Positions 1 through 64,000 of a DNA stretch of 64,000 bases are shown piece after piece (the first letter of the stretch is position 1; every line of letters starts with the position of its first letter). The stretch covers positions 1 to 64,000 of the forward strand of contig WYBE01000049.1 in the NCBI GenBank assembly GCA_011526045.1, in the 5' to 3' direction. Both the position numbers and the translations under genes were made by a program. A model generated the notes under the pieces. The model worked only from the letters and a program-made list of their open reading frames with translations, was not told the DNA's origin and ran no database searches. This DNA is from Nevskiales bacterium. Its GTDB lineage: Bacteria; Pseudomonadota; Gammaproteobacteria; Steroidobacterales; GCA-2729495.

Positions 1-122
1 CGGAGACGGGCGGAGTCGCAGCAGCCTGACAAGCGGTTCTGCGCCCCGAGCACCTTGCGACGCATCGCGCCTGGCGAGGCGGGCGCAGCGGTGGTCACGG
101 CCCCGGCGCGGGCATGTGTGGA

Positions 123-150
123 GCCGGCTGCCAGGAGGGCAGCAGCCGGC
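123..150. repeat. Inverted repeat, 9-bp arms
   Basis: GCCGGCTGC at 123-131 is exactly complementary to GCAGCCGGC at 142-150 with a 10-base loop. There is no T-tract after it, so a classic intrinsic terminator is unlikely. Confidence 0.6.
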
Positions 151-242
151 GGAACTCATAGCGACGAGCACAGGGACGTGCGAGGAGCGGCACGCGCCGG
201 GGGCACGACCACCGCATCGGCCACCAGCGAGCCGCTGCATTC

Positions 243-293
243 CCGCAGATCGGCGATGAACCTTTTTTTTGGGGGGGCATCGCCGATCTGCGG
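243..293. repeat. Perfect 16-bp inverted repeat with T8G7 loop
   Basis: Positions 243-258 are perfectly complementary to 278-293. The 19-base loop is almost entirely homopolymeric: AACC, then eight T, then seven G. Such a long perfect stem with a homopolymer loop is out of keeping with the surrounding sequence. It could be a bidirectional transcription terminator, a small folded RNA, or a sequencing/assembly artefact at a fold-back. Confidence 0.7.
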
Positions 294-694
294 TGACGCT
301 TCCGAAGTCGACAGTTTGGTTCCGCGCGGAATCCGCGGGCGGAGCTGTCTGTGTCCTCAGTGGGCAGGTGCCGGTGATGTGGTGGTCCGGTACCCGCTGA
401 GCGCCGCTCCTCGGGGTGTTGCAGCTGCCCAGTGGCGAGGTTTCAGTCATGCCCCAGGCATGGGGGGTCTCGATCCCGTACCGGAAGGCTGATACACGTG
501 GGTGTCTGTGAGCGCGCCGACGGGCCCCGTTGTCTTGTTGCGTCTTGTCATCCGGTCGCATGGTTCGCGGGTATTTCGCGTGGTGTTGTGACCACAGCTC
601 GTGCCGCACATGGGGTTTCGGCAACTGCGGCCTGTTCCGCGGGCGACTCCTCCTTTAATATCACGGCCTTCTTGGTGCGTTGCAGTTGGTGAAG

Positions 695-1993
695 ATGCAG
701 TCCCTGCCCTTGTCCGCGGACCAGGTCGATAATTACCGCTTCCGTCTCGGCGCTGCCGAATTCGTCCCCATCATCATCGGTGGAATGGGCGTCGATATCT
801 CCACGGCGGAGCTTGCACTGGCCGTATCGCGGCTGGGCGGCATCGGCCATATCTCTGATGCCATGGTCCAGCACGTGTCGGACCGCAAGTACGAAACGCA
901 TTTCACGAAGGCCAAGTCGGAGAAACACCGCGCGACCCGTGACGGGTTCGACAAGACTACCGTCAAGTTCGACCTCGACCATCTCCACCAGGCGCAGCTC
1001 AACCATGTGCGCCATACGATGGAGCGCAAGCGCGGCCCCGGCGCGGTGTTCATCAACGTCATGGAGAAGCTCACCATGGGCGCTCCTGGCGACACGCTGC
1101 GTACGCGCCTGACCGGGGCGCTGGACGGCGGTATCGACGGCATCACCCTGTCGGCCGGACTGCACATCGGCAGTCTCAAACTGATCGAGGACCACCCACG
1201 GTTCCGTGACGTGAAGATCGGGCCCATCGTGTCGAGCGTCCGTGCCCTGAAGATCTTCCTCAAGGGCGCCGCGCGGCTGAAACGCCTGCCCGACTACGTG
1301 ATCGTGGAGGGGCCGCTTGCCGGCGGCCATCTCGGCTTCGGCGAAGACTGGAGGGAATACGACCTGCGCGACATCGTCGCGGAAGTGCTTGCCTTCCTGC
1401 GCGAGGAGAATCTCGCCATTCCGGTCATTCCGGCCGGCGGCATCTTCACCGGCACCGATGCGGTGTCCTACCTGCGCATGGGCGCTGCCGCTGTGCAGGT
1501 CGCGACCCGCTTCACGGTCACGGAAGAATGCGGCCTGCCGGCGCGAATCAAGCAGGATTATTTCCGGGCCGAGGAAACCGATCTGGTGGTCTCCAACGTG
1601 TCTCCGACCGGCTATCCGATCCGGCTGCTGTCCTACAGCCCGTGCTTCACCTCCAACATCAAGCCGCAGTGCGAGGCTTTCGGCTATCTGCTGAGCCGGG
1701 AGGGAACCTGTGCCTACATCGACGCCTATGAAGCGACCGGCCTCGACCAGAAGGGCAACAAACTCATCGTGAAGGACAAGGTCTGCCTCTGTTATCACTT
1801 CAGCAAGTTCAATTGCTTCACCTGCGGGCAGTACGTGTATCGGCTGAAGGACACCACGAACCTCCTGCCGGACGGTCGCTACCAGGTGCTGACCGCCGAG
1901 CATGTATTCCGGGACTACCAGTTCAACGTGGACAACCGCGTCGCGTTGCCGCCACCGGTGGTGCCGGAGCTTGAAGCGCTGGCCAACGTCTAG
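695..1993 (+). CDS. Nitronate monooxygenase-like FMN protein with Cys-rich C-terminus
   Basis: TIM-barrel flavoprotein of the nitronate monooxygenase (2-nitropropane dioxygenase) family, which oxidises alkyl nitronates with FMN and oxygen. The N-terminus has the FMN-binding pattern GGMGVDISTAELA. The family signature AGGH ends at His212, the usual active-site base. At about 432 residues it is longer than the usual 320-380; the extra C-terminal part is rich in cysteine, with CLC and a CxxC pair around residues 363-378, which could bind a metal or Fe-S cluster. An upstream TTG at 680 is possible, but the ATG at 695 gives the normal N-terminus. It stands alone and converges on the outer-membrane pair. 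The true substrate may not be a nitronate. Confidence 0.8.
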   Translation: MQSLPLSADQVDNYRFRLGAAEFVPIIIGGMGVDISTAELALAVSRLGGIGHISDAMVQHVSDRKYETHFTKAKSEKHRATRDGFDKTTVKFDLDHLHQAQLNHVRHTMERKRGPGAVFINVMEKLTMGAPGDTLRTRLTGALDGGIDGITLSAGLHIGSLKLIEDHPRFRDVKIGPIVSSVRALKIFLKGAARLKRLPDYVIVEGPLAGGHLGFGEDWREYDLRDIVAEVLAFLREENLAIPVIPAGGIFTGTDAVSYLRMGAAAVQVATRFTVTEECGLPARIKQDYFRAEETDLVVSNVSPTGYPIRLLSYSPCFTSNIKPQCEAFGYLLSREGTCAYIDAYEATGLDQKGNKLIVKDKVCLCYHFSKFNCFTCGQYVYRLKDTTNLLPDGRYQVLTAEHVFRDYQFNVDNRVALPPPVVPELEALANV

Positions 1994-2008
1994 GGCCCGG
2001 TCGGGCCC
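1993..2008. terminator. GC-rich hairpin after the nitronate monooxygenase-like gene
   Basis: GGGCCC at 1993-1998 and 2003-2008 can pair around GGTC and starts in the stop codon. There is no T-run, so termination here is only suggested by position between converging genes. Confidence 0.3.
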
Positions 2009-2138
2009 AGGCTGATCCGGCCGCACGGCGCGGGAATTGCGGCCGGTGCCGGCAACCTGCTTGTCGCTGGTTGCAGATCCGGAATTTTCTCGCCCGACCC
2101 GGCCATGACAGGTCGGGAGGGCGACCGCTGGCGTTCCG

Positions 2139-2840
2139 TCAGTAGCTGAGGATGACGCTGAAGCCGAGCAGCCAGGCCTGTTCGACGTTCTCGATGTCGT
2201 ACCAGGTGCCTTCGCCGCGCAGGATCATGTGCTCGGTCGCCTGATAATTGAAGCCGATGCCACCGGCAAGGTCGGTGCCGTCGTCACTGACTGCGGAAGT
2301 CTGCGGCTCGACCGTGGGGATGACGCCGGGTGTCGGCGGGAAGTTCTCCGAAAAGGAGTTCTTGAATCTGAAGTCGCTGTCCCATGAGATGACGCCCAGC
2401 TTGCCGAACACCTCCCACGTGTCGGTAAGCGGAAAGCCGGCGAGACCGTAAACTTCCCAGCCATCGATCTCGTCCGTCATCACGAGTTGAATATCTGTCT
2501 CGGGCGCGACGCCGTAGGCAGGAACGTTCAGCGAGACTTCGTCCTCCGGTTCGCCGAGGTCGACGTAACCGGCCTCGATGCCGAAGAACCGACCGACACG
2601 CAGTCCGCCGAAGACACGGAAGCCGAGGTCGGTGCCCTCGAACTTGTCGAGCCGCTGGCTTGCGAGCGTCGTGCAGGATGAGCCGCCGGCGTCACAATCG
2701 GCGGCGCTGAAGGTCACGTCGAGATCCTCCTCCAGGCGGGTGCCGCCGGCGCCGACTCCCGCGTACCAGCCGATATCTGCCAGCGCCGTCAGCGGCGCCA
2801 CGGCTGCGGCCATTGCCAGGAGCAATTTGTGAATCGTCAT
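2139..2840 (-). CDS. Outer-membrane beta-barrel protein (OmpA/OmpW-type)
   Basis: Predicted small outer-membrane barrel of 233 residues. A signal peptide of about 21 residues (MTIHKLLLAMAAAVAPLTALA) is followed by a mature start reading DIGWYAGVGAGG, typical of an eight-strand barrel's first strand. Alternating aromatic and glycine-rich strands follow, and the chain ends in ...VILSY with a terminal aromatic residue as expected for BAM recognition. Two cysteines in CDAGGSSC may form a loop disulphide. The start was chosen at the signal peptide; the open frame extends further upstream but reads as non-coding. It lies 16 bases after the next barrel gene, so the two are probably one operon. Function beyond membrane localisation is unknown. 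Confidence 0.75.
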   Translation of the reverse strand: MTIHKLLLAMAAAVAPLTALADIGWYAGVGAGGTRLEEDLDVTFSAADCDAGGSSCTTLASQRLDKFEGTDLGFRVFGGLRVGRFFGIEAGYVDLGEPEDEVSLNVPAYGVAPETDIQLVMTDEIDGWEVYGLAGFPLTDTWEVFGKLGVISWDSDFRFKNSFSENFPPTPGVIPTVEPQTSAVSDDGTDLAGGIGFNYQATEHMILRGEGTWYDIENVEQAWLLGFSVILSY

Positions 2841-2856
2841 GTCGGTGGTCCCCGCG

Positions 2857-3468
2857 TCAGAAGAGGTTGTCGCCCAGGATGAAACGAACCCCGGCAAAGA
2901 GGCTGGTGTCCGTGTCGAACACCACGCCGCCGGCGCGCACGGCCACCCACGGCGTGAGGTCGTAAACGATGCTGGCGCGTACTTCGGTGTTGGTGTCGTC
3001 ACCGATGTCGTAGCGCATCACGCCAACCTGGATCTCGGCCCGGTCGGAGAGCATGTGGCGGACCGCCAATTCCGGCGCGAATCCATCGTCGTCCTCGTCG
3101 TCGATTTCCTGGTGGACCCAGTGGCCGCGCAGGATGACGTCGCTGCTCCCGGCGAAGCGGTAGCTCAGGCCGGCGCCGAGTTCGTAGCAGGTGACGTCGA
3201 GATCGTCACTGTCCGTGTCGCCGTCGAAGTAGGCGCCGGTGAGATGCAGGAAATCCACGATACCGAGCGAGCCCTCGGCGGTGTAGCCGGAAATGCCCTC
3301 CGGGTCGGGTTGAATGGCGCATTTCGCGTCGGCCCACTCGTAGCCGGCACCGGCATAGGTGTAGCGCGGCACGGGCACGTCGTCGGCGAGCGCCGCGGCG
3401 GACAGCAGCAGTACGCTGCCAATCAGCCCGCCCGCCGTTCGGGCGAGGTGTCTCGCGAAAAAACTCAT
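2857..3468 (-). CDS. Outer-membrane beta-barrel protein, acidic loops
   Basis: A 203-residue exported protein with a signal peptide of about 28 residues ending ALA, then DDVPVPRYTYAGAGYEW. The strands alternate hydrophobic and polar residues, and the chain ends ...GDNLF with a terminal Phe as in outer-membrane barrels. Loops are strongly acidic (for example EIDDEDDDGF near the middle), which could bind cations. The start ATG is preceded by a GGGGGAT ribosome binding site. It is the first gene of a two-gene operon with the barrel at 2139-2840, divergent from the TonB-dependent receptor. No specific function can be assigned. Confidence 0.72.
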   Translation of the reverse strand: MSFFARHLARTAGGLIGSVLLLSAAALADDVPVPRYTYAGAGYEWADAKCAIQPDPEGISGYTAEGSLGIVDFLHLTGAYFDGDTDSDDLDVTCYELGAGLSYRFAGSSDVILRGHWVHQEIDDEDDDGFAPELAVRHMLSDRAEIQVGVMRYDIGDDTNTEVRASIVYDLTPWVAVRAGGVVFDTDTSLFAGVRFILGDNLF

Positions 3469-3794
3469 GACATCCCCCCGGGAGCAATGGCCGCGAAATG
3501 TTCGTGCGGCCAACAGGGGCGGGACTATAGCGAATCGGTTTTGGGCTTACCACAACGTCAACTGGCGCCTCCAAGGGGCGGGCAGGACATCCCGAAGCGC
3601 ATGGTTTAGGCTATCGCCGCGTGGCGGGCAGGGTGATCAGTATCGATCATCGGCGACATCCTGGCGCGGTAGGATCTGCTCCGGGATCGGCATCTCGAAC
3701 AGCGCGGTGATCGTGGTGACAGACGCTGCCCAAGGCGCGGGGATCGGCTGCGGCGGAGCGGGCCGTGGCCGGACAGGCTAGCAGGGGAACCGAT
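3469..3794. promoter_or_regulatory. Divergent intergenic region, outer-membrane pair / TonB receptor
   Basis: About 325 bases separate two divergent envelope genes, so both promoters must lie here. I see a short dyad TGATC-N6-GATCA at 3634-3649 but no strong sigma-70 consensus. No protein-coding gene is supported in the stretch. Confidence 0.4.
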
Positions 3795-6713
3795 ATGTCC
3801 AGATGGCAGAGTTTGGCGATGCTCATCGTCGCTGTGGCCGGCGCGTGGCCGGTCGTCGCGGCATCGCAGATTGCGGAGATCGTGGTTACGACCCGCAAAA
3901 AGGAAGAGCGGCTGCAGGATGTTCCGATCGCCGTCACCGCCATCACCGCCGATCAGATCGCACGCCAGGGCGTCGCGGATCTCGGCGATGTGGTGAAGGC
4001 TTCACCCAGCGTGCAGTTCGATCGCAGCTTCGGCCCCTCGGACACCCGCATCACGATTCGCGGCCTGTCGAATACGCGAGGTCGTTCGAACGTAGCCTTC
4101 CTGGTGGACAATATCGACGTCACCACGGAGAACCTCATCGTCGCCGGCTCCGGCCTGCTCGCGAACCGGCGTCTGTTGACCGACGTCGAGCGCATCGAGA
4201 TCGTCAAGGGGCCGCAGAGCGCGCTGTACGGTCGGGCCGCGTTCGCCGGCGCCATCAACTACATCACCAAGGAGCCTGGCGACGTCTTCGAAGGCAACAC
4301 CCGCGTGGATTTCGCGGACGATGGATTCCAGCAGGTCGATGGCGCGTTCGGCGGGCCGGTCACCGATGCCATCGGTATGCGTGTCACCGGGTTCTGGTAC
4401 AACCAGGACGGCCACTACGTGAATATGATGTCCGGCGATGACGTGGGCGGGAGTGACGGCTCCGGCGCGGCGCTGACGACGGTGGTGCGGCCGAACGACA
4501 TCACCAAGATCAAGCTGCGTGCCGAGTACAGCCAGGAAGACTACGACCCGCTGCCCAATATCCGAGTCGGCGGCGGCTGGCAGGACTTTCCGGGTGCGCG
4601 CCTGTACGAGTACCCCGAGGCGATGCTCCAGAACGCCCGCAATCGTGTCGGTACTCCGTCCCTGGTGGACATCAATGCCCTCGGCGCGAGCGGCTCGACC
4701 GAGAGCACCGGCTTCCTCGACTTCAACCAGTATTGTCCAGAGCGGTTGAAGGATCCCGGCAAGGGGCCCGGGTTGTGCCTGCCGTCGAGTTTCGGCGATG
4801 CCGGCGGCGCTGTCGTGAGGCACAGCGAGAACCCGCTGACCGGGCAGGATTTCGACGGCACGGACCTCGAAACCTTCCGGCTCAGCTCGATCGTAAGCTT
4901 TGACATGGACGGTGGCATGCTGACGTCGTACACCGGCTGGACCAATTTCGATGCGGACGACGCATACGATCAGGACTGGCAGGCGGAGGGGCTCGATTAC
5001 CGCTACACGCCGCCGGGCGGGACGCCGGCCGACTATCCGGCGACGCCATCGCCCGGTTTCTACAACGGCCGCATCGCCGATCAACTCACCGCGAGCCAGA
5101 TCGCCAACACCACCTCGGAGGTGGACCAGTTCAGCCAGGAACTGCGCTTTGCCTCCCGGCTCGATGGCCCGCTGCAGTACACGGTCGGAGGATTGTTCTG
5201 GGACGAAACCCGCAGCCTGTACGACCGCAACGCGATCATCGCGTGCATGCCGCTCGACAAGGTCGGCGTGCTGTCGGTGAATCCGGACGGGAGCTTCAAC
5301 TTCCCGGAGTTCTTCTTCCAGGCCAATCCGTCGCAGGGCAATACCACCGGCAGCGTCTGCGACGGTGGCACCTTCAACGGCAACCCGACCGTGATCGGCT
5401 GGCAGGAGTACTACCGCCAGCAGCAGCCACAGGCACCGACGTACTGGCGCGCAGATACCCGTCACTGGTCCTTCTACGGCAAGCTGGAATGGGCGATTGC
5501 CGACGACTGGACGATCGAGTTCGAGGAGCGTTTCGTATCCGAGCGCTTTCGCCTGCTGAAGCCCAACCAGAGCACCTGCACCACGCTCGGTTACATCTCG
5601 GTCATCGGCTCGTCCCTGCGGCAGGAACGACCGGGCGACCCCTTCGACGCGGTCTGCCCGTGGCAGGAGATCACCGACCCGGGGGCCGGTTACAACGATG
5701 GCATCATCACCAATGCCGACAGTATCCGTACGCTCGAGGCGTCCACCAGCTCTCACTTCAACACACCGAAGGCGACACTGAACTGGAAGGCGGCCCCCGA
5801 TTCGCTGGTCTTTTTCTCCTGGGCCCGCGCGCAGAAGCCGGGCGGCATCAATACCCTGACCGGCGGCGGATCGCCGGTGACCCGGAAAGACGAGCTGTTC
5901 GAGCCGGAAAAGCTCGAAGCCTGGGAGCTCGGCACCAAGAACATGTTCGATGTCGGCGGTTCGCTGCTCGCGAACGTCACGCTCTTCTTCCAGGACTACA
6001 CCGACAAGCAGACCAATACGCAGGTGATCGATGCCTCCGGAGTGGCAGCGCCCAAGGTGCTGAACGCATCGGGCGCGGAGATCTGGGGTGCGGAATTCGA
6101 GTTCACCTGGCAGCCTGACCTCATCGAGGGGCTGGTACTGGATGCGGCATATACCTACCTCGATGCGGAGTACACCGAGTTCATCGACGACGTGACGAGC
6201 GTGCAGCGCATGGCCTACCTGGGCGATTGCACGCTGGTGTACAAGGGCGCGAACGGCGTGGAACTGCCCGCAGGCGATGCGGGGATCACCTCGGCGTTCT
6301 GCCGCGCGGACCTCAGCGGGAACAAGCTGGAACGCACTCCGGAGCATGCCGTGGCGTTGTCCGCCAGTTACACGCGGCCGTTGCTCGATACGGGTCTCGA
6401 TCTGCTGCTGCAGACCAATGCAAACTGGACGGATGACCGGTACTCGGACCAGGATAACGGCGCATATTTCGAGTCGTACTGGCTCGTGGACTTACGCGCC
6501 GGGCTCACGGGGCCGAGGTACGAGATCCTCGCCTACGTGGATAACGTATTCGATGACGACACCATCCGCAGCGGCGGTTCGGGCCCGGATTTCGGGCGAC
6601 AGGTAGCCGAGACGGCCTTCACGGCCGGTCTCGGCGTAAGCCATTTCTTCGGTACCTTGCCCGACCCCCGGATCTTTGGCGTGCGGGCTACTTACCGGTT
6701 TGGCGCGCATTAG
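3795..6713 (+). CDS. TonB-dependent outer-membrane receptor
   Basis: A 972-residue active transporter of the outer membrane, driven by TonB-ExbBD. A signal peptide of about 23 residues is followed directly by a TonB-box-like segment (EIVVTTRKK, residues 27-35), then the plug domain with the typical motifs QDVPIAVTAIT, ITIRGL and VERIEIVKGPQSALYGRAAFAGAINYITK, and a 22-strand barrel ending YRFGAH. The start ATG is the one that gives the signal peptide. The VTTRKREE-like plug start is typical of the large receptor families of oligotrophic proteobacteria that import sterols, sugars or other complex organics. No siderophore genes are near; the adjacent catabolic-looking island makes an organic substrate more likely than iron, but this is inference. 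Confidence 0.9.
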   Translation: MSRWQSLAMLIVAVAGAWPVVAASQIAEIVVTTRKKEERLQDVPIAVTAITADQIARQGVADLGDVVKASPSVQFDRSFGPSDTRITIRGLSNTRGRSNVAFLVDNIDVTTENLIVAGSGLLANRRLLTDVERIEIVKGPQSALYGRAAFAGAINYITKEPGDVFEGNTRVDFADDGFQQVDGAFGGPVTDAIGMRVTGFWYNQDGHYVNMMSGDDVGGSDGSGAALTTVVRPNDITKIKLRAEYSQEDYDPLPNIRVGGGWQDFPGARLYEYPEAMLQNARNRVGTPSLVDINALGASGSTESTGFLDFNQYCPERLKDPGKGPGLCLPSSFGDAGGAVVRHSENPLTGQDFDGTDLETFRLSSIVSFDMDGGMLTSYTGWTNFDADDAYDQDWQAEGLDYRYTPPGGTPADYPATPSPGFYNGRIADQLTASQIANTTSEVDQFSQELRFASRLDGPLQYTVGGLFWDETRSLYDRNAIIACMPLDKVGVLSVNPDGSFNFPEFFFQANPSQGNTTGSVCDGGTFNGNPTVIGWQEYYRQQQPQAPTYWRADTRHWSFYGKLEWAIADDWTIEFEERFVSERFRLLKPNQSTCTTLGYISVIGSSLRQERPGDPFDAVCPWQEITDPGAGYNDGIITNADSIRTLEASTSSHFNTPKATLNWKAAPDSLVFFSWARAQKPGGINTLTGGGSPVTRKDELFEPEKLEAWELGTKNMFDVGGSLLANVTLFFQDYTDKQTNTQVIDASGVAAPKVLNASGAEIWGAEFEFTWQPDLIEGLVLDAAYTYLDAEYTEFIDDVTSVQRMAYLGDCTLVYKGANGVELPAGDAGITSAFCRADLSGNKLERTPEHAVALSASYTRPLLDTGLDLLLQTNANWTDDRYSDQDNGAYFESYWLVDLRAGLTGPRYEILAYVDNVFDDDTIRSGGSGPDFGRQVAETAFTAGLGVSHFFGTLPDPRIFGVRATYRFGAH

Positions 6714-6922
6714 GTTCGGCGCGGCCCTCCGGCAGGCGGGGCCTCACGCGGCAGCGGCTCTGCGCAAGGCGACAGTGACCGCCGATCAGGCCGGCGAATC
6801 CACGGCAGGAGCGGACGCATTCGGGCCGGATCCCGACGCGCGCGGGGCCGGGCCGCGCGGCTTTCGGCACCCGTTGCACTCCTTTAAGATGGCGCCGCTG
6901 TAACGTCCACCGGGGAGCCCGC

Positions 6923-8395
6923 TTGGCTTCTTTGCAACACAAGCCTGTATCAGTCGGGATTTCCGGCTTTGCGGCGTATTTGCCGCCGTACCGCGTGGAC
7001 CTGCGGCGCTGGTGCGAGTGGACGGGCGCTTCATGGGACAAGGTGCGCACGGTCGTGGGTACCGGTTTCCGCATGCCGGGTGCCGACCAGAGCGTCTACA
7101 CGATGGCGGCGACCGCAGCCTTGCACCTGCTGGACCAGTACGACGTAGACCCGCAGCGGGTGCGCTACCTCGCGCTCGGCACCGAATCGAGCACGGACAA
7201 CTCGGCCGGTGCAGTCATCGTGCGGGGCATGCTGGATGCGGCGCTGCGCGAACGCGGCCTCGCGCCGCTGAACCGCCACTGCGAGGTGCCGGAGTTCAAG
7301 CACGCCTGCCTGGGCGGCGTGTATGCCATGAAGAGCGCCCTGCGTTTCCTCGCTACCGAACCCGGCGACGCGGCGGCCATTGTTGTCAGCGCCGATGTGG
7401 CGAAGTATGACCTTGGCAGCTCGGGTGAGCCCACCCAGGGCGCAGGTGCGGTGGCGATGCTGATCGAGAAATCACCGCGGCTCCTGGCGGTGGATCTCGG
7501 CGCCTGCGGCAGCGCATCGGCCTACCGGGCCGTGGACTTTCGCAAGCCGATGATGCGCATCAACGGCAACGGCACCTACTTCCGGGAAACCCCGGTGTTC
7601 AACGGCAAGTACTCGACCACCTGTTACCTCGACGAGGCCTTGCAGGCGCTGCGTGACATGTTGTCGCGCATGAAACGCGATCCGCGCGAGTATTTCCGCG
7701 CGGTGCGGGCGGTATTCATGCACCGCCCCTACGAGCGCATGCCATTGAACGCCTTGAGCTTCAGTTATCTGTCCGGGCTGGCGAAGAACGACGGTGCCGG
7801 GCGTACCGAGCTGACCGGCTATTGCGAGGCAGCCGGGCTGCGCGTCGATGACGTGGTCGACGAACTGCGCTCGACACCCGACATTCTCGGTTTTGCCCTG
7901 GAGGGCGAACTGGAGCGGGATCCGTGGCCGCTGACGATGCGGCTGCTGCGTGAGTTCCGCGCCCAGCCGGTGTATCGGGACGTGGTCGCCGCCAAGCTGG
8001 AACTCGGCGCACTGCCGATGCGCGAACTCGGCAACCTGTACTCTGCTTCCCTGTTTGCCTGGATGGCCGCCGGACTGGAAGAAGCCGCCGGCAAGCAACT
8101 CGATCTCGCTAACCAGGAAGTGCTGGCGCTCGGCTACGGCAGCGGCGATGCAGCCGAGGCTATCCCGATGCGCACGGTGCCGCACTGGACGGATGCAGCC
8201 GCGCGAATTGGCTTTGCCGGAGCGCTCCAGCCGAGCGTGAACCTCACCCGCGAGGAGTACGAAGGCCTGCATCGCACCGGCCGCGGGCCGGTCCCGGTGG
8301 CCGGACGCGAGGAGTTCGTGATCGAGCGGGTCGGTAGCAGCACCGCACCCGAATATGCCGACGAGGGTATCGAGTTCTACCGCTACGTCAGGTAG
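6923..8395 (+). CDS. HMG-CoA synthase-like condensing enzyme
   Basis: Thiolase-fold condensing enzyme of the hydroxymethylglutaryl-CoA synthase family, which joins an acetyl unit to a 3-ketoacyl thioester. The catalytic triad can be read directly: Glu88 in GTESSTD, Cys129 in KHACLGGVYAMKSAL and His267 in FMHRPYERMPLNAL, matching the Glu/Cys/His of bacterial HMG-CoA synthases. The 490-residue length exceeds the usual ~390. The start appears to be TTG at 6923, seven bases after GGGGAG; no ATG fits. Gammaproteobacteria normally make isoprenoids by the MEP route and no other mevalonate gene is in the window, so a role in branched acyl-CoA chemistry in the following island is as likely as isoprenoid synthesis. 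Confidence 0.75.
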   Translation: MASLQHKPVSVGISGFAAYLPPYRVDLRRWCEWTGASWDKVRTVVGTGFRMPGADQSVYTMAATAALHLLDQYDVDPQRVRYLALGTESSTDNSAGAVIVRGMLDAALRERGLAPLNRHCEVPEFKHACLGGVYAMKSALRFLATEPGDAAAIVVSADVAKYDLGSSGEPTQGAGAVAMLIEKSPRLLAVDLGACGSASAYRAVDFRKPMMRINGNGTYFRETPVFNGKYSTTCYLDEALQALRDMLSRMKRDPREYFRAVRAVFMHRPYERMPLNALSFSYLSGLAKNDGAGRTELTGYCEAAGLRVDDVVDELRSTPDILGFALEGELERDPWPLTMRLLREFRAQPVYRDVVAAKLELGALPMRELGNLYSASLFAWMAAGLEEAAGKQLDLANQEVLALGYGSGDAAEAIPMRTVPHWTDAAARIGFAGALQPSVNLTREEYEGLHRTGRGPVPVAGREEFVIERVGSSTAPEYADEGIEFYRYVR

Positions 8396-8533
8396 CCGGG
8401 GAGCAGCCGTTCGGCGCCGAGGTGTTTGCAGGGTGACCCGAGGGCGCTCAGCGAGCGTCGCGCTTCGCAGGGTCATGGCGGTGTTCGCCTCGCCGCGGAT
8501 GGCGTGCGGTGCAGCCGTCAGCCGGCCACGGCC

Positions 8534-9433
8534 ATGAGGGTGACAGTGACAGAACGGAGCCGCCGCTACAGGACGCGCGTCGAGCTGGCGCTCGAGCGGA
8601 GCCTGCCGGCGGCAAGCACGCACCCGGCGCGATTCCACACCGCGTTGCGCTACGCAGTGCTCGGCGGCGGCAAGCGCCTGCGCCCCGCGCTGGTGTACGC
8701 GACCGGGGAGTGCATCGGGATCGAGCCACAGCGGCTCGACGCGATAGCGGTTGCCGTGGAGTTCGTGCATGCCTATTCGCTGGCGCACGATGACCTGCCG
8801 GCCATGGACGATGACACGCTGCGCCGCGGACAGCCAACCGTGCATGTCGCCTTCGACGAAGCCACGGCGATCCTTGTGGGCGATGCCCTGCAGGCCCATG
8901 CGTACAGCATCCTGGCTGACCACCCAGCCATGGAGGCTGCCCCTGCCGTGCGCCGCCAGCTGGTTCTGGACCTGGCCCTCGCCAGCGGATCGGAAGGGAT
9001 GGTGGGCGGGCAGATGATGGACGTGGAGACGACCGGGGCGACCGGCATCGTGGCGGCCCAGCTCGATGCACTCTACGCCCGCAAGACCGGAGCGCTGCTG
9101 CGCGCCGCCGTCATCATGCCCTCGCGTCTGCGCCCGGATCTGGGCGTCACCAGCATGGCGGCCCTCGAGACGTTCGCGCGTTCACTCGGGCTCGCCTACC
9201 AGGTCGCCGATGATCTGCTCGACATCGAGAGCCCGGCCGCGGTGAGCGGGAAGCCGCAAGGGTCCGACCTGCGCCACGGCAAGGCAACGATACCGGCATT
9301 GCTCGGTGTCGAGGCCAGCCGGCAGCGGCTGCACACGCTGCGGGCTCAGGCACTGGCCGCGCTGGCGCCATTCGGCGCGGAGGCCGATGCGCTGCGGGAG
9401 ATCTGCGAGCAGGCGACGCGACGCAATCATTGA
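8534..9433 (+). CDS. ispA: Short-chain polyprenyl diphosphate synthase (FPP/GPP synthase-like)
   Basis: Trans-isoprenyl diphosphate synthase that condenses IPP with allylic diphosphates. The 299-residue protein shows GGKRLRPAL (45-53), the first aspartate-rich motif DDLPAMDDD beginning at Asp86 with the IspA-type sequence following (DTLRRGQPTVH), and the second motif DDLLD at about 226-230. It uses the ATG at 8534; the longer upstream frame is non-coding. It is not next to xseB or dxs as ispA usually is, but 138 bases after an HMG-CoA-synthase-like gene, so it could be the housekeeping enzyme or a second copy belonging to the accessory island. Confidence 0.85.
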   Translation: MRVTVTERSRRYRTRVELALERSLPAASTHPARFHTALRYAVLGGGKRLRPALVYATGECIGIEPQRLDAIAVAVEFVHAYSLAHDDLPAMDDDTLRRGQPTVHVAFDEATAILVGDALQAHAYSILADHPAMEAAPAVRRQLVLDLALASGSEGMVGGQMMDVETTGATGIVAAQLDALYARKTGALLRAAVIMPSRLRPDLGVTSMAALETFARSLGLAYQVADDLLDIESPAAVSGKPQGSDLRHGKATIPALLGVEASRQRLHTLRAQALAALAPFGAEADALREICEQATRRNH

Positions 9434-9459
9434 CCGGTCGCCGGCAGGGCGAAGGCCGG

Positions 9460-10218
9460 TCAGGCAGTACGCAGCATCCTGCCCATGGCGGCGAAGCACA
9501 TGTTTGCGGCAAGCGCGACGGCCGCAAGACCGGCGAGAAACGCCGGCCCGATCGCTTCGGGCCGCACGACACCGATGCAACCGACGATCAGGATCAGCGT
9601 GTAACTGGTAAACACCCAGAACATGGTGGTGCGCATGCCGCCGCAGATCGCCGTTTCGACGGACGCCGTGGAACCCTCGACGACCAGTCGTCCGAAGGCG
9701 GCGCCGACCGGGACGAAGGCTGCTTCGATGCCGAGCACCGTCAGGTTGATCAACCCGTAGAGGGCAACCTTGGACGCGAGCCAGCGCGACTCGAACGGAC
9801 CGGCGCCGAAATACGACCAGGCGCCAATCAGCAGCAGCGCACCGCCGAGTACACCGATGATCCCGCGGTTCGCCGCGGCGAGGGTCCGGCCGTAGGGCCG
9901 GTCGGCGTAGTGCGCACCACCGAGGCTGATCGACAACCAGGCGAGCGTGAACAGCCACACGCCGGCGTAGCCCGCGTCGGATATCTCCAGCAGGTTCGCC
10001 TGCCGCGACAAGGCGACACCGGTAGGCAGTGCCAGCGCCCACATCGCCCGTGGCAGCAGTTCGATCAGCAATGCCATCCTGACCAGCATGAGGCGGGTCT
10101 CGAGGGTGAGCCGGCTGTCGGTGGACTTGCGCGCCGCCAGCATCACGCCCATGTCGGTGCCGACCCAGAAGACGAACATCAGGATGTGCAGGTAGCTCCA
10201 GGTCTCCATGGACGACAT
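9460..10218 (-). CDS. Multi-pass membrane protein with HxLxFVFWxGxDxG signature (paralog 1)
   Basis: A 252-residue integral membrane protein with six or seven predicted helices. The first helix carries His11-x-L-x-F-V-F-W18-x-G-x-D22-x-G. The same signature, residue for residue, occurs in the membrane protein at 18294-19073, so the two are paralogs at either end of one gene island. The helix-with-histidine layout recalls CopD-like or cytochrome b-like proteins, where the His can bind copper or haem, but only one obvious candidate His is seen in the helices. It is the only minus-strand gene in the island, convergent with ispA and divergent from the cupin operon. Function unknown; membrane electron carrier or metal handling are possibilities. 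Confidence 0.7.
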   Translation of the reverse strand: MSSMETWSYLHILMFVFWVGTDMGVMLAARKSTDSRLTLETRLMLVRMALLIELLPRAMWALALPTGVALSRQANLLEISDAGYAGVWLFTLAWLSISLGGAHYADRPYGRTLAAANRGIIGVLGGALLLIGAWSYFGAGPFESRWLASKVALYGLINLTVLGIEAAFVPVGAAFGRLVVEGSTASVETAICGGMRTTMFWVFTSYTLILIVGCIGVVRPEAIGPAFLAGLAAVALAANMCFAAMGRMLRTA

Positions 10219-10331
10219 GCGCGGCCCTCCGGGTGCGGTGCGTCCATGCTAGCAGGGGCGGCCGTCGGCACGAGCGCGACATGCCTGGCAGCCGCGGCAA
10301 CGACCACGTAGCGGGTCGGTCGTGAATTCGG

Positions 10332-10368
10332 GTGACGACACCGACTGCCACTCTTAATATTCGTGGCA
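10332..10368 (+). promoter_or_regulatory. Candidate promoter with overlapping operator dyad
   Basis: A -35-like GTGACG (10332-10337) lies 17 bases before a -10-like TAATAT (10355-10360). The -10 is embraced by a perfect dyad TGCCAC-N11-GTGGCA (10346-10368), a geometry typical of an operator that blocks RNA polymerase. It sits 56 bases before the first gene of the bicupin-to-membrane-protein operon. The regulator is not identified in the window. Confidence 0.45.
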
Positions 10369-10423
10369 GAGCAGAGCGGATGAAGCGGGCCCGGTCCGGA
10401 GCGGGCCCAGGCGAGGAGGGCTA

Positions 10424-11329
10424 ATGAGACCCCACGTGGAACTGATCCAGCAGGCCGATCTGTGCTGGCACGACGCCGAATTGCCGCGCGGCGAGGGCCG
10501 TGCCCGGCAGCGCAACATGTCCTACGACGAAGAAGACGGCAGCGCCTCGACCAGGGTCTGCTTCGACTCCGCCTGGCAGCGCCCTGGCGGCTATCACCAC
10601 GCTGACACGGAATGGTACGTGCTGGGCGGTGAGGTGCGTCTCGGCGAGCGTCGCCTCGGCAGGGGACACTACTTCCGGGCGCCGGCCGGCCTGCGAGTGC
10701 CGCCCATGTCGGTCAGGGCCGGGACGGAAGTGCTGTTGTTCCGCGAGTATGGTGACTGGGCGTTCACCGTGTCGGCGAAGAACCGCTCGACATTCGTGCC
10801 ACGTGGCCTCAATACGTCATCGCGCGAAGCCGGGCAGCTCACGGTGCTCGATGCAGCGCGCCTGGAGTGGATGCCGAACATCTACGAGGGCGACACGCAG
10901 CGCTACCTGAAGCTCAAGATGCTCTATCACGATCCGGCGCCAAGCGACGATCCGCGCAAGGGCTTCATGACGATGCTCTGCTGGGCTCCGCCGGGCTGGT
11001 CGGACTCGCGCATGGTCCATCACCCGGTATTCGAAGAGGCCTACAGCATCGAGGGCCATCTCGACTATAACTTCGGCAGGCTCGGCGAGGGCACTTATTT
11101 CTTCCGGCCGGCAAAGGTCAAGCATGGCCATTTCACCGCCGGCGAGGAGAAGGGCTACATGGGTATTTTCCGGCTGGATGGCAGTCTCGTGAACTGGATC
11201 ACCGTCGAGGAGCGGGTCGTCGTCGAAGGCAAGGCGCTCAATTACGACCCGGTTACGCAGGCGCCGTTGATCGCTGGTATCCCGGTTCGTTCGCGATCCA
11301 CTGGTCCATGGGATCTGGATGGCTGGTGA
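10424..11329 (+). CDS. Bicupin protein
   Basis: A 301-residue protein with two cupin folds, a metal-binding beta barrel common in dioxygenases and in cupin-type auxiliary proteins of catabolic operons. The first fold has HHADTEWYVLGGEV (His-His...Glu) and GHYFRAPAG; the second has HHPVFEEAYSIEGHL and later HGH in KVKHGHF, so both metal sites look intact. GAGGAGGG ends five bases before the ATG. It is the first gene of a seven-gene plus-strand operon and its TGA overlaps the next ATG by one base. No close enzyme class is recognised; an oxygenase acting on an acyl or aromatic intermediate is one possibility. Confidence 0.7.
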   Translation: MRPHVELIQQADLCWHDAELPRGEGRARQRNMSYDEEDGSASTRVCFDSAWQRPGGYHHADTEWYVLGGEVRLGERRLGRGHYFRAPAGLRVPPMSVRAGTEVLLFREYGDWAFTVSAKNRSTFVPRGLNTSSREAGQLTVLDAARLEWMPNIYEGDTQRYLKLKMLYHDPAPSDDPRKGFMTMLCWAPPGWSDSRMVHHPVFEEAYSIEGHLDYNFGRLGEGTYFFRPAKVKHGHFTAGEEKGYMGIFRLDGSLVNWITVEERVVVEGKALNYDPVTQAPLIAGIPVRSRSTGPWDLDGW

Positions 11330-12186
11330 TGCCGGGCGCCATCGACATCGTCTGCAACCTCTTTACGCCCGAGGAGGTGTCCGGCGGCCGGACCGGGCTC
11401 GACGAGACCTTCAAGGCGCAGGTGCGCATGCCAGAGGAAATCCGCGGCGGCGTCACCATGGAGCATTACCTCGAGAAGATGGATCGGGCCGGCATCGAGC
11501 GCTCGCTGCTGATTGCGGTGCGCGCCGGGGACATCAACGTGCGCGGGTCCTTCGAGATTCCGTATGAACGGGTGCACGAGATTTGTGTCCGCTACCGCGG
11601 ACGTTTTGCCGGCCTGGCCGGTATCGATCCGTTTCGCGGCATGCAGGGGCTGCGGGACCTCGAACGCGCAGTGCGGGAACTTGGCTTCGTCGGCGCGCAC
11701 CTGTATCCGCACTGGTGTGAGCTGGCGCCTGATCATGCGAAGTACTACCCGTACTACGCCAAGTGCTGCGAGCTCGACATACCCATCATGATGCAGGTGG
11801 GCCAGAACCTCGTGTACTCGCGGCAGCGGCGGCTACCGAGCGTGGGCCGGCCGATCTGCCTCGACCGCGTCGCGATCGACTTTCCGGAGTTGCGCGTGAT
11901 CGGCATTCACCTCGGCGTGCCATGGACGGACGAGATGATCGCCATGTGCTGGAAGCACGAGAACGTGTTCATGGCGGGCGACGCCTACGCGCCGAAACAC
12001 TGGCCACCGGCCTTCGTTCGCTACGCCGACACCTACGGTCGCGAAAAAGTGCTGTTTGGTACGGATTGGCCCGTGATCGACCCGGAACGCGCTGTGGCCG
12101 AGATCAACGGCCTCGGGATGCGGGATGACTCCCTGCGACTGATGATGCGGGACAACGCATTGCGGGTCTTCAGGCTGCCGGGCTGA
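11329..12186 (+). CDS. Amidohydrolase-2 family protein lacking the N-terminal HxH
   Basis: TIM-barrel protein of the amidohydrolase-2 group (relatives of gamma-resorcylate and ACMS decarboxylases and of hydrolases). The later family motifs are present: VGAHLYPHW, VIGIHLGVPW and the C-terminal LFGTDWP with its catalytic Asp. Where the family normally reads D-x-H-x-H near the N-terminus, this protein reads IDIVCNLFTP, so both metal-binding histidines are replaced by Val and Asn. A metal-independent decarboxylase or hydratase, or a rearranged metal site, is possible. The start at 11329 overlaps the preceding stop codon (TGATG); a frame extending 21 bases upstream is less likely. Confidence 0.72.
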   Translation: MPGAIDIVCNLFTPEEVSGGRTGLDETFKAQVRMPEEIRGGVTMEHYLEKMDRAGIERSLLIAVRAGDINVRGSFEIPYERVHEICVRYRGRFAGLAGIDPFRGMQGLRDLERAVRELGFVGAHLYPHWCELAPDHAKYYPYYAKCCELDIPIMMQVGQNLVYSRQRRLPSVGRPICLDRVAIDFPELRVIGIHLGVPWTDEMIAMCWKHENVFMAGDAYAPKHWPPAFVRYADTYGREKVLFGTDWPVIDPERAVAEINGLGMRDDSLRLMMRDNALRVFRLPG

Positions 12187-12200
12187 ACTGCGAGGCGTCG

Positions 12201-13736
12201 ATGGGGACACAAAGCACCAGGCTGCCATTCTCCTTCCAGCACCTGAACATGGCGGCCGGGTTGCGCGCAGCCATGCAGCGCGCGCCGGACAAGATCGCCC
12301 TGGAGCATCGCGGGCGGACCCGCAGTTACGGTGAACTCGTGGCGCGCATGGACCGGGTGACCGCGGCATTGCTCGCCGTGCCCGGGTTCGGTCCGGGCAC
12401 CCATGCCGCGATCATTGCGCCAAACTCGATCGAGTACCTGGAGATCGCGTTTGGGGCCTCGCAGGCGGGCGTGCCGCTGGCCACCATCAATCCGCGGCTG
12501 ACGCCGCGCGAGATGGTGGCTATCTGCGATGACGCTCATGCGCGGGTGCTGTTCGCGGAGGCCGGCGCGGCGGCTGCGTTGAGGGATGCCCGCTTTGCCA
12601 GTGTGGAGCGCATCATCGAGATCGGGGCCGGGTTCGAGGCCTGGATTGCGGCGGCGCGGCCGTCGGCGGTGCTGCCGCAGGTGGCGGAGTGGGGCGTGTT
12701 CACCATTCCATACACGTCCGGCACCACCGGCCGGCCGAAGGGTGTCCTGGTGAGCCAGCGCTCGCGCGTGTTGAGCATCTTTGCAATGGCAATGGAGTAT
12801 GGCTGCTACGGCCCGGACGATCGCTTCCTTGCGATTGCGCCGATGTGCCACGGAGCCGGCATGGTCTTTGCGCTGGCACCCGTATTTGCCGGGGGGCACT
12901 GCGCGATCCTGGATCGATTCGATCCCGAGGAGGTGTTGCGCCGGCTGAAAGACGGCGGCATGACCGGCTTCTTCGGAGTACCCACGCATTTTCACGCCCT
13001 GATGGCGCTCGAGGGCGCGTTACTCGGGCAGTTGCGGCCGGGACAGTTGCGGACCGTGATTTCCAACGCGGCGGCGTTGCCACAGCCGATGAAGGAGCGA
13101 CTCGTGGAATATTTCGGTGCCGGCGTGCTGCACGAAACCTATGGCTCGACGGAGGCCGGGATCGTGACCAACCTGCGTCCCGCCGACCAGCTGCGCAAGC
13201 GCAACTGTGTCGGCCTGCCGTTTCCGGCGACGCGCGTGGAAATCCGCCGCGACGACGGGCAGTCATGCCGGATAGATGAAGTAGGCGAGCTATTCTCTAC
13301 AAGCCCTTATTTATTCAATGGTTACTGGCAAAAGCCCGAAGCGACGCAAGGTGCCTGGCAGGACGGCTGGGTGACGGTCGGGGATCTCGCCCGGCGCGAC
13401 GCCGAAGGCCACATCTACATCGTGGACCGCAAGACGGACATGGTCATATCCGGCGGCATCAACATCTACCCGCGGGAGGTCGAAGACGTGCTCGCGCAGC
13501 ACCCGGCGATCGCGGAGGTTGCAGTCGTTGGCGTGGCCGACGAGAAATGGGGCGAGCGGCTGAAAGCCTTCGTCGTTCTGCGGCCAGGCGAGCGCCTCGA
13601 GGCCGAGGCGCTGCCCGCGTTCTGTGCAGGGCGCCTGTCCGGCATCAAGACACCCAAGGAATTCGTGGTCATCGAGCGTATACCGCGCAACGCCACTGGC
13701 AAGGTGCTCAAGACGGCGCTGCGCGCAGGTCACTGA
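12201..13736 (+). CDS. AMP-dependent acyl-CoA synthetase/ligase
   Basis: ANL-superfamily enzyme of 511 residues that activates a carboxylic acid with ATP and joins it to CoA. The phosphate-binding loop YTSGTTGRPKGV starts at residue 171, followed by the A5-type motif YGSTEAG, the hinge with GDLA and VDRKTDMVISGGINIYP, and the C-terminal catalytic lysine in PRNATGKVLK (about Lys501). The acid cannot be read from the sequence; neighbours suggest a terpenoid, aromatic or fatty acid of the island's pathway. It lies 14 bases after the amidohydrolase gene and 18 before the next gene. A short patch near 13290-13330 is AT-rich relative to the rest, without disturbing the frame. Confidence 0.9.
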   Translation: MGTQSTRLPFSFQHLNMAAGLRAAMQRAPDKIALEHRGRTRSYGELVARMDRVTAALLAVPGFGPGTHAAIIAPNSIEYLEIAFGASQAGVPLATINPRLTPREMVAICDDAHARVLFAEAGAAAALRDARFASVERIIEIGAGFEAWIAAARPSAVLPQVAEWGVFTIPYTSGTTGRPKGVLVSQRSRVLSIFAMAMEYGCYGPDDRFLAIAPMCHGAGMVFALAPVFAGGHCAILDRFDPEEVLRRLKDGGMTGFFGVPTHFHALMALEGALLGQLRPGQLRTVISNAAALPQPMKERLVEYFGAGVLHETYGSTEAGIVTNLRPADQLRKRNCVGLPFPATRVEIRRDDGQSCRIDEVGELFSTSPYLFNGYWQKPEATQGAWQDGWVTVGDLARRDAEGHIYIVDRKTDMVISGGINIYPREVEDVLAQHPAIAEVAVVGVADEKWGERLKAFVVLRPGERLEAEALPAFCAGRLSGIKTPKEFVVIERIPRNATGKVLKTALRAGH

Positions 13737-13754
13737 CGAGGGCATCGGCGCGAC

Positions 13755-14387
13755 ATGCTGGAAGTCTCCTTCTATTTTTATTACGGCTGCCCGTGGACAT
13801 TTCTCGCGAGCACGCGGCTCACCGAGGTGGCGATGAGGACATCCGCCCGCATCGCCTGGAAGCCGATCCTGCTCGACCTGGTGGCGCAGGCCGCTGGTTC
13901 CCCCGGACACGCGCCACAGCACCCGGCGCGGGCGCGCTACGCTGCCAAGGATCTGGGCGATTGGGCGGAGTTCTGCGGGGTTCGTATCCGGCACCCCGGG
14001 CCGTTTCCCCGGCCAGCCACCTGGGCGCTGCGTGGTGCGGTCATCGCGCTGGAGGACGGCCGGATCGCAGCGTACAGCGAGCATGTTTTCCAGGGCTGTT
14101 TCGGCGGGATGGCAGACATCGACTCGCTCGACGTCGTGACGAACCAGGCCGCGGCGGCAGGGCTGGATGCGGCCGCCTTCAGGCGGCGCGTGCAGGAGCC
14201 GCGCACCCGTGAGGTGATCGAAGGCAACTCACGAGAGCTTGTTGCGCGCGGCGGATTCGGCTCGCCGACCCTGTTCGTCGGTGACGATATGTATTTTGGC
14301 AACGACCGCATGCCGCTGGTCGAGCTTGCGCTGACCCGCAGGGGCGAGCGGCCCCTGATCGTCCCGGGCGCGCACGGCCAGCAATAG
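13755..14387 (+). CDS. DsbA/HCCA-isomerase-family protein with single active-site Cys
   Basis: A thioredoxin-fold protein of 210 residues related to 2-hydroxychromene-2-carboxylate isomerase and kappa-class GST, enzymes that use glutathione to isomerise aromatic breakdown products. The N-terminal strand reads FYFYYGCPWTFLAS. Cys12 occupies the place where these isomerases have the catalytic Ser (SPYS) and DsbA has the first Cys of CxxC, giving a monothiol CPWT. The C-terminal GGFGSPTLFVGDDMYFGNDR with a cis-Pro is typical of the fold. No signal peptide, so cytoplasmic. It belongs to the operon between the CoA ligase and the molybdoenzyme. Isomerase, transferase or oxidoreductase activity are all open. 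Confidence 0.72.
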   Translation: MLEVSFYFYYGCPWTFLASTRLTEVAMRTSARIAWKPILLDLVAQAAGSPGHAPQHPARARYAAKDLGDWAEFCGVRIRHPGPFPRPATWALRGAVIALEDGRIAAYSEHVFQGCFGGMADIDSLDVVTNQAAAAGLDAAAFRRRVQEPRTREVIEGNSRELVARGGFGSPTLFVGDDMYFGNDRMPLVELALTRRGERPLIVPGAHGQQ

Positions 14388-14434
14388 ACTCGTCCTCACG
14401 CGGGCATCCGCGGGCAACAGGAGGGACCACGAAC

Positions 14435-17254
14435 ATGGCATCACCGCAGGGCAGCAGCAGGCGCGAGTTCATGGCGGGCTCCGTGGCGGCGTTGACGCTG
14501 CGTTATGCGGGCAACACGCAGGCGCAGGACGTCCTCGCCGCGCCATACGGCCACTGGGAGGATCTCATGCGGCGCAAGTGGACCTGGGATCGGGTCGTGC
14601 GCGGTACGCACGGCACGAACTGTACGGGAAATTGCGCCTTCAACGTTTACGTCAAGAACGGCATTGTCTGGCGGGAGGAACAACAGGGCGAGTACGGACG
14701 CTCGGAGGATGCGCCGGACTACGGCCCGCGCGGCTGCCAGAAGGGGTTGCGGCACGCGAAATACATGTACGGCAAGCAGCGCATTCTGTATCCGATGAAG
14801 CGCCTGGGCGCGCGCGGTGAAGGCCGCTGGGAGCGCATCAGCTGGCGACAGGCGACCGACGAAATCGCGGATCACTTCATCGATCATTATGCTGCCGACG
14901 GGCCGCGCTCGATCAGCTTCGACCTCGGCACGCAGATGGTGCTCAAGCGCGCTTCGTTCGCGGCTCTGGGGCGCTTTGCCACGATCACCGGCATCGAGAT
15001 GCCCGAGGCGTTTGCCGGCGTGGGCGACCTGCCCACCGGCGTCACGATGACCGTGGGCGAACCGCTACTCGGTGACACCATGGCCGCGGTATTCAAGTCA
15101 CGCTGTTGCCTGGTGTGGTTCTGCAACCCGGCCGTGACCCGCATTCCGGACGCGCATTTTTTCTGGGAAGCACGCTACAACGGCACCGAGGTGATTGCGA
15201 TCTCCCCGGAGTTCACCCCGACCGCCATGCACGCCAGCCGCTGGCTCAACCCGCGGCCGGGGACAGATGCCGCGCTCGCGCTGGCCATGGCGCAGGTGAT
15301 CGTGGCGGAGCGCCGCTTCGACGAGCCGTATCTGCGCGAACAGACCGACCTTCCATTCCTGGTGCGCACAGACAACCGGCGCTTCCTGCGGGAAGCCGAC
15401 TTCGGCGGTGCAGAGGGCGGGCGCGACAATCTTTTCTATATCTGGGACGCACAGTCCGCCGGGCCGGTGCCCGCGCCGGCGACCGGCAATCCGCCGCCAC
15501 CGCCCGGGTCGCCGGTGCCCGTGGTGCCCGCCGGCAGCCTGGCGCTGGGCGGGCTCAGCCCGGCTCTCGAAGGCCGCTGGACGATTGCGACCCGCGCCGG
15601 GCCGGTCGAGGTGACCACTGTATTCGAGTTGCTCAAGCAGCGTCTCGCGGATTACACCCCGGAAAAGGCGGCCGCCATCACCGGCGTGAATCCCGCCAAT
15701 ATCCGGCAGGTTGCGCTGAGTTTCGCGCGAGCGAAGCCTGCCATGATTTTCACCGGCTATCGCGTCTGCAAATGGCTGCACGGCGACCTGCTGCAGCGGG
15801 CCTTCATGTTGCTGCTTTCTCTCACCGGCAACCTTGGCAAGGCCGGTGGCGGCCTGCAACTTGAGAATCTCGCGCGTGTCGACAGCCAGCTCGCCTTCAT
15901 GCTGGCGGACGTGCCCCCCACGTTCCGCGTGGCCACGCTGTCGCGCTGGGACTATTCGCACACCGACGGGCGCGCGCTGAACGAGCAAGTGTACGGTGGC
16001 GAGGTCGCTGCGCACTTCGATCGCTACTTCCAGGAGTCCGTGCGCCGGGGCTGGTTCCCGGACTACCGGCAGACACCCTGGCGCATGGGCTTTTTTGCCG
16101 GCAGCAACACCGCGAACTGGCGCGCTTCCGGTGGACGCTGGCGGGAGCGAGCCTTCGAGCAGCTCGCCTCGATCGTCGCGATGGCGCCCGACATGGGCGT
16201 GACCGCGATGTACGCCGACTACGTGCTGCCGATCGCGCACCATTACGAGCGGCAGGACTACATGCTCGAAGCGCGCACTCCGTACGTGCAGGTCCTCGAT
16301 ACCGCGGTGCCGCCGCTCGGCGAGGCGGTAGACGACTGGACGGCGCTCGACCGGATTGCGGCAGCGATCAGCCGGCGCGCTCGCGAACGCGGCCTCGCGC
16401 CGGTCATGGACGATTTCTTCGGCAAGCCGCTACCGCGCGACCTCGGCCAGGTGCACGACCTGTACCGCCACGGCGGGAAGATCCGCTCGACCCTGGACGT
16501 GATCCAGTTCCTGATCGATCGGGACGAAGGCGTGCCGAAGGTGCCCTTCGAGGAACTGGCGGCAGCGGGCCTCATGCGCAACGGCGACACCGCCCGCGTC
16601 GTCTACGGGCCGCAGTCACCGTACGGTTCCGTCATGCTGCGTGCCGTGGAAAACAAGGAGCCTTATCCCACCCTGACCGGACGCCAGCAGTACTACATTG
16701 ACCACGAGTGGTTCATGGCCGAGGACGAAGCGCTGCCCGGTTACAAGAAGCCGCTGCGTATCGCGGGATTTCCGCTGCAGTTCACCATGGGCCACGTTCG
16801 CCACGGAATCCACAGCATGTGGGCCGACGACGCCTTCCTGCTCAACCTGCGCCGTGGCACGCCGGACGTCTACGTCAATCCGGACGATGCCCGGTCACGC
16901 GACGTGGTCGATGGCGACGCGATCCGCGTGTTCAACGATTTCGGGGAGTTCAGCGCCATGGCCAACGTAAGCGCAGCCATGCAGCCGGGCATGATGTTCA
17001 TGTACCACGGCTGGGATCCGATGATGTTTCCGAACCGACAGAATTTCGGGGCCGTGATTCCGACCGCCGGGCTCATCAAGCCGACGTCCGTCGTGAGCGG
17101 TTACGGCCAGGTCACGTACCGGGCGCTGGCCTTCGAACCCAATCACACCTTCCAGGACTTCACCTGCGATTTCGAGAAACTGACCGCGGGACGCGGGCCC
17201 GGTGCGAGCGCCGGCCCGTCCCTCCAGGAGCGCAGTGCATGCGTATCGACCTGA
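14435..17254 (+). CDS. Tat-exported molybdopterin oxidoreductase, type II DMSO reductase class
   Basis: A 939-residue molybdenum enzyme. The N-terminus SSRREFMAGSVAALTL is a twin-arginine signal, so export is folded with cofactor to the periplasm. The Fe-S site is His59-x3-Cys63-x3-Cys67...Cys101, the His+3Cys arrangement of the type II group (nitrate reductase NarG, ethylbenzene, dimethylsulfide and steroid C25 dehydrogenases). Asp198 in GDLPTG aligns by motif with the Mo-binding Asp of NarG. A proline-rich insertion lies around residues 345-365. The usual partners (four-cluster FeS beta subunit, haem b gamma subunit, delta chaperone) are absent from the window. Overlap with the LLM gene by 16 bases shows co-expression. 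Substrate hydroxylation of a hydrocarbon is the favoured inference. Confidence 0.85.
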   Translation: MASPQGSSRREFMAGSVAALTLRYAGNTQAQDVLAAPYGHWEDLMRRKWTWDRVVRGTHGTNCTGNCAFNVYVKNGIVWREEQQGEYGRSEDAPDYGPRGCQKGLRHAKYMYGKQRILYPMKRLGARGEGRWERISWRQATDEIADHFIDHYAADGPRSISFDLGTQMVLKRASFAALGRFATITGIEMPEAFAGVGDLPTGVTMTVGEPLLGDTMAAVFKSRCCLVWFCNPAVTRIPDAHFFWEARYNGTEVIAISPEFTPTAMHASRWLNPRPGTDAALALAMAQVIVAERRFDEPYLREQTDLPFLVRTDNRRFLREADFGGAEGGRDNLFYIWDAQSAGPVPAPATGNPPPPPGSPVPVVPAGSLALGGLSPALEGRWTIATRAGPVEVTTVFELLKQRLADYTPEKAAAITGVNPANIRQVALSFARAKPAMIFTGYRVCKWLHGDLLQRAFMLLLSLTGNLGKAGGGLQLENLARVDSQLAFMLADVPPTFRVATLSRWDYSHTDGRALNEQVYGGEVAAHFDRYFQESVRRGWFPDYRQTPWRMGFFAGSNTANWRASGGRWRERAFEQLASIVAMAPDMGVTAMYADYVLPIAHHYERQDYMLEARTPYVQVLDTAVPPLGEAVDDWTALDRIAAAISRRARERGLAPVMDDFFGKPLPRDLGQVHDLYRHGGKIRSTLDVIQFLIDRDEGVPKVPFEELAAAGLMRNGDTARVVYGPQSPYGSVMLRAVENKEPYPTLTGRQQYYIDHEWFMAEDEALPGYKKPLRIAGFPLQFTMGHVRHGIHSMWADDAFLLNLRRGTPDVYVNPDDARSRDVVDGDAIRVFNDFGEFSAMANVSAAMQPGMMFMYHGWDPMMFPNRQNFGAVIPTAGLIKPTSVVSGYGQVTYRALAFEPNHTFQDFTCDFEKLTAGRGPGASAGPSLQERSACVST

Positions 17255-18255
17255 TCTTCGAGGCCAGCCATCCGGGCGCAAAGCTCGCCGAACTGGCCCG
17301 GCTCGCGGAGCGCTACGGGTTTGGCGGGGTGTGGGTCTCGAACATGCATGACGCGCGCGACCCGTTCATCAATTTCGTGCAGACCGCGCTGGCAACGCAA
17401 CGAATCACCGTCGGGCCGGTGGCGGTGTCACCCTATGAGCTGCACCCGATGAAGATGGCCGCGGCGCTGCTGACGCTGAATGAAGTCTCCGGTGGCCGCG
17501 CGCAGATCGGCATCGCCGCCGGCGGGGGTGGCGCCCCCACAGCGATGGGAGTAACGCCGCAACGGCGGCTGCGCGCAGTGCGCGAATGTGTCGAGATCCT
17601 GAAGCTCGCCAGCAGCGGCAAGCCTCTGAGGTACAAGGGCGAGATCTACAAGGTGCTCTATTACCACCCGTCGTTTGCGCTCAGTGCACCGCCGATGATC
17701 TGGGTTTGCGCGAACGGCCCGCAGATGCTGCGCTCGGCGGCCAAATACGCCGACGGCATCTTCGTCGGCGATCACACGCCCGAGGATGTCGGCCGCATGC
17801 GTGCCATCGTCGATGCGCAGCACGCCGACTCCGGGCGAGCGTCGACACCGTTGCGGTTCAACAACTTCTGGGCCTGGCACGTCAAGGAAACGCGCGAAGC
17901 GGCGCATCGCGAGGCCCGACGCTGGCTGGCGATCCGCGCCACGCCCTATCCCGAGTACTACTATCGGGATATCCTGCCGGAGGACGAAATGCAGATCATC
18001 TGGAAGAATCGCCAGGCGATCATCCGGGCGTTCAATGCCGGCAGCGACGTCATCGAGGGAATTCCGGCCGACATCATGGCGCGCTTCGTGGACAAAGCGA
18101 CCTCGGCCTCGGGGCTCGACCAGCTGGACTTCGAGATCGAGCGCCTGCGGCGATTCCAGGCGGCTGGCCTGACGGAGATTTCGTTGCGCATCTACGAGAA
18201 TCCGCAATGGACCATTCAGCTGCTCGGCGAGCGCGTATTGCCGGCGCTACGCTGA
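17239..18255 (+). CDS. LLM-class flavin-dependent oxidoreductase
   Basis: A 338-residue luciferase-like (bacterial luciferase / F420- or FMN-dependent) TIM-barrel enzyme. Diagnostic parts are AELARLAERYGFGGVWVSNMHD near the N-terminus, the glycine-rich IGIAAGGGG loop around residues 92-101, the helix with VRECVEILK and the strand MIWVCANGPQMLRSAAKYADGIFV. Family members are monooxygenases using reduced FMN or F420 hydride-transfer enzymes; the cofactor cannot be decided here. Its ATG at 17239 lies inside the end of the molybdoenzyme gene, indicating translational coupling and a shared pathway. Confidence 0.82.
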   Translation: MRIDLIFEASHPGAKLAELARLAERYGFGGVWVSNMHDARDPFINFVQTALATQRITVGPVAVSPYELHPMKMAAALLTLNEVSGGRAQIGIAAGGGGAPTAMGVTPQRRLRAVRECVEILKLASSGKPLRYKGEIYKVLYYHPSFALSAPPMIWVCANGPQMLRSAAKYADGIFVGDHTPEDVGRMRAIVDAQHADSGRASTPLRFNNFWAWHVKETREAAHREARRWLAIRATPYPEYYYRDILPEDEMQIIWKNRQAIIRAFNAGSDVIEGIPADIMARFVDKATSASGLDQLDFEIERLRRFQAAGLTEISLRIYENPQWTIQLLGERVLPALR

Positions 18256-18293
18256 AACGGTTGCACACCACAACCAACGGACTGAGTACCGAC

Positions 18294-19073
18294 ATGCATT
18301 CCAGGTGGTTTACGCTCGGCCTGGCCGGAGTTGCGGGCACGGCGTTCGCGGCGGTGGGTGATCCGCCCGGCATCGACGCCCATCGGCTGTGGGTCTACGC
18401 GCACCTGCTGGTTTTCGTGTTCTGGCTCGGCGCCGATCTCGGCGCCTTCCTGTGTGCGCGTGCGGCGGCCAATCCGGCGCTTACGCCGGAACAGCGCTCG
18501 CGCACGCTCGAACTGATGCGCAGCATCGACCTTGCGCCACGAATTGCTGCCAGCCTCATGCTGACGGTCGGCGGCGTCCTGACCGAATACGTCGGCATCC
18601 CGCATCCCTGGTGGCAGTTCGGCGGTATTGTCGCGCTCGCACCGGTCTGGCTGATGGTGGTGCTGCTGGGTCATTTCCGGCAGGGCACGTCCGTCGGCCT
18701 GGCGATGCTGCGGCTCGACGAAGGCATTCGCGCGCTGCTCGTGGTCGCGGTGCCCGCATCGGTGTACTGGTCCTGGTCGACCGGCCGGCTGGCAGCGGCG
18801 CCGTATGTCGCCGCCAAGCTGCTGTTGTTTGCGCTGGTGATGCTGGTCGGGCTGCTGCTGCGCCGGCGTTGGGTGGGTGCGCCCGGTCTGGAGCGGAGCG
18901 GGCCTGAACTGCTGCGGGTGCATCGGCGCACGGTGCCGCTGGTGATCGCCATCTGGACGGGACTCGCCATCGCTGCATTGCTCGGCATCGCCAAGCCGGG
19001 CGCTCCCGTGATCAAGCCGGCGACGCCTCTGGCTGCCGCCGGCGGCGCCGGACCCGAACTGCCGGCTCGCTGA
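18294..19073 (+). CDS. Multi-pass membrane protein with HxLxFVFWxGxDxG signature (paralog 2)
   Basis: A 259-residue membrane protein with about six helices, last gene of the island operon. After a possible signal-anchor segment, the helix at residues 32-50 reads His37-x-L-x-F-V-F-W-x-G-x-D48-x-G, the same signature as the protein encoded at 9460-10218. A Pro/Ala-rich tail follows the last helix. Position directly behind a periplasmic molybdoenzyme that lacks its normal electron-transfer subunits makes a membrane partner for that enzyme plausible, but no haem or metal site is proven. It could equally be a transporter-like or CopD-like copper protein. Confidence 0.7.
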   Translation: MHSRWFTLGLAGVAGTAFAAVGDPPGIDAHRLWVYAHLLVFVFWLGADLGAFLCARAAANPALTPEQRSRTLELMRSIDLAPRIAASLMLTVGGVLTEYVGIPHPWWQFGGIVALAPVWLMVVLLGHFRQGTSVGLAMLRLDEGIRALLVVAVPASVYWSWSTGRLAAAPYVAAKLLLFALVMLVGLLLRRRWVGAPGLERSGPELLRVHRRTVPLVIAIWTGLAIAALLGIAKPGAPVIKPATPLAAAGGAGPELPAR

Positions 19074-19259
19074 GCCGATTGCACACGCGCGGTCTCCGCG
19101 CACGGCCTGCGGTGTGCGTCGGTTACTCCGGATCTTGAACCCGGTTCGTCCTTATGTGGCGTTTCCATTGACGCTTATGACGGGGCGAAGCAAGGGATCT
19201 GGCATTGGGCCGTGGCTTCCTCGGCGCGAGCCCGCACAACAATTAGCAGAGGTACCCGC

Positions 19260-19487
19260 ATGAATCGCACCCCTCACTGCAGCGCCAGGTGTGCCAGCCT
19301 GCTCGGACTGTTGCTGGCTGCGTTCACGGCTTCTGCAGTGCCCCTCCACGTGACCGTTGGCAATGGCCCCGTCACCGACATGCGGCTGGCTCACGGTCAT
19401 CCTTCCCGCGCCGCTTCCTCCCTGGTCAGCGCGGATACCGTGAGCGCGTGGATGTCGGTCTGCATGAGGGCGCCGAGAGCGTCGTAG
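19260..19487 (+). pseudogene. Signal-peptide ORF, probably truncated remnant
   Basis: ATG at 19260 follows an AGAGG ribosome binding site and opens a textbook signal peptide (CASLLGLLLAAFTASA), then VPLHVTVGNG. After about 40 residues the frame loses protein-like character and runs antisense through the 3' end of bolA. This suggests the 5' fragment of an exported-protein gene left after a deletion or rearrangement; a real small secreted protein of 75 residues overlapping bolA convergently is the alternative. No family recognised. Confidence 0.35.
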
Positions 19488-19681
19488 ACCAGGCGGTGGC
19501 GCTCGATCCGGTTCAGACCGCTGAAACATTCGGAGATCACCCGGACACGGAAGTGTCCGCGGCCGTCCCGGGCTCCGGCGTGGCCCCGGTGCAGATGGCT
19601 CTCATCGGTCACCTCGACGTCGATCGGTGTCAGCGCGGCTTGCAGTCGCGCCCGGATGGCTGCGGAGCGCGTCGCGGTCAC
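19397..19681 (-). CDS. bolA: BolA family protein
   Basis: A 94-residue class II KH-fold protein, typically a partner of monothiol glutaredoxins in Fe-S trafficking and stress-related morphology control. The family core is clear: [41 protein letters not shown] and IHALTV. The His in RHRLVY is the conserved cluster-ligand/KH residue. The gene overlaps yciI by 4 bases and forms an operon yciB-yciI-bolA. Confidence 0.92.
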
Positions 19682-19977
19682 GGCAGGACCTGGCGAAACG
19701 GTTTGACCGTGACGCGGGCGAATACGCCCTCGGTGGTGTAGGGATCAGCCGCGGCCCAGAGTTCCGCTGCTTCCAGCGACTCGAACTCTGCGATGATCAG
19801 GCTGCCGGTGAAGCCCGCCGGCCCGGGGTCGGACGCATCAATGGCCGGATGCGGGCCGGCGACGATCAGTCGCCCCTCGCTCTGCAGTTGCTCCACGCGC
19901 TGCAGGTGGGCGGGTCGCACGCGCCGCCGCTTCTCGAGGCTGTCCGGAACGTCTTCCGCGATGATTGCGTAGAGCAT
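19678..19977 (-). CDS. yciI: YciI-like protein
   Basis: A 99-residue ferredoxin-fold protein of the YciI group ([27 protein letters not shown], then IVAGPHPA and [22 protein letters not shown]). Members have a conserved His and Asp in a pocket, and the E. coli protein is only loosely characterised. It lies between yciB (3-base gap) and bolA (4-base overlap), its usual company in gammaproteobacteria. Confidence 0.9.
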
Positions 19978-19980
19978 GAT

Positions 19981-20547
19981 TCACTTGCTTGCTGTGGAAT
20001 CCGACGCTGCGGCGCCTTCGCGGCGCGCGAGCCAGGCGGCCTGGATGAACACGAACACGACCGTCAGACCGAGCAGGCCGAAGAGCTTGAAGTTGACCCA
20101 GGTCGTCTCGGGGAAGTTGTAGGCCACGTACAGATTGGCTGCGCCACTGACCACGAAGAATGCTACCCACATCAGGTTGAGCCTGCGCCAGTCGCGTTCG
20201 CTCAGGGTAACCTGCTCGGGCGATACCGACTGCAGCAGGCGCTGGATCGCGGTCTTTTGTCCGATGAACCGGCTGACGAGGAATACTGCCGCAAACGCCC
20301 AGTTGAGGATCGTGGGCTTCCATTTGAAGATCAGGTCGTTCTGGAGCAGCAGGCTGATGCTTCCGAGCACCACCACGAGCGCGGCGGACGCGAGCGTCAT
20401 GCGGCTGATGGGGCGCTTCAGGAGCCAGAGCACCGCAATCTGCAGGACCATCGCGACCATGATCACGGCCACCGCGGTCTTAAAGTCGCTCAGCCAGTAA
20501 GCGACGACAAATGCGACGACGGGAAGGAAGTCGAGGAAGGCCTGCAT
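19981..20547 (-). CDS. yciB: Inner-membrane septation protein A (YciB/IspZ)
   Basis: A 188-residue inner-membrane protein with five or six helices, of the YciB/IspZ family that interacts with cell-elongation and division proteins. The start MQAFLDFLPVVAFVVAYW is the family N-terminus, so the ATG at 20547 is preferred over a longer frame. KPTILNWAFAAVFLVSRFIG and the W-V-x-F-K-LFGLLGLTVVF segment are typical. First gene of yciB-yciI-bolA. Confidence 0.93.
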   Translation of the reverse strand: MQAFLDFLPVVAFVVAYWLSDFKTAVAVIMVAMVLQIAVLWLLKRPISRMTLASAALVVVLGSISLLLQNDLIFKWKPTILNWAFAAVFLVSRFIGQKTAIQRLLQSVSPEQVTLSERDWRRLNLMWVAFFVVSGAANLYVAYNFPETTWVNFKLFGLLGLTVVFVFIQAAWLARREGAAASDSTASK

Positions 20548-20633
20548 GTCACGGTCCGCTGCGTTGGCCGGGATGATACTCAATTTCACCGGTCGGGGCT
20601 GGTGGGGATGCGCCGGGCAATTACAATGCGGTC

Positions 20634-21254
20634 ATGACGCTGCGCCTCGACGTTCACCCGGTCAACCCCCAGCGGCGACTCGTGTCGCAGGCGGTCGACA
20701 TGCTGCGCCAGGGCGGCCTGATCGTGTATCCGACCGATTCCTGCTACGCCTTCGGCTGCCAGATGGGCGCGCGGGATGCGGTCGTGCGCATCGAGCGAAT
20801 CCGGCACACCGACCGCCACCATAATTTCACGCTGGTTTGTCGCGACCTTGCCGAGATCGCGAGCTACGCCCGCGTGGAGAACTGGGTTTATCGGCTGCTG
20901 CGCGCCCACACGCCGGGCCCTTACACGTTCATCTTGCCGGCTACGCGCGAGGTGCCGCGGCGGCTGCAGAACCCGAAGCGGCGGACGATCGGGATCCGGG
21001 TGCCGGATCATCCGGTGCCGCGCGCGATCCTGACCGAACTCGGCGAACCGATCATGAGCTCCACGTTGCTGCTGCCGGATGAACCTGCGCCGATCACCGA
21101 TCCGGACGAAGTCTGCGAGCGGCTCGACGGCCGCGTAGAGATGGTGATCGTTGCGGGAAGCTGCGGAGTCGAGCCGACGTCGGTAATCGACCTGACTGGC
21201 GCAGCCCCGGTCGTGGTGCGCGTCGGCAGGGGTGAGGTCGGCGCATTCGCGTGA
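20634..21254 (+). CDS. yciO: Sua5/YciO/YrdC-family protein (YciO type)
   Basis: A 206-residue YrdC-fold protein. Motifs IVYPTDSCYAFGCQ, KR-less HNFTLVCRDLAEIASYARV, GPYTFILPATREVPRR and IGIRVPDHPVPRAIL identify the family that makes threonylcarbamoyl-AMP for tRNA t6A. The sequence is closer to YciO than to TsaC, and YciO's physiological role is less certain. Divergent from yciB; 42 bases before the site-2 protease gene, with which it is probably co-transcribed. Confidence 0.85.
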   Translation: MTLRLDVHPVNPQRRLVSQAVDMLRQGGLIVYPTDSCYAFGCQMGARDAVVRIERIRHTDRHHNFTLVCRDLAEIASYARVENWVYRLLRAHTPGPYTFILPATREVPRRLQNPKRRTIGIRVPDHPVPRAILTELGEPIMSSTLLLPDEPAPITDPDEVCERLDGRVEMVIVAGSCGVEPTSVIDLTGAAPVVVRVGRGEVGAFA

Positions 21255-21296
21255 ACGACGCGAGCCCGGCTGCACCTGCGTCCGTATAATGCGTCG

Positions 21297-21971
21297 ATGC
21301 CGGAAGACCCGTACGCATTGATTCGCACGCTCTCCGTGGCCGCCATCCCGCTGGTCTTCGCCATCACGTTGCACGAGGCGGCACACGGCTGGATGGCGCG
21401 GCGTTTCGGCGATCGCACGGCGGAGATGCTCGGACGCCTCAGCCTGAATCCGCTGCGGCACATCGACCCGGTCGGGACCGTCATCGTGCCGCTGGCGATG
21501 CTCTTCATGGGCGGTTTCATCTTCGGCTGGGCGAAGCCGGTGCCCGTGAATGCCCGTGCGCTGCGCAATCCGCGTCGCGACATGATCTTCGTCGCGGCCG
21601 CAGGCCCGGGCGCAAATCTCGTCATGGCGTTTGCCTGGGTGCTGCTGTTCCGTGTCGTAGAGACGTTCGCTCCCGGGCCGGCAACAGCCGCAGTTTTCCT
21701 GCGCGAAATGTGCGCGCAAGGGCTTTTTTTCAATATCTTGCTGGCAGTTTTTAATCTGTTGCCCATACCGCCGCTCGACGGAGGGCGGATGTTGCGTGGC
21801 GTGCTGGACGAGCCGCGCCGGCGATGGCTGGATGCGCTTGAACCATACGGCCTTATAATCGTGGTCGCGTTGCTGGCGATCGGCGCATTGGAGTACATCC
21901 TCGGGCCGCTGTTCAACACGGCCCAGGATCTCGTGTTGTGGGCGGCGGGGCTGAGAGTCGGATCAGGATGA
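21297..21971 (+). CDS. Site-2 protease family (M50) membrane metalloprotease
   Basis: A 224-residue intramembrane zinc protease-like protein. The zinc motif HEAAH spans residues 26-30 in the first helix and the second ligand is Asp161 in LPIPPLDGGRM. Four to six transmembrane helices, no PDZ domain, so it is the short Rv-type/SpoIVFB-like class rather than RseP. Its position before scpA is a common gammaproteobacterial arrangement. The stop overlaps the scpA start as ATGA. Substrates unknown. Confidence 0.88.
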   Translation: MPEDPYALIRTLSVAAIPLVFAITLHEAAHGWMARRFGDRTAEMLGRLSLNPLRHIDPVGTVIVPLAMLFMGGFIFGWAKPVPVNARALRNPRRDMIFVAAAGPGANLVMAFAWVLLFRVVETFAPGPATAAVFLREMCAQGLFFNILLAVFNLLPIPPLDGGRMLRGVLDEPRRRWLDALEPYGLIIVVALLAIGALEYILGPLFNTAQDLVLWAAGLRVGSG

Positions 21972-22894
21972 GCATGGACCAGGCAACCGGAGAGACACTC
22001 CTGACGGTGGTCGAAGACCGGCCGGCCGACTCATTCCCGGCGGAGGAGTCCGTGGGCGGCAACCCGGCTCAGGGCGAAATGCCGTTCGCCGTCGTGGAGG
22101 GACAACCGGTCACGGAGCTGCCACGGGATCTCTACATCCCGCCGCACGCGCTCGAGGTGTTCCTCGAGGCGTTCGAAGGGCCGCTCGACCTGCTGCTGTA
22201 CCTGATCCGGCGGCAGAACCTCGACATCCTCGATATCCCGATTGCCGAGATCACGCGCCAGTACGTCAACTACATCGAGGTGATGAAAGAGCTGCAGCTC
22301 GAGCTGGCTGGCGAGTACCTGCTGATGGCCGCGATGCTCGCCGAGATCAAGTCGCGCATGCTGCTGCCCCGGCCGGCCTCGGAGGAGGACGAGGAGGCCG
22401 ATCCGCGCGCTGAACTCGTCCGGCGCCTGCAGGAGTACGAGCGCTTCAAGCGCGCGGCAGAAGACCTGGAGCGGCTGCCGCGCCTGGAGCGTGACATTCA
22501 CCAGACGGCGGCCGACGTGGTGGAGCGACCGGTGGTGGCCAGGCTGCCCGACGTCACGCTGAAGGAGATGCTGCTCGCATTCCACGAGGTCATCCGGCGT
22601 GCGGAAATGTTCGCGCATCATCACATCCAGCGCGAGCCGCTCTCGGTCCGACAGAGGATGTCGGAAGTGCTGGCTCGGCTCGGTGAGGGTGGCTTCGAGG
22701 AGTTTCATCGCCTGTTCGATCCGACGGAGGGCCGCATGGGAGTCACGGTGACCTTCCTGGCGCTGCTCGAGCTGCTCAAGGACTCGCTGATCGATATCGT
22801 GCAAGCCGAGCCGTTCGCCCCGATACATGTGCGTGTGGCTACTACCGCCGGGCCGGCCGGCATCGCGCGCACCGCACTGGACAACGAGGAATAA
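21968..22894 (+). CDS. scpA: Segregation and condensation protein A
   Basis: Kleisin subunit of the Smc-ScpAB condensin, which compacts and segregates the chromosome. The 308-residue protein has a 50-residue acidic N-terminal extension before the family start VFLEAFEGPLDLLLYLIRRQNLDILDIPIAEIT; the C-terminal winged helix follows (VTVTFLALLELLKDSLIDIVQ). ATG at 21968 overlaps the preceding stop. scpB follows after 6 bases. Confidence 0.95.
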   Translation: MSMDQATGETLLTVVEDRPADSFPAEESVGGNPAQGEMPFAVVEGQPVTELPRDLYIPPHALEVFLEAFEGPLDLLLYLIRRQNLDILDIPIAEITRQYVNYIEVMKELQLELAGEYLLMAAMLAEIKSRMLLPRPASEEDEEADPRAELVRRLQEYERFKRAAEDLERLPRLERDIHQTAADVVERPVVARLPDVTLKEMLLAFHEVIRRAEMFAHHHIQREPLSVRQRMSEVLARLGEGGFEEFHRLFDPTEGRMGVTVTFLALLELLKDSLIDIVQAEPFAPIHVRVATTAGPAGIARTALDNEE

Positions 22895-22900
22895 GCTGCA

Positions 22901-23656
22901 ATGGATCAGGACCAGATCAAGCACATCGTCGAAGCAGCGCTCCTGGCGGCGGGGCGGCCGTTGAGCCTGGAGCAGTTGCGGAGTCTGTTCGGCGAAGAGC
23001 AACCGCTGTCGAGAAATGAAGTGCGCGCGGCACTCGATGCGCTGCGCCAGGACTACGAAGGGCGCGGCATCGCCCTCGGGGAAGTGGCGAGCGGTTTTCG
23101 CATCGAAGTGCGCAGTGCGATGAGCCCGTGGCTGACATCATTGTGGGAGGAGCGGCCGCCGCGCTATTCGCGCGCGCTGATGGAGACGCTGTCGATCATT
23201 GCGTACCGCCAGCCGGTCACCCGCGGCGATGTCGAAGAGATCCGTGGCGTTGCCGTCACGACCAACATCACCCGCACCCTGCTCGAGCGTGGCTGGATCA
23301 AGGTCGTCGGCTATCGCGACGTGCCGGGCAAGCCAGCCATGTATGGCACGACGCGCGAGTTCCTCGATTACTTCGGGCTCCGGCAGCTGGAGGATTTGCC
23401 GCCGCTCGCCGAGATCCGCGACTTCGACCGGATGACCGCCCAGCTGCAGCTGCCGGACTCCGGGTTCGCCGATGCGGATGTACCGCCCGGCAGCCCGACA
23501 CCGCTGGTACGGGCGCCTGCCGCCGGGTTGCCGGAGGAGCCGGCGACCGTTACCTCGCTCGACGAGGTGCGGGCCGCAGCCCAGCGCACGCCGGCGGACG
23601 AAGCGGCGGCCGAAGATTCCCTCGGCGCTACGGTCGTGCCCCTGAACATCCGGTGA
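22901..23656 (+). CDS. scpB: Segregation and condensation protein B
   Basis: Winged-helix dimer partner of ScpA in the Smc complex. 251 residues: IVEAALLAAGRPLSLEQL at the N-terminus, YSRALMETLSIIAYRQPVTRGDVEEIRGV (second winged helix) and GRDVPGKPAMYGTT-like sequence typical of ScpB, then a poorly conserved acidic/Pro-rich tail of about 60 residues. Translated with scpA. Confidence 0.95.
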   Translation: MDQDQIKHIVEAALLAAGRPLSLEQLRSLFGEEQPLSRNEVRAALDALRQDYEGRGIALGEVASGFRIEVRSAMSPWLTSLWEERPPRYSRALMETLSIIAYRQPVTRGDVEEIRGVAVTTNITRTLLERGWIKVVGYRDVPGKPAMYGTTREFLDYFGLRQLEDLPPLAEIRDFDRMTAQLQLPDSGFADADVPPGSPTPLVRAPAAGLPEEPATVTSLDEVRAAAQRTPADEAAAEDSLGATVVPLNIR

Positions 23657-23699
23657 GTGTGTGCCGCCAACGTCCAGGGGGACACGCGGTCGGGCTGGG

Positions 23700-24518
23700 A
23701 TGACCGGGCGCCGGGGTGCGCGTGGGCAGCCCGCGGCCCGCGCCAGCAGGTCCGCGCCGCAACGGCTGCAGAAATGGCTGGCTGCGGCGGGTGTCGGCTC
23801 ACGGCGGCAGATCGAGAGCTGGATCAGGGCCGGGCGCATCAGTGTCGACGGCTCGCCTGCGACGCTGGGCCAGAAAATCACCGGCACCGAACGCGTATCG
23901 GTGGATGGCCGTGCGATCCGGGCCCCTGCGCCGCGAGTGCGCGCGAAGCCGCGTGTCCTCGTGTACCACAAGCCGGTGGGCGAGGTCTGCACACGGAGCG
24001 ATCCCCAGGGACGGCAGACTGTCTTCGAGTCCTTGCCGGCCCTGCACGGAGCACGTTGGGTGCTCGTCGGCCGGCTGGATATCGACACTTCCGGTCTGCT
24101 GTTGTTTACAACGGATGGTGCGCTCGCTCACGCGCTCATGCATCCGTCCGGCGAGATGACGCGGGAGTACGCGGTGCGGGTTCGCGGCGACCCGACTGCC
24201 GAGGGACTGCGTCGCATGTGTGCCGGCGTCACGCTCGAGGATGGCCCGGCCCGCTTCGTGGAAGTTCACGCTGAAGGCGGGGAGGGCGCGAACCGGTGGT
24301 ATCGCGTGAGCGTAGTGGAGGGTCGTAATCGGCTGGTGCGCCGCCTCTGGGAAGCGATCGGTTGTCAGGTCAGTCGGCTGATCCGTGTGCGCTTCGGCCC
24401 GGTGGCGTTGCCGCGCCACCTGCCACGCGGCCGGTTTCGCGAGCTGAGAGGTGGTTCGCTGGCTGAGGTGTACGCGGCGGCAGGACTCCCGCTGCCAGAG
24501 TCCGAACCTGGGCGCTGA
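23700..24518 (+). CDS. rluB: 23S rRNA pseudouridine2605 synthase RluB-type
   Basis: RNA pseudouridine synthase of the RsuA/RluB group, about 272 residues. An N-terminal S4 RNA-binding domain (LQKWLAAAGVGSRRQIESWI) precedes the catalytic domain with GRLDIDTSGLLLFTTDG, where the Asp of the GRLDxxTxGL motif attacks the uridine, and GRNRLVRRLWEAIG near the end. RluB rather than RsuA is inferred from its location after scpAB. Start uncertain: ATG 23700 or GTG 23661, 13 codons upstream. Confidence 0.9.
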   Translation: MTGRRGARGQPAARASRSAPQRLQKWLAAAGVGSRRQIESWIRAGRISVDGSPATLGQKITGTERVSVDGRAIRAPAPRVRAKPRVLVYHKPVGEVCTRSDPQGRQTVFESLPALHGARWVLVGRLDIDTSGLLLFTTDGALAHALMHPSGEMTREYAVRVRGDPTAEGLRRMCAGVTLEDGPARFVEVHAEGGEGANRWYRVSVVEGRNRLVRRLWEAIGCQVSRLIRVRFGPVALPRHLPRGRFRELRGGSLAEVYAAAGLPLPESEPGR

Positions 24519-24535
24519 ATTGGCCGGCCACTGCC

Positions 24536-25204
24536 GTGTCGCGACGCGAGTTGCCCATCGAACGCCTCCAGCAGGTTTGCGAACTCCTGGTCACCCGGTT
24601 TGGCAGTGTGGGCTGGTGGCCCGCCGAACACCCCTTCGAGGTCATGGTTGGTGCGGTACTGGTGCAAAACACCCGCTGGGCGAACGCCGAGCGGGCGATC
24701 ACCGGGCTGCGGGATGAGGGTTGCCTGCGGCCGACGGCACTGCTGGCGTTGCCGGAGGCGCGACTCGTCGCGCTGTTGCGGCCGGCGGGCTGCCAGTCGG
24801 TGAAGTCAGTGCGCCTGCGGGGTCTTGCGACGTGGGTTGAGGCCGGGGGTGGGATCGACACGCTCAAGCGCCAGCACACGATGCAGCTTCGCACCGGCCT
24901 GCTGTCGCTCTCCGGGGTTGGCTTCGAGACAGCGGATGCGATCCTGTGCTACGCCTTCGATCGTGCGCAGTTCGTGGCCGATCGTTATGCCCGGCGACTT
25001 CTGGGCCGGCTCGGGGTGTTCGATCCGGCGGTCACGAACGACTATGAGCGCTGTCGCACCGAGATGCAGGGCCGGCTCGCCTGGTCAGCCGGGCGCCTGC
25101 AGAAGTTGCATGCAGCGATCGTGCGCATCAGTCAGGCGGTGTGCCGCGGGCGTCCCGACTGCAGCGCCTGTGTCATCGCAGAGCATTGTAAAAAAATATA
25201 TTAA
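24536..25204 (+). CDS. Endonuclease III-like HhH DNA glycosylase (MagIII-like)
   Basis: Base-excision repair glycosylase of the HhH-GPD superfamily, 222 residues. FEVMVGAVLVQNTRW and LLSLSGVGFETADAILCYAF match the 3-methyladenine glycosylase MagIII subgroup rather than classical Nth, whose catalytic Lys motif LPGVGRKTA is not present. A C-terminal four-cysteine loop, C-x5-C-x2-C-x5-C, should hold a 4Fe-4S cluster; the first spacing is one shorter than in E. coli Nth. Starts with GTG at 24536, shortly after rluB. Convergent with the yciK operon. Confidence 0.82.
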   Translation: MSRRELPIERLQQVCELLVTRFGSVGWWPAEHPFEVMVGAVLVQNTRWANAERAITGLRDEGCLRPTALLALPEARLVALLRPAGCQSVKSVRLRGLATWVEAGGGIDTLKRQHTMQLRTGLLSLSGVGFETADAILCYAFDRAQFVADRYARRLLGRLGVFDPAVTNDYERCRTEMQGRLAWSAGRLQKLHAAIVRISQAVCRGRPDCSACVIAEHCKKIY

Positions 25205-25237
25205 TCAATAAGTAACGAAGTTTTCTTGAGAATTATA

Positions 25238-26011
25238 TTACTGGCAGTCGAGACTCTGCCCGGTGAGTTCGCGACTGTCCGGGCCCATCAGGTAGAGATA
25301 GGGACCCATGATCTGCTCTGGCAGCGGGCGCCGTTCGGGATCCTCGCCGGGATAGGCGGCGCGGCGCATGCGCGTGCGGGTCGCGCCGGGGTTGATGCAG
25401 TTGACGCGGATCCGCGAGACGTTCTGCAGTTCTTCGGCGAGAACCTGCGCGAGGCCTTCGACGCCGAATTTCGAAACGGCGTAAGCGCCCCAGTACGCTT
25501 TGCCCCTGCGACCGACACCGCTCGTCGTGAAGATCACCGAGGCATCTGGCGGCTCGCGCAACAGGGGTAGCAGCAAGCGAGTCAGGATGAAGGGCGCGGT
25601 CAGGTTGACATGCAGTACTTCGTGCCAGCGGGCCACGTCGTACTGCTCGATTGGCGTTCGGTCGCCGAGGATGGCTGCGTTGTGGAGCAGCCCGTCGAGT
25701 CGCCCATAGCGTTCCCGCAGCCGCTCGACCAGGTCAAAGTAGGCTGGCCCTTGGGCGCGGGCGAGATCGAGCACCGCGATTGCAGGTTCCGGCTGCCCGG
25801 CAGCGACGATCTGGTCGTGGAGGCGCTCGAGGCTCCCGGCCTTGCGCCCGAGCAGCACGAGCGTTGCGCCATGTGCGGCGAATGCCATGGCGGCGGCCTT
25901 GCCGATGCCATCACCGGCCCCCGTCACGAGGATGACGCGGTCTTTCAGCAAATCAGGCCGGGCGGCATAGCCGCGGGGGTCAATCGAAGGGGGTGCGGCT
26001 ATCGTAGTCAT
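25238..26011 (-). CDS. yciK: YciK-like short-chain dehydrogenase/reductase
   Basis: NAD(P)-dependent SDR oxidoreductase, 257 residues. The nucleotide-binding TGAGDGIG lies near residue 30, the NAAIL strand in the middle, and the catalytic Ser/Tyr/Lys as TTSGVGRRGKAYWGAYAVSK (YxxxK = YAVSK). The N-terminal extension before the Rossmann fold and the location in the ubiG-mupP operon match YciK; its substrate is not established. It overlaps rmuC by 4 bases and is the last gene of a five-gene operon. Confidence 0.9.
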   Translation of the reverse strand: MTTIAAPPSIDPRGYAARPDLLKDRVILVTGAGDGIGKAAAMAFAAHGATLVLLGRKAGSLERLHDQIVAAGQPEPAIAVLDLARAQGPAYFDLVERLRERYGRLDGLLHNAAILGDRTPIEQYDVARWHEVLHVNLTAPFILTRLLLPLLREPPDASVIFTTSGVGRRGKAYWGAYAVSKFGVEGLAQVLAEELQNVSRIRVNCINPGATRTRMRRAAYPGEDPERRPLPEQIMGPYLYLMGPDSRELTGQSLDCQ

Positions 26012-27357
26012 CGTGCCATCGAAGAGGTCCCGTGATCCTGCGGCGCGTCGGGCGTCACCGGATTCGCCACGGTGATGTCACTGCCGGGCGTTGCGCTGAC
26101 TGGCTCACGCGGCGTGGTGTCGATCATGGCTGGGGATTCCAGCTCCTGTCGGCCAAGGATACCGAGCTCCGTCAGCCGGCGTGCGCCCGGTAGCACCTTG
26201 CGCTCCAGGGAGCCGACCGATTCGTTGAAGGCCCGGACGGTGCCCTCGAGCTGACGCCCGAGGCGGGCCAGGTGTGCGGTGAATGGGGCCAGGCGTTCGT
26301 ACAGATCCTGGCCGAGCCGGCGTATCTCCTCGGCGTTGCGGGCCAGTGACAGCTGGCGCCAGCCGTAGGCGATGGCCTTGAGGAGGGCCACCAGGCTCGA
26401 CGGCGTAGCGAGCACGACCTTGTTGCGCAGTGCCTCGTCCAGCAACTCCGGATTCTCACCGAGCGCCGCCGAGAGGAACTGGTCGCCCGGGATGAACAGG
26501 ATCACGAATTCCGGGCTGGCCGCGAACTGTGCCCAGTAACTCTTGGCGGACAACTCGCGCACTCGCTCGGCGACGTTGCGCGCGTGGCGCTGCAGGGCGG
26601 TTTTGCGGTCCTGGTCGCTGGCCGCTTCGATGGCCTCGATATAAGCATCCAGCGGGGTCTTCACGTCCACGACCAGTTCGCCCCGGTCGGGCAGGCGCAC
26701 CACCATGTCGGGACGGATCAGGGCGTCCGCGCCCCCGGCGGTCGCCTGTTCCTGAAAGTCGCAGTGCTCCACCATGCCGGCCAGTTCGGCTACCCGCCGC
26801 AGGGTCAACTCGCCCCAGCGGCCTCGCACCTCGGGGCGGCGCAGTGCGTTCACCAGGTTGCGGGTCTCGGCCTGCAGCGCCTTCTGGTCGGCGTTCATCG
26901 CGGCGAGTTGGGCGCGGATGCCACCGAAAGCAGCGGCCCGTTCCTTCTCGATCTCGGCAATCTGGCTCGTGGTCCTGTCGAGCGCCTCGCGAATCGGTGC
27001 GATCATGGCGGCGACGGCCTTCTCCCGGTCGCCGAGTTCCGTCCGTGCGGTTTGCTGGTGACGCGCCAGGTTCTCCTGCGCAAGCCGCAGGAAAATCTCG
27101 CTGTTGCGGGAAAGCGATTCGCCGGCGAGGCGGCCGAATGCCGCGCCAAGGCGTTCCTCGGCTTGTGCAAGCGTGGCCGCCCGCTCGCCGGCGAGTGCAT
27201 CCTTCGTGCGCAGTTCGCCGTCGAGCCGCGCGATATCAGCCAGTAGTTGCGCGTTGCGCCGACGACCGACGAGCGTCACGAGTGCCGCTCCGAGCGCAGC
27301 CCCTGCGATCAGGATCAGCGCACCGAGGCCGACGAGCGCCTGAATGCTGATGGTCAT
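26008..27357 (-). CDS. rmuC: DNA recombination protein RmuC
   Basis: Membrane-anchored RmuC family protein of 449 residues, a predicted endonuclease-fold protein that limits DNA inversions. One N-terminal helix (ALVGLGALILIAGAALGAALVTL), then a long coiled coil (about 25-150) and the conserved core with RGRWGELTLRRVAELAGM, VDVKTPLDAYIEA, FVILFIPGDQFLSAAL and ATPSSLVALLKAIAYGWRQ. A non-conserved tail of about 40 residues follows. The start at 27357 overlaps mupP by 4 bases; the larger open frame beyond it is antisense noise. Confidence 0.93.
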   Translation of the reverse strand: MTISIQALVGLGALILIAGAALGAALVTLVGRRRNAQLLADIARLDGELRTKDALAGERAATLAQAEERLGAAFGRLAGESLSRNSEIFLRLAQENLARHQQTARTELGDREKAVAAMIAPIREALDRTTSQIAEIEKERAAAFGGIRAQLAAMNADQKALQAETRNLVNALRRPEVRGRWGELTLRRVAELAGMVEHCDFQEQATAGGADALIRPDMVVRLPDRGELVVDVKTPLDAYIEAIEAASDQDRKTALQRHARNVAERVRELSAKSYWAQFAASPEFVILFIPGDQFLSAALGENPELLDEALRNKVVLATPSSLVALLKAIAYGWRQLSLARNAEEIRRLGQDLYERLAPFTAHLARLGRQLEGTVRAFNESVGSLERKVLPGARRLTELGILGRQELESPAMIDTTPREPVSATPGSDITVANPVTPDAPQDHGTSSMAR

Positions 27358-28043
27358 GAGATGCCGCTCGCGTCCCGCGCTGGATCGAGGAGTTCCAGCA
27401 ACTCGAGCGGATGGCGGATGTCGTGATCCGCGCCCCATGCCTGCGGGTCCTCGCCGGCAGGGATGTAGCCGTAGAGGGCCGCGACGGTGCGCATGCCGGC
27501 CGCCCGCCCGGCCGTGATGTCGCGAGCGGCATCGCCGACATAGATCGCGGTGGACGGCGGCACCCCGATGATGCCCAGCGCGTGCACCAGCGGCAGTGGA
27601 TCGGGTTTGCGCCGCGCCACGGTATCGCCGCTCACCACGCAGGCGCAGCGCGCGTGCAGGTCCAGCTGCCCGAGCAGCGGCTCGGTCAGCGCCGCGGGCT
27701 TGTTGGTGACTACGCCCCAGGGGATCTGTCGCGCCTCGAGCCACTGCAGCACCTGCGCCATGCCGGCGAACAGGCGAGTCTCCTCTGCCAGCCGGCGACC
27801 ATACAGCTGCAGGTAGCGCGTGCGCAGTCGCTCGTGTGGTTCCTCGGCCAACGCACCGAACGCCAGGCGCAACAATCCCGGCACACCGTTGGAAACCTGG
27901 GATCGCGCACCGACGTAGGCGAGCGGAGCGCGCGACTCCTCGGCCAGCAGCTCGTTCAGGGCGGGAACCATGTCCGGCGCGGTGTCGAGCAAGGTGCCAT
28001 CGAGATCGAAGAGCACGGTACTGGGACGCGCGGCGCGTGTCAT
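27354..28043 (-). CDS. mupP: HAD phosphatase, MupP/Gph-like
   Basis: HAD-superfamily phosphatase, 229 residues. Motif I FDLDGTLLDTAPDM with the nucleophile Asp, motif II VTNKP, motif III Lys in ARRKPDPLPL, motif IV VGDAARD. In pseudomonads the protein at this operon position, between ubiG and yciK, is MupP, which dephosphorylates MurNAc-6-phosphate in cell-wall recycling; phosphoglycolate phosphatase (Gph) is the sequence-based alternative. Overlaps ubiG and rmuC by 4 bases each. Confidence 0.87.
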   Translation of the reverse strand: MTRAARPSTVLFDLDGTLLDTAPDMVPALNELLAEESRAPLAYVGARSQVSNGVPGLLRLAFGALAEEPHERLRTRYLQLYGRRLAEETRLFAGMAQVLQWLEARQIPWGVVTNKPAALTEPLLGQLDLHARCACVVSGDTVARRKPDPLPLVHALGIIGVPPSTAIYVGDAARDITAGRAAGMRTVAALYGYIPAGEDPQAWGADHDIRHPLELLELLDPARDASGIS

Positions 28044-28756
28044 GGGCCCGGGCGGCGGAAGTGCGCGATGTAATTGGCGTTGACGTCGGGGCTGAGGGCA
28101 AAGGTCTGCTCCCCGGGCTGAAACGCGAAGCCAGCCAGGTCGGCGAGCGAGAGCCCCGCATGACGGGCCCAGGCATCGAGTTCGGATGGGCGTATGAACC
28201 GGTCGAATTCGTGCGTGCCACGCGGCAGCAGGCCGAGCAGGTGCTCGGCGGCGACAATGGCGAGCAGGTATCCCTTCGGCGTGCGGTTGATGGTCGAAAA
28301 GAAGAGGTCTCCGCCGGGGCGTACGAGACGTGCGCAGGACGCGACGACCGACGCCGGCTCCGGGACGTGCTCGAGCATCTCCAGGCAGGTCACGACGTCG
28401 TAGCTGCCAGGCTCCGCTGTCGCCAGTTCTTCGGCCGTTGCCGCCAGGTAGTTAATATGAGTGAGACCGCTCTCGGCCTGATGCAGCCGGGCGACCGCCA
28501 GTGAATCGGCTGCGAGATCGATGCCGGTCACCCGGGCCCCGTCGCGCGCCAACCCTTCGCACAGGATGCCGGCGCCGCAGCCGACGTCGAGACAACGCGC
28601 GCCGGCGAGCCGGGCTCGTTCGCGAATGAAACCAAGGCGCACCGGGTTCATCCGGTGCAGCAGGCGCATTTCGCCGTTTTCGTCCCACCACCGGCTCGCC
28701 ATGCGGTTGAAACGGGCGAGTTCTGCCGGATCGGCGTTGCGGGAAGCGGCGTTCAT
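28040..28756 (-). CDS. ubiG: Ubiquinone biosynthesis O-methyltransferase
   Basis: SAM-dependent methyltransferase making both O-methylations of ubiquinone, 238 residues. Family start NADPAELARFNRMASRWWDENGEMRLLHRMNPVR, SAM motif LDVGCGAGIL, then VTCLEMLEHVPEP and FFSTINRTPKGYLLAIVAAE are all UbiG hallmarks. The ATG at 28756 overlaps the mtaD stop (ATGA), which fixes the start against a longer frame. Confidence 0.96.
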   Translation of the reverse strand: MNAASRNADPAELARFNRMASRWWDENGEMRLLHRMNPVRLGFIRERARLAGARCLDVGCGAGILCEGLARDGARVTGIDLAADSLAVARLHQAESGLTHINYLAATAEELATAEPGSYDVVTCLEMLEHVPEPASVVASCARLVRPGGDLFFSTINRTPKGYLLAIVAAEHLLGLLPRGTHEFDRFIRPSELDAWARHAGLSLADLAGFAFQPGEQTFALSPDVNANYIAHFRRPGP

Positions 28757-30096
28757 GCGCCGGCGAACCGTTCCCGCCACGCCTCGGCCCGAGCGAGGAT
28801 CGCCGTCTCATCGAACAGGGTGGCGCACCCGTCGTCGAGTACCTGCCGGCCGCCGATCCATGCGTCACGGACCTGCGCCGTGCCCGCCGAATAGACCAGC
28901 TGGGATATGACATGGTGAGCAGGCTGCGTAGCCGGGTGCCGCAGGTCCACGCTGATGAGGTCGGCCCATTTGCCCGGCCGGAGCGAGCCGATTTCCTCCC
29001 CCAGGCCGAGCGCCCGCGCGCCGTTCAGGGTCGCCATCGCCAGCGCCTCATGAGCCGGCAGCGCGCTGGTATCGCCGCTGACCCCCTTGGCCAGCAGGGC
29101 CGCCGTGCGCATCTCCCCCAGCATGTCGAGATTGTTGTTGCTGGCGGCGCCGTCGGTGCCAAGCGCGACATTGACGCCGGCAGCAGCAAGGCGGTTCACC
29201 GGGCAGAAACCGCTGCCCAGTTTCAGGTTGGACTCGGGACAGTGCACCGCCGTGACATTCCGGCTGGCGAGCAATTCAATTTCAGGGGCTGAGAGTTCGG
29301 TCAGGTGCACGGCCATGAACAGTGAAGAGAGCAGGGCGAGATCGTCCAGTCGCGTGAGTGGCCGTCGCCCGTGCATCCTGATGCCCTGTTCAACCTCTCT
29401 GCGGCCTTCATGCACGTGCATGTGCACGGGCACGTCGAGTTCGTCGGCGAGCAGGCGCACGCGCTGCAAGGTCTGGTCGCTGACGGTGTAGGGCGCATGC
29501 GGTGCGAACGTGGTGCGGACCAGCGGGTGGCCGCGGTACTGGTCATGCACCGCCAGCCCCTTGCTGAAATACTCCTCGACAGATCGCGCCCATGGCGTCG
29601 ACTGTTCAATGACGATCATGCCGACGGCCGCCCGGACGTGATGCTCAACGGCCAGGTCGGCCACCACATCGGGGAAGTAATACATGTCGTTGAAGCAGGT
29701 CGTGCCGCCCCGGATCATCTCGAGCATGGCAAGCCGGGTGCCGTCGCGCACGAACTCCGGTCCTGCCCAGCGTTCCTCGGCCGGCCAGATATGCTGCTCC
29801 AGCCAACGGTCGAGAGGCAGATCATCAGCCAGACCGCGGAACAGGGTCATGGCGGCGTGGGCATGCGTGTTGACCAGGCCCGGCAGGAGGACGTGACCCG
29901 GCCGCGAGAGCGTCGTCGCAGCGTCGAAACGCTGCCGGGCTTCGGCATCCGGCAGCACGGCGACAATACGGCCAGCGGAAACCACCACCGCGTGGTTTTC
30001 GAGCACGACTCCGGCGGGTTCCACCGGGACCACCCAACGCGCGGCAATGAGGAGATCGGCGTTGACGGGCGGCTGTTCGGACATCTGCGGTGGCAT
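28753..30096 (-). CDS. mtaD: 5-methylthioadenosine/S-adenosylhomocysteine deaminase
   Basis: TRZ/ATZ-type metal-dependent hydrolase of 447 residues that deaminates MTA/SAH to inosine derivatives in purine and sulfur salvage. Metal ligands: NTHAHAAMTLFRG (HxH), HMHVHEG, VHLTEL and GTDGAASNN. It heads the operon mtaD-ubiG-mupP-rmuC-yciK and is divergent from gyrA, as in pseudomonads. The start could also be the Met four codons later. Confidence 0.92.
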   Translation of the reverse strand: MPPQMSEQPPVNADLLIAARWVVPVEPAGVVLENHAVVVSAGRIVAVLPDAEARQRFDAATTLSRPGHVLLPGLVNTHAHAAMTLFRGLADDLPLDRWLEQHIWPAEERWAGPEFVRDGTRLAMLEMIRGGTTCFNDMYYFPDVVADLAVEHHVRAAVGMIVIEQSTPWARSVEEYFSKGLAVHDQYRGHPLVRTTFAPHAPYTVSDQTLQRVRLLADELDVPVHMHVHEGRREVEQGIRMHGRRPLTRLDDLALLSSLFMAVHLTELSAPEIELLASRNVTAVHCPESNLKLGSGFCPVNRLAAAGVNVALGTDGAASNNNLDMLGEMRTAALLAKGVSGDTSALPAHEALAMATLNGARALGLGEEIGSLRPGKWADLISVDLRHPATQPAHHVISQLVYSAGTAQVRDAWIGGRQVLDDGCATLFDETAILARAEAWRERFAGA

Positions 30097-30328
30097 ATTG
30101 CCTGATCGCCGTTCGCGTTAAAACAGCGCCAGGGGCACGATCGCCACCCGAACCGGCCGCTGCGACCCGTCATAGGGCTGTGCTAAACTGCGCGCCTGCA
30201 ATTGACCCGTTGAGATGCCCTGTCGGGCGGGTCCTGCAGACTCTTTTAATAGAACATTTGTCCGGTTTCCGGGTCGGTCCGCGGCCGATTTGAGCCGCCG
30301 GGCCGGATTCCGACGAGCTTACGCCGCG

Positions 30329-32869
30329 ATGGCTGATGTAGCGCTGGAAATTCTGCCGGTCAATCTCGAAGACGAGATGCGCCAGTCCTACCTGGACTAT
30401 GCCATGAGCGTCATCGTGGGCAGGGCCCTGCCGGACGTTCGCGACGGCCTCAAGCCGGTACACCGTCGGGTTCTCTACGCGATGCGAGAACTCGGCAACG
30501 ACCACACGAAGCCCTACAAGAAGTCGGCGCGTGTCGTCGGCGACGTGATCGGCAAATACCACCCCCACGGCGACGTTGCGGTCTATGACACGATCGTGCG
30601 TCTCGCGCAGCCGTTCTCGATGCGCTACCTGCTGGTGGACGGCCAGGGCAATTTCGGCTCGGTCGATGGCGATGCGCCTGCCGCCATGCGCTATACGGAA
30701 GTGCGCATGGCCCGCATCGCGGGCGAACTGCTCGCCGACATCGACAAGGAAACGGTCGATTTCGCGCCGAACTACGACGGCTCTGAGAAGGAACCGACCG
30801 TCCTGCCGACCAGGATTCCGCACCTGCTCGTCAACGGCTCATCGGGGATCGCCGTCGGCATGGCGACCAACATTCCGCCGCATAACCTCGGCGAGGTGAT
30901 CGACGGCGTGCTTGCCTTGATGGACAACCCCGAGATTACGCTCGCCGACCTGATCAAGCTCATTCCGGGCCCGGATTTTCCCACGGCCGGCATGATCAAT
31001 GGCACGAGCGGCGTATACGAGGCCTATGCGCGCGGTCGCGGCCGCTGCCATGTGCGCGCCCGGACGCAGATCGAGCCCATCGACGACAAGGGGCGCGAAG
31101 CCATCGTCGTCACGGAGTTGCCCTACCAGGTCAACAAGGCCCGCCTGATCGAGAAGATTGCGGAGCTGGTCCGGGACAAGAGAATCGAGGGTATCAGCGA
31201 GCTGCGTGACGAGTCCGACAAGGATGGCATGCGGATCGTGATCGAATTGCGGCGCGGGCAGGTGTCCGACGTCGTGCTGAACAACCTGTATGCGCAGACT
31301 CCGCTCGAGACGGTGTTCGGCATCAACATGGTCGCGCTGCGGGATGGCCGCCCGCGATTGCTCACCCTGCGCGAAATGCTGGAGGCGTTCCTGCGCCACC
31401 GCCGCGAGGTGGTGACGCGACGTACCATCTTCGATCTGCGCAAGACCCGCGAGCGGGCTCACATCCTCGAAGGCCAGGCGGTCGCGCTGGCGAACATCGA
31501 CGAGGTCATCGCCGTCATCAAGGCGTCGGCGTCGCCAGCCGCTGCACGTGAAGCGCTGGTTGGCCGTCCCTGGCAGCCAGGAGCCGTGACCGAGATGCTG
31601 GCCCGGGCTGGCGAGGTGACGACGCGGCCGGCCGATATCGGCGGCGAGTGCGGGCTCACCGCAGACGGGTACCGGTTGTCGCCAGTCCAGGCCCAGGCCA
31701 TCCTCGATCTGCGACTGCATCGCCTGACTGCCCTCGAGCAGGACAAGATCATCGCGGAGTATCGCGAGTTGCTCGAGAACATCCGGAACTACACGGAGAT
31801 CCTGCGCGATCCTGACCGGCTTCTCGCGGTCATCCGTGCCGAGCTCACCGAGATCCGCGAGCGCTATGCAGACCGTCGCCGGACGGAGATCCTCCAGAGC
31901 CATACCGAGTTCTCGACCGAGGATCTCATCCCCGAGGAAGACGTCGTGGTGACTCTCTCACACGGCGGCTATGCCAAGGCGCAGAGCCTGGCGGACTACC
32001 AGGTGCAACGTCGCGGCGGGCGTGGCCGGGCGGCGGCCAAGGTGAAGGACGAGGATTTCATCGACAAGCTGTTCGTGGCCAATACGCACGACACGCTGTT
32101 GTGTTTCACGAGTCTCGGCCGATTGTTCTGGCTGAAGGTCTACCAGGTGCCGCGGGCAAGCCGTGGCGCACGCGGCAGGCCGATCGTGAACCTGCTGCCG
32201 CTCGAGGAGGGAGAGCGCGTCAACGCGGTGCTGCCGATTCGCGATTTCCAGCCTGACAAGCACGTATTCATGGCTACCAGCCACGGCGTGGTGAAGAAGA
32301 CCAGCCTGGAGGCGTTCTCGAGGCCGCGCAACGCAGGCATACGCGCAGTGGAGTTGCGCGAAAACGATCGGCTGGTCGATGTCGCGATTACCGACGGCAA
32401 TTGCGACATCATCCTGTGCGCGAGTTCGGGCAAGGCGATTCGCTTCCACGAAAACGACGTCCGGCCGATGGGGCGCACGGCCGCCGGGGTCAGGGGCATC
32501 CGTCTGGCCGACGACCACGTGGTGATAGCACTGCTGATCGTGCGCAGCGGCGCCATATTGACCGCGACCGAGAACGGTTTCGGCAAGCGCACCCGGGTCG
32601 AGGAGTTTCCAACCCAGAACCGCGGTGGGCAGGGCGTGATCGCCATTCAGACATCCGAAAGAAACGGGCGTATGGTCGGCGCGATTCAGGTCGATCCGGA
32701 CGACGAGGTGGTGCTCATCAGTTCGGTCGGCACGCTCGTTCGCACGCCGGTCGAAGGCATTTCCGAGCAGGGACGCAACACCCAGGGCGTCCGCCTGATA
32801 CGACTGGACGATGGGGAGCGGCTCGTCGGGCTTGATCGCATCATCGCCCTGTCAGACGACGAGGAATAA
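30329..32869 (+). CDS. gyrA: DNA gyrase subunit A
   Basis: Type IIA topoisomerase subunit that breaks and rejoins DNA to introduce negative supercoils, 846 residues. Catalytic Tyr122 in AAMRYTEV. The GyrA box QRRGGRG in the C-terminal beta-pinwheel identifies it as gyrase rather than ParC. In the quinolone-determining region codon 83 is GTT (Val), where sensitive bacteria usually have Ser; Asp87 is kept. The start ATG at 30329 gives the standard N-terminus; 38 further in-frame codons upstream are not protein-like. Followed after 79 bases by serC. Confidence 0.98.
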
Positions 32870-32890
32870 ACTGAGCGACTTTATTGTCCG

Positions 32891-32910
32891 GGGCCGGCAA
32901 GCGCCGGCCC
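32891..32910 (+). terminator. GC hairpin between gyrA and serC
   Basis: GGGCCGGC (32891-32898) and GCCGGCCC (32903-32910) form an 8-bp stem with an AAGC loop. No U-tract follows, so it may only attenuate or stabilise the gyrA mRNA 3' end. Confidence 0.4.
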
Positions 32911-32948
32911 GAGACGCCCATTTGATGACGGAGGCGGGTGACAGGAAC

Positions 32949-34031
32949 ATGGGACGCGTTTTCAATTTCAGCGCAGGTCCGGCAGTCCTGCCGGTAGAGG
33001 TCCTCGAGCAGGTCAGGGATGAACTGCTCGACTGGAACGGCCGTGGCACCTCGGTCATGGAAGTCAGCCACCGCGGCAAGGCGTTCATTCGTGTCGCCGA
33101 GCAGGCGGAGGCAGATGTCAGGGAACTCCTGGCAGTGCCGGAGGACTACGCCGTGCTGTTTCTGCAGGGCGGGGCCACGCAGCAGTTCGCGCTCATCCCG
33201 ATGAATCTTTCTGCGTCCGATCAGCCCGTTGACTATCTCGTGACGGGCCAATGGTCGAAGAAGGCCGCAGCCGAGGCCAAAACGCTGCGCAAGGTGAACA
33301 TCGTCGCCGATGGCGCACCGGCCAACTTCACCGATGTGCCGGCCCGGGCCTCCTGGAAGCTCACGCCCGGGGCAGCGTACGTGCATTACTGCCCCAACGA
33401 AACCATCGGAGGACTCGAGTTCCACGAGGTGCCGGATACCGGCGCCGTGCCACTGGTCGCGGACATGTCATCGACGATCCTGTCGCGACCGGTGGACGTC
33501 CGCAAGTTCGGGCTGATCTATGCGGGCGCCCAGAAGAACATCGGCCCTGCGGGCCTGGTGCTCATGGTGGTCCGCCGGGATCTGCTGGAGCGTGTGCAGG
33601 AGTCCGTGCCGAATATCCTGCGCTACTCGGCCCAGGCGAAGGAGGGTTCCATGCTCAATACGCCCCCGACGTTTTCCTGGTATGTCGCAGGGCTCGTGTT
33701 CGCATGGCTCAAGCGCAAGGGTGGCCTGCGCCACATGGCGGACGTGAATAAGCGCAAGGCGGAAAAGCTCTATCGCGTGATCGACGGATCCGGTTATTAC
33801 CGCAACCCGGTCGCGCCCGCGTACCGGTCATGGATGAACGTGCCGTTCACCCTGCCGGACGCCGCGCTCGATGCGACGTTCCTCGATGAAGCCGCCAAAG
33901 CGGGACTGGCCGAACTCAAAGGCCACCGTTCCGTCGGCGGGATGCGCGCCAGCATTTACAATGCGATGCCCGAGCAGGGCGTCGATGCGCTGATTTCGTT
34001 CATGAGTGATTTCGCCCGGCGGCACGGCTGA
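32949..34031 (+). CDS. serC: Phosphoserine aminotransferase
   Basis: PLP enzyme converting 3-phosphohydroxypyruvate to phosphoserine (also used in PLP synthesis), 360 residues. Starts VFNFSAGPAVLP; PLP lysine in YAGAQKNIGPAG; C-terminal GLAELKGHRSVGGMRASIYNAMP binds the substrate phosphate. First gene of serC-serA-pheA-hisC-aroA-cmk, which joins serine and aromatic amino acid synthesis. Confidence 0.97.
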   Translation: MGRVFNFSAGPAVLPVEVLEQVRDELLDWNGRGTSVMEVSHRGKAFIRVAEQAEADVRELLAVPEDYAVLFLQGGATQQFALIPMNLSASDQPVDYLVTGQWSKKAAAEAKTLRKVNIVADGAPANFTDVPARASWKLTPGAAYVHYCPNETIGGLEFHEVPDTGAVPLVADMSSTILSRPVDVRKFGLIYAGAQKNIGPAGLVLMVVRRDLLERVQESVPNILRYSAQAKEGSMLNTPPTFSWYVAGLVFAWLKRKGGLRHMADVNKRKAEKLYRVIDGSGYYRNPVAPAYRSWMNVPFTLPDAALDATFLDEAAKAGLAELKGHRSVGGMRASIYNAMPEQGVDALISFMSDFARRHG

Positions 34032-34063
34032 GCGGGAAGCGGCCGGAACAGGACGGGAAAGAC

Positions 34064-35245
34064 ATGTACAAGGTGCTCACGCTGAACAATATCGCGGTGG
34101 AAGGCCTGAGCCGGTTGCCGCGGGACCGCTACGAGGTGGCTTCCGAAATCGGGCGACCGGACGCGATCATGGTGCGCTCGGCAAAAATGCACGACATGGA
34201 GATTCCGCAGTCCGTGCTGGCCGTGGGGCGGGCGGGGGCGGGCGTCAACAACATACCCGTCGAGAAGCTGTCGAAACGCGGGGTCCCGGTGTTCAATGCG
34301 CCGGGCGCGAATGCGAACGCCGTCAAAGAGCTGGTCATTGCCGGAATGCTGCTGGCGGCCCGCAACCTGTGCCCGGCCTGGCATTTCGTCCGGCAGCTCA
34401 ATGGCGAAGGTGCAGAGCTCGACAAGGCGGTCGAGGCGGGCAAGAAGAAATTTGCCGGCTTCGAGTTACCGAGCCGCACGTTGGGGGTGATCGGGCTCGG
34501 CGCGATCGGCGTACGGGTTGCAAACGCAGCGCTCGCGCTCGGCATGCGGGTCATCGGCTTCGATCCGCAGATTACGGTGGACCGCGCTTGGGAGCTTTCC
34601 TCCGGCGTCGAGAAAGCCCGCAGCATCGACGAGCTGTTCAGTCGGGCGGACACGGTTACTGTCCACGTTCCGCTGGTGGATGCCACCCGTCAGCTCATCA
34701 ACGAAGCCCGTATCCGGCTGATGCCGGGCGGGGGTGTCGTGCTGAACTTTGCGCGCGGCGACGTCGCGGACGAGGCGGCTGTCGTTGCGGCGCTCGATTC
34801 GGGCAAGCTGGCCGCTTACGTCTGCGATTTTCCGACCCGTCGACTGATCGGTCACGACAAGGTGATCGCGCTTCCACATCTTGGTGCCTCGACGCAGGAG
34901 GCGGAGGTCAATTGCGCGGTTCTGGTTGCGGATACCCTGCGAAATTTCCTCGAAAACGGGCTGATCCGGCACTCCGTGAATTTCCCCGACGTGGACATGC
35001 CGCGTCTGGATGCCTACCGGGTCACGATCGCGAATGCGAACGTGCCGAAGATCATCGGGCAGATTTCTGGCTACCTGGGTGATGCGGGGCTCAACATCGC
35101 CGATCTGCTCAACAAGTCGCGGGGTGATCTCGCGTATACGATTGTCGACCTCGATGGAGCGCCGTCCGACGCCGTGATCGACAGGATCCGCAGCATCGAG
35201 GGTGTGCTCGGCGTACGCAATCTCGGCCGGCCGCCAGCCGCCTGA
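34064..35245 (+). CDS. serA: D-3-phosphoglycerate dehydrogenase with ACT domain
   Basis: NAD-dependent first enzyme of serine synthesis, 393 residues. Substrate-binding half (VGRAGAGVNNIP), Rossmann loop LGVIGLGAIGVRVANAA, catalytic Arg in NFARGDVADE, Glu a few residues later in DEAAVV, and His in LPHLGAST. A C-terminal ACT-type domain (about 320-390) suggests serine feedback. Sitting between serC and pheA gives the two-step serine pathway in one operon; in E. coli and pseudomonads serA is elsewhere. Confidence 0.93.
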   Translation: MYKVLTLNNIAVEGLSRLPRDRYEVASEIGRPDAIMVRSAKMHDMEIPQSVLAVGRAGAGVNNIPVEKLSKRGVPVFNAPGANANAVKELVIAGMLLAARNLCPAWHFVRQLNGEGAELDKAVEAGKKKFAGFELPSRTLGVIGLGAIGVRVANAALALGMRVIGFDPQITVDRAWELSSGVEKARSIDELFSRADTVTVHVPLVDATRQLINEARIRLMPGGGVVLNFARGDVADEAAVVAALDSGKLAAYVCDFPTRRLIGHDKVIALPHLGASTQEAEVNCAVLVADTLRNFLENGLIRHSVNFPDVDMPRLDAYRVTIANANVPKIIGQISGYLGDAGLNIADLLNKSRGDLAYTIVDLDGAPSDAVIDRIRSIEGVLGVRNLGRPPAA

Positions 35246-35262
35246 CACGCGCCGGGTCCGTC

Positions 35263-36393
35263 GTGCCAAGGAAAACCAGGAAACAGGTGCGGGCAAAGGC
35301 TTCGACGCGCGACGCATCGCTCATGAAGATCCGGTCGCGCATCGACGCGCTGGATCTCCAGATTGCGGCGCTGATCAGCGAAAGGGCGCGCTGGGCGCAA
35401 CAGGTGGCGGTCACGAAGGGGCGTCACGCCAGCGCGGTCGAGTACTACCGGCCGGAACGCGAAGCGCAGGTCCTGCGCGGTATCGTTGCGCGCAACCAGG
35501 GACCACTGACCAACGAGGAAATGGTCCGCCTGTTCCGCGAAATCATGTCGGCCTGCCTCGCCCAGGAAGAACCGCTGAAGGTCGGTTACCTGGGGCCCGA
35601 AGGGACGTTCAGCCAGACGGCGGTATACAAGCATTTCGGGCACTCGGTCCGGGCCCTGCCGCTCGGCACGATCGACGAGGTGTTTCACGAGGTCGAATCC
35701 GGCTCGGCGGATTTCGGCATCGTGCCGATCGAGAACTCCACGGAGGGGACGGTCAACCACACGCTCGACATGTTCATCGGTTCACCGCTGAAGATCTGCG
35801 GTGAGGTCGAACTGCGGATTCGCCAGCACCTGCTGGGCAGCGTAAAGGCGCTCGACCAGATCGCACGTGTCTGCGCCCACCCGCAATCGCTGGCGCAGTG
35901 CCGCGGCTGGTTGAAGGAGTATTTGCCGGGTGTGGCGCTGGTCGAGGTGAGCAGCAATGCCGAAGGCGCGAGGCGTGCCCGCGATGAGGCGGGCACCGCG
36001 GCCATTGCGGGGGATGCTGCTGCGGAGGTTTACGGCCTGGAGAAGCTGGTCGCGGATATCGAGGACCGCCCTGACAACACCACGCGATTCCTGGTGGTTG
36101 GCCGCAAGCTCTTCCCGCCGAGCGGGCACGACAAGACCACTCTGCTGATGTCGAGCAGCAAGACGGAGGACGCCGGCGCGTTGCACCGTCTCCTTGCACC
36201 GCTCGCCGAGCACAAGGTCAACATGACGCGCATCGAGTCGCGCCCGTCGCGCCAGCGGAAGTGGCACTACCTGTTCTTCCTCGATGTGGACGGGCACGCC
36301 GAGGATCCGGCGGTTGCCAAGGCCCTCGCGAGCCTGCAACGCCAGGCTGATCTCTTCCGGGTACTAGGCTCGTACCCGAAGGCCGTCCTTTAG
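35263..36393 (+). CDS. pheA: Bifunctional chorismate mutase/prephenate dehydratase
   Basis: P-protein converting chorismate via prephenate to phenylpyruvate, 376 residues. An N-terminal AroQ mutase domain (KIRSRIDALDLQIAALISERARWAQQV), the dehydratase with VGYLGPEGTFSQTA, IVPIENSTEGTVNHTLD and DNTTRFLVV, and a C-terminal ACT domain with the ESRPSR motif that senses phenylalanine. Start GTG at 35263 or ATG at 35323; the latter begins right before the mutase helix. Confidence 0.95.
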   Translation: MPRKTRKQVRAKASTRDASLMKIRSRIDALDLQIAALISERARWAQQVAVTKGRHASAVEYYRPEREAQVLRGIVARNQGPLTNEEMVRLFREIMSACLAQEEPLKVGYLGPEGTFSQTAVYKHFGHSVRALPLGTIDEVFHEVESGSADFGIVPIENSTEGTVNHTLDMFIGSPLKICGEVELRIRQHLLGSVKALDQIARVCAHPQSLAQCRGWLKEYLPGVALVEVSSNAEGARRARDEAGTAAIAGDAAAEVYGLEKLVADIEDRPDNTTRFLVVGRKLFPPSGHDKTTLLMSSSKTEDAGALHRLLAPLAEHKVNMTRIESRPSRQRKWHYLFFLDVDGHAEDPAVAKALASLQRQADLFRVLGSYPKAVL

Positions 36394-36400
36394 GGACCTC

Positions 36401-37558
36401 ATGACCGCGGCGCCCAACTTCGTGCGCCTCGCCGCCCGGGGAGTGCGCGGGTTGGAGCCTTATGTGCCCGGCAAGCCGATCGAGGACCTCGAGCGGGAGT
36501 ATGGGCTCCGGAATGTCGTAAAGCTCGCCTCCAACGAGAACCCGATCGGAGCATCGCCGCGTGCGGTCGAGGCGATCCGGGCTGCGCTCGCGGATGTCGC
36601 GCTCTATCCGGACAGCGCCGGTTACCGGCTGCGCCATACGCTGGCCGCGCGGCTCGGCGTTGCGCCCGCGCAGCTGACGCTCGGTAACGGCTCCAACGAT
36701 ATCCTGGTCCTCCTTGCCGAGGCATTCCTGACGCCACGGACGGAGGCGGTGTATTCGCAGTATTCGTTCTTGGTCTATGCACTGGCGACTCAGGCGACTG
36801 GTGCGACGGCGCGGGTTGCGCCGGCAATCGCACCGCACTGCGACCAGCCACGCGGGCACGACCTCGCCGCCATGCTGGCCCTGGTCGGCCCGCGTACGCG
36901 CCTCGTCTACATCGCCAACCCGAACAACCCGACAGGAACCTGGCTGGGGGGCGGGCCCTTGCGGGAGTTCATGGAGCGCGTGCCGCGGACTGCCATCGTC
37001 GTGCTCGATGAAGCCTATTGCGAATATGTTGGCGAAGCGGATTATCCGCAGGCGCTGCCGTGGATCGGAACGTTTCCCAACCTCGTTGTAACCCGCACAT
37101 TTTCCAAGATCCACGGGCTCGCCGGCCTCAGGATAGGATACGCAGTCAGTCATCCGAGGATCGCTGAGTTGCTGAACCGGGTACGTCAGCCCTTCAACGT
37201 GAATGCGCTCGCCCAGGCTGCAGCGCTGGCCGCTATCGAGGATGCGGGCCACGTCGAGCGCTCCCGCGAAGTCAACTTCCAGGGACTCCGGCAGCTTGGC
37301 GAAGGGCTTGCGAAACTCGGCCTCCGGTTCAGTCCATCGGCAGCCAATTTTGTGCTCGCCGACCTCGGACGGCCGGCGGCTCCGGTCTACGAATCTCTCC
37401 TGCGCTCCGGCGTGATCGTGCGCCCGGTTGCCAATTACGGCCTTCCGCAGCATCTGCGCATCACGGTCGGTCTGCCCGCACAGAATGACCGCGTGCTGGA
37501 AGCGCTGGGGGACGCACTCGGCGCCGCCAGCAGCGAACGTGACTTATGCATTACGTAA
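36401..37558 (+). CDS. hisC: Histidinol-phosphate/aromatic aminotransferase
   Basis: PLP class I/II aminotransferase of 385 residues. LASNENPIGASP, YPDSAGYRLRHTLAARLG, NPNNPTGT and the PLP lysine in TFSKIHGLAGLRIGY are HisC hallmarks. Between pheA and aroA such enzymes (HisC2 of pseudomonads) serve phenylalanine/tyrosine transamination and can also act in histidine synthesis. It overlaps aroA by 13 bases; the tyrA usually found here is absent. Confidence 0.92.
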   Translation: MTAAPNFVRLAARGVRGLEPYVPGKPIEDLEREYGLRNVVKLASNENPIGASPRAVEAIRAALADVALYPDSAGYRLRHTLAARLGVAPAQLTLGNGSNDILVLLAEAFLTPRTEAVYSQYSFLVYALATQATGATARVAPAIAPHCDQPRGHDLAAMLALVGPRTRLVYIANPNNPTGTWLGGGPLREFMERVPRTAIVVLDEAYCEYVGEADYPQALPWIGTFPNLVVTRTFSKIHGLAGLRIGYAVSHPRIAELLNRVRQPFNVNALAQAAALAAIEDAGHVERSREVNFQGLRQLGEGLAKLGLRFSPSAANFVLADLGRPAAPVYESLLRSGVIVRPVANYGLPQHLRITVGLPAQNDRVLEALGDALGAASSERDLCIT

Positions 37559-38868
37559 CAGGGCCGGCAACGCGCATCGAGGGTGAGGTTCGCGTTCCGG
37601 GCGACAAGTCCGTGTCCCATCGGGCGATCATGCTCGGTGCCATCGCCGAGGGGCGTAGCGAAGTGTCGGGCTTCCTCCCGGGAGAGGATTGCCTGGCCAC
37701 TCTGGCGGCCGTCGAAGCGATGGGCGTCGGGGTGGTGCGGCACGAATCGACCCGCCTCAGCATCGACGGAGTGGGTCTGCATGGGCTGCATGCGCCAGGC
37801 CGCGCGCTGGACATGGGCAATTCCGGCACTGCCATGAGATTGTTCGCGGGCCTGCTGGCCGGGCAGGCGTTTGACTCCGAGTTGTGTGGCGACGCGTCTT
37901 TGTCACGGCGGCCGATGGAGCGGGTCGCCGAGCCGTTGCGCCAGATGGGCGCCCGGATCGAGACCTTGGGCGGGCGGCCGCCGTTGCGGATCAGCGGCGG
38001 GCAGAGGCTGTCAGGAATCAGCTACCGGATGCCGGTGGCCAGCGCCCAGGTCAAGTCAGCGCTGCTGCTCGCCGGACTGTATGCAAAGGGTGATACCACC
38101 GTGGTCGAGCCGGCCACCAGCCGTGACCATACGGAGCGCATGTTGGTGGCCTTCGGCCAGCCGCTCGAGCGCGAGCCTTTGCAGGTGAGACTCGCGGGCC
38201 GAGGCCGTCTGCAGGCGGCGACGGTCGACGTGCCGGGTGATCTGTCCTCAGCCGCATTCCTGATGCTGGCCGCTACGCTGGCCGACTCCGGTGAACTTGT
38301 CATCGACAACGTCGGGTTGAACCCCAGCCGCACGGGTATCCTCGACGTGTTCCGGCTGATGGGGGCCGATTTCGACCTGGAGCCGAGAGCTGGCACTGCG
38401 GGAACTGAGCCCGCCGGCAGGATACGGGTACGACCGGCACGACTGCGCGGAACGGAAATCCCGCCCCACCTCGTGCCCCTGGCGATCGACGAGTTTCCGG
38501 CGATCTTCGTTGCGGCTGCGCTGGCGGAGGGCGAAACCGGCATCAGCGGCGCCCAGGAATTGCGCCACAAGGAAAGTGATCGCATTGCCGTAATGGCGGC
38601 CGGCCTGCGCGCCCTGGGCGCCAGGGTGATCGAAAGCCCGGATGGAGCCCGGATCCGTGGTGGCGCGTTGCAGGCGGGGGAGATCGATAGCAAAGGCGAC
38701 CATCGCGTGGCCATGGCCTTCGCGGTGGCCGGGATCGCCGCCCGGGGCCCGCTGCGGATACTCGATACGGCGAACGTAGCCACCTCGTTCCCAGGATTTG
38801 TACCGCTGTGCCGGCAAATTGGACTGCGCATCGACGAGTACGGCGCTGATGACAAGCCCGTGCTCTGA
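37546..38868 (+). CDS. aroA: 3-phosphoshikimate 1-carboxyvinyltransferase (EPSP synthase)
   Basis: Sixth step of the shikimate pathway, 440 residues. GDKSVSHRAIMLGAIAEG, GNSGTAMRLFAGLLAG, the SRRPMERV segment and RHKESDRIAVMAAGLRALG are family signatures. Class assignment (glyphosate-sensitive or not) is not attempted, although GNSGTAMR fits class II. Not fused to tyrA, unlike Pseudomonas. Its end overlaps cmk by 20 bases. Confidence 0.96.
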   Translation: MHYVTGPATRIEGEVRVPGDKSVSHRAIMLGAIAEGRSEVSGFLPGEDCLATLAAVEAMGVGVVRHESTRLSIDGVGLHGLHAPGRALDMGNSGTAMRLFAGLLAGQAFDSELCGDASLSRRPMERVAEPLRQMGARIETLGGRPPLRISGGQRLSGISYRMPVASAQVKSALLLAGLYAKGDTTVVEPATSRDHTERMLVAFGQPLEREPLQVRLAGRGRLQAATVDVPGDLSSAAFLMLAATLADSGELVIDNVGLNPSRTGILDVFRLMGADFDLEPRAGTAGTEPAGRIRVRPARLRGTEIPPHLVPLAIDEFPAIFVAAALAEGETGISGAQELRHKESDRIAVMAAGLRALGARVIESPDGARIRGGALQAGEIDSKGDHRVAMAFAVAGIAARGPLRILDTANVATSFPGFVPLCRQIGLRIDEYGADDKPVL

Positions 38869-39586
38869 CGTTCCGGTGATTGCGATCGACGGGCCCGGCG
38901 GGTCCGGCAAGGGAACCGTCGCCCGGGCGGTGGCCGGGCGGCTCGGCTGGCATCTGCTCGACAGCGGGGCCTTGTATCGCCTGGTTGGTATCGCCGCGCT
39001 CGCGCGAAACATTGCGCTCGATGATGCTCCAGCCCTGGCGGCCCTGGCCGGGAGCCTGGACATCCGTTTCGAGGCGAGCGGCAGCCCTGAGGGTCGGGTG
39101 GTGTTGGCCGGGGGGGATGTTACCGAGGAGATCCGCCGTGAAACGGCCGGTGCCGCGGCCTCGCGGGTGGCGGCAGTACCGGCGGTAAGAGCCGCCCTGG
39201 TCATCCGCCAACGAGGTTTTCGCCAGCCGCCGGGGCTGGTGGCGGATGGCCGCGATATGGGCGAGGCGATATTTCCCGATGCGGCGCTGAAGGTCTTTCT
39301 GACGGCGGAGGTCGGCGAAAGAGCCCGCAGGCGATATAACCAGTTGAAGCAAAAGGGTATTGATGTTAGCCTTCCCGCCCTTTCGAGAGACATGGCAGAG
39401 CGTGATCGCAGAGATGCGCAACGCTCCGTCGCGCCGCTTCGCGTCTGTCCGGGTGCGCGCGTCCTCGATTCCACGGGCGTCTCGGTGGACGACGTGGTGT
39501 CGCAGGTACTGCGCTGGGCAGCGGAGGCTTTGCCGGAGGTAGCGCACCGGATCGGACCGTCCGACACAGGTTGTCGGCCGGAGTAG
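38849..39586 (+). CDS. cmk: Cytidylate kinase
   Basis: Phosphorylates CMP/dCMP, 245 residues. P-loop GPGGSGKGTVAR near the N-terminus, LDSGALYRLVG, the VADGRDMGEAIFPDA segment and KVFLTAEVGERARRRYNQL (CMP-binding/lid) are characteristic. Start at ATG 38849 inside the aroA end. Usual gammaproteobacterial neighbour aroA-cmk-rpsA. Confidence 0.95.
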   Translation: MTSPCSDVPVIAIDGPGGSGKGTVARAVAGRLGWHLLDSGALYRLVGIAALARNIALDDAPALAALAGSLDIRFEASGSPEGRVVLAGGDVTEEIRRETAGAAASRVAAVPAVRAALVIRQRGFRQPPGLVADGRDMGEAIFPDAALKVFLTAEVGERARRRYNQLKQKGIDVSLPALSRDMAERDRRDAQRSVAPLRVCPGARVLDSTGVSVDDVVSQVLRWAAEALPEVAHRIGPSDTGCRPE

Positions 39587-39663
39587 TAACCGCAACGATC
39601 CCGACAGGACGTTGCGCACAAACGTGAACGCCGCGGTATGCAAGGCGGCTGGATGCAACTTAC

Positions 39664-41340
39664 ATGACTGAATCTTTCGCCGAACTCTTCGAACAGAGTC
39701 TTGCCAGCAATCGGATCCGCCCCGGCACCATTCTCAAGGGCCGCGTGGTCGAGGTGTCGTCAGAGGTTGTCGTCGTCAGCGCCGGATTGAAATCCGAAGC
39801 GGTGATTCCGGCGAGTCAGTTTCGCAACGAGCGTGGTGAGATCGAGGTACAGATCGGCGACGACGTCGAGGTTGCCCTTGATTCCGTCGAGGATGGGCAG
39901 GGCGAGACAAGGCTGTCGCGCGAGCGTGCGAAACGAGCGCGTACCTGGGAGCAACTGGAAGACGCATTCGAGAACAGCAAAATCGTAAAAGGCCTGATCA
40001 GCGGCCGGGTCAAAGGCGGCTTTACGGTCGACGTCGATTATGTGCGGGCCTTCTTGCCGGGCTCGCTGGTTGACGTACGTCCGGTTCGCGACCCGTCTTA
40101 CCTGGAAGGCAAAGAACTCGAATTCAAGGTGATCAAGCTCGACCGCCGGCGTAACAACGTGGTCGTTTCGCGACGCGCGGTCGTTGAGCAGGAATCGAGC
40201 TCCGAGCGCGAAGCCATGCTTGCGACCTTGCAGGAGGGCGCGACCGTCAAGGGGATCGTCAAGAATCTCACCGACTACGGAGCATTCGTCGATCTCGGCG
40301 GCATCGATGGCTTGCTGCACATCACCGACATGGCGTGGAAGCGAGTCAAGCATCCGTCCGAAGTCGTCAACGTCGGTGATGAGATCAACGTAAAGATCCT
40401 GCGCTTCGATCGCGAGAAGAACCGCGTTTCCCTCGGCGTCAAGCAGCTCGGCTCGGATCCCTGGGAAGCCATTTCTCGCCGCTATCCATCCAATACCCGC
40501 CTGTTCGGCAAAGTCACGAATATCGCCGATTACGGTTGCTTCGTGGAGATCGAAGAGGGGGTGGAGGGACTCGTCCACGTTTCCGAAATGGACTGGACGA
40601 ACAAGAACGTCAATCCGTCCAAGGTGGTGCAGATCGGGGACGAGATCGAGGTGATGGTGCTCGATATCGACGAAGACCGGCGCCGGATTTCCCTTGGTAT
40701 CAAGCAGTGCAAGCCCAACCCATGGGCTGAGTTCGGCGCCAACTTCAATAAGGGAGACCGGGTCAGCGGCAAGATCAAGTCCATCACCGATTTCGGAATT
40801 TTCGTCGGTCTCCCCGGCAACATCGACGGGCTGGTCCACCTCTCGGATATTTCCTGGGATGCGCCTGGCGAGGAAGTCGTGCGTAATTACAAGAAAGGCG
40901 AGGATGTCGAGACCGTCGTGTTGAGCATAGATCCGGAACGGGAGCGTATTTCGCTCGGCATCAAGCAGATGGATCATGATCCGTTGTCTGGTTTTATGTC
41001 TGTGCATCCGAAGGGCAGCATCGTCACCGGAACCGTCAGCGAAGTGGATGCGCGCGGCGCAGTCGTGGATCTCGAGGGAGGCATACAGGGCCAGTTGCGC
41101 GCAAGCGAGCTTTCCCGTGACCGGGTCGAGGATGCACGCACGGTGCTGAAGGTCGGCGATGTCGTGGAAGCCAAGTTCACTGGGCTCGATCGGAAGAACC
41201 GGGTCATTTCACTTTCCATCAAGGCCAAGGAGGCGCACGAAGAAGCTGAGGCCATGGAAAATTATCGCTCCTCCGATGCGACCTCGGGCACGACGCTGGG
41301 CGACCTCCTGAAGGAGCGGATCGCCGGCGGCGATAGCTGA
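39664..41340 (+). CDS. rpsA: 30S ribosomal protein S1
   Basis: mRNA-binding ribosomal protein with six S1 (OB-fold) repeats across 558 residues. Repeats 3-6 each contain the typical [18 protein letters not shown] / [19 protein letters not shown]-like core. The ATG at 39664 is not preceded by a Shine-Dalgarno sequence, as usual for rpsA, which initiates through an A/U-rich folded leader and is autoregulated by S1 itself in E. coli. Confidence 0.98.
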
Positions 41341-41429
41341 GGCATTGCAGGTCGACGGGAGTCTGGGGGGGTGTCCGGCTGCTCGGGCTACGGTCCGGCA
41401 GCAAGCATCAGAGGAGTACGGCCTTGGCC

Positions 41430-41732
41430 ATGACGAAGTCCGAGCTCATCGAAATCCTCTCGCGGAAGCAGAAGCACCTGCCCGCGAAAGATGTCGAGCT
41501 TGCTGTCAAGCATCTGCTTGAGCTCATGAGCAACGCGCTCGCGTCGGGAGAGCGAATCGAGATCCGGGGTTTCGGCAGTTTTTCGCTCCATTACCGCCCG
41601 CCGCGGCTCGGCCGCAACCCGAAGACTGGTGATGCAGTCGCGCTGTCAGGCAAGTACGTGCCGCATTTCAAGCCCGGCAAGGATCTGCGCGACCGCGTCA
41701 ATCAGAACAAGCATCTCCCAATCAAGAACTGA
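41430..41732 (+). CDS. ihfB: Integration host factor beta
   Basis: DNA-bending DNABII protein, 100 residues, partner of IhfA (55144-55443). [10 protein letters not shown], the helix pair, [27 protein letters not shown] and [13 protein letters not shown] match IHF-beta. The ATG at 41430 matches the family start, but GAGGAG at 41411-41416 is 13 bases away; a TTG at 41424 sits at ideal spacing and may be the real initiation site. Downstream of rpsA as usual. Confidence 0.95.
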
Positions 41733-41873
41733 CGGACGGCACCGGGCCGAATCCGGTCAGGATCGGTCTCTCAGCGCAGTGGCACCCGCATCCGGAATGC
41801 GAACCGGATATCCGCCGCTTTGCATTACAATCAACCTCCTGCGGCTCAGGGCAGGGATTGAACCAGGCAAGAG

Positions 41874-42170
41874 ATGGCGCGAAGAATCGTCTTTCTGATC
41901 CTTCTCTGCGTCCTGTTGGTCGTCGCTCTCGCGTTTGCCGCCTTGAATTCGGGTCCCGTGACGGTGAACCTGGGCTGGGTCGAGACCACCATGCAGAAAC
42001 CGCTGCTCCTCGCGGTCGTTTTTGCGATGGGCTGGTTGTTTGGCCTGCTCTGTCTCGGTCTTGTCATGCTCCGTCTGGCCCTGGAGCGGCGACGCCTGCG
42101 CCGGGCGTTGCGACTCGCAGAAGCTGAAGTCAACACGCTGCGCAGCGTTCCGACGGCAAATGCCGACTGA
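41874..42170 (+). CDS. lapA: LapA-family inner-membrane protein
   Basis: Small two-helix membrane protein of 98 residues (DUF1049/LapA). First helix FLILLCVLLVVALAFAALN followed by GPVTVNLGWVE, second LLLAVVFAMGWLFGLLCLGLV, then a short cationic coiled coil. In E. coli LapA partners LapB in control of LPS synthesis. Overlaps lapB by 11 bases. Confidence 0.9.
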   Translation: MARRIVFLILLCVLLVVALAFAALNSGPVTVNLGWVETTMQKPLLLAVVFAMGWLFGLLCLGLVMLRLALERRRLRRALRLAEAEVNTLRSVPTANAD

Positions 42171-43344
42171 ATCCGCTTTCCTGTTCGCCGGCCTGCTTTT
42201 CGTGGCTGCGGCGCTCGGTTACGTGTTTGCGCGCCTCGGTCAATTGGACGAGGCCGATCGGGGGCCGATCGGCCTCGACTATGTCAGGGGGCTGAAGTTC
42301 CTCTTGAAGGAACAGCCAGACCGGGCGCTGGAGGAGTTGACGGGTCCCGCTGAGCTCGACGAAGACACACTGGAGACGCATTTTGCGCTCGGCCAGCTGT
42401 TTCGAAAGCGCGGCGAGATGGAGCGCGCAATCCGTGTGCACCGTGACCTGATTGACCGCCCAAATCTGAAACGCGACGCCCGCGAGCAGGCACAATTCGA
42501 ACTCGCGCAGGATTATATGAGTGCAGGTCTGTTCGATCGGGCCGAGGCATTACTCGGCGAACTGCGCGACTCGAGCAGGCGCGGGCTGGCGGCATTGCAC
42601 TGCCTCATCCGGCTGAGCGAACTGACGCGGGAATGGGAGCGGGCCATCGAGCTGCGCAGGGATCTCGAGAAGCGCGATCGGGCGACGGGACGCTCAGGCA
42701 CGATTGCGCACTACTTTTGTGAGCTCGCGGATCAGGCTCGCCGCACTGGCGATCCGCACCGGGCGACGGCCTGGCTGGACCGCGCTGGCGAGAACCGCAA
42801 TGAATCGGCACGCATCATGCTGATTCGTGCCGGCCTGGCGAGCGATGCCGGCGATGAGCGAGCGGCGGTAAGCTGGTACAAGCGTGTGGCCGAGCGCGAG
42901 CCCTCACTGCTGGTGGAGGTGTTGCCAAGGCTCGCCGCATCCTGTCGGGCGGGTGGTTACCCGGAGGAGCTTTCGGAGTTCCTCGTCGAAACGATTCGGA
43001 ATAATCCGGCTTCATCCCGTGCCATTGCGCACGCAACCATGCTTGACCCGGACATTAACGATGCACTGGCGGTGCGCTGCCTGTGGGACTTTGTCGCGGC
43101 TGACCCGATGCTGTCGGCGCTCATCGATGTCGAACGCTTACGTTCCGTGCCGGCCGCCGACCGCGCACCGGTGCTGCTGCGGGTCCGCGACGCACTGAGG
43201 GCCACGGCAGGGGCGGGACGCAGCTACCGCTGCGTGGAGTGCGGCTACACCAGCAGCAGCATGCAGTGGCAGTGTCCGGGATGCGGAGCATGGGACACGG
43301 TCAGGCCGCGAATCCGCCTTGCATTCGAATCAGGCGACCGCTGA
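42160..43344 (+). CDS. lapB: Lipopolysaccharide assembly protein LapB
   Basis: Membrane-anchored TPR protein of 394 residues that regulates LpxC degradation by FtsH. N-terminal helix (SAFLFAGLLFVAAALGYVFARLG), then about nine TPR units beginning DYVRGLKFLLKEQPDRALE, and a C-terminal rubredoxin-type zinc/iron knuckle with two CxxC pairs (CVECGY...CPGCGAWD). The ATG at 42160 lies within the lapA end; a longer frame is not coding. Confidence 0.93.
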   Translation: MPTESAFLFAGLLFVAAALGYVFARLGQLDEADRGPIGLDYVRGLKFLLKEQPDRALEELTGPAELDEDTLETHFALGQLFRKRGEMERAIRVHRDLIDRPNLKRDAREQAQFELAQDYMSAGLFDRAEALLGELRDSSRRGLAALHCLIRLSELTREWERAIELRRDLEKRDRATGRSGTIAHYFCELADQARRTGDPHRATAWLDRAGENRNESARIMLIRAGLASDAGDERAAVSWYKRVAEREPSLLVEVLPRLAASCRAGGYPEELSEFLVETIRNNPASSRAIAHATMLDPDINDALAVRCLWDFVAADPMLSALIDVERLRSVPAADRAPVLLRVRDALRATAGAGRSYRCVECGYTSSSMQWQCPGCGAWDTVRPRIRLAFESGDR

Positions 43345-43464
43345 TTGCAAGCATGGCCTCGTAATCCGCAATTCCAGGTGTTTGTGGCGGAATGGCGACT
43401 GGGCCCTGCACCGGGCGCCCTTTACGATTGCCTCGCTGATCACGTAACCGAACAGGAGAGCCAC

Positions 43465-43734
43465 ATGAGAACCTGGATGCTGATGATGATGGGGATGTTG
43501 AGTCCAGCCTGGGCGCTGGCGGGATCGGTCGATCTGAACAGCGCCGACGCGGCGACCCTGGCCAGGGAGCTCGACGGTATCGGCCTGGCCCGGGCGCAGG
43601 CAATCATCGAGTACCGCGAGAAGAACGGCCGGTTTCATTCAGTCGACCAACTGCTCAACGTGAAGGGTATCGGACCGCAGGTCCTGGAGAAAAACAGGGG
43701 GAACCTGCAGGTCGGTACACCGGAAAAGCGCTGA
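43465..43734 (+). CDS. ComEA-type helix-hairpin-helix protein
   Basis: An 89-residue exported DNA-binding protein. Signal peptide MRTWMLMMMGMLSPAWALA, then VDLNSADAATLARELDGIGLARAQAIIEYREKNG, the two HhH motifs of ComEA, which binds incoming DNA in the periplasm during natural transformation. An AGGAGA ribosome binding site precedes the ATG. Other competence genes are not in the window, so uptake function is inferred from family only. Confidence 0.88.
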   Translation: MRTWMLMMMGMLSPAWALAGSVDLNSADAATLARELDGIGLARAQAIIEYREKNGRFHSVDQLLNVKGIGPQVLEKNRGNLQVGTPEKR

Positions 43735-43742
43735 GGATCGCC

Positions 43743-43785
43743 TGCCGTGGACGAGGTCTAGCGGAATAGTGCCGCGTCCACGGCA
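43743..43785. terminator. Inverted repeat after the HhH gene
   Basis: TGCCGTGGAC (43743-43752) is exactly complementary to GTCCACGGCA (43776-43785), with a 23-base loop. It lies between the HhH gene and galU; no T-run follows, so it could be an mRNA 3'-end hairpin or a protein-binding dyad. Confidence 0.4.
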
Positions 43786-43863
43786 TTCTCCTTCCCGACA
43801 ATCCATCCCTCAATTGATTAATATTCCACTCTGTTGCCAGGGTCTCGCCAAGGACGTTTTTCC

Positions 43864-44709
43864 ATGTCAAAACCGGTCCGTACGGCCGTATTCCCGGTGG
43901 CCGGGAGGGGCACACGCTTCCTGCCCGCTACGAAGGCGATGCCCAAGGAGATGCTGCCGATCGTCGACAAGCCGCTGATCCAGTACGCGGTGGAGGAGGC
44001 GATTGCCGCCGGCGTAACGCGCCTGGTGTTCATTACGGGCAGCACAAAGCGTTCGATCGAGGATCACTTTGATCGCGACCCGGAGCTCGAACGAGCCCTC
44101 GACACCACGGGGAAGGCCGATCTCCTGCAGGTCGTACGTAACATTCTGCCGAACGGGGTATCGTGTGTTTACATTCGCCAGGGCGAGCCCCTTGGGCTGG
44201 GGCATGCCGTCTTGTGCGCAAGGCCAGCGGTTGGTGACGAACCCTTTTACGTGCATTTGCCGGATGATTTGATCAGGGCGCCGCGCGGCTGTCTCGAACA
44301 GATGCGGGACCACTACGACCGGCATGGCGCCAGTGTTCTCGCCGTCGAGGACGTACCCCGGGAGAGGACGAGCAGCTACGGAATCGTGGATGTCGATCCT
44401 GATCTCCGCCTGCGGCAGATTGTTGAAAAGCCGCTTCCGGATGCGGCACCGTCCACCCTCGCAGTCGTCGGGCGATACCTGCTGACTCCCAGGGTCTTTG
44501 AGCTCCTCGAGCGGACCGGACGCGGCGCTGGTGGTGAGATTCAGCTGACCGATGGTATCGCTGCCTTGCTCCGCGAGGAGCCGGTGTTTGCCTTCCGCTT
44601 TGCCGGCCTGCGTTACGACTGTGGCAGCAAGCGCGGCTACATTCAGGCTATTCTGGATTTCGCGATGGACGACCCCGCATTGCGCGCGTCGCTGAAGTTA
44701 CAGCGTTGA
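43864..44709 (+). CDS. galU: UTP-glucose-1-phosphate uridylyltransferase
   Basis: Makes UDP-glucose for surface polysaccharides, 281 residues. Signature [38 protein letters not shown], then [20 protein letters not shown] and [18 protein letters not shown] lies nine bases before ATG 43864. Single gene, transcribed toward tRNA-Asn. Confidence 0.97.
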
Positions 44710-44750
44710 CACGTACCGCCCGGATACCGGCGGCAGCGCCACGCAAGAAC

Positions 44751-44825
44751 TGGCTCCCCGGGCCGGACTCGAACCAGCGACCAATCGGTTAACAGCCGAT
44801 CGCTCTACCACTGAGCTACCGGGGA
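44751..44825 (-). tRNA. tRNA-Asn (GTT)
   Basis: On the minus strand the 75 bases fold as a cloverleaf: acceptor TCCCCGG/CCGGGGA, D-stem GCTC/GAGC, anticodon stem ATCGG/CCGAT with loop CTGTTAA (anticodon GTT), T-arm GCTGG-TTCGAGT-CCGGC (one mismatch/wobble), discriminator G and an encoded CCA. Confidence 0.97.
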
Positions 44826-44931
44826 GTGGAGGTTACGTCTGCAAGCAGGGTTAACCCCTTGAGAAGCATCGCAATTCTCTTGGAAGCTCCTGCGCAAGTC
44901 AAGGTACTGGTTCGCGTACCGGCGTTGGGAG

Positions 44932-46113
44932 TCAACCTAAAATGCGGCCGATACGCACCACTGCTTCTTTCAGTGTGTCGGTGCTGCAGGCGAAAGACAA
45001 GCGAATGAAACCCGGAGCGCCGAAGGCGGATCCCGGCACTACGGCCACATCGGCTTTTTTCAGCAACAACTCGGCAAAGGCGATGTCGTCCGCTACGCCG
45101 AGTTTGCGGATCGCTTCGCTGACATCGGGGAAGGCATAGAACGCACCGTCGGCGCGGATGCATTGGAACCCAGGCAATCCGTTCAAGGCGTTGGTTATGA
45201 ATTCGTGACGTTGCCGGAATGCCTCATTCATTTCGCTTACACAGGTCTGGTCACCGGCCAGGGCAGCCACGCTTGCGGCTTGCGAGATGCTGCAGGGGTT
45301 TGAGGTGCTTTGCCCCTGAAGTTTTTTCATTGCAGCCACGATGGTCCTGGGGCCACCGGCGTAGCCGATTCGCCAGCCCGTCATCGCGTAGCATTTGGAA
45401 ACGCCGTTGATGGTCACGACCCGGTCGTAGAGTTCAGGGCAGGCAGCGGCGATGCTGCAAAACGGCTCTTTGCCCCAGAAGATGTGCTCGTACATGTCAT
45501 CGGCTGCAATGACCACGTTCGGGTAGTGCTGGAGGACAGCTCCAAGCGCGCGCCACTCGGCTCGCGTGTACGCCGTTCCCGTCGGGTTCGACGGGCTGTT
45601 GAGAAACAACAGACGCGTCTTGTCCGTGATTGCGGCCTGCAACGCTTTCGGGGTGATCTTGAAGCGCTGCTCGATCGTGGAAGCTACGATCACCGGTTCC
45701 GCATCGGCCAGTTTGACCATGTCCGGATAGGAGACCCAGTACGGTGCAGGCACGATAGCCTCGTCACCGGGGTTCAGTACGGCCATCGCCACGTTGTAAC
45801 ACGTCTGTTTTGCACCACTCGATACGACGATCTGGTCGGGACCGTACTCCAGCCCGTTGTCCCGCCGGAACTTCTCGATGATCGCAGTCTTCAAGGCTGC
45901 GGTACCCTCGACAGGCGTATATTTCGTCTGGCCTTTTCGAATGGCTTCGATCGCGGCACTCTTGATGTGCTCGGGGGTGTCGAAATCCGGCTCGCCGGCC
46001 CCAAGGTCGATGACCGGGCGGCCTTTGGCACGCATTTCGCTGGCAAGTGCGCTCACGGCCATGGTCGGTGACGGCTTGACGCGCTGTAGGCGCTGGGCGA
46101 CTGTAAGACTCAC
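44932..46113 (-). CDS. aspC: Aspartate aminotransferase (class I)
   Basis: PLP aminotransferase interconverting aspartate and oxaloacetate, 393 residues, of the I-gamma/AatA-like subgroup. VIDLGAGEPDFDTPEHIK, SPSNPTGTAYT, the PLP lysine in GVSKCYAMTGWRIGYAGG and the C-terminal Arg in FIRLSFACS. Start is GTG at 46113, eight bases after GAGGA; the upstream frame is not coding. It may supply the transamination in the aromatic pathway too. Divergent from uvrB. Confidence 0.92.
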   Translation of the reverse strand: MSLTVAQRLQRVKPSPTMAVSALASEMRAKGRPVIDLGAGEPDFDTPEHIKSAAIEAIRKGQTKYTPVEGTAALKTAIIEKFRRDNGLEYGPDQIVVSSGAKQTCYNVAMAVLNPGDEAIVPAPYWVSYPDMVKLADAEPVIVASTIEQRFKITPKALQAAITDKTRLLFLNSPSNPTGTAYTRAEWRALGAVLQHYPNVVIAADDMYEHIFWGKEPFCSIAAACPELYDRVVTINGVSKCYAMTGWRIGYAGGPRTIVAAMKKLQGQSTSNPCSISQAASVAALAGDQTCVSEMNEAFRQRHEFITNALNGLPGFQCIRADGAFYAFPDVSEAIRKLGVADDIAFAELLLKKADVAVVPGSAFGAPGFIRLSFACSTDTLKEAVVRIGRILG

Positions 46114-46192
46114 TGACGGATCCTCGGAAAAACCGCTTACGCGGGCGGCTGCACATACTACGTGATCGGCCTTGTCCAACCAACAGAAATTG

Positions 46193-48214
46193 ATGAGCTC
46201 GTTCCAGCTTTCGACCCCATTCCAAGCCGCTGGCGACCAGCCCGCTGCGATTGATGCGCTGGTGGCGGGACTCGAGGCCGGGCTGGCGCACCAGACTCTT
46301 CTCGGGGTCACCGGGTCAGGCAAGACATTCAATATGGCCAGCGTCATCAATGCGGTGCAGCGCCCCGCAATGATCCTTGCTCCCAACAAGACGCTGGCGG
46401 CCCAGTTGTATGGCGAAATGCGGGAATTTTTTCCGCGCAACCGCGTGGAGTATTTCGTCTCCTATTACGACTACTACCAGCCGGAAGCGTACGTGCCGTC
46501 GACTGACACCTACATCGAGAAGGACGCCTCCATCAACGCGCATATCGAGCAGATGCGGCTCTCGGCGACCAAAGCGCTGCTCGAACGCGAGGACTCGATC
46601 ATCGTAGCCACTGTGTCGTCGATCTACGGGCTTGGCGATCCGCAGGCCTATTTCAGCATGGTGTTACACCTGTCACGCGGCCACCGGTTCGGGCAGCGCG
46701 ATCTGTTGCGCCGACTGGCTGAGATGCAATACACGCGCAACGACATCGACCTGTCGCAGGGTACGTACCGCGTGAGGGGCGAGGTCGTCGATATATTTCC
46801 GGCGGATTCCGAGCGTGAGGCGGTTCGTGTCAGTCTGTTCGACGATGAAATCGAATCGCTGACCTGGTTCGACCCCCTGACCGGCGAGCAGGGCGACGCC
46901 GTCCAGCGGCTGACGGTTTTCCCGAAAACGCACTACGTCACTCCCCGCGACGTGATGCTTCGCGCGGTCGACCAGATCCGCGAAGAGCTCAGGGATCGAC
47001 TGGCAGCGCTGCGTGCGGCCGGCAGGCAACTGGAGGCGCAACGCCTGGAGCAACGCACTATGTTCGACATCGAAATGATTGTCGAAGTGGGCTATTGCTC
47101 GGGAATCGAGAACTACAGTCGGTACCTGTCTGGTCGGCAGGAGGGTGAACCTCCTCCGTGCCTGTTCGACTATCTGCCGGGGAACGCTCTTCTGTTCATC
47201 GACGAAAGCCACGTCACCGTGCCACAGCTCGGAGGCATGTATCGCGGTGACCGGTCGCGCAAGGAGACACTCGTCGAACACGGGTTTCGTCTGCCGTCGG
47301 CGCTTGACAATCGACCGCTGCGCTTCGACGAGTTCGAGCGGATTTCGCCGCAGACGATTTTTGTGTCTGCCACACCGGGAGCCTATGAACTGGGCCACTC
47401 CGGTGCCGTGGTCGAACAGGTTGTTCGACCGACGGGGCTCGTGGACCCGCAGGTAATCGTGCGAGCGGCCGGGGGGCAGGTGGACGACGTGCTGTCGGAG
47501 ATCAATGCCCGGGTCCGGATCGGGGAGCGGGTACTGATCACCACGCTGACCAAGCGCATGGCCGAGGACCTGACCGATTTCCTCCACGAGCACGGGGTCA
47601 GGGTTCGATACCTGCACTCCGACATCGAGACCGTTGAACGAACCGAGATCATTCGTGACCTGCGACTTGGCGTCTTCGATGTGGTGGTGGGAATCAATCT
47701 GCTGCGCGAGGGGCTCGATATACCCGAGGTGTCGCTGGTTGCCATTCTCGACGCAGACAAGGAGGGCTTTCTCCGTTCCGAGGGGTCACTGATCCAGACG
47801 ATCGGCAGGGCCGCACGTAATGTGAACGGGCTCGCCATCATGTACGCGGATCGTGTCACCGGCTCGATGCAGCGTGCCATCGCAGAGACCGACCGGCGGC
47901 GGGCGAAGCAAATCGCCTACAACACCGCCCACGGGATCGAGCCGCGAACGGTGCACAAGGAGGTCCGGGATATCCTCGAGGGCGCGCGGGCCGATGCCCG
48001 TCCCCGGGAGAAACGGCGCGTAGCGGAGGCAGGGCCGGCCTACGCGGAAATTGACGTGGAAAAAGCGGCGGTTCAACTGCGCCGACTGGAGAAACGAATG
48101 CGCGAACATGCGAGAAACCTGGAGTTCGAGGAGGCCGCAAAGCTGCGCGATGAGATTCAGGCATTGCGGGAGCGCAGTCTCGGCCTGCCAGGACGCTCCC
48201 GGCGAAGCGCCTGA
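46193..48214 (+). CDS. uvrB: Excinuclease ABC subunit B
   Basis: Damage-verifying helicase-like subunit of nucleotide excision repair, 673 residues. Walker [10 protein letters not shown], the beta-hairpin region [24 protein letters not shown]-box IDESHVT, motif [11 protein letters not shown] and a C-terminal UVR domain ([15 protein letters not shown]) that binds UvrC. ATG 46193 is preferred over TTG 46172. Confidence 0.98.
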
Positions 48215-48288
48215 AGCCCAACTTGCGGCCGGCCTGCGACCTTCGGTATCGTTCGTCCCGCCGACGCCAGAAATCGGTCTTTTCCGGC

Positions 48289-48364
48289 AGGCGCGTAGCT
48301 CAGCGGTTAGAGCACTTGCTTGACATGCAAGGGGTCGGTGGTTCGATTCCACTCGCGCCTACCA
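48289..48364 (+). tRNA. tRNA-Val (GAC)
   Basis: 76-base cloverleaf: acceptor AGGCGCG/CGCGCCT, D-arm GCTC-AGCGGTTA-GAGC, anticodon stem CTTGC/GCAAG with loop TTGACAT (anticodon GAC), T-arm GGTGG-TTCGATT-CCACT, discriminator A, encoded CCA. Confidence 0.97.
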
Positions 48365-48382
48365 GTCCGCCGGATGTGACCT

Positions 48383-48399
48383 GCTCCCGGTCCGGGAGC
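48383..48399 (+). terminator. Hairpin after tRNA-Val
   Basis: GCTCCC (48383-48388) pairs with GGGAGC (48394-48399) around GGTCC; an A/T-rich ACAAAATTTG follows. Likely ends the tRNA transcript. Confidence 0.45.
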
Positions 48400-48545
48400 G
48401 ACAAAATTTGCCGATATCCTGAACCGGCCAGCGCTTATTGGCCTGCGCTGGCGCGGCGTGCTCTCTGTTAGAATTCGCGCCCGGTTTCGCGTGCGTGCGG
48501 GCAATTGCCTCACGACTTCTTCAACCAGCTGTTCCAGAGTCTCTG

Positions 48546-50474
48546 ATGCCCGTCATAACGTTACCCGATGGCAGCCGCCGTACGTTTCCACAGCCGGTAT
48601 CGGTCGCGGATGTGGCCGCTTCCGTGGGGCCGGGCCTGGCCAAAGCAGCGCTCGCCGGACGCGTGAACGAAAGGCTGGTGGATACCTCCTATCGGATCGC
48701 GGAGGATGCGGCGGTCTCGATCGTCACTGATAAGGATCCGGAAGGCCTGGAGGTCATTCGGCACTCGACTGCCCACCTGCTGGCGCAGGCGGTCAAAGAA
48801 CTGTTCCCGCAGGCGCAGGTCACCATCGGCCCGGTCATCGAGAACGGTTTTTACTACGATTTTGCGTTTGAAAGGCCGTTTACTCCCGAGGACCTCGTTG
48901 CGATAGAGGATCGGATGAGGGAAATCTCGCGGGCCGACCGCGCCGTCACTCGCAAGGTGCTGGATCGTGCCGACGCGGTACGGGTGTTCGAGCAGGCGGG
49001 AGAGCATTACAAGGCCGAGATCATTCGTGGTATCCCGGCTGGCGAGGAAATCGGCATTTACAGCCAGGGCGACTGGTTCGATCTTTGCCGCGGGCCGCAT
49101 GTGCCCTCCACCGGGCGGCTGAAGGCCTTCAAGCTGACGAAGCTGGCCGGGGCGTATTGGCGCGGTGACTCACGCAACCAGATGTTGCAGCGGATCTACG
49201 GTACCGCCTGGCCCGACGAAAAGTCACTCAAACAGTACCTGCATCGGCTGGAGGAAGCGGAGAAACGCGACCATCGACGCATTGGTCGGGAACTGGACCT
49301 GTTTCATTTCCAGGAGGAGTCGCCCGGGGCGGTGTTCTGGCATCCAAAAGGCTGGATGCTGTTCCGGCAATTGATCGACTACATGCGGGAACGACAGCGG
49401 GAGGCCGGTTACCTGGAGGTCAACACCCCGGAGATCCTCGACCGCAACCTCTGGGTACAGTCAGGACATATCGAGAAATTCGGCGAGAACATGTTTCTGA
49501 CACAGACGCCTGATGAGCGCGTGTACGCAATCAAGCCGATGAACTGCCCTGGCCACGTCCAGGTCTTCAACCAGGGCCTGAAGAGCTATCGCGAGTTGCC
49601 GTTGCGCCTGTCGGAATTCGGCAAGGTACATCGCTACGAGCCCTCCGGCGCGCTGCATGGACTGATGAGGGTGCGTGCCTTCACCCAGGATGACGCGCAT
49701 GTTTTCTGCACGGAGGACCAGATCACCCGGGAATCGGTCGCGGTGACCGAACTGATTCTGGGCATATACCGGGATTTCGGCTTCGAGGATATACAGATCA
49801 AGTTCTCCGACCGGCCGGCGAAACGTGTCGGCAGCGATGCGATCTGGGACCGGGCCGAATCGGCACTTAAGACCGCCGCAGCCGCTGCGGGTCTCCAGAT
49901 GAGCCACAATCCGGGGGAGGGCGCCTTCTACGGCCCGAAGCTCGAGTTTGTCCTTCGGGACGCGATCGGGCGCGACTGGCAGTGCGGAACCTTGCAGGTG
50001 GATTTCAACCTGCCCGGTCGCCTGGGAGCCAGTTTTGTCGCGGAGGACAGCCAGCGTCGGGTCCCGGTCATGCTGCACCGGGCGATATTCGGGTCGCTGG
50101 AGCGTTTTTGCGGCATTCTGCTCGAGCATCACGCCGGACGTCTGCCGCTATGGCTCGCGCCCGTACAGGCCGTTGTCATGGCCATAACGGATCGACAGGC
50201 CGATTACGCCCGAGGTATTCAGGAAACTCTGAAAAATCAGGGCGTTCGAGCGGAGGCCGACTTGAGAAACGAGAAGATCGGCTTTAAAATCCGCGAGCAC
50301 ACGTTGCAGCGCGTCCCGTATCTCCTCGTGGCAGGAGACCGGGAAGCAGAGTCACAGTCCGTGGCCGTGCGCACGCGAAGCGGCAAGGACCTTGGAAGCA
50401 TGTCACTCGACACGCTCACGCAAGGTCTGAAAGCCGAGGTCGCGAGCCGCGGCCGCGTTGTTATGGAGGGTTAA
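48546..50474 (+). CDS. thrS: Threonyl-tRNA synthetase
   Basis: Class II synthetase, 642 residues: TGS domain (1-61), editing domain with [15 protein letters not shown], catalytic core with zinc ligands in MNCPGHV and later His, motif 2 [18 protein letters not shown], and anticodon-binding C-terminus. The ATG at 48546 gives the normal start. Heads thrS-infC-rpmI-rplT-pheS-pheT-ihfA-merR; infC follows after three bases. Confidence 0.98.
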
Positions 50475-50480
50475 CGCATC
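50465..50480 (+). promoter_or_regulatory. infC ribosome binding site with non-canonical ATC start
   Basis: GGAGG at 50465-50469 precedes ATC at 50478-50480 with ideal spacing, and reading from this ATC gives the conserved IF3 N-terminus. The rare start is the target of IF3 autoregulation in E. coli (there AUU). Confidence 0.8.
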
Positions 50481-50996
50481 GTCGCAAACAAGAGGGTCCG
50501 GCGGAACGAGGAGATCGACTCCCGTCAGTTACGGGTGATTGGGGCAGATGGTCAGATGATCGGGGTGATGACTCGCGAGCAGGCGCTTGACATGGCGTCC
50601 TCGCAGGCACTCGATCTGGTCGAGGTGTCCCCGAATGCCGAGCCGCCGGTATGCCGAATTCTCGATTTTGGGAAGTTCCTGTTCGAACAGAACAAGAAGG
50701 CCCATGCGGCTAAACGCAAGCAGAAGCAGATACAGGTCAAGGAAGTAAAGTTCAGGCCGGGTACCGAGGAGGGTGACTATCAGGTCAAGCTGCGAAACCT
50801 GATACGGTTCCTCACAGAGGGCGATAAAGCAAAGGTCACCCTGAGATACCGGGGGCGCGAGATGGCGCACCAGGAACTCGGATTCCGGCTCCTGCAGCGT
50901 GTGCAGCAGGATTTGCAGGACTTCGGGGCTGTCGAGCAGATGCCGAAGCTGGAAGGCCGGCAACTCGTGATGGTTATTTCGCCGAAGAGAAAGTGA
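50478..50996 (+). CDS. infC: Translation initiation factor IF-3
   Basis: Binds the 30S subunit and checks the start codon; 172 residues. From ATC at 50478 the frame reads (I)[18 protein letters not shown], the conserved N-terminal domain; the first ATG would cut off about 25 essential residues. C-terminal domain includes [21 protein letters not shown] and [17 protein letters not shown]. Directly after the thrS stop. Confidence 0.95.
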
Positions 50997-51097
50997 GTTC
51001 TGGATATCTGAAGAGGGCAAGCGCCTCGCCCTCCGGATGATCCAGGCCCGCCTGTCCCGACCTGCGCGGTTCGGTCCGGGCACCAAGGAGTTGAGCA

Positions 51098-51295
51098 ATG
51101 CCGAAGATGAAAACCAAGCGCGGGGCTGCGAAACGCTTTCGCGTCACCGGGAATGGGGGAATCAAGCGAGCCCAGTCCCATTTGAATCATATTCTGACCA
51201 AGAAGAGGTCAAAGCGAAAACGGCAACTTGGCCCGATGCGTCAGGTTGACGAATGTGATGTGCCCGGCATCAGGAAACTGATTCCGTACGCCTAA
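51098..51295 (+). CDS. rpmI: 50S ribosomal protein L35
   Basis: 65 residues, [24 protein letters not shown] and [18 protein letters not shown] lies 7 bases before the ATG. The 100-base leader between infC and rpmI is GC-rich and foldable; in E. coli this region carries the L20-controlled translational operator, but I cannot show it here. Confidence 0.97.
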
Positions 51296-51310
51296 CGGGA
51301 GATCGAGGAA

Positions 51311-51667
51311 ATGGCCAGAGTCAAACGAGGCGTTACCGCCGGTGCGCGTCATAGAAAGGTTCTCAAGAAAGCGAAGGGCTACTACAACGGCCGGCGCAAA
51401 GTTTACCGCGCTGCGAAACAGGCGGTAATCAAGGCGGGCCAATATGCCTTCCGTGACCGGCGCGTCAAGAAGCGGGAATTCCGCGCCCTGTGGATTGCCC
51501 GCATCAACGCAGGTGTTCGTATGCACGGCTTGTCGTACAGCCGGTTCATCAACGGACTCCGGCAGGCGGGAATCGAAATAGACCGCAAGGTGCTGGCGGA
51601 TCTGGCTGTGCACGACGCTGAGGCTTTTGCCGTCTTGGTCGAGCAGTCCAGGGGACGCGCTGCCTGA
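51311..51667 (+). CDS. rplT: 50S ribosomal protein L20
   Basis: 118 residues: [38 protein letters not shown] with the long basic N-terminal extension and [23 protein letters not shown] globular part. Assembly protein of 23S rRNA and, in enterics, repressor of its own operon. Follows rpmI after 15 bases. Confidence 0.98.
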
Positions 51668-51709
51668 CAACGGCTTAGCGGGCGAATTGCTCGTTATCGG
51701 CAAGTAGCA

Positions 51710-51728
51710 CCGGCCCGTTTCGGGCCGG
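51710..51728 (+). terminator. Perfect hairpin in the rplT-pheS spacer
   Basis: CCGGCCCG-TTT-CGGGCCGG (51710-51728), an 8-bp stem with a 3-base loop, no U-tract. In E. coli pheST is controlled by attenuation with a Phe-rich leader peptide; no Phe-rich leader is readable here, so its role is open. Confidence 0.45.
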
Positions 51729-51750
51729 GCCGCGATTCATCCGGAAGTTT

Positions 51751-52734
51751 ATGGACCGACTGCAAGAGCTGCTGGAACAGGCGCAGGCTGCAGTGGCCGG
51801 AGCGGCGGACCTGGCGAGTCTGGATGCGACTCGCGTCCGGTATCTCGGCAAGAAAGGGGAACTCACCGGGCTGCTTCGCCAGCTCGGTTCCCTGCTGCCC
51901 GCGGAGCGTCCCGCAGCGGGCGAAGCCATCAACCTTGCGCGCGATACGCTTCTCGATGCCATTGAACAGCGTCGACTGAAGCTGGACCAGCAGCGAATTG
52001 ACGCGTTGCTGGTATCCGACCGCGTCGACATGAGTTTGCCCGGCCGGGGTGAGGGTACTGGCGGTTTGCATCCGGTCACGCGTTCGCTTGCGCGGATCAC
52101 TGCCATCTTTCGGGGTGCCGGCTTCGAGGTGCGGGAAGGCCCGGAAATCGAGGACGATTTCCACAACTTCACCGCGTTGAACATCCCGGAAAATCACCCG
52201 GCCCGTGCGATGCACGATACGTTCTATTTTCCCGACGGGCGACTTTTGCGCACTCATACCTCTCCGGTCCAGATACGCGCGATGCGGGAGAAAGGCGCTC
52301 CAATTCGGTTGATCGCCCCGGGGCGTGTGTACCGGTGTGATTCGGACATGACTCATACCCCGATGTTTCACCAGGTGGAGGGCCTGGTGGTCGATCGTGA
52401 TGTCAGCTTTGCAAACCTGAAGACGCTTCTGCACGAGTTCGTCGAGTGCTACTTCGAGCGAAAGGTGGTCTTGCGTTTCCGTCCTTCGTACTTCCCGTTC
52501 ACCGAGCCGTCAGCCGAGGTGGATGTTCGGTCCGAGTCCGGGCGCTGGCTGGAGATCCTGGGCTGCGGGATGGTGCACCCATCGGTGTTGCGTACGGCAG
52601 GAGTGGATCCGGAGATCTACACCGGCCTCGCCTTCGGCATGGGCGTCGAACGCCTGACGATGCTTCGATATGGTGTTGACGACATTCGCCTCTTTTTCGA
52701 GAACGATCTTCTCTTCCTGAAACAGTTTCGGTGA
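51751..52734 (+). CDS. pheS: Phenylalanyl-tRNA synthetase alpha subunit
   Basis: Catalytic subunit, 327 residues. N-terminal coiled coil that grips tRNA, motif 1/2 region ([52 protein letters not shown]) and motif 3 [17 protein letters not shown]. Followed by pheT after ten bases. Confidence 0.98.
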
Positions 52735-52744
52735 GACGCGAGAG

Positions 52745-55126
52745 ATGAAGATCTGCCAGTCATGGTTGCGCGGGTGGGTGGGTGCTGAGCTCGACCCAGC
52801 CGAGCTGGCAGAGCAGCTGACAATGCTCGGTCTCGAAGTCGAGTCCGTCACCGTGGTGGGGGAGCGTTCGGATGGTCTGGTAGCGGCGCGGGTGATCGAG
52901 ACCCGGCGCCACCCGAACGCGGATCGCCTCACGGTCTGTGACGTCGATGTTGGCAGCGGCCAGCCGATCCGCATCGTCTGCGGCGCGAGCAACGTACGGC
53001 AAGGCGGTATCTACGTCGCGGCACTGCCTGGCGCGCGGCTGGCGAATGGCCGCCTCATCGAGGCCAGCACCATCCGTGGACAGGCATCCGGTGGAATGCT
53101 CTGTTCCGCGACAGAACTGGGTCTTGGCGACCTCCATGAGGGCCTGCTCGAGCTTGATCGTGACACGTCTCCCGGGACGGATGCCCGAGCCCTTCTGGAG
53201 CTTGGCGACTTCGTGCTTGATCTGAACATCACGCCGAATCGTGCGGATTGTTTCAGTGTGATCGGGATTGCGCGGGAGGTGTCTGCTGCGTCAGGCGCCA
53301 GCCTCCTATCCCGGACGGATTATCGGGCTGCCGTGGCCATCGATGACCAGGTTGCCGTCACCGTGTCGAACCCGGTGGACTGTCCACGCTTTTCCGGGAG
53401 GGTGATTCGCAGCCTGGCCAGGGACGCGAGAACGCCCGTGTGGATGAGCGAGCGACTACGACGATGCGGAATTCGCCCGATACATCCAGTCGTCGATGTC
53501 GGCAACTATGTCATGCTGGAACTTGGCCAGCCAATGCATGTGTATGACCTGGACCGGCTGCCTCCGAGCGGGATCCAGGTGCGGCGGTCCCGAAAAGAGG
53601 AGCAGATCGCCCTGCTGGATGGGCGCATCGTTGACGCCGATTCCGACATGCTCGTTATTGCCGATACGAGCGGCCCCATTGCACTGGCCGGAATCATGGG
53701 TGGTCAGTCGACCGCTGTGACAGCGACGACCAGCAATGTTTTCCTGGAATCGGCTTTTTTTGCGCCTGCGGTCATCGCCGGCAGAGCACGGCGCGCAGGC
53801 CTGCACACCGACGCCTCGCAGCGATTCGAGCGCGGCGTGGATCCTACGGGCCAGGCGCGAGCCATCGAGCGAGCAACTGAACTTATTCTCGCCGTGGCCG
53901 GTGGCCAGGCGGGTCCGTTGACCGACATCGTTCATTCAGAGCACGTGCCCACGCGAACGCAGGTCCGGTTGCGTCGGTCGCGACTCACGCGAGTTCTGGG
54001 GACAGAGGCGCCAGTCGCCGAAGTCACCGGGATCCTCCGCCGACTCGACATGCGGGTCGACGAACAGGGCACGGACTGGTTGATCTCCGCACCCGCTGCA
54101 CGCTTCGATCTGGAATGCGAGGAGGACTTTATCGAGGAAGTCGCCCGGATGTTCGGGTATGAACGAATTCCGGAGACGGCGGGAAGACACGAAGTGCACC
54201 TCGCCAGCACGAGGGAGGATCCTGACGGTCTTGCCACGCTGAGGGCGACGCTCGTCGCACGAGGATTTCAGGAGGTCGTTACCTACAGTTTTATTGCGCC
54301 TGCCATCGCTCGCCTTTTCGGTGCTGCTGAATCAGAGCAACTGGCGTTAAGCAATCCCATTTCGGCCGATATGGCGGTGATGCGGCAGTCGCTCTGGCCC
54401 GGGCTTGTTACGGTTGCGCGAGAGAATCTGAACCGACAGCAATCCCGATTGCGGCTCTTCGAGATCGGGCCGCGCTTTTCCGCTGCCGGGTCCGCCCGGA
54501 TGGAGGAACTGGCGATCGCGGGTGTCATCGTCGGCCAGCGACTCCCGGAACAATGGGGCACACCGGCGCTCGCTCTGGACGTCTTCGATCTGAAAGCCGA
54601 GGTCGAGGCATTGCTAGGTCTCTCCGGTGAACCGTCGCAAGTTCGCTTTGACACCGCGGTCCATCCGGCCCTGCACCCGGGCCGGTCTGCGTCCATCCGG
54701 TGCGGCGATCACAGGGTGGGTTGGCTGGGAGAGATTCATCCGTCGCTTGCGGCGGAGCTTGGCATTCCGAATGCCGCGCTGTTCGAATTCGTGATCGACC
54801 GGCATGCTTACAAGCGACGTCCCCGGTACGACGCAATCTCCCGGTTTCCGGCTGTACGTCGGGATATCGCCGTCGTCGTGCCCCGCGAGGTGCAGACGGC
54901 CCGGCTCCTGGAAGTGGTGCTGGGTGCGGCTCCTGCGGTCGTCAGGGACGCCACGGTTTTTGACATATACACGGGCCCGCAGGTTGGCGAGACCGAAAAA
55001 AGCGTGGCTATAGGGTTGATTTTACAGGATACATCCCGCACCCTTACAGACCACGACGCCGAATCGACCATGCAACAGCTGCGACTGGCCCTGACGCAGG
55101 AATTGCGGGCCCGATTCCGAGAATAA
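52745..55126 (+). CDS. pheT: Phenylalanyl-tRNA synthetase beta subunit
   Basis: 793 residues with the usual order: tRNA-binding OB domain (40-150), B3/B4 editing domain ([17 protein letters not shown]), B5 domain, catalytic-like core and a C-terminal FDX-ACB anticodon domain ([19 protein letters not shown]). Forms the alpha2beta2 enzyme with PheS. Confidence 0.98.
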
Positions 55127-55143
55127 GACCGAGACGAAATAAC

Positions 55144-55443
55144 ATGGCCCTGACAAAAGCCGATATGGCAGAATCCCTGTTCAACGAGCTGGGCCTGAAC
55201 AAACGCGAGGCGCGTGAACTCGTGGATCTTTTTTTCGAGGATCTGCGAACCGCACTGGCGAGCGGAGAACAGGTCAAGCTGTCCGGATTCGGCAACTTCG
55301 ATTTGCGCGACAAAAATATACGGCCGGGTCGAAATCCGAAGACGGGCGAAGAAATTCCGATCACCGCGCGGCGGGTAGTGACCTTCCGCCCTGGACAAAA
55401 ATTAAAGGCCCGAGTGGAAGCCTATGCTGGAACCGGGAAATAA
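55144..55443 (+). CDS. ihfA: Integration host factor alpha
   Basis: 99-residue DNABII protein, partner of Ihf[29 protein letters not shown], then [31 protein letters not shown]. It follows pheT after 17 bases, the canonical location, and overlaps the merR gene by 20 bases. IHF often assists phage integrases, relevant to the element next door. Confidence 0.97.
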
Positions 55444-55780
55444 CGACGAATTACCGCCCATCCCAGGAAAGCGATATTTCACCATTGGCGAGGTCAGCGA
55501 GCTGTGCGCGGTGAAGCCGCATGTGCTTCGCTACTGGGAACAGGAATTTCCGCAGCTGAAACCGGTCAAGCGACGTGGCAATCGTCGCTACTACCAGCGC
55601 CAGGATGTCCTTATCATCCGCCAGATCCGCAGCCTTCTCTATGACGAAGGGTTCACCATCGGCGGCGCACGTCAGCGACTGACCGGCGAGGAAGCCAAAA
55701 GCGATCTTTGCCAGAGCCAGCAGATCATCCGTCAAATGCGGGCCGAACTCGAAGAGGTTCTGAGGCTGCTCCGGCGCTAG
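55424..55780 (+). CDS. MerR-family transcriptional regulator
   Basis: 118 residues. Winged-helix DNA-binding part [45 protein letters not shown], then a helix and a short coiled coil. No effector domain or Cys pair, so not a metal sensor. This gene is conserved behind ihfA in gammaproteobacteria; its target is not established. Confidence 0.92.
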
Positions 55781-55839
55781 CTGGGCCGCATGGTTTTCGC
55801 AGGCTTCCGCTCGCGTTAAGATCTGCATTTGGCGGAGCG

Positions 55840-55910
55840 GTGCAAGAACGACGTTCTTGGCACGGTCTGCTGACCGGGTGAATCGGGGAGGAAGGCCGGC
55901 ACTTGCCGGC
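55840..55910. other. Two small hairpins between merR and tRNA-Pro
   Basis: GTGCAAGAAC (55840-55849) pairs with GTTCTTGGCAC (to 55863) apart from one bulge, and GCCGGC repeats at 55895-55900 and 55905-55910 around ACTT. They may end the merR transcript; no gene is seen. Confidence 0.35.
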
Positions 55911-55953
55911 TGAACCGCAACTCGCCTTTTCACTCGGGTTGTTGTTTGTCGGT

Positions 55954-56030
55954 CGGGGCGTGGCGCAGCCTGGTAGCGCACCTGCATGGGGTGCAGGGGG
56001 TCGCTGGTTCGAATCCAGTCGCCCCGACCA
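55954..56030 (+). tRNA. tRNA-Pro (GGG), integration site
   Basis: 77-base cloverleaf: acceptor CGGGGCG/CGCCCCG, D-stem GCGC/GCGC, anticodon stem CCTGC/GCAGG with loop ATGGGGT (anticodon GGG), T-arm GCTGG-TTCGAAT-CCAGT, discriminator A, encoded CCA. The tRNA is intact and the mobile element begins directly after it, so its 3' half is the probable attachment core. No second copy of the 3' end is in the window. Confidence 0.97.
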
Positions 56031-56050
56031 ATAAAAACAGGTAGTTACGG

Positions 56051-56072
56051 AACGGCCCCAGAGGCCGTTTTT
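56051..56072 (+). terminator. Intrinsic terminator
   Basis: AACGGCC (56051-56057) pairs with GGCCGTT (56063-56069) around CCAGA and runs into TTTTT, a standard Rho-independent terminator for tRNA-Pro. On the other strand it may also limit element transcription into the tRNA. Confidence 0.8.
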
Positions 56073-56076
56073 CTTT

Positions 56077-56098
56077 GGGGGACAGTCAGGGGGACAGT
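56077..56098. repeat. Direct repeat GGGGGACAGT next to the attachment site
   Basis: GGGGGACAGT at 56077-56086 and again at 56089-56098, a 12-base period (one helical turn). It overlaps the stop codon of the adjacent element gene. Position suggests integrase arm-type or excisionase sites. Confidence 0.6.
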
Positions 56099-56574
56099 TT
56101 TGCGGACTGCCCCTCGAGCACCCCGGCCACCCCCTCGGCCGTCACCGGGTCCACCTCCGCCAGCAACATGATGCCGGCCCCGATCATCGCCATGCCGATC
56201 ACGCCCCGGTCGAGGTCCAGGTCATCGGCCAGCTCGAGCAGGCGGCGGGTGATCTGCATGGCATGGTCGGCGGCAAACTTATTCGCATCGCGAATTAGTT
56301 GTCCGTGGTGTTCTCCAATCAGGGACCACCGCGCCGCCACCGATTGCTTCATCCCAAACCGCGCCTTTGCAAACTCCGCGAACCTCGAGCCGCCTTGCTT
56401 GCCGTGGTTCGCTTGGCAGTCCTGATAAAACTCATGCCACCGCCGAGCTCGCTCGAGGATGGCGTTCTCGATGCCGACCTCGCGGATGTAGGTTTCCCAT
56501 TCGTCCTCTGTCCGGTGGCCGTGATCGAGAATCTCCCCGGTCTGCACGTCAACGACTGCCACAGCGCGAGCCAC
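56086..56574 (-). CDS. Phage-type hypothetical protein
   Basis: 162 residues, starting with GTG after a GGAGGGGGG purine run. Reads AVAVVDVQTGEILDHGHRTEDEW at the N-terminus, a helical middle (FAEFAKARFGMKQSVAARWSLIGEHHGQLI, resembling a ParB/KorB-like HTH) and a hydrophobic C-terminal helix. It is the element gene nearest to the tRNA. A small DNA-binding protein is possible; no family is recognised. Confidence 0.6.
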   Translation of the reverse strand: MARAVAVVDVQTGEILDHGHRTEDEWETYIREVGIENAILERARRWHEFYQDCQANHGKQGGSRFAEFAKARFGMKQSVAARWSLIGEHHGQLIRDANKFAADHAMQITRRLLELADDLDLDRGVIGMAMIGAGIMLLAEVDPVTAEGVAGVLEGQSAKLSP

Positions 56575-56647
56575 CTAACCCCCCTCCCCGATCTTCTCTC
56601 GGTGGTCGGGACTTGCGGATTTCGGGCCGGGTTCCAGTGGGCGTGCG

Positions 56648-56848
56648 TTAAATCGGATGCCGATGGGAGAGAGCGGGGTGGCCGGCAGGATAAGCGCCTG
56701 ACGGCGGCGCAGCCGCGGCGTCCACCACCGCGAGAGCCTGAGCCTCATGCCAGCCCTCGACGATCTGGAATTGCGCCCACGCCGGGAAGCCGCCGCAGGT
56801 GATCCAGGGCAGAATCGGGACAGATTGTCCGCGGCGGCGGACGATCAT
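56648..56848 (-). CDS. Small element protein, 66 aa
   Basis: The ATG at 56848 overlaps the stop of the next upstream gene as ATGA, which supports translation. N-terminus MIVRRRGQSVPILPWITCGG, then AWAQFQIVEGWHEAQALAVV and an Ala/Pro-rich tail. Unknown function. Confidence 0.5.
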   Translation of the reverse strand: MIVRRRGQSVPILPWITCGGFPAWAQFQIVEGWHEAQALAVVDAAAAPPSGAYPAGHPALSHRHPI

Positions 56849-57069
56849 ACGATCAGAGGGATCAGGCCCGGCCGGCTGACATGAGACCGGCCGGGCCGCC
56901 CATCCGACACAACGGACAGATGCGCGCCCCGGCGCCCGCACCTCGAGCCGGTCACGCGAGCGGTGCGCTCCGGGTCAATCACGGTGCTGCGCCGGCAGCC
57001 GGGACAGTGCGCGTGCAGGCTGTAGAGCCGCGAGTAGTCGGCGAGGGTGCAGAGCACGATGGGCGTCAT
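56845..57069 (-). CDS. Small Cys-containing element protein, 74 aa
   Basis: MTPIVLCTLADYSRLYSLHAHCPGCRR: a His-Cys-x2-Cys knuckle near residue 21 with another Cys later in SRCGRRG, perhaps a zinc finger. Both ends overlap neighbours by 4 bases, indicating a real operon gene. Confidence 0.55.
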   Translation of the reverse strand: MTPIVLCTLADYSRLYSLHAHCPGCRRSTVIDPERTARVTGSRCGRRGAHLSVVSDGRPGRSHVSRPGLIPLIV

Positions 57070-57347
57070 GCGCCGGTCGCCGTCGAGAGAATGCGTTGAA
57101 TCGCCTCCGGCGTCAGGTGCCGGTGCGGGTCAATCGTGCTGATTGAGCCGGACGGGAACGCCGCCTCGATCTCGGCCACGGACTCAGCCAGCCGGCCGAA
57201 CCGGCGCTCGTAGATCTGGCGTGCGACGTGCTCCTGCAATCGACGGTAGGCGCGGAGCTGGCGGGAGAGGCGGTCTCGCTCGAGGTCGTCCAGGGTGCCC
57301 ACCGCCGAAGCATATCGCAGGTTGGGCCCAGGGCCCCGGCCGGGCAT
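57066..57347 (-). CDS. Small helical element protein
   Basis: About 93 residues; the supported part reads TLDDLERDRLSRQLRAYRRLQEHVARQIYERRFGRLAESVAEIEAAFP, a charged amphipathic helix, then an Ile/Arg-rich end. The start is uncertain: ATG 57347, GTG 57302 (78 aa) or GTG 57374. Its stop overlaps the next ATG. Unknown function. Confidence 0.5.
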   Translation of the reverse strand: MPGRGPGPNLRYASAVGTLDDLERDRLSRQLRAYRRLQEHVARQIYERRFGRLAESVAEIEAAFPSGSISTIDPHRHLTPEAIQRILSTATGA

Positions 57348-57431
57348 GGAGAAACCGGCCGGAGCCCTTCCCACCCGTCACGCGGCACGGCAACGGACGG
57401 AGGCCGCCGCGTGCGGATTCAGTGCGACGCA

Positions 57432-58529
57432 TCAGGCGCCGTCGTTGTAGAACATCCCGCGGAAGTCGAGCGCGCACACGCCGAAGTCGAAGCGCACGCC
57501 GAACACGGTTGCGTCGGTGTTCCGGCTCAGCGCCTTCATCGGCCCGACAATCGGCGCCGGCTCGCCTTCGCCGACGAAGCCGAGCGCCAGCGTGTCGAAC
57601 AACAGCGGATCGGCGAACAGATACCAACCAGTAGCGGAGAAGTCGTCGAGCCGTGCGCTCACCACCACCTCGAGCGGATCGGCACCGGGGCGCGCTTCGC
57701 TCGCTGCCAGCACGTTTGCCGTGCCCTCGAGTGCAGCCGGAACCAGCAACGTTTTAGCCGGCGTGTTCATGCGCCTCGTGCTGTTCTGGTCCTGTTGTTT
57801 CCTGAGCGCAGCGCGCGCGACGTTGAGCGTTGACACGCTTGGCGCTGCGCCGCTGGTGATGTAATTCGCGTGCCCGGATGCATCGAACAGCGCGGTAGAG
57901 TCCTGCGCCAGCGTCGGGCCAACGCCGCTGTTACTGGTGAGCAGGTCGATCAGCGCATCGTCAATCGTCCAGGCGGCCGCACGGCCAACGGCCTCGGCGA
58001 GGCGCAACGTTGCGGTAAGGTCGCCGGCCAGCATCGCCTCGCGGGTGAACGCGATGTTTTCGCCGAAGGTCGCAGCGGTGAGGGTTTCCGCACGCGCGGC
58101 GATCGCAGGCGTACGCGCTTCACCGGCCTGGGGCATTGAGCGCAACGACACCGGCGTGTCGAGGGTCGCGCCGGCCGGCGTCGGCAGGTGGTTTTTCAGC
58201 TGAACGGGGCGCGCGATCGCGCGCCAGATACTCGGCGCATTGGCGAAGCCTTCGCCGACGGCGCGCGTAACGGATTGCTGCACATAGCTGGCGATGTCCA
58301 CGGTGCCGATGCCGATTGAGCGGACAGCCTCCCGTATGACGGCAGCATCATCAGGCAAGGCGCGATGGGCGACGCCCTGATAGTCGAGAATCTGCCGGCA
58401 CCGGCGCGCCCAGGTATCGGAACGGAAGTCGGCGGCTGCGGGATGCGCGCTGCGGACGGCAACGCCGGCATTGAGCAGGTCGGCATCGATTGACGCGGAC
58501 AGCGCCTCGGCGAGTGGGGAATAGCTCAT
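57432..58529 (-). CDS. Phage major capsid-like protein (HK97-fold type)
   Basis: 365 residues. The pattern DSTALFDASGHANYITSGAAPSVSTLNVARAALRKQQDQ, KTLLVPAALEGTANVLAA, DDFSATGWYLFADPLLFDTLALGF and C-terminal RFDFGVCALDFRGMFYNDGA is that of the capsid half of phage ClpP-protease/capsid fusions and Mu-gpT-like head proteins. Here it is a stand-alone protein without a protease domain. Start ATG 58529 overlaps the preceding stop (ATGA). Building an icosahedral shell is inferred from the family. Confidence 0.75.
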   Translation of the reverse strand: MSYSPLAEALSASIDADLLNAGVAVRSAHPAAADFRSDTWARRCRQILDYQGVAHRALPDDAAVIREAVRSIGIGTVDIASYVQQSVTRAVGEGFANAPSIWRAIARPVQLKNHLPTPAGATLDTPVSLRSMPQAGEARTPAIAARAETLTAATFGENIAFTREAMLAGDLTATLRLAEAVGRAAAWTIDDALIDLLTSNSGVGPTLAQDSTALFDASGHANYITSGAAPSVSTLNVARAALRKQQDQNSTRRMNTPAKTLLVPAALEGTANVLAASEARPGADPLEVVVSARLDDFSATGWYLFADPLLFDTLALGFVGEGEPAPIVGPMKALSRNTDATVFGVRFDFGVCALDFRGMFYNDGA

Positions 58530-58987
58530 CGTGAAACCTTGCGGACGGGGCCGCGTTGTAACCACGCGCTGATTGCAGCATCCGGGGCGGGAGTGTCAAA
58601 ACCCCCCGGTTCTGACACATCGCCGGACCGGGAACCGCGGAGCACGCGAAGAATCTGCCGCCAGCCCGGCCGGTCGCGTACCTCACGCAACAGCGGCGCC
58701 GCGGCCGGCGGTGCATCGCCTGAGCGGAGCCAGGTTTCAACCGTGTGCGCCTTCTGTGTCACGCCACCGGGGGCGATTGCAGCAAGGTCGCGCAGCCGGT
58801 CATCACGCAGCGCCAGGCGGGCGGCGCGGGACGTGCCGAAAACGTCGGCTGCATCCTCGCCGGCGACGATCCGCGCGAGCGCGCCAGCGAGCCAGCCGCG
58901 AAGGTCGGGCGGCAACGGCCGGTCGGCCTCGAGCAGCGCCACGCACCGGCGCAGGGCAGCGAAGTTATCCGCGGGCGCCGTTCTCAC
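58526..58987 (-). CDS. Hypothetical element protein between Nu1-like and capsid genes
   Basis: 153 residues from GTG 58987, helical and Arg/Ala-rich (FAALRRCVALLEADRPLPPDLRGWLAGALARIVAGEDAADVFGTSRAARLALRDDRLRDLAAIAP). GAGG precedes the start; it overlaps both neighbours. Position before the capsid gene hints at a scaffold or packaging role, but this is speculation. Confidence 0.55.
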   Translation of the reverse strand: MRTAPADNFAALRRCVALLEADRPLPPDLRGWLAGALARIVAGEDAADVFGTSRAARLALRDDRLRDLAAIAPGGVTQKAHTVETWLRSGDAPPAAAPLLREVRDRPGWRQILRVLRGSRSGDVSEPGGFDTPAPDAAISAWLQRGPVRKVSR

Positions 58988-59492
58988 GTTTCGCCTCGCC
59001 GGCAAGCGCGTCGGCGTGCGCCGTGAGTGCTTCGGCCATCTGCACCCGAGCCGCACGGCAGGCATCGGCCAGGACGCGCCGGCACTGGTCGGGATCGCTG
59101 GCAGCCGCCAGGTCGGCGGTAACGGCGCCGACCAGCCGGTCGAGCTCGTGGTCGAGGATGGCCTGATAGGCGGCAACGTCCCGTTGCACGTCGTCGCGGG
59201 GGAGCAGACTGGCGGCGCGGCTTGCGTTGTCGAGCTCGTGACCGCGGCGTTGTTCGACGATCAGCTTTCGACGTTCTGCACCGAGCGGCCCACCGCTTGC
59301 CCGTGCGACCTCGGCATCGCGTTGGCGGCGCCATACCAGGCAATCGGACAGATTGAACCGGCCCGGCGCAGCCTGTGGCATCCCGCTGCGGTGCCAGTCG
59401 TGGATCACGCCACGGGTCACGCGAAACAGCTTCGCCAGCGCGATCGCCGAGCAGGTGTAGTTGCGAGCTTGTTCGGCATCAGCTTTTGCCAT
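58965..59492 (-). CDS. Nu1-like phage DNA-packaging protein
   Basis: 175 residues. An N-terminal MerR/Nu1-type HTH (SAIALAKLFRVTRGVIHDWHRSGMPQ) followed by FNLSDCLVWRRQRDAEV, then a long helical region, the architecture of lambda Nu1/terminase small subunits (DUF1441). It would recognise packaging DNA. The large terminase partner is not seen in the window. Overlaps the next gene by 23 bases; AGGTGA lies before the ATG. Confidence 0.68.
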   Translation of the reverse strand: MAKADAEQARNYTCSAIALAKLFRVTRGVIHDWHRSGMPQAAPGRFNLSDCLVWRRQRDAEVARASGGPLGAERRKLIVEQRRGHELDNASRAASLLPRDDVQRDVAAYQAILDHELDRLVGAVTADLAAASDPDQCRRVLADACRAARVQMAEALTAHADALAGEAKRENGARG

Positions 59493-59610
59493 GCTTCACC
59501 TGGAGTTGTTCACCTCAACCTTGCGCCAAAAAATCGTCACGACACGGGCACGTCCGCCGACCCGCCCGGAAGTCAAAACAAGGACCCGCGATAGTTTCGA
59601 TCCGACACCA

Positions 59611-60192
59611 TCAGCTTTGCACCCCGTAGCGTGCCAGCGCACGACGGATGCGCGCGTGATACTCGCGCTCGAATATGCGCTGTCCGGCTGCTCCGCTGAC
59701 GTTCTCGTCGAACTGCTTTGTCAGCCGTTGCCGCAATCCGATCTTCGGCACCATCAGCGGCGTGCGTGCTTCGCCCCGGCGCTTGAACACCAGGCGAGCG
59801 TAGCGGGTGCCCTGCGGCCTGAATGCGCCCTTGTAGAATCGGCCGCCTTTCGCCTTCACCCCGCCACCGGGTCGTCGCAGTTGTTGTCCTGCGATCTGCG
59901 AGACTGGCAGGCCGCGCATGTACACCTCGAGCTCGGCGGCCAGATGATTGACGGAGGCGCGGCGAATCTTGGTTCGCCGATCCTTCACCCGGCCGGAGAG
60001 ATCGAATCTGTTTCTGACGTAACGCTCGGGGAGATTGATCTCCTGCGCGACAGTTGAGATTGCAGACTTCTCTGCCAGCGTCGCGGTGCGGTTGATCGCG
60101 TCACGGGTGAGTGACGGCAGCCGCTTGGCGATCCGTGAGAACTCGCGTGCGGCCTGATTCATCTGCGCCTTGACGTTGAGTTTCATAACCAT
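59611..60192 (-). CDS. Minor tail protein Z (GPZ)-like protein
   Basis: 193 residues, very basic. MNQAAREFSRIAKRLPSLTRDAINRTATLAEKSAISTVAQEINLPERYVRNRF matches the lambda GPZ-like minor tail family, which finishes tails. It is odd to find it directly behind a primase block and before the packaging gene, with no tail-tube or tape-measure genes visible. Start ATG 60192 or 60186. Confidence 0.68.
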   Translation of the reverse strand: MVMKLNVKAQMNQAAREFSRIAKRLPSLTRDAINRTATLAEKSAISTVAQEINLPERYVRNRFDLSGRVKDRRTKIRRASVNHLAAELEVYMRGLPVSQIAGQQLRRPGGGVKAKGGRFYKGAFRPQGTRYARLVFKRRGEARTPLMVPKIGLRQRLTKQFDENVSGAAGQRIFEREYHARIRRALARYGVQS

Positions 60193-60193
60193 G

Positions 60194-60436
60194 TTATGCA
60201 GCTCCCGGTGGTGTGTGGATGACGGTCAGCCCCGGCCCTGCCAGTGAATCACGGGCATGGGCCACGGCATCGAGGACGGAATGCAGGAGCAGTCTCCGGC
60301 CCCACCGGATCGTTACTTCGACCTCGGCGTCCTCCGCTTCACACTCGGCCAGGGTGATGAACAACAGCGCGGCGAGTGCCAGGTTCAAGGTTTCGGCCGG
60401 GGTGTCGGCGATCAGTTGGTTTACAGGTTTACTCAT
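60194..60436 (-). CDS. Small element protein, 80 aa
   Basis: N-terminal MSKPVNQLIADTPAETLNLALAALLFITLAECEAEDAEVEVTIRWGR, a hydrophobic helix and an acidic/basic tail. Overlaps the 35-residue gene upstream by 8 bases and ends one base before the GPZ-like gene. Unknown function. Confidence 0.55.
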   Translation of the reverse strand: MSKPVNQLIADTPAETLNLALAALLFITLAECEAEDAEVEVTIRWGRRLLLHSVLDAVAHARDSLAGPGLTVIHTPPGAA

Positions 60437-60536
60437 GGTCCCTCCGGGTTAAGGTGAACAGCGCGAGCACGGCCACCATGACGATGATCGTCACGACGTT
60501 GTAGATGATGCTGGCGACGGTGAGTAGGTCGATCAT
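60429..60536 (-). CDS. 35-residue single-span membrane peptide
   Basis: A very short gene: MIDLLTVASIIYNVVTIIVM then VAVLALFTLTRRDHE. One uninterrupted transmembrane helix with a positive C-terminus. A strong AAAGGAG at 60542-60548 precedes the ATG, and the stop overlaps the next gene, so it is probably translated. Holin-like, toxin-like or regulator of a membrane protein are possible. Confidence 0.6.
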   Translation of the reverse strand: MIDLLTVASIIYNVVTIIVMVAVLALFTLTRRDHE

Positions 60537-60629
60537 GGCGGACTCCTTTCAGGCAGCCGGCGGCAGGTCCGGCGGGGGTGGGTCAACGGGCACCGGGCGT
60601 CGAGGCGGTAGGTCATGGGGCCACGTCCT

Positions 60630-60643
60630 CGCGCGCGCGCGCG
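60630..60643. repeat. (CG)7 tract
   Basis: Seven CG dinucleotides in a row, able to form Z-DNA under negative supercoiling; located upstream of the 35-residue gene. Confidence 0.7.
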
Positions 60644-60658
60644 TTCCTTATCTAAGAA

Positions 60659-60799
60659 TGTCCCTATGTCCCTAATAGAGAGAGAGAAGGGGATACAGGG
60701 GGGTAATAGGGACATCGGGGGGTGCAATAGGGACACCACCGGGGACGGCATAACCCTATGACCGGCGGGCGTTGCGGCCCATTGGGGACATTGGGGACA
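60659..60799. repeat. Cluster of GGGACA / TGTCCC motifs
   Basis: Exact copies: TGTCCC at 60659 and 60667, GGGACA at 60709, 60730, 60785 and 60794, plus near copies at 60742 and 60803. The first two face the others as inverted ATGTCCCT...AGGGACAT; the last pair is GGGGACATTGGGGACAT. The same GGGGACA core recurs beside the tRNA (56077-56098). Confidence 0.65.
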
Positions 60800-60810
60800 T
60801 AGAGACATAG

Positions 60811-62631
60811 CTACTCCGCGGTCTCGCCGATCCGAGTGAGTCGCAGCCCCCGGCTGGCGCGGGTCTCGATCTGGTAGCCCTTCCACGTCGTCCGAGCGGC
60901 CCGCATCATGCGGGTGATGGCGCGTTTCACTGCACCGGGGGACTTGCCCACGGCGTCGGCCAAAGCGCGACTGGCGATCCATTGCCCCGGCGTGTCCCCA
61001 TTGATGTCCAGCGCGGCCTCGAGGATGTCCTGCTCGGCCTGCGTCGCCGCGACTGCGGTCCAGTAACCGAGGCTGCGGAAGCTCGCGTCCTCCTGCTGTT
61101 CCACCGCGAGCATGATGTCGTCCCTGATATCGCGCCCGCGGATACCGAGCACGCGACGTTTATCCTCGTCGTCGCCCACCTGCCGGTCCGGTGGGTCGGC
61201 GAGCACGATGCTGCCGGATGCACCGGCCAGGGCGACGTTCGTCCGGTTGACCAGCTCGTGCAGGTCGAGGTAACCGCCGTTCCTGCGCTTGCTGGTGTGG
61301 TTCACCAGTCCGACGAAAGCACGGTGCTTGAGCGCGATCCGGTCGAAGTCGCGGGTCTCGCCGTAGTCGCGCGCCTTGATGTCCTTCGCCCTGCCTGCCT
61401 CGCCGTCCCAGATCGCGCGACACGTCGCCTCGGTGTCGAGGATCAGCATTTTCGTGCTGGGGTGGGCGCTCAGGTAGCCGTCGAAAAAATCGCCGAGCGA
61501 CACGTGGCCATACTGTGCGGCGAGGGCGCGAAACTGCTCACCGAGCATGATCCGCAGGCCCGCCGGCGGATCGCCGCCGCCGATGATCGCGAACCGATCC
61601 TTGATTCGGGCGGCGTCGTCCTCGGCCGCGACATAGAGGACGTCCGTCCTCCCGAGACTGGCGTAGCCGAGAAACGATTGGCCGCGCGCAGCGGCGAGCG
61701 CGAGTTGCAGCAGCAGCCAGGACTTGCCGATTTTCGGCCGCCCGACGATCAGAAACGCGCCCGCCGGGATGATCGAGTCGAAGAACCACGTCCGCGGCGG
61801 GACATGCGTCGCCTGCACATCGGCGAGTGTGGGGACGACGATGGCATCGAATCGGATGGGGTCGGGCGCGGCCTCGCTGCCGTCCCATCGTGCCGCCTGC
61901 GCCAGGATGCCGGCCACCTCGGCATCCGGCAACGGTGGCCTGCACATGCCGGTGTTGATCGCGTTGATCATCGTCGCCAGGGTGCCGCCCGCATAACCGG
62001 CCCGGCGCAGACGCCCGGCCTCGCGGGTCAGGTAGTTATTACGCTGGCCCTCGGGGATCGCACCGGTGGCTGCATGATCCGCACCGTTGCCCGCGCCCGG
62101 TGCATGGCGCGCGACAATCGCGGTCAGATCAGGCAGTCCCTCCTCGGCATCACCCACCTGCCATGTCTCGCCCGTCCACGCGCAGAACCGCCTGCTGGTG
62201 TATATCTCGATGCCTGCGGTTTTGCGCGTCACCGATGCGGTACACAGGCCGAAGATGTGCAGCCCGCGGCCCGACTGCGAAACGCAGATCAGCGCGCCGG
62301 CCTCGCGCGCCGCGTCGAAGATCGCGCGCTGTTCTGCGGTCCCGATGAAATCGCGCGATTCACTCAGGCAGTTGTCGAGATCGATAAAAACCAGCGGCGG
62401 CGACACGTCCAGTCCGACGCTGAAACCCTTGCCGTTCATCGCCAGCGCCGCATCCTGCGCCTGCTCGAAAGTCACCAGGCGCGAGCGGTCGGCGGCCTCG
62501 CCGATCCGTCCGCGGCGCAGAGTACCGTCCGCATAGTGCGGTACCTTTTTCGGCTTTTCGCCCGCCGCGCCGCCCTCCAGGCGCCAGAGGAGCCAGCGGG
62601 GGTCATTCACAATGTCGGCCAGCGTCGTCAT
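60811..62631 (-). CDS. Primase-polymerase/AAA helicase replication protein
   Basis: 606 residues. N-terminal archaeo-eukaryotic primase-like domain: VFIDLDN with acidic pair Asp84/Asp86 and SQSGRGLHIFG (118-128). A PriCT-like helix region (about 195-245) joins it to a RecA-like ATPase with Walker A GRPKIGKS (297-304), Walker B MLILDTEA (Asp399) and RNGGYLDLHELVNRTNVALAGASGS. C-terminal winged helix (GKSPGAVKRAITRMM). Such proteins start replication of phages, satellites and plasmids. ATGA overlap with the gene before. Confidence 0.85.
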   Translation of the reverse strand: MTTLADIVNDPRWLLWRLEGGAAGEKPKKVPHYADGTLRRGRIGEAADRSRLVTFEQAQDAALAMNGKGFSVGLDVSPPLVFIDLDNCLSESRDFIGTAEQRAIFDAAREAGALICVSQSGRGLHIFGLCTASVTRKTAGIEIYTSRRFCAWTGETWQVGDAEEGLPDLTAIVARHAPGAGNGADHAATGAIPEGQRNNYLTREAGRLRRAGYAGGTLATMINAINTGMCRPPLPDAEVAGILAQAARWDGSEAAPDPIRFDAIVVPTLADVQATHVPPRTWFFDSIIPAGAFLIVGRPKIGKSWLLLQLALAAARGQSFLGYASLGRTDVLYVAAEDDAARIKDRFAIIGGGDPPAGLRIMLGEQFRALAAQYGHVSLGDFFDGYLSAHPSTKMLILDTEATCRAIWDGEAGRAKDIKARDYGETRDFDRIALKHRAFVGLVNHTSKRRNGGYLDLHELVNRTNVALAGASGSIVLADPPDRQVGDDEDKRRVLGIRGRDIRDDIMLAVEQQEDASFRSLGYWTAVAATQAEQDILEAALDINGDTPGQWIASRALADAVGKSPGAVKRAITRMMRAARTTWKGYQIETRASRGLRLTRIGETAE

Positions 62632-62828
62632 GCTGTGCCCTCCGCGTCGAGCAGTCGCAGCTCAACCTGCGCGGCAATGTCCCGATGATCGCGATAACAG
62701 CGCGCGGCACGCGCCGAACACTCAGCGCAGAGCAGGTGCGGATACTCGCGGCCGTCGTGCGTGACGTACAGGCACGGCGTGGCGTCAGCGCCAGCACGGC
62801 CGCCACAGGCAGCGCAACAGGCACTCAT
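62628..62828 (-). CDS. Cys-rich mini-protein, probable zinc finger
   Basis: 66 residues with two Cys groups: CCAACGG near the N-terminus and LLCAECSARAARC around 33-44. Could coordinate one or two zinc ions. Both ends overlap neighbours by 4 bases. Function unknown, possibly a DNA-binding helper of the primase. Confidence 0.6.
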   Translation of the reverse strand: MSACCAACGGRAGADATPCLYVTHDGREYPHLLCAECSARAARCYRDHRDIAAQVELRLLDAEGTA

Positions 62829-63061
62829 GCCGTGCCTCGCGCGAGCCAGGTTTGCACTTGGTCAAGCGGCAATCGCAGCGCCTGCGATATATCGGCCGCG
62901 GTCAGGCCGCTGTGAAACATGCGCATGACCTCATCGTGCAGGCCAGCGTCGTCGGGCCGGTTCGCCTGTGCGCGACGAATGTATTCGTCGTCGGTGACGT
63001 GCCCGGCCAGCGCGGCGAGTGCTGGGTTGTCGAGCTTGCCGGCGATGCGGCGGCGGGTCAT
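62825..63061 (-). CDS. Small helix-turn-helix protein
   Basis: 78 residues. The C-terminal part MFHSGLTAADISQALRLPLDQVQTWLARG looks like a homeodomain-type HTH. Overlaps on both sides by 4 bases. Candidate regulator of the element or binder of the GGGACA motifs. Confidence 0.6.
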   Translation of the reverse strand: MTRRRIAGKLDNPALAALAGHVTDDEYIRRAQANRPDDAGLHDEVMRMFHSGLTAADISQALRLPLDQVQTWLARGTA

Positions 63062-63954
63062 AGCGTCGCCCTCGCGCCGTCGAGCCGGCTCTGCCAATCT
63101 TTCAGAAAATCGGCCATTGAGTCGGTTTCAACACCTTCGATTTCTCTTGCGCGGCGCCAGGCCGCCTGATCGATAAAGTTTTGGATCGCGACTTCAACCT
63201 TTTCGCGAAGGCGCGGCGGTGGCATGGCGTCCACCTCCCAGCAGCGCGTGCCGTACCGCCCGACAAACCAGCGGTAGCGCGCATCGCCCGACTTGCTGGA
63301 TGCAGCGAAACCCGGCAGGGCGGCAACGTCATCCCGTCGCAGCGCGACGCGCATAACGGTGAGGCGGCCTCCGTAGCGCGCCAGTCGTTCGGGCAGGTCG
63401 ATCTCTGACATGTACAGACCGGAGGGGTCGAAGTCTCCGACGTAGAGCACCGTCAGCGGGCGGGGGTCCGATACTGAGTCGTCGGCCGCGCCGCGCACGA
63501 CGGTTGCGCTGGCGAAACCGTGCATGACGCGGAACGAAAGTCCGTACTCGTTGAGGATCGGTGCGAGGGTGCCGCGCACCGTGCCCTTCTCACTCCACAC
63601 CTCCAGGCGCAGCGGCTGATCCTGCCAATAGTCGCGCCGGTACTGGCGCACAGCCGCGGTGATGATGGCGTTCGGATTGCTCCAGGTGCCGGCGAGCTCA
63701 GGCTCGCGCGTCTCATCGACAAGCCACTCCCACGGGATGAGTCCTTCCTCGCGAGCAGCAACGAGAGCCCGGCTCACCTTATCGGTGGACAGCTTGCCCA
63801 TGTCGGCGATCAGGCCGAGCGTAAAGAGGCGGTAGCACACGGCCCGGACCGTTGCAGGCTGTATCTCAGCGAGTATTTCGCGGCTTGCCTCAATAAGCCT
63901 GATCGTGGCTTGAGCCCTGCCTCGCCCGCGTCGCCTGACCGGCATGGCGTTCAT
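63058..63954 (-). CDS. Stand-alone Spo11/TopoVI-A-like protein
   Basis: 298 residues with the layout of topoisomerase VI A/Spo11: an N-terminal winged helix with a candidate catalytic Tyr41 in TVRAVCYRLF and VSRALVAAREEGLIPWEW, then a TOPRIM domain with Glu122 in WSEKG, GFAS and Asp174/Asp176 in YVGDFDPSG. No B (GHKL ATPase) partner is seen. Stand-alone A-like proteins are known from mobile elements. It could nick or break DNA during replication or recombination. The ATG at 63954 overlaps the preceding stop. Confidence 0.7.
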   Translation of the reverse strand: MNAMPVRRRGRGRAQATIRLIEASREILAEIQPATVRAVCYRLFTLGLIADMGKLSTDKVSRALVAAREEGLIPWEWLVDETREPELAGTWSNPNAIITAAVRQYRRDYWQDQPLRLEVWSEKGTVRGTLAPILNEYGLSFRVMHGFASATVVRGAADDSVSDPRPLTVLYVGDFDPSGLYMSEIDLPERLARYGGRLTVMRVALRRDDVAALPGFAASSKSGDARYRWFVGRYGTRCWEVDAMPPPRLREKVEVAIQNFIDQAAWRRAREIEGVETDSMADFLKDWQSRLDGARATL

Positions 63955-64000
63955 CCCCGCACGCCCTCCAGCAGCACGGCCATCTGGCGCTGATGCCATG
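63951..64000 (-). CDS. 3' end of a further element gene (partial)
   Basis: Only the last residues are inside: ...QRQMAVLLEGVRG followed by TGA, whose bases overlap the ATG of the Spo11-like gene. The frame runs off the right edge. No function can be given. Confidence 0.5.
   Translation of the reverse strand, partial: WHQRQMAVLLEGVRG

Follow-up and report, generated by a model that had tools for sequence, protein, structure and literature searches.

The right-hand end of the window analysed here, a 64-kb stretch comprising bases 1-64000 of a 203,024-bp contig (genome of 3.65 Mb in 76 contigs), raises the question of what kind of mobile element places replication genes and a capsid gene side by side next to a tRNA-Pro gene. 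An earlier note on this DNA left two options, the edge of a prophage or a capsid-carrying satellite. We favour, with a probability of about two in three, a complete integrated helper-dependent satellite that has its own head parts for size and specificity and borrows its motor, portal and tail. The dependence on a helper we infer from what is missing, since neither portal, large terminase (TerL) nor protease was detected.

An 11,098-bp element integrated at tRNA-Pro

To the left of the tRNA-Pro gene lie what seem to be ordinary host genes, ORFs that by eye correspond to pheS-pheT-ihfA-merR. Extension of the contig to the right of 64000, as the earlier note had proposed, brings regulator-like genes, a tyrosine integrase inside the att repeats, the second tRNA-Pro 3′ end at contig position 67080 and then host-type genes (Rieske oxygenase, cupin and nitrilase-type hydrolase). 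The insertion measures 11,098 bp and has a GC content of 65.6% vs 62.1% and 62.5% in the 20-kb flanks (Table 1). The empty site is present in G101, a complete genome of the same species, in which the left flank is matched as far as 56035 (99.4% identity) and the right flank from 67080 onward (99.6%), the overlap of the two matches being the 54-bp core. The exact 54-bp repeat together with the empty site confirms the proposed location at tRNA-Pro, and the element is, as expected of a satellite, a discrete insertion that has its own integrase and is flanked by att repeats. The contig continues past 64000 and the att sites close the element, which rules out a prophage edge and leaves standing the capsid-carrying satellite; nor were the portal, large terminase, tail and lysis genes that would have marked an ordinary prophage found to the right of 64000. 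The 11,098-bp element itself was seen in one genome, and a scan for promoters and terminators at its right end gave nothing beyond chance.

Table 1 Features of the element and its integration site (positions in the window unless given as contig positions)
Feature	Position	Strand	Evidence or remark
Host tRNA-Pro (GGG), integration site	55954..56030	+	ARAGORN
attL, 54-bp core, begins inside tRNA-Pro	55982..56035	.	exact direct copy elsewhere on contig
162-aa protein	56086..56574	-	ORF
102-aa protein	57066..57374	-	ORF
Major capsid protein (MCP), 365 aa from ATG	57432..58529	-	PF25209 2.7e-26, PHROG 4523 4.8e-48
153-aa protein, GTG start	58526..58987	-	sequence
Small terminase subunit TerS (Nu1-like), 175 aa	58965..59492	-	PHROG 57 2.5e-17
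GPZ / Neck1 / tail completion protein, 193 aa	59611..60192	-	PF06763 1.3e-14, PHROG 27 6.6e-21
80-aa protein	60194..60436	-	ORF
Six ATAGGGACA-type repeats, candidate replication origin	60658..60808	both orientations	
Primase-helicase, 606 aa	60811..62631	-	PriCT_1 4.4e-9, AAA_25 7.7e-19
Cys-rich protein, 66 aa	62628..62828	-	ORF; no Pfam family matched
HTH-like protein, 90 aa	62825..63097	-	HTH_23 0.0014, below curated cutoff
TopoVI-A/Spo11-fold protein, 361 aa	63058..64143 (window holds to 64000)	-	PHROG 6247, alignment, fold
Protein with Zn-binding match	between 69-aa protein and TopoVI-A-like gene	-	match sub-cutoff
69-aa AlpA/HTH-like protein	right of 64000	-	PHROG 597 6e-7; HTH_17 0.079, below cutoff
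Regulator	between integrase and 69-aa protein	-	RovC-type and Trans_reg-type matches, both sub-cutoff
Tyrosine integrase	contig 65388-66869, outside 64-kb window	-	unbroken frame
attR	contig 67080-67133, outside 64-kb window		exact 54-bp copy of tRNA-Pro 3′ end

Gene order and replication block

In the order of transcription (minus strand, right to left) the element encodes the integrase, a regulator, the AlpA/HTH-like, Zn-binding-like, TopoVI-A-like, HTH-like and Cys-rich proteins and the primase-helicase, followed after an intergenic region by the 80-aa protein, GPZ, TerS, the 153-aa protein, MCP and the 102-aa and 162-aa proteins. The replication block with a few virion-type genes that had been noticed from the sequence is upheld by Pfam and PHROG assignments of the primase-helicase and TopoVI-A-like protein on the one side and GPZ, TerS and MCP on the other. 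A coding-type GC-by-position pattern was observed in the MCP, TerS, GPZ, primase and TopoVI-A frames, with a script that picked antisense frames (two) over the integrase and left out the 153-aa frame. A 161-bp stretch of DNA in the region of the 162-aa gene has an 80% identical counterpart at the beginning of another contig of the genome, C40. An AlpA-type regulator near the integrase is a trait of classical PICIs, and the protein found near the integrase here is the 69-aa HTH-like protein with its weak matches (Table 1).

The candidate origin lies between the primase-helicase and 80-aa genes, where all six matches to the ATAGGGACA-type pattern in 64 kb are found (6/6), at 60659-60799, the pattern having been chosen after the repeats were seen. 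A 14-mer searched with three mismatches allowed gave 4 matches vs 3.33 expected, not above chance, all four of them in the repeat stretch. As a query against IMG/VR the primase-helicase found no relative, and against plasmids it gave one weak match.

The assignment of the TopoVI-A-like protein is based on PHROG 6247, a 37-row alignment and the predicted fold. The protein has the motifs of Topo VI A and Spo11, namely Glu and DxD in a Toprim domain and, in the domain before it, a conserved Arg-x3-Tyr; the fold is as close to a C. glutamicum nuclease, and comparison of the sequence with PDB chains gave chance matches only. General Pfam and PHROG scans recognised no TopoVI B subunit or fused ATPase domain among the scanned genes of the element. 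A homolog of the neighbouring HTH-like protein adjoins TopoVI-A in a further locus of the family (L068). According to excerpts of two papers (PMC8185306, PMC8084294), Mini-A and Topo VIII are related to the A subunit of TopoVI and occur mainly on mobile elements, and by that description the protein resembles them, being a TopoVI-A relative on a mobile element here too.

Head genes without a detected portal or large terminase

The MCP consists of the mature HK97-fold domain without a protease domain, and its ATG lies just before the mature domain. Its alignments to protease-MCP fusion families cover their C-terminal MCP portion (positions 303-644 of 644 in PHROG 4523 and 340-667 of 668 in PHROG 133). 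The structure model of the protein (pLDDT 81.8) matches HK97-fold capsids in the PDB, with the procapsid of JBD30 as the best match (E 2.5e-9). The PDB matches also include a procapsid of P4 with Sid, the size-determination protein of P4 that acts on helper capsids. Encapsulins, which have the same fold, appear there too, from which the protein might be read as an encapsulin-like compartment or put to some other non-virion use. We regard this as very improbable however, as its sequence families are those of phage capsids (PF25209, PHROG 133/4523) and its neighbours are TerS and GPZ.

The 153-aa gene has a 23-nt overlap with TerS on one side and shares an ATGA with the MCP gene on the other. 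The 153-aa protein had no tblastn match in phage records and no Pfam match (the latter with a query one start codon short). Over 30 residues (36.7%, E 0.014) it resembles a 149-aa protein that lies between TerS and MCP in L145, a separate element described below, a resemblance that is suggestive only.

TerL and portal genes were sought in the 11,098-bp element and three of its relatives (L099, L100 and L104), which together have 120 ORFs of 130 aa or more, both strands counted; 109 of these were scanned against PHROGs, the 11 others being integrase, TopoVI-A and primase frames. TerL and portal were absent among the families listed for the 109 ORFs (25 of the 35 matching), and MCP, TerS and GPZ were recovered. 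Single-gene Pfam and PHROG scans of the 11,098-bp element, and an HMM search, likewise found no TerL or portal in it. We found no head maturation protease, the match to protease-annotated families being the MCP frame, which aligns to the C-terminal MCP part of those families, and no tail-tube or baseplate genes, GPZ being the only neck- or tail-related gene. The earlier remark that portal, large terminase, protease and tail module were not visible therefore holds under Pfam and PHROG searches. As in a phage satellite the full virion gene set is lacking, and the portal, TerL and tail genes expected inside the att sites of a prophage are not found there.

Candidate source and helper phages

Two IMG/VR phages, L120 and L086, also have these three virion genes, in both cases arranged as GPZ-TerS-TerL-portal-...-protease-MCP, and the proteins of the element are identical to those of L120 at 59% (GPZ), 39% (TerS) and 37% (MCP). 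Because of this gene content and these identities an L120-like phage is the best candidate found for a source or helper lineage. The host genome contains three prophages with TerL, portal and protease-MCP. Their MCPs are distant from that of the element (23-25% identity), no relative of GPZ or TerS was found in the 20-kb stretches of them that were read, and the comparison does not support them as helpers.

The relationship with L120 is also what would be seen if deletions had removed TerL, portal, protease and tail from a phage of that type and what is left were now drifting. Relatives of the MCP were found at 36 IMG/VR loci, and the best-scoring 18 of the 36 lie in frames of 518-872 aa that also match the protease-MCP model, as an origin by decay would predict; the other 18 have frames of 208-430 aa, some of them cut by contig ends. 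Such a decayed prophage is unlikely however, given that no frame is visibly broken, that the MCP, TerS and GPZ frames retain the coding-type GC bias, that the TerS, 153-aa and MCP genes overlap in an operon-like manner with the ATG of the last placed just before the mature domain, and that the att sites and integrase frame are intact. The occurrence of the same subset of genes in other elements, described below, also argues against it.

TopoVI-A family elements in other genomes

A scan with the TopoVI-A alignment identified 33 loci in GTDB species genomes and 10 in IMG/VR. Relatives were present in 4/296 genomes of the order and 3/369 of the class, the genome studied here being counted in both, and the family is therefore sparse. 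Exact repeats, one copy of which lies within a tRNA gene, bound eight elements of 9.0-13.4 kb, these being the 11,098-bp element and L099 (tRNA-Pro), L089 (tRNA-Thr), L097, L102 and L117 (tRNA-Arg), L100 (tRNA-Val) and L104 (tRNA-Glu); the repeat of L099 is made of two adjoining blocks and that of L097 is only 17 bp. The ninth bounded element is L088, which has a 14-bp repeat at the end of a tRNA-Ser gene.

Five of these nine carry an MCP without detected portal or TerL: the 11,098-bp element, L099, L100, L104 and L088, the last of which lay outside the ORF-wide PHROG scan and was judged from HMMs and ORF sizes. L099 and L100 have the MCP as the only head gene found, L104 has TerS followed by a 145-aa gene and the MCP, and in L088 a separate protease gene follows the MCP. 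A full head is encoded by one of the nine, L097, whose TerL (L097:16057-17553) is 62.5% identical to that of HK022. No MCP was found in the remaining three (L089, L102 and L117), and capsid genes are thus optional cargo in the family. The TopoVI-A contigs L050 and L053, which are not bounded, hold MCP, protease, portal and TerL, and L052 holds the first three. The counts cover the bounded set; outside it lie L105, L118, L090 and L096, with an MCP, and L058, with a full head, all cut by contig ends or unbounded, and L112, in which a 22-bp repeat without a tRNA surrounds a protease and a tape-measure-like gene.

Two capsid lineages occur in the family, the PF25209 type of the 11,098-bp element and PHROG 617/10 in L099, L100 and L104, and the MCP of L088 (PF05065) falls in the same HMM group as the latter three. 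The TerS, middle gene and MCP of L104 were considered as the same lineage as those of the 11,098-bp element and rejected on their poor BLAST alignment, which assigns them to another capsid lineage. On the TopoVI-A tree, in which 18 of 40 inner branches are open, head content showed no overall clustering (17 changes vs a shuffled mean of 18.2, a value as low arising in 36/200), and loci without a head label did cluster (10 changes vs 14.3). BLASTN comparison of the 11,098-bp element with eight other elements showed that L088, L097, L099 and L104 share with it only the TopoVI-A gene (67-72%), and L100 only the tRNA end. Since head states are unclustered on the tree and the shared DNA is almost only TopoVI-A, the head genes appear to be cargo exchanged on a shared backbone.

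The same head genes on other integrase-replication backbones

Searching class-level relatives with the MCP gave matches in 12/369 genomes, the host's own included, and led to L145, an element of 9,706 bp closed by a 58-bp tRNA-Leu repeat. It encodes an integrase, a primase-like protein, a TerS-like protein (PHROG 57 1e-10, plus weaker HTH matches), 80-aa and 149-aa proteins, a protease-MCP 31.7% identical to the MCP of the 11,098-bp element over 379 columns, and GPZ (PHROG 27 5e-20). The GPZ proteins of the two elements had no BLAST match to each other, though they belong to the same PHROG, nor did the primase-like protein match the primase-helicase by BLAST, and searches of L145 revealed neither TerL nor portal nor TopoVI-A.

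A 9,145-bp IMG/VR contig with open ends, L153, carries a different integrase and primase, a TerS (PHROG 57 4e-23) and the same 80-aa, 149-aa, protease-MCP and GPZ genes, which form 3,530 bp common to both at 97.3% identity. Beyond this cassette the matches are limited to 157 bp (78%) and 60 bp (97%), and the integrase, primase and TerS genes show no match like that of the cassette. No TerL or portal was found within the contig of L153; as its ends are open these genes could lie outside it. Between L145 and L153 the cassette has a dN/dS of 0.147 (60 synonymous changes in 835 sites, 27 nonsynonymous in 2492 sites) and no stops. We consider this the strongest evidence that a head set without motor or portal is functional and mobile, because under decay neither continued selection on the set nor its transfer as one block would be expected. 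The same subset of genes, in the bounded L145 and in L153, under purifying selection and moved between elements, is thus hard to reconcile with a drifting prophage remnant.

GPZ of L145 was matched in 4/339 class genomes, namely in G421 itself and at L179, L180 and L181. L179 and L180 have TerL and portal in the same stretch as GPZ and are phages. L181 is an element of 8,953 bp closed by a 47-bp tRNA-Arg repeat, with a protease-MCP of the other lineage, a 428-aa short tape-measure-like protein and GPZ, in which local HMMs and ORF sizes revealed no TerL or portal.

A further possibility is that the MCP acts as a weapon, co-assembling with the capsid protein of the helper and spoiling its heads, with the island riding in those helper heads that its TerS has chosen; a role as decoy is likewise conceivable for an HK97 capsid that has no portal gene with it. 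The missing protease domain, the lack of any recognised portal or scaffold gene and the MCP as sole head gene found in L099 and L100 would all suit such a weapon. The joint presence of GPZ, TerS and MCP in the 11,098-bp element, L145 and L153 points however to completion of a head, and the fused protease is kept in L145, L153 and L181 and a protease gene follows the MCP in L088, so that we think the weapon improbable.

A proposed life cycle

If the element is a helper-dependent satellite, then in the presence of an active helper phage the island would excise and replicate from its repeat region by its own primase-helicase. The TopoVI-A-like protein would probably make or resolve DNA breaks during replication, or might attack the helper, and this is the least certain step. 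The TerS of the island would recognise its own DNA and dock on the helper TerL, as does the TerS of some SaPIs, and the protease-free MCP would form heads, or mix into them, on the helper portal with helper scaffold and protease. Heads with the island MCP would probably be smaller and fitted to 11 kb, and GPZ would join the island head to the helper tail. The packaging motor and portal would thus probably come from another virus.

Whether these elements make up a class of their own, which could be called 'split-head', is a more tentative proposal that we hold at somewhat under even odds. Its members would encode MCP for head size, TerS for which DNA is packaged and GPZ for the fit of head to tail, and receive portal, motor and tail from the helper; the kit would be mobile, on at least three integrase-replication backbones and in two capsid lineages (PF25209 and PHROG 617/10). 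At the same tentative level the class may at times include a short tape-measure protein setting tail length, as in L181.

Comparison with known satellite systems

In the texts consulted, known satellites either remodel helper capsids by small proteins or build a whole head, and no description was found there of satellites with MCP and TerS that lack portal and TerL, a search outside which the primary cfPICI, tycheposon and VEIME papers lie. If our reading is true the satellite capsid protein must work with the portal, motor and scaffold of another virus, and the element lets one ask which head proteins set capsid size and cargo and which are interchangeable. In addition, a TopoVI-A/Spo11-fold protein becomes linked to a satellite backbone that occurs across many proteobacterial genomes.

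Similarity to P4-like satellites lies in an integrated replicating island using the virion of a helper, as proposed for the element. Some tycheposons carry capsid or terminase genes. Together with VEIMEs they are proposed marine satellite families in the excerpt of a review (PMC11389934) whose list otherwise comprises P4-like satellites, PICI, cfPICI, PLE and PICMI.

Classical PICIs are not known to carry structural genes other than those that act in packaging or redirection, whereas the element carries MCP and GPZ. It nevertheless shares with classical PICIs and SaPIs, as far as the excerpt of PMC10690885 describes them, a small island with integrase, regulators, replication genes and, in some, TerS, and no TerL was detected in it; the TerS of some SaPIs redirects packaging (PMC10690885, same excerpt). 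According to the portion consulted of PMC12409344, SaPIs redirect helper capsids by proteins such as Rcm or CpmB, Rcm being the one used by SaPIpT1028, whereas the element has its own MCP and neck protein.

Likeness to cfPICIs lies in the integrase, the primase and a satellite-encoded HK97-fold head protein with TerS, and extends to relatives with a TopoVI-A of the same family (L050, L053 and L097) that carry MCP, protease, portal and TerL. According to the excerpt of PMC10690885, cfPICIs encode MCP, protease and portal together with connectors and the two terminase subunits, and need only tails. The element has its own MCP and TerS but, unlike cfPICIs, no portal, TerL or protease of its own was found in it. 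The best reading of these comparisons is that the element is a variant between PICI and cfPICI, and the split-head type would be a plausible step between the two, in either direction.

A second capsid-bearing island in the host genome

The host genome also carries a second capsid-bearing island (locus L004, contig C40), which encodes a large serine recombinase at a tRNA-Met, a primase-like protein, an MCP of the PHROG 10 type, a TerS of the PHROG 83 type and an HNH endonuclease. It also shares a gene with the tRNA-Pro element, as a paralog of the 162-aa gene found there. In the comparison with the complete genome of the same species (G101) the match to the C40 flank begins at the tRNA-Met end and extends outward. 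Because C40 starts within the island, TerL and portal genes may be located past the contig edge. A repeat of approximately 125 bp (98-100 % identity) lies at the start of C40 and C65 and is internal in C74. A further L004 protein, which we take from inspection of the motif by eye to end in a PEP-CTERM-like tail, is possibly a host-derived cargo gene.

Coordinates of island, repeat and accessory features
Feature	Locus or contig	Position
Second island (L004)	C40	1-9771
Protein with presumed PEP-CTERM-like tail	L004	1143-2018
Repeat	C40	1-127
Repeat	C65	1-124
Repeat	C74	85714-85843
PD-(D/E)XK nuclease	L117	12714-14105
FG-GAP repeat protein	L089	7984-9486
Tape-measure-like protein	L181 (G405)	9854-11137
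Tape-measure-like protein	L112	14215-16227

Gene content of related elements

The TopoVI-A genes of loci L056 and L104 are sisters (support 98). TerS is followed by a full-length lambda-type TerL in L056 and by an MCP in L104, where, unlike in its sister locus, TerL was not detected. The nuclease and the FG-GAP repeat protein, each from a TopoVI-A element in which no MCP was detected, are likely cargo. Tape-measure-like genes adjoin capsid or protease genes in two small elements (L181 and L112), and the tape-measure-like products may determine how long a helper's tail becomes.
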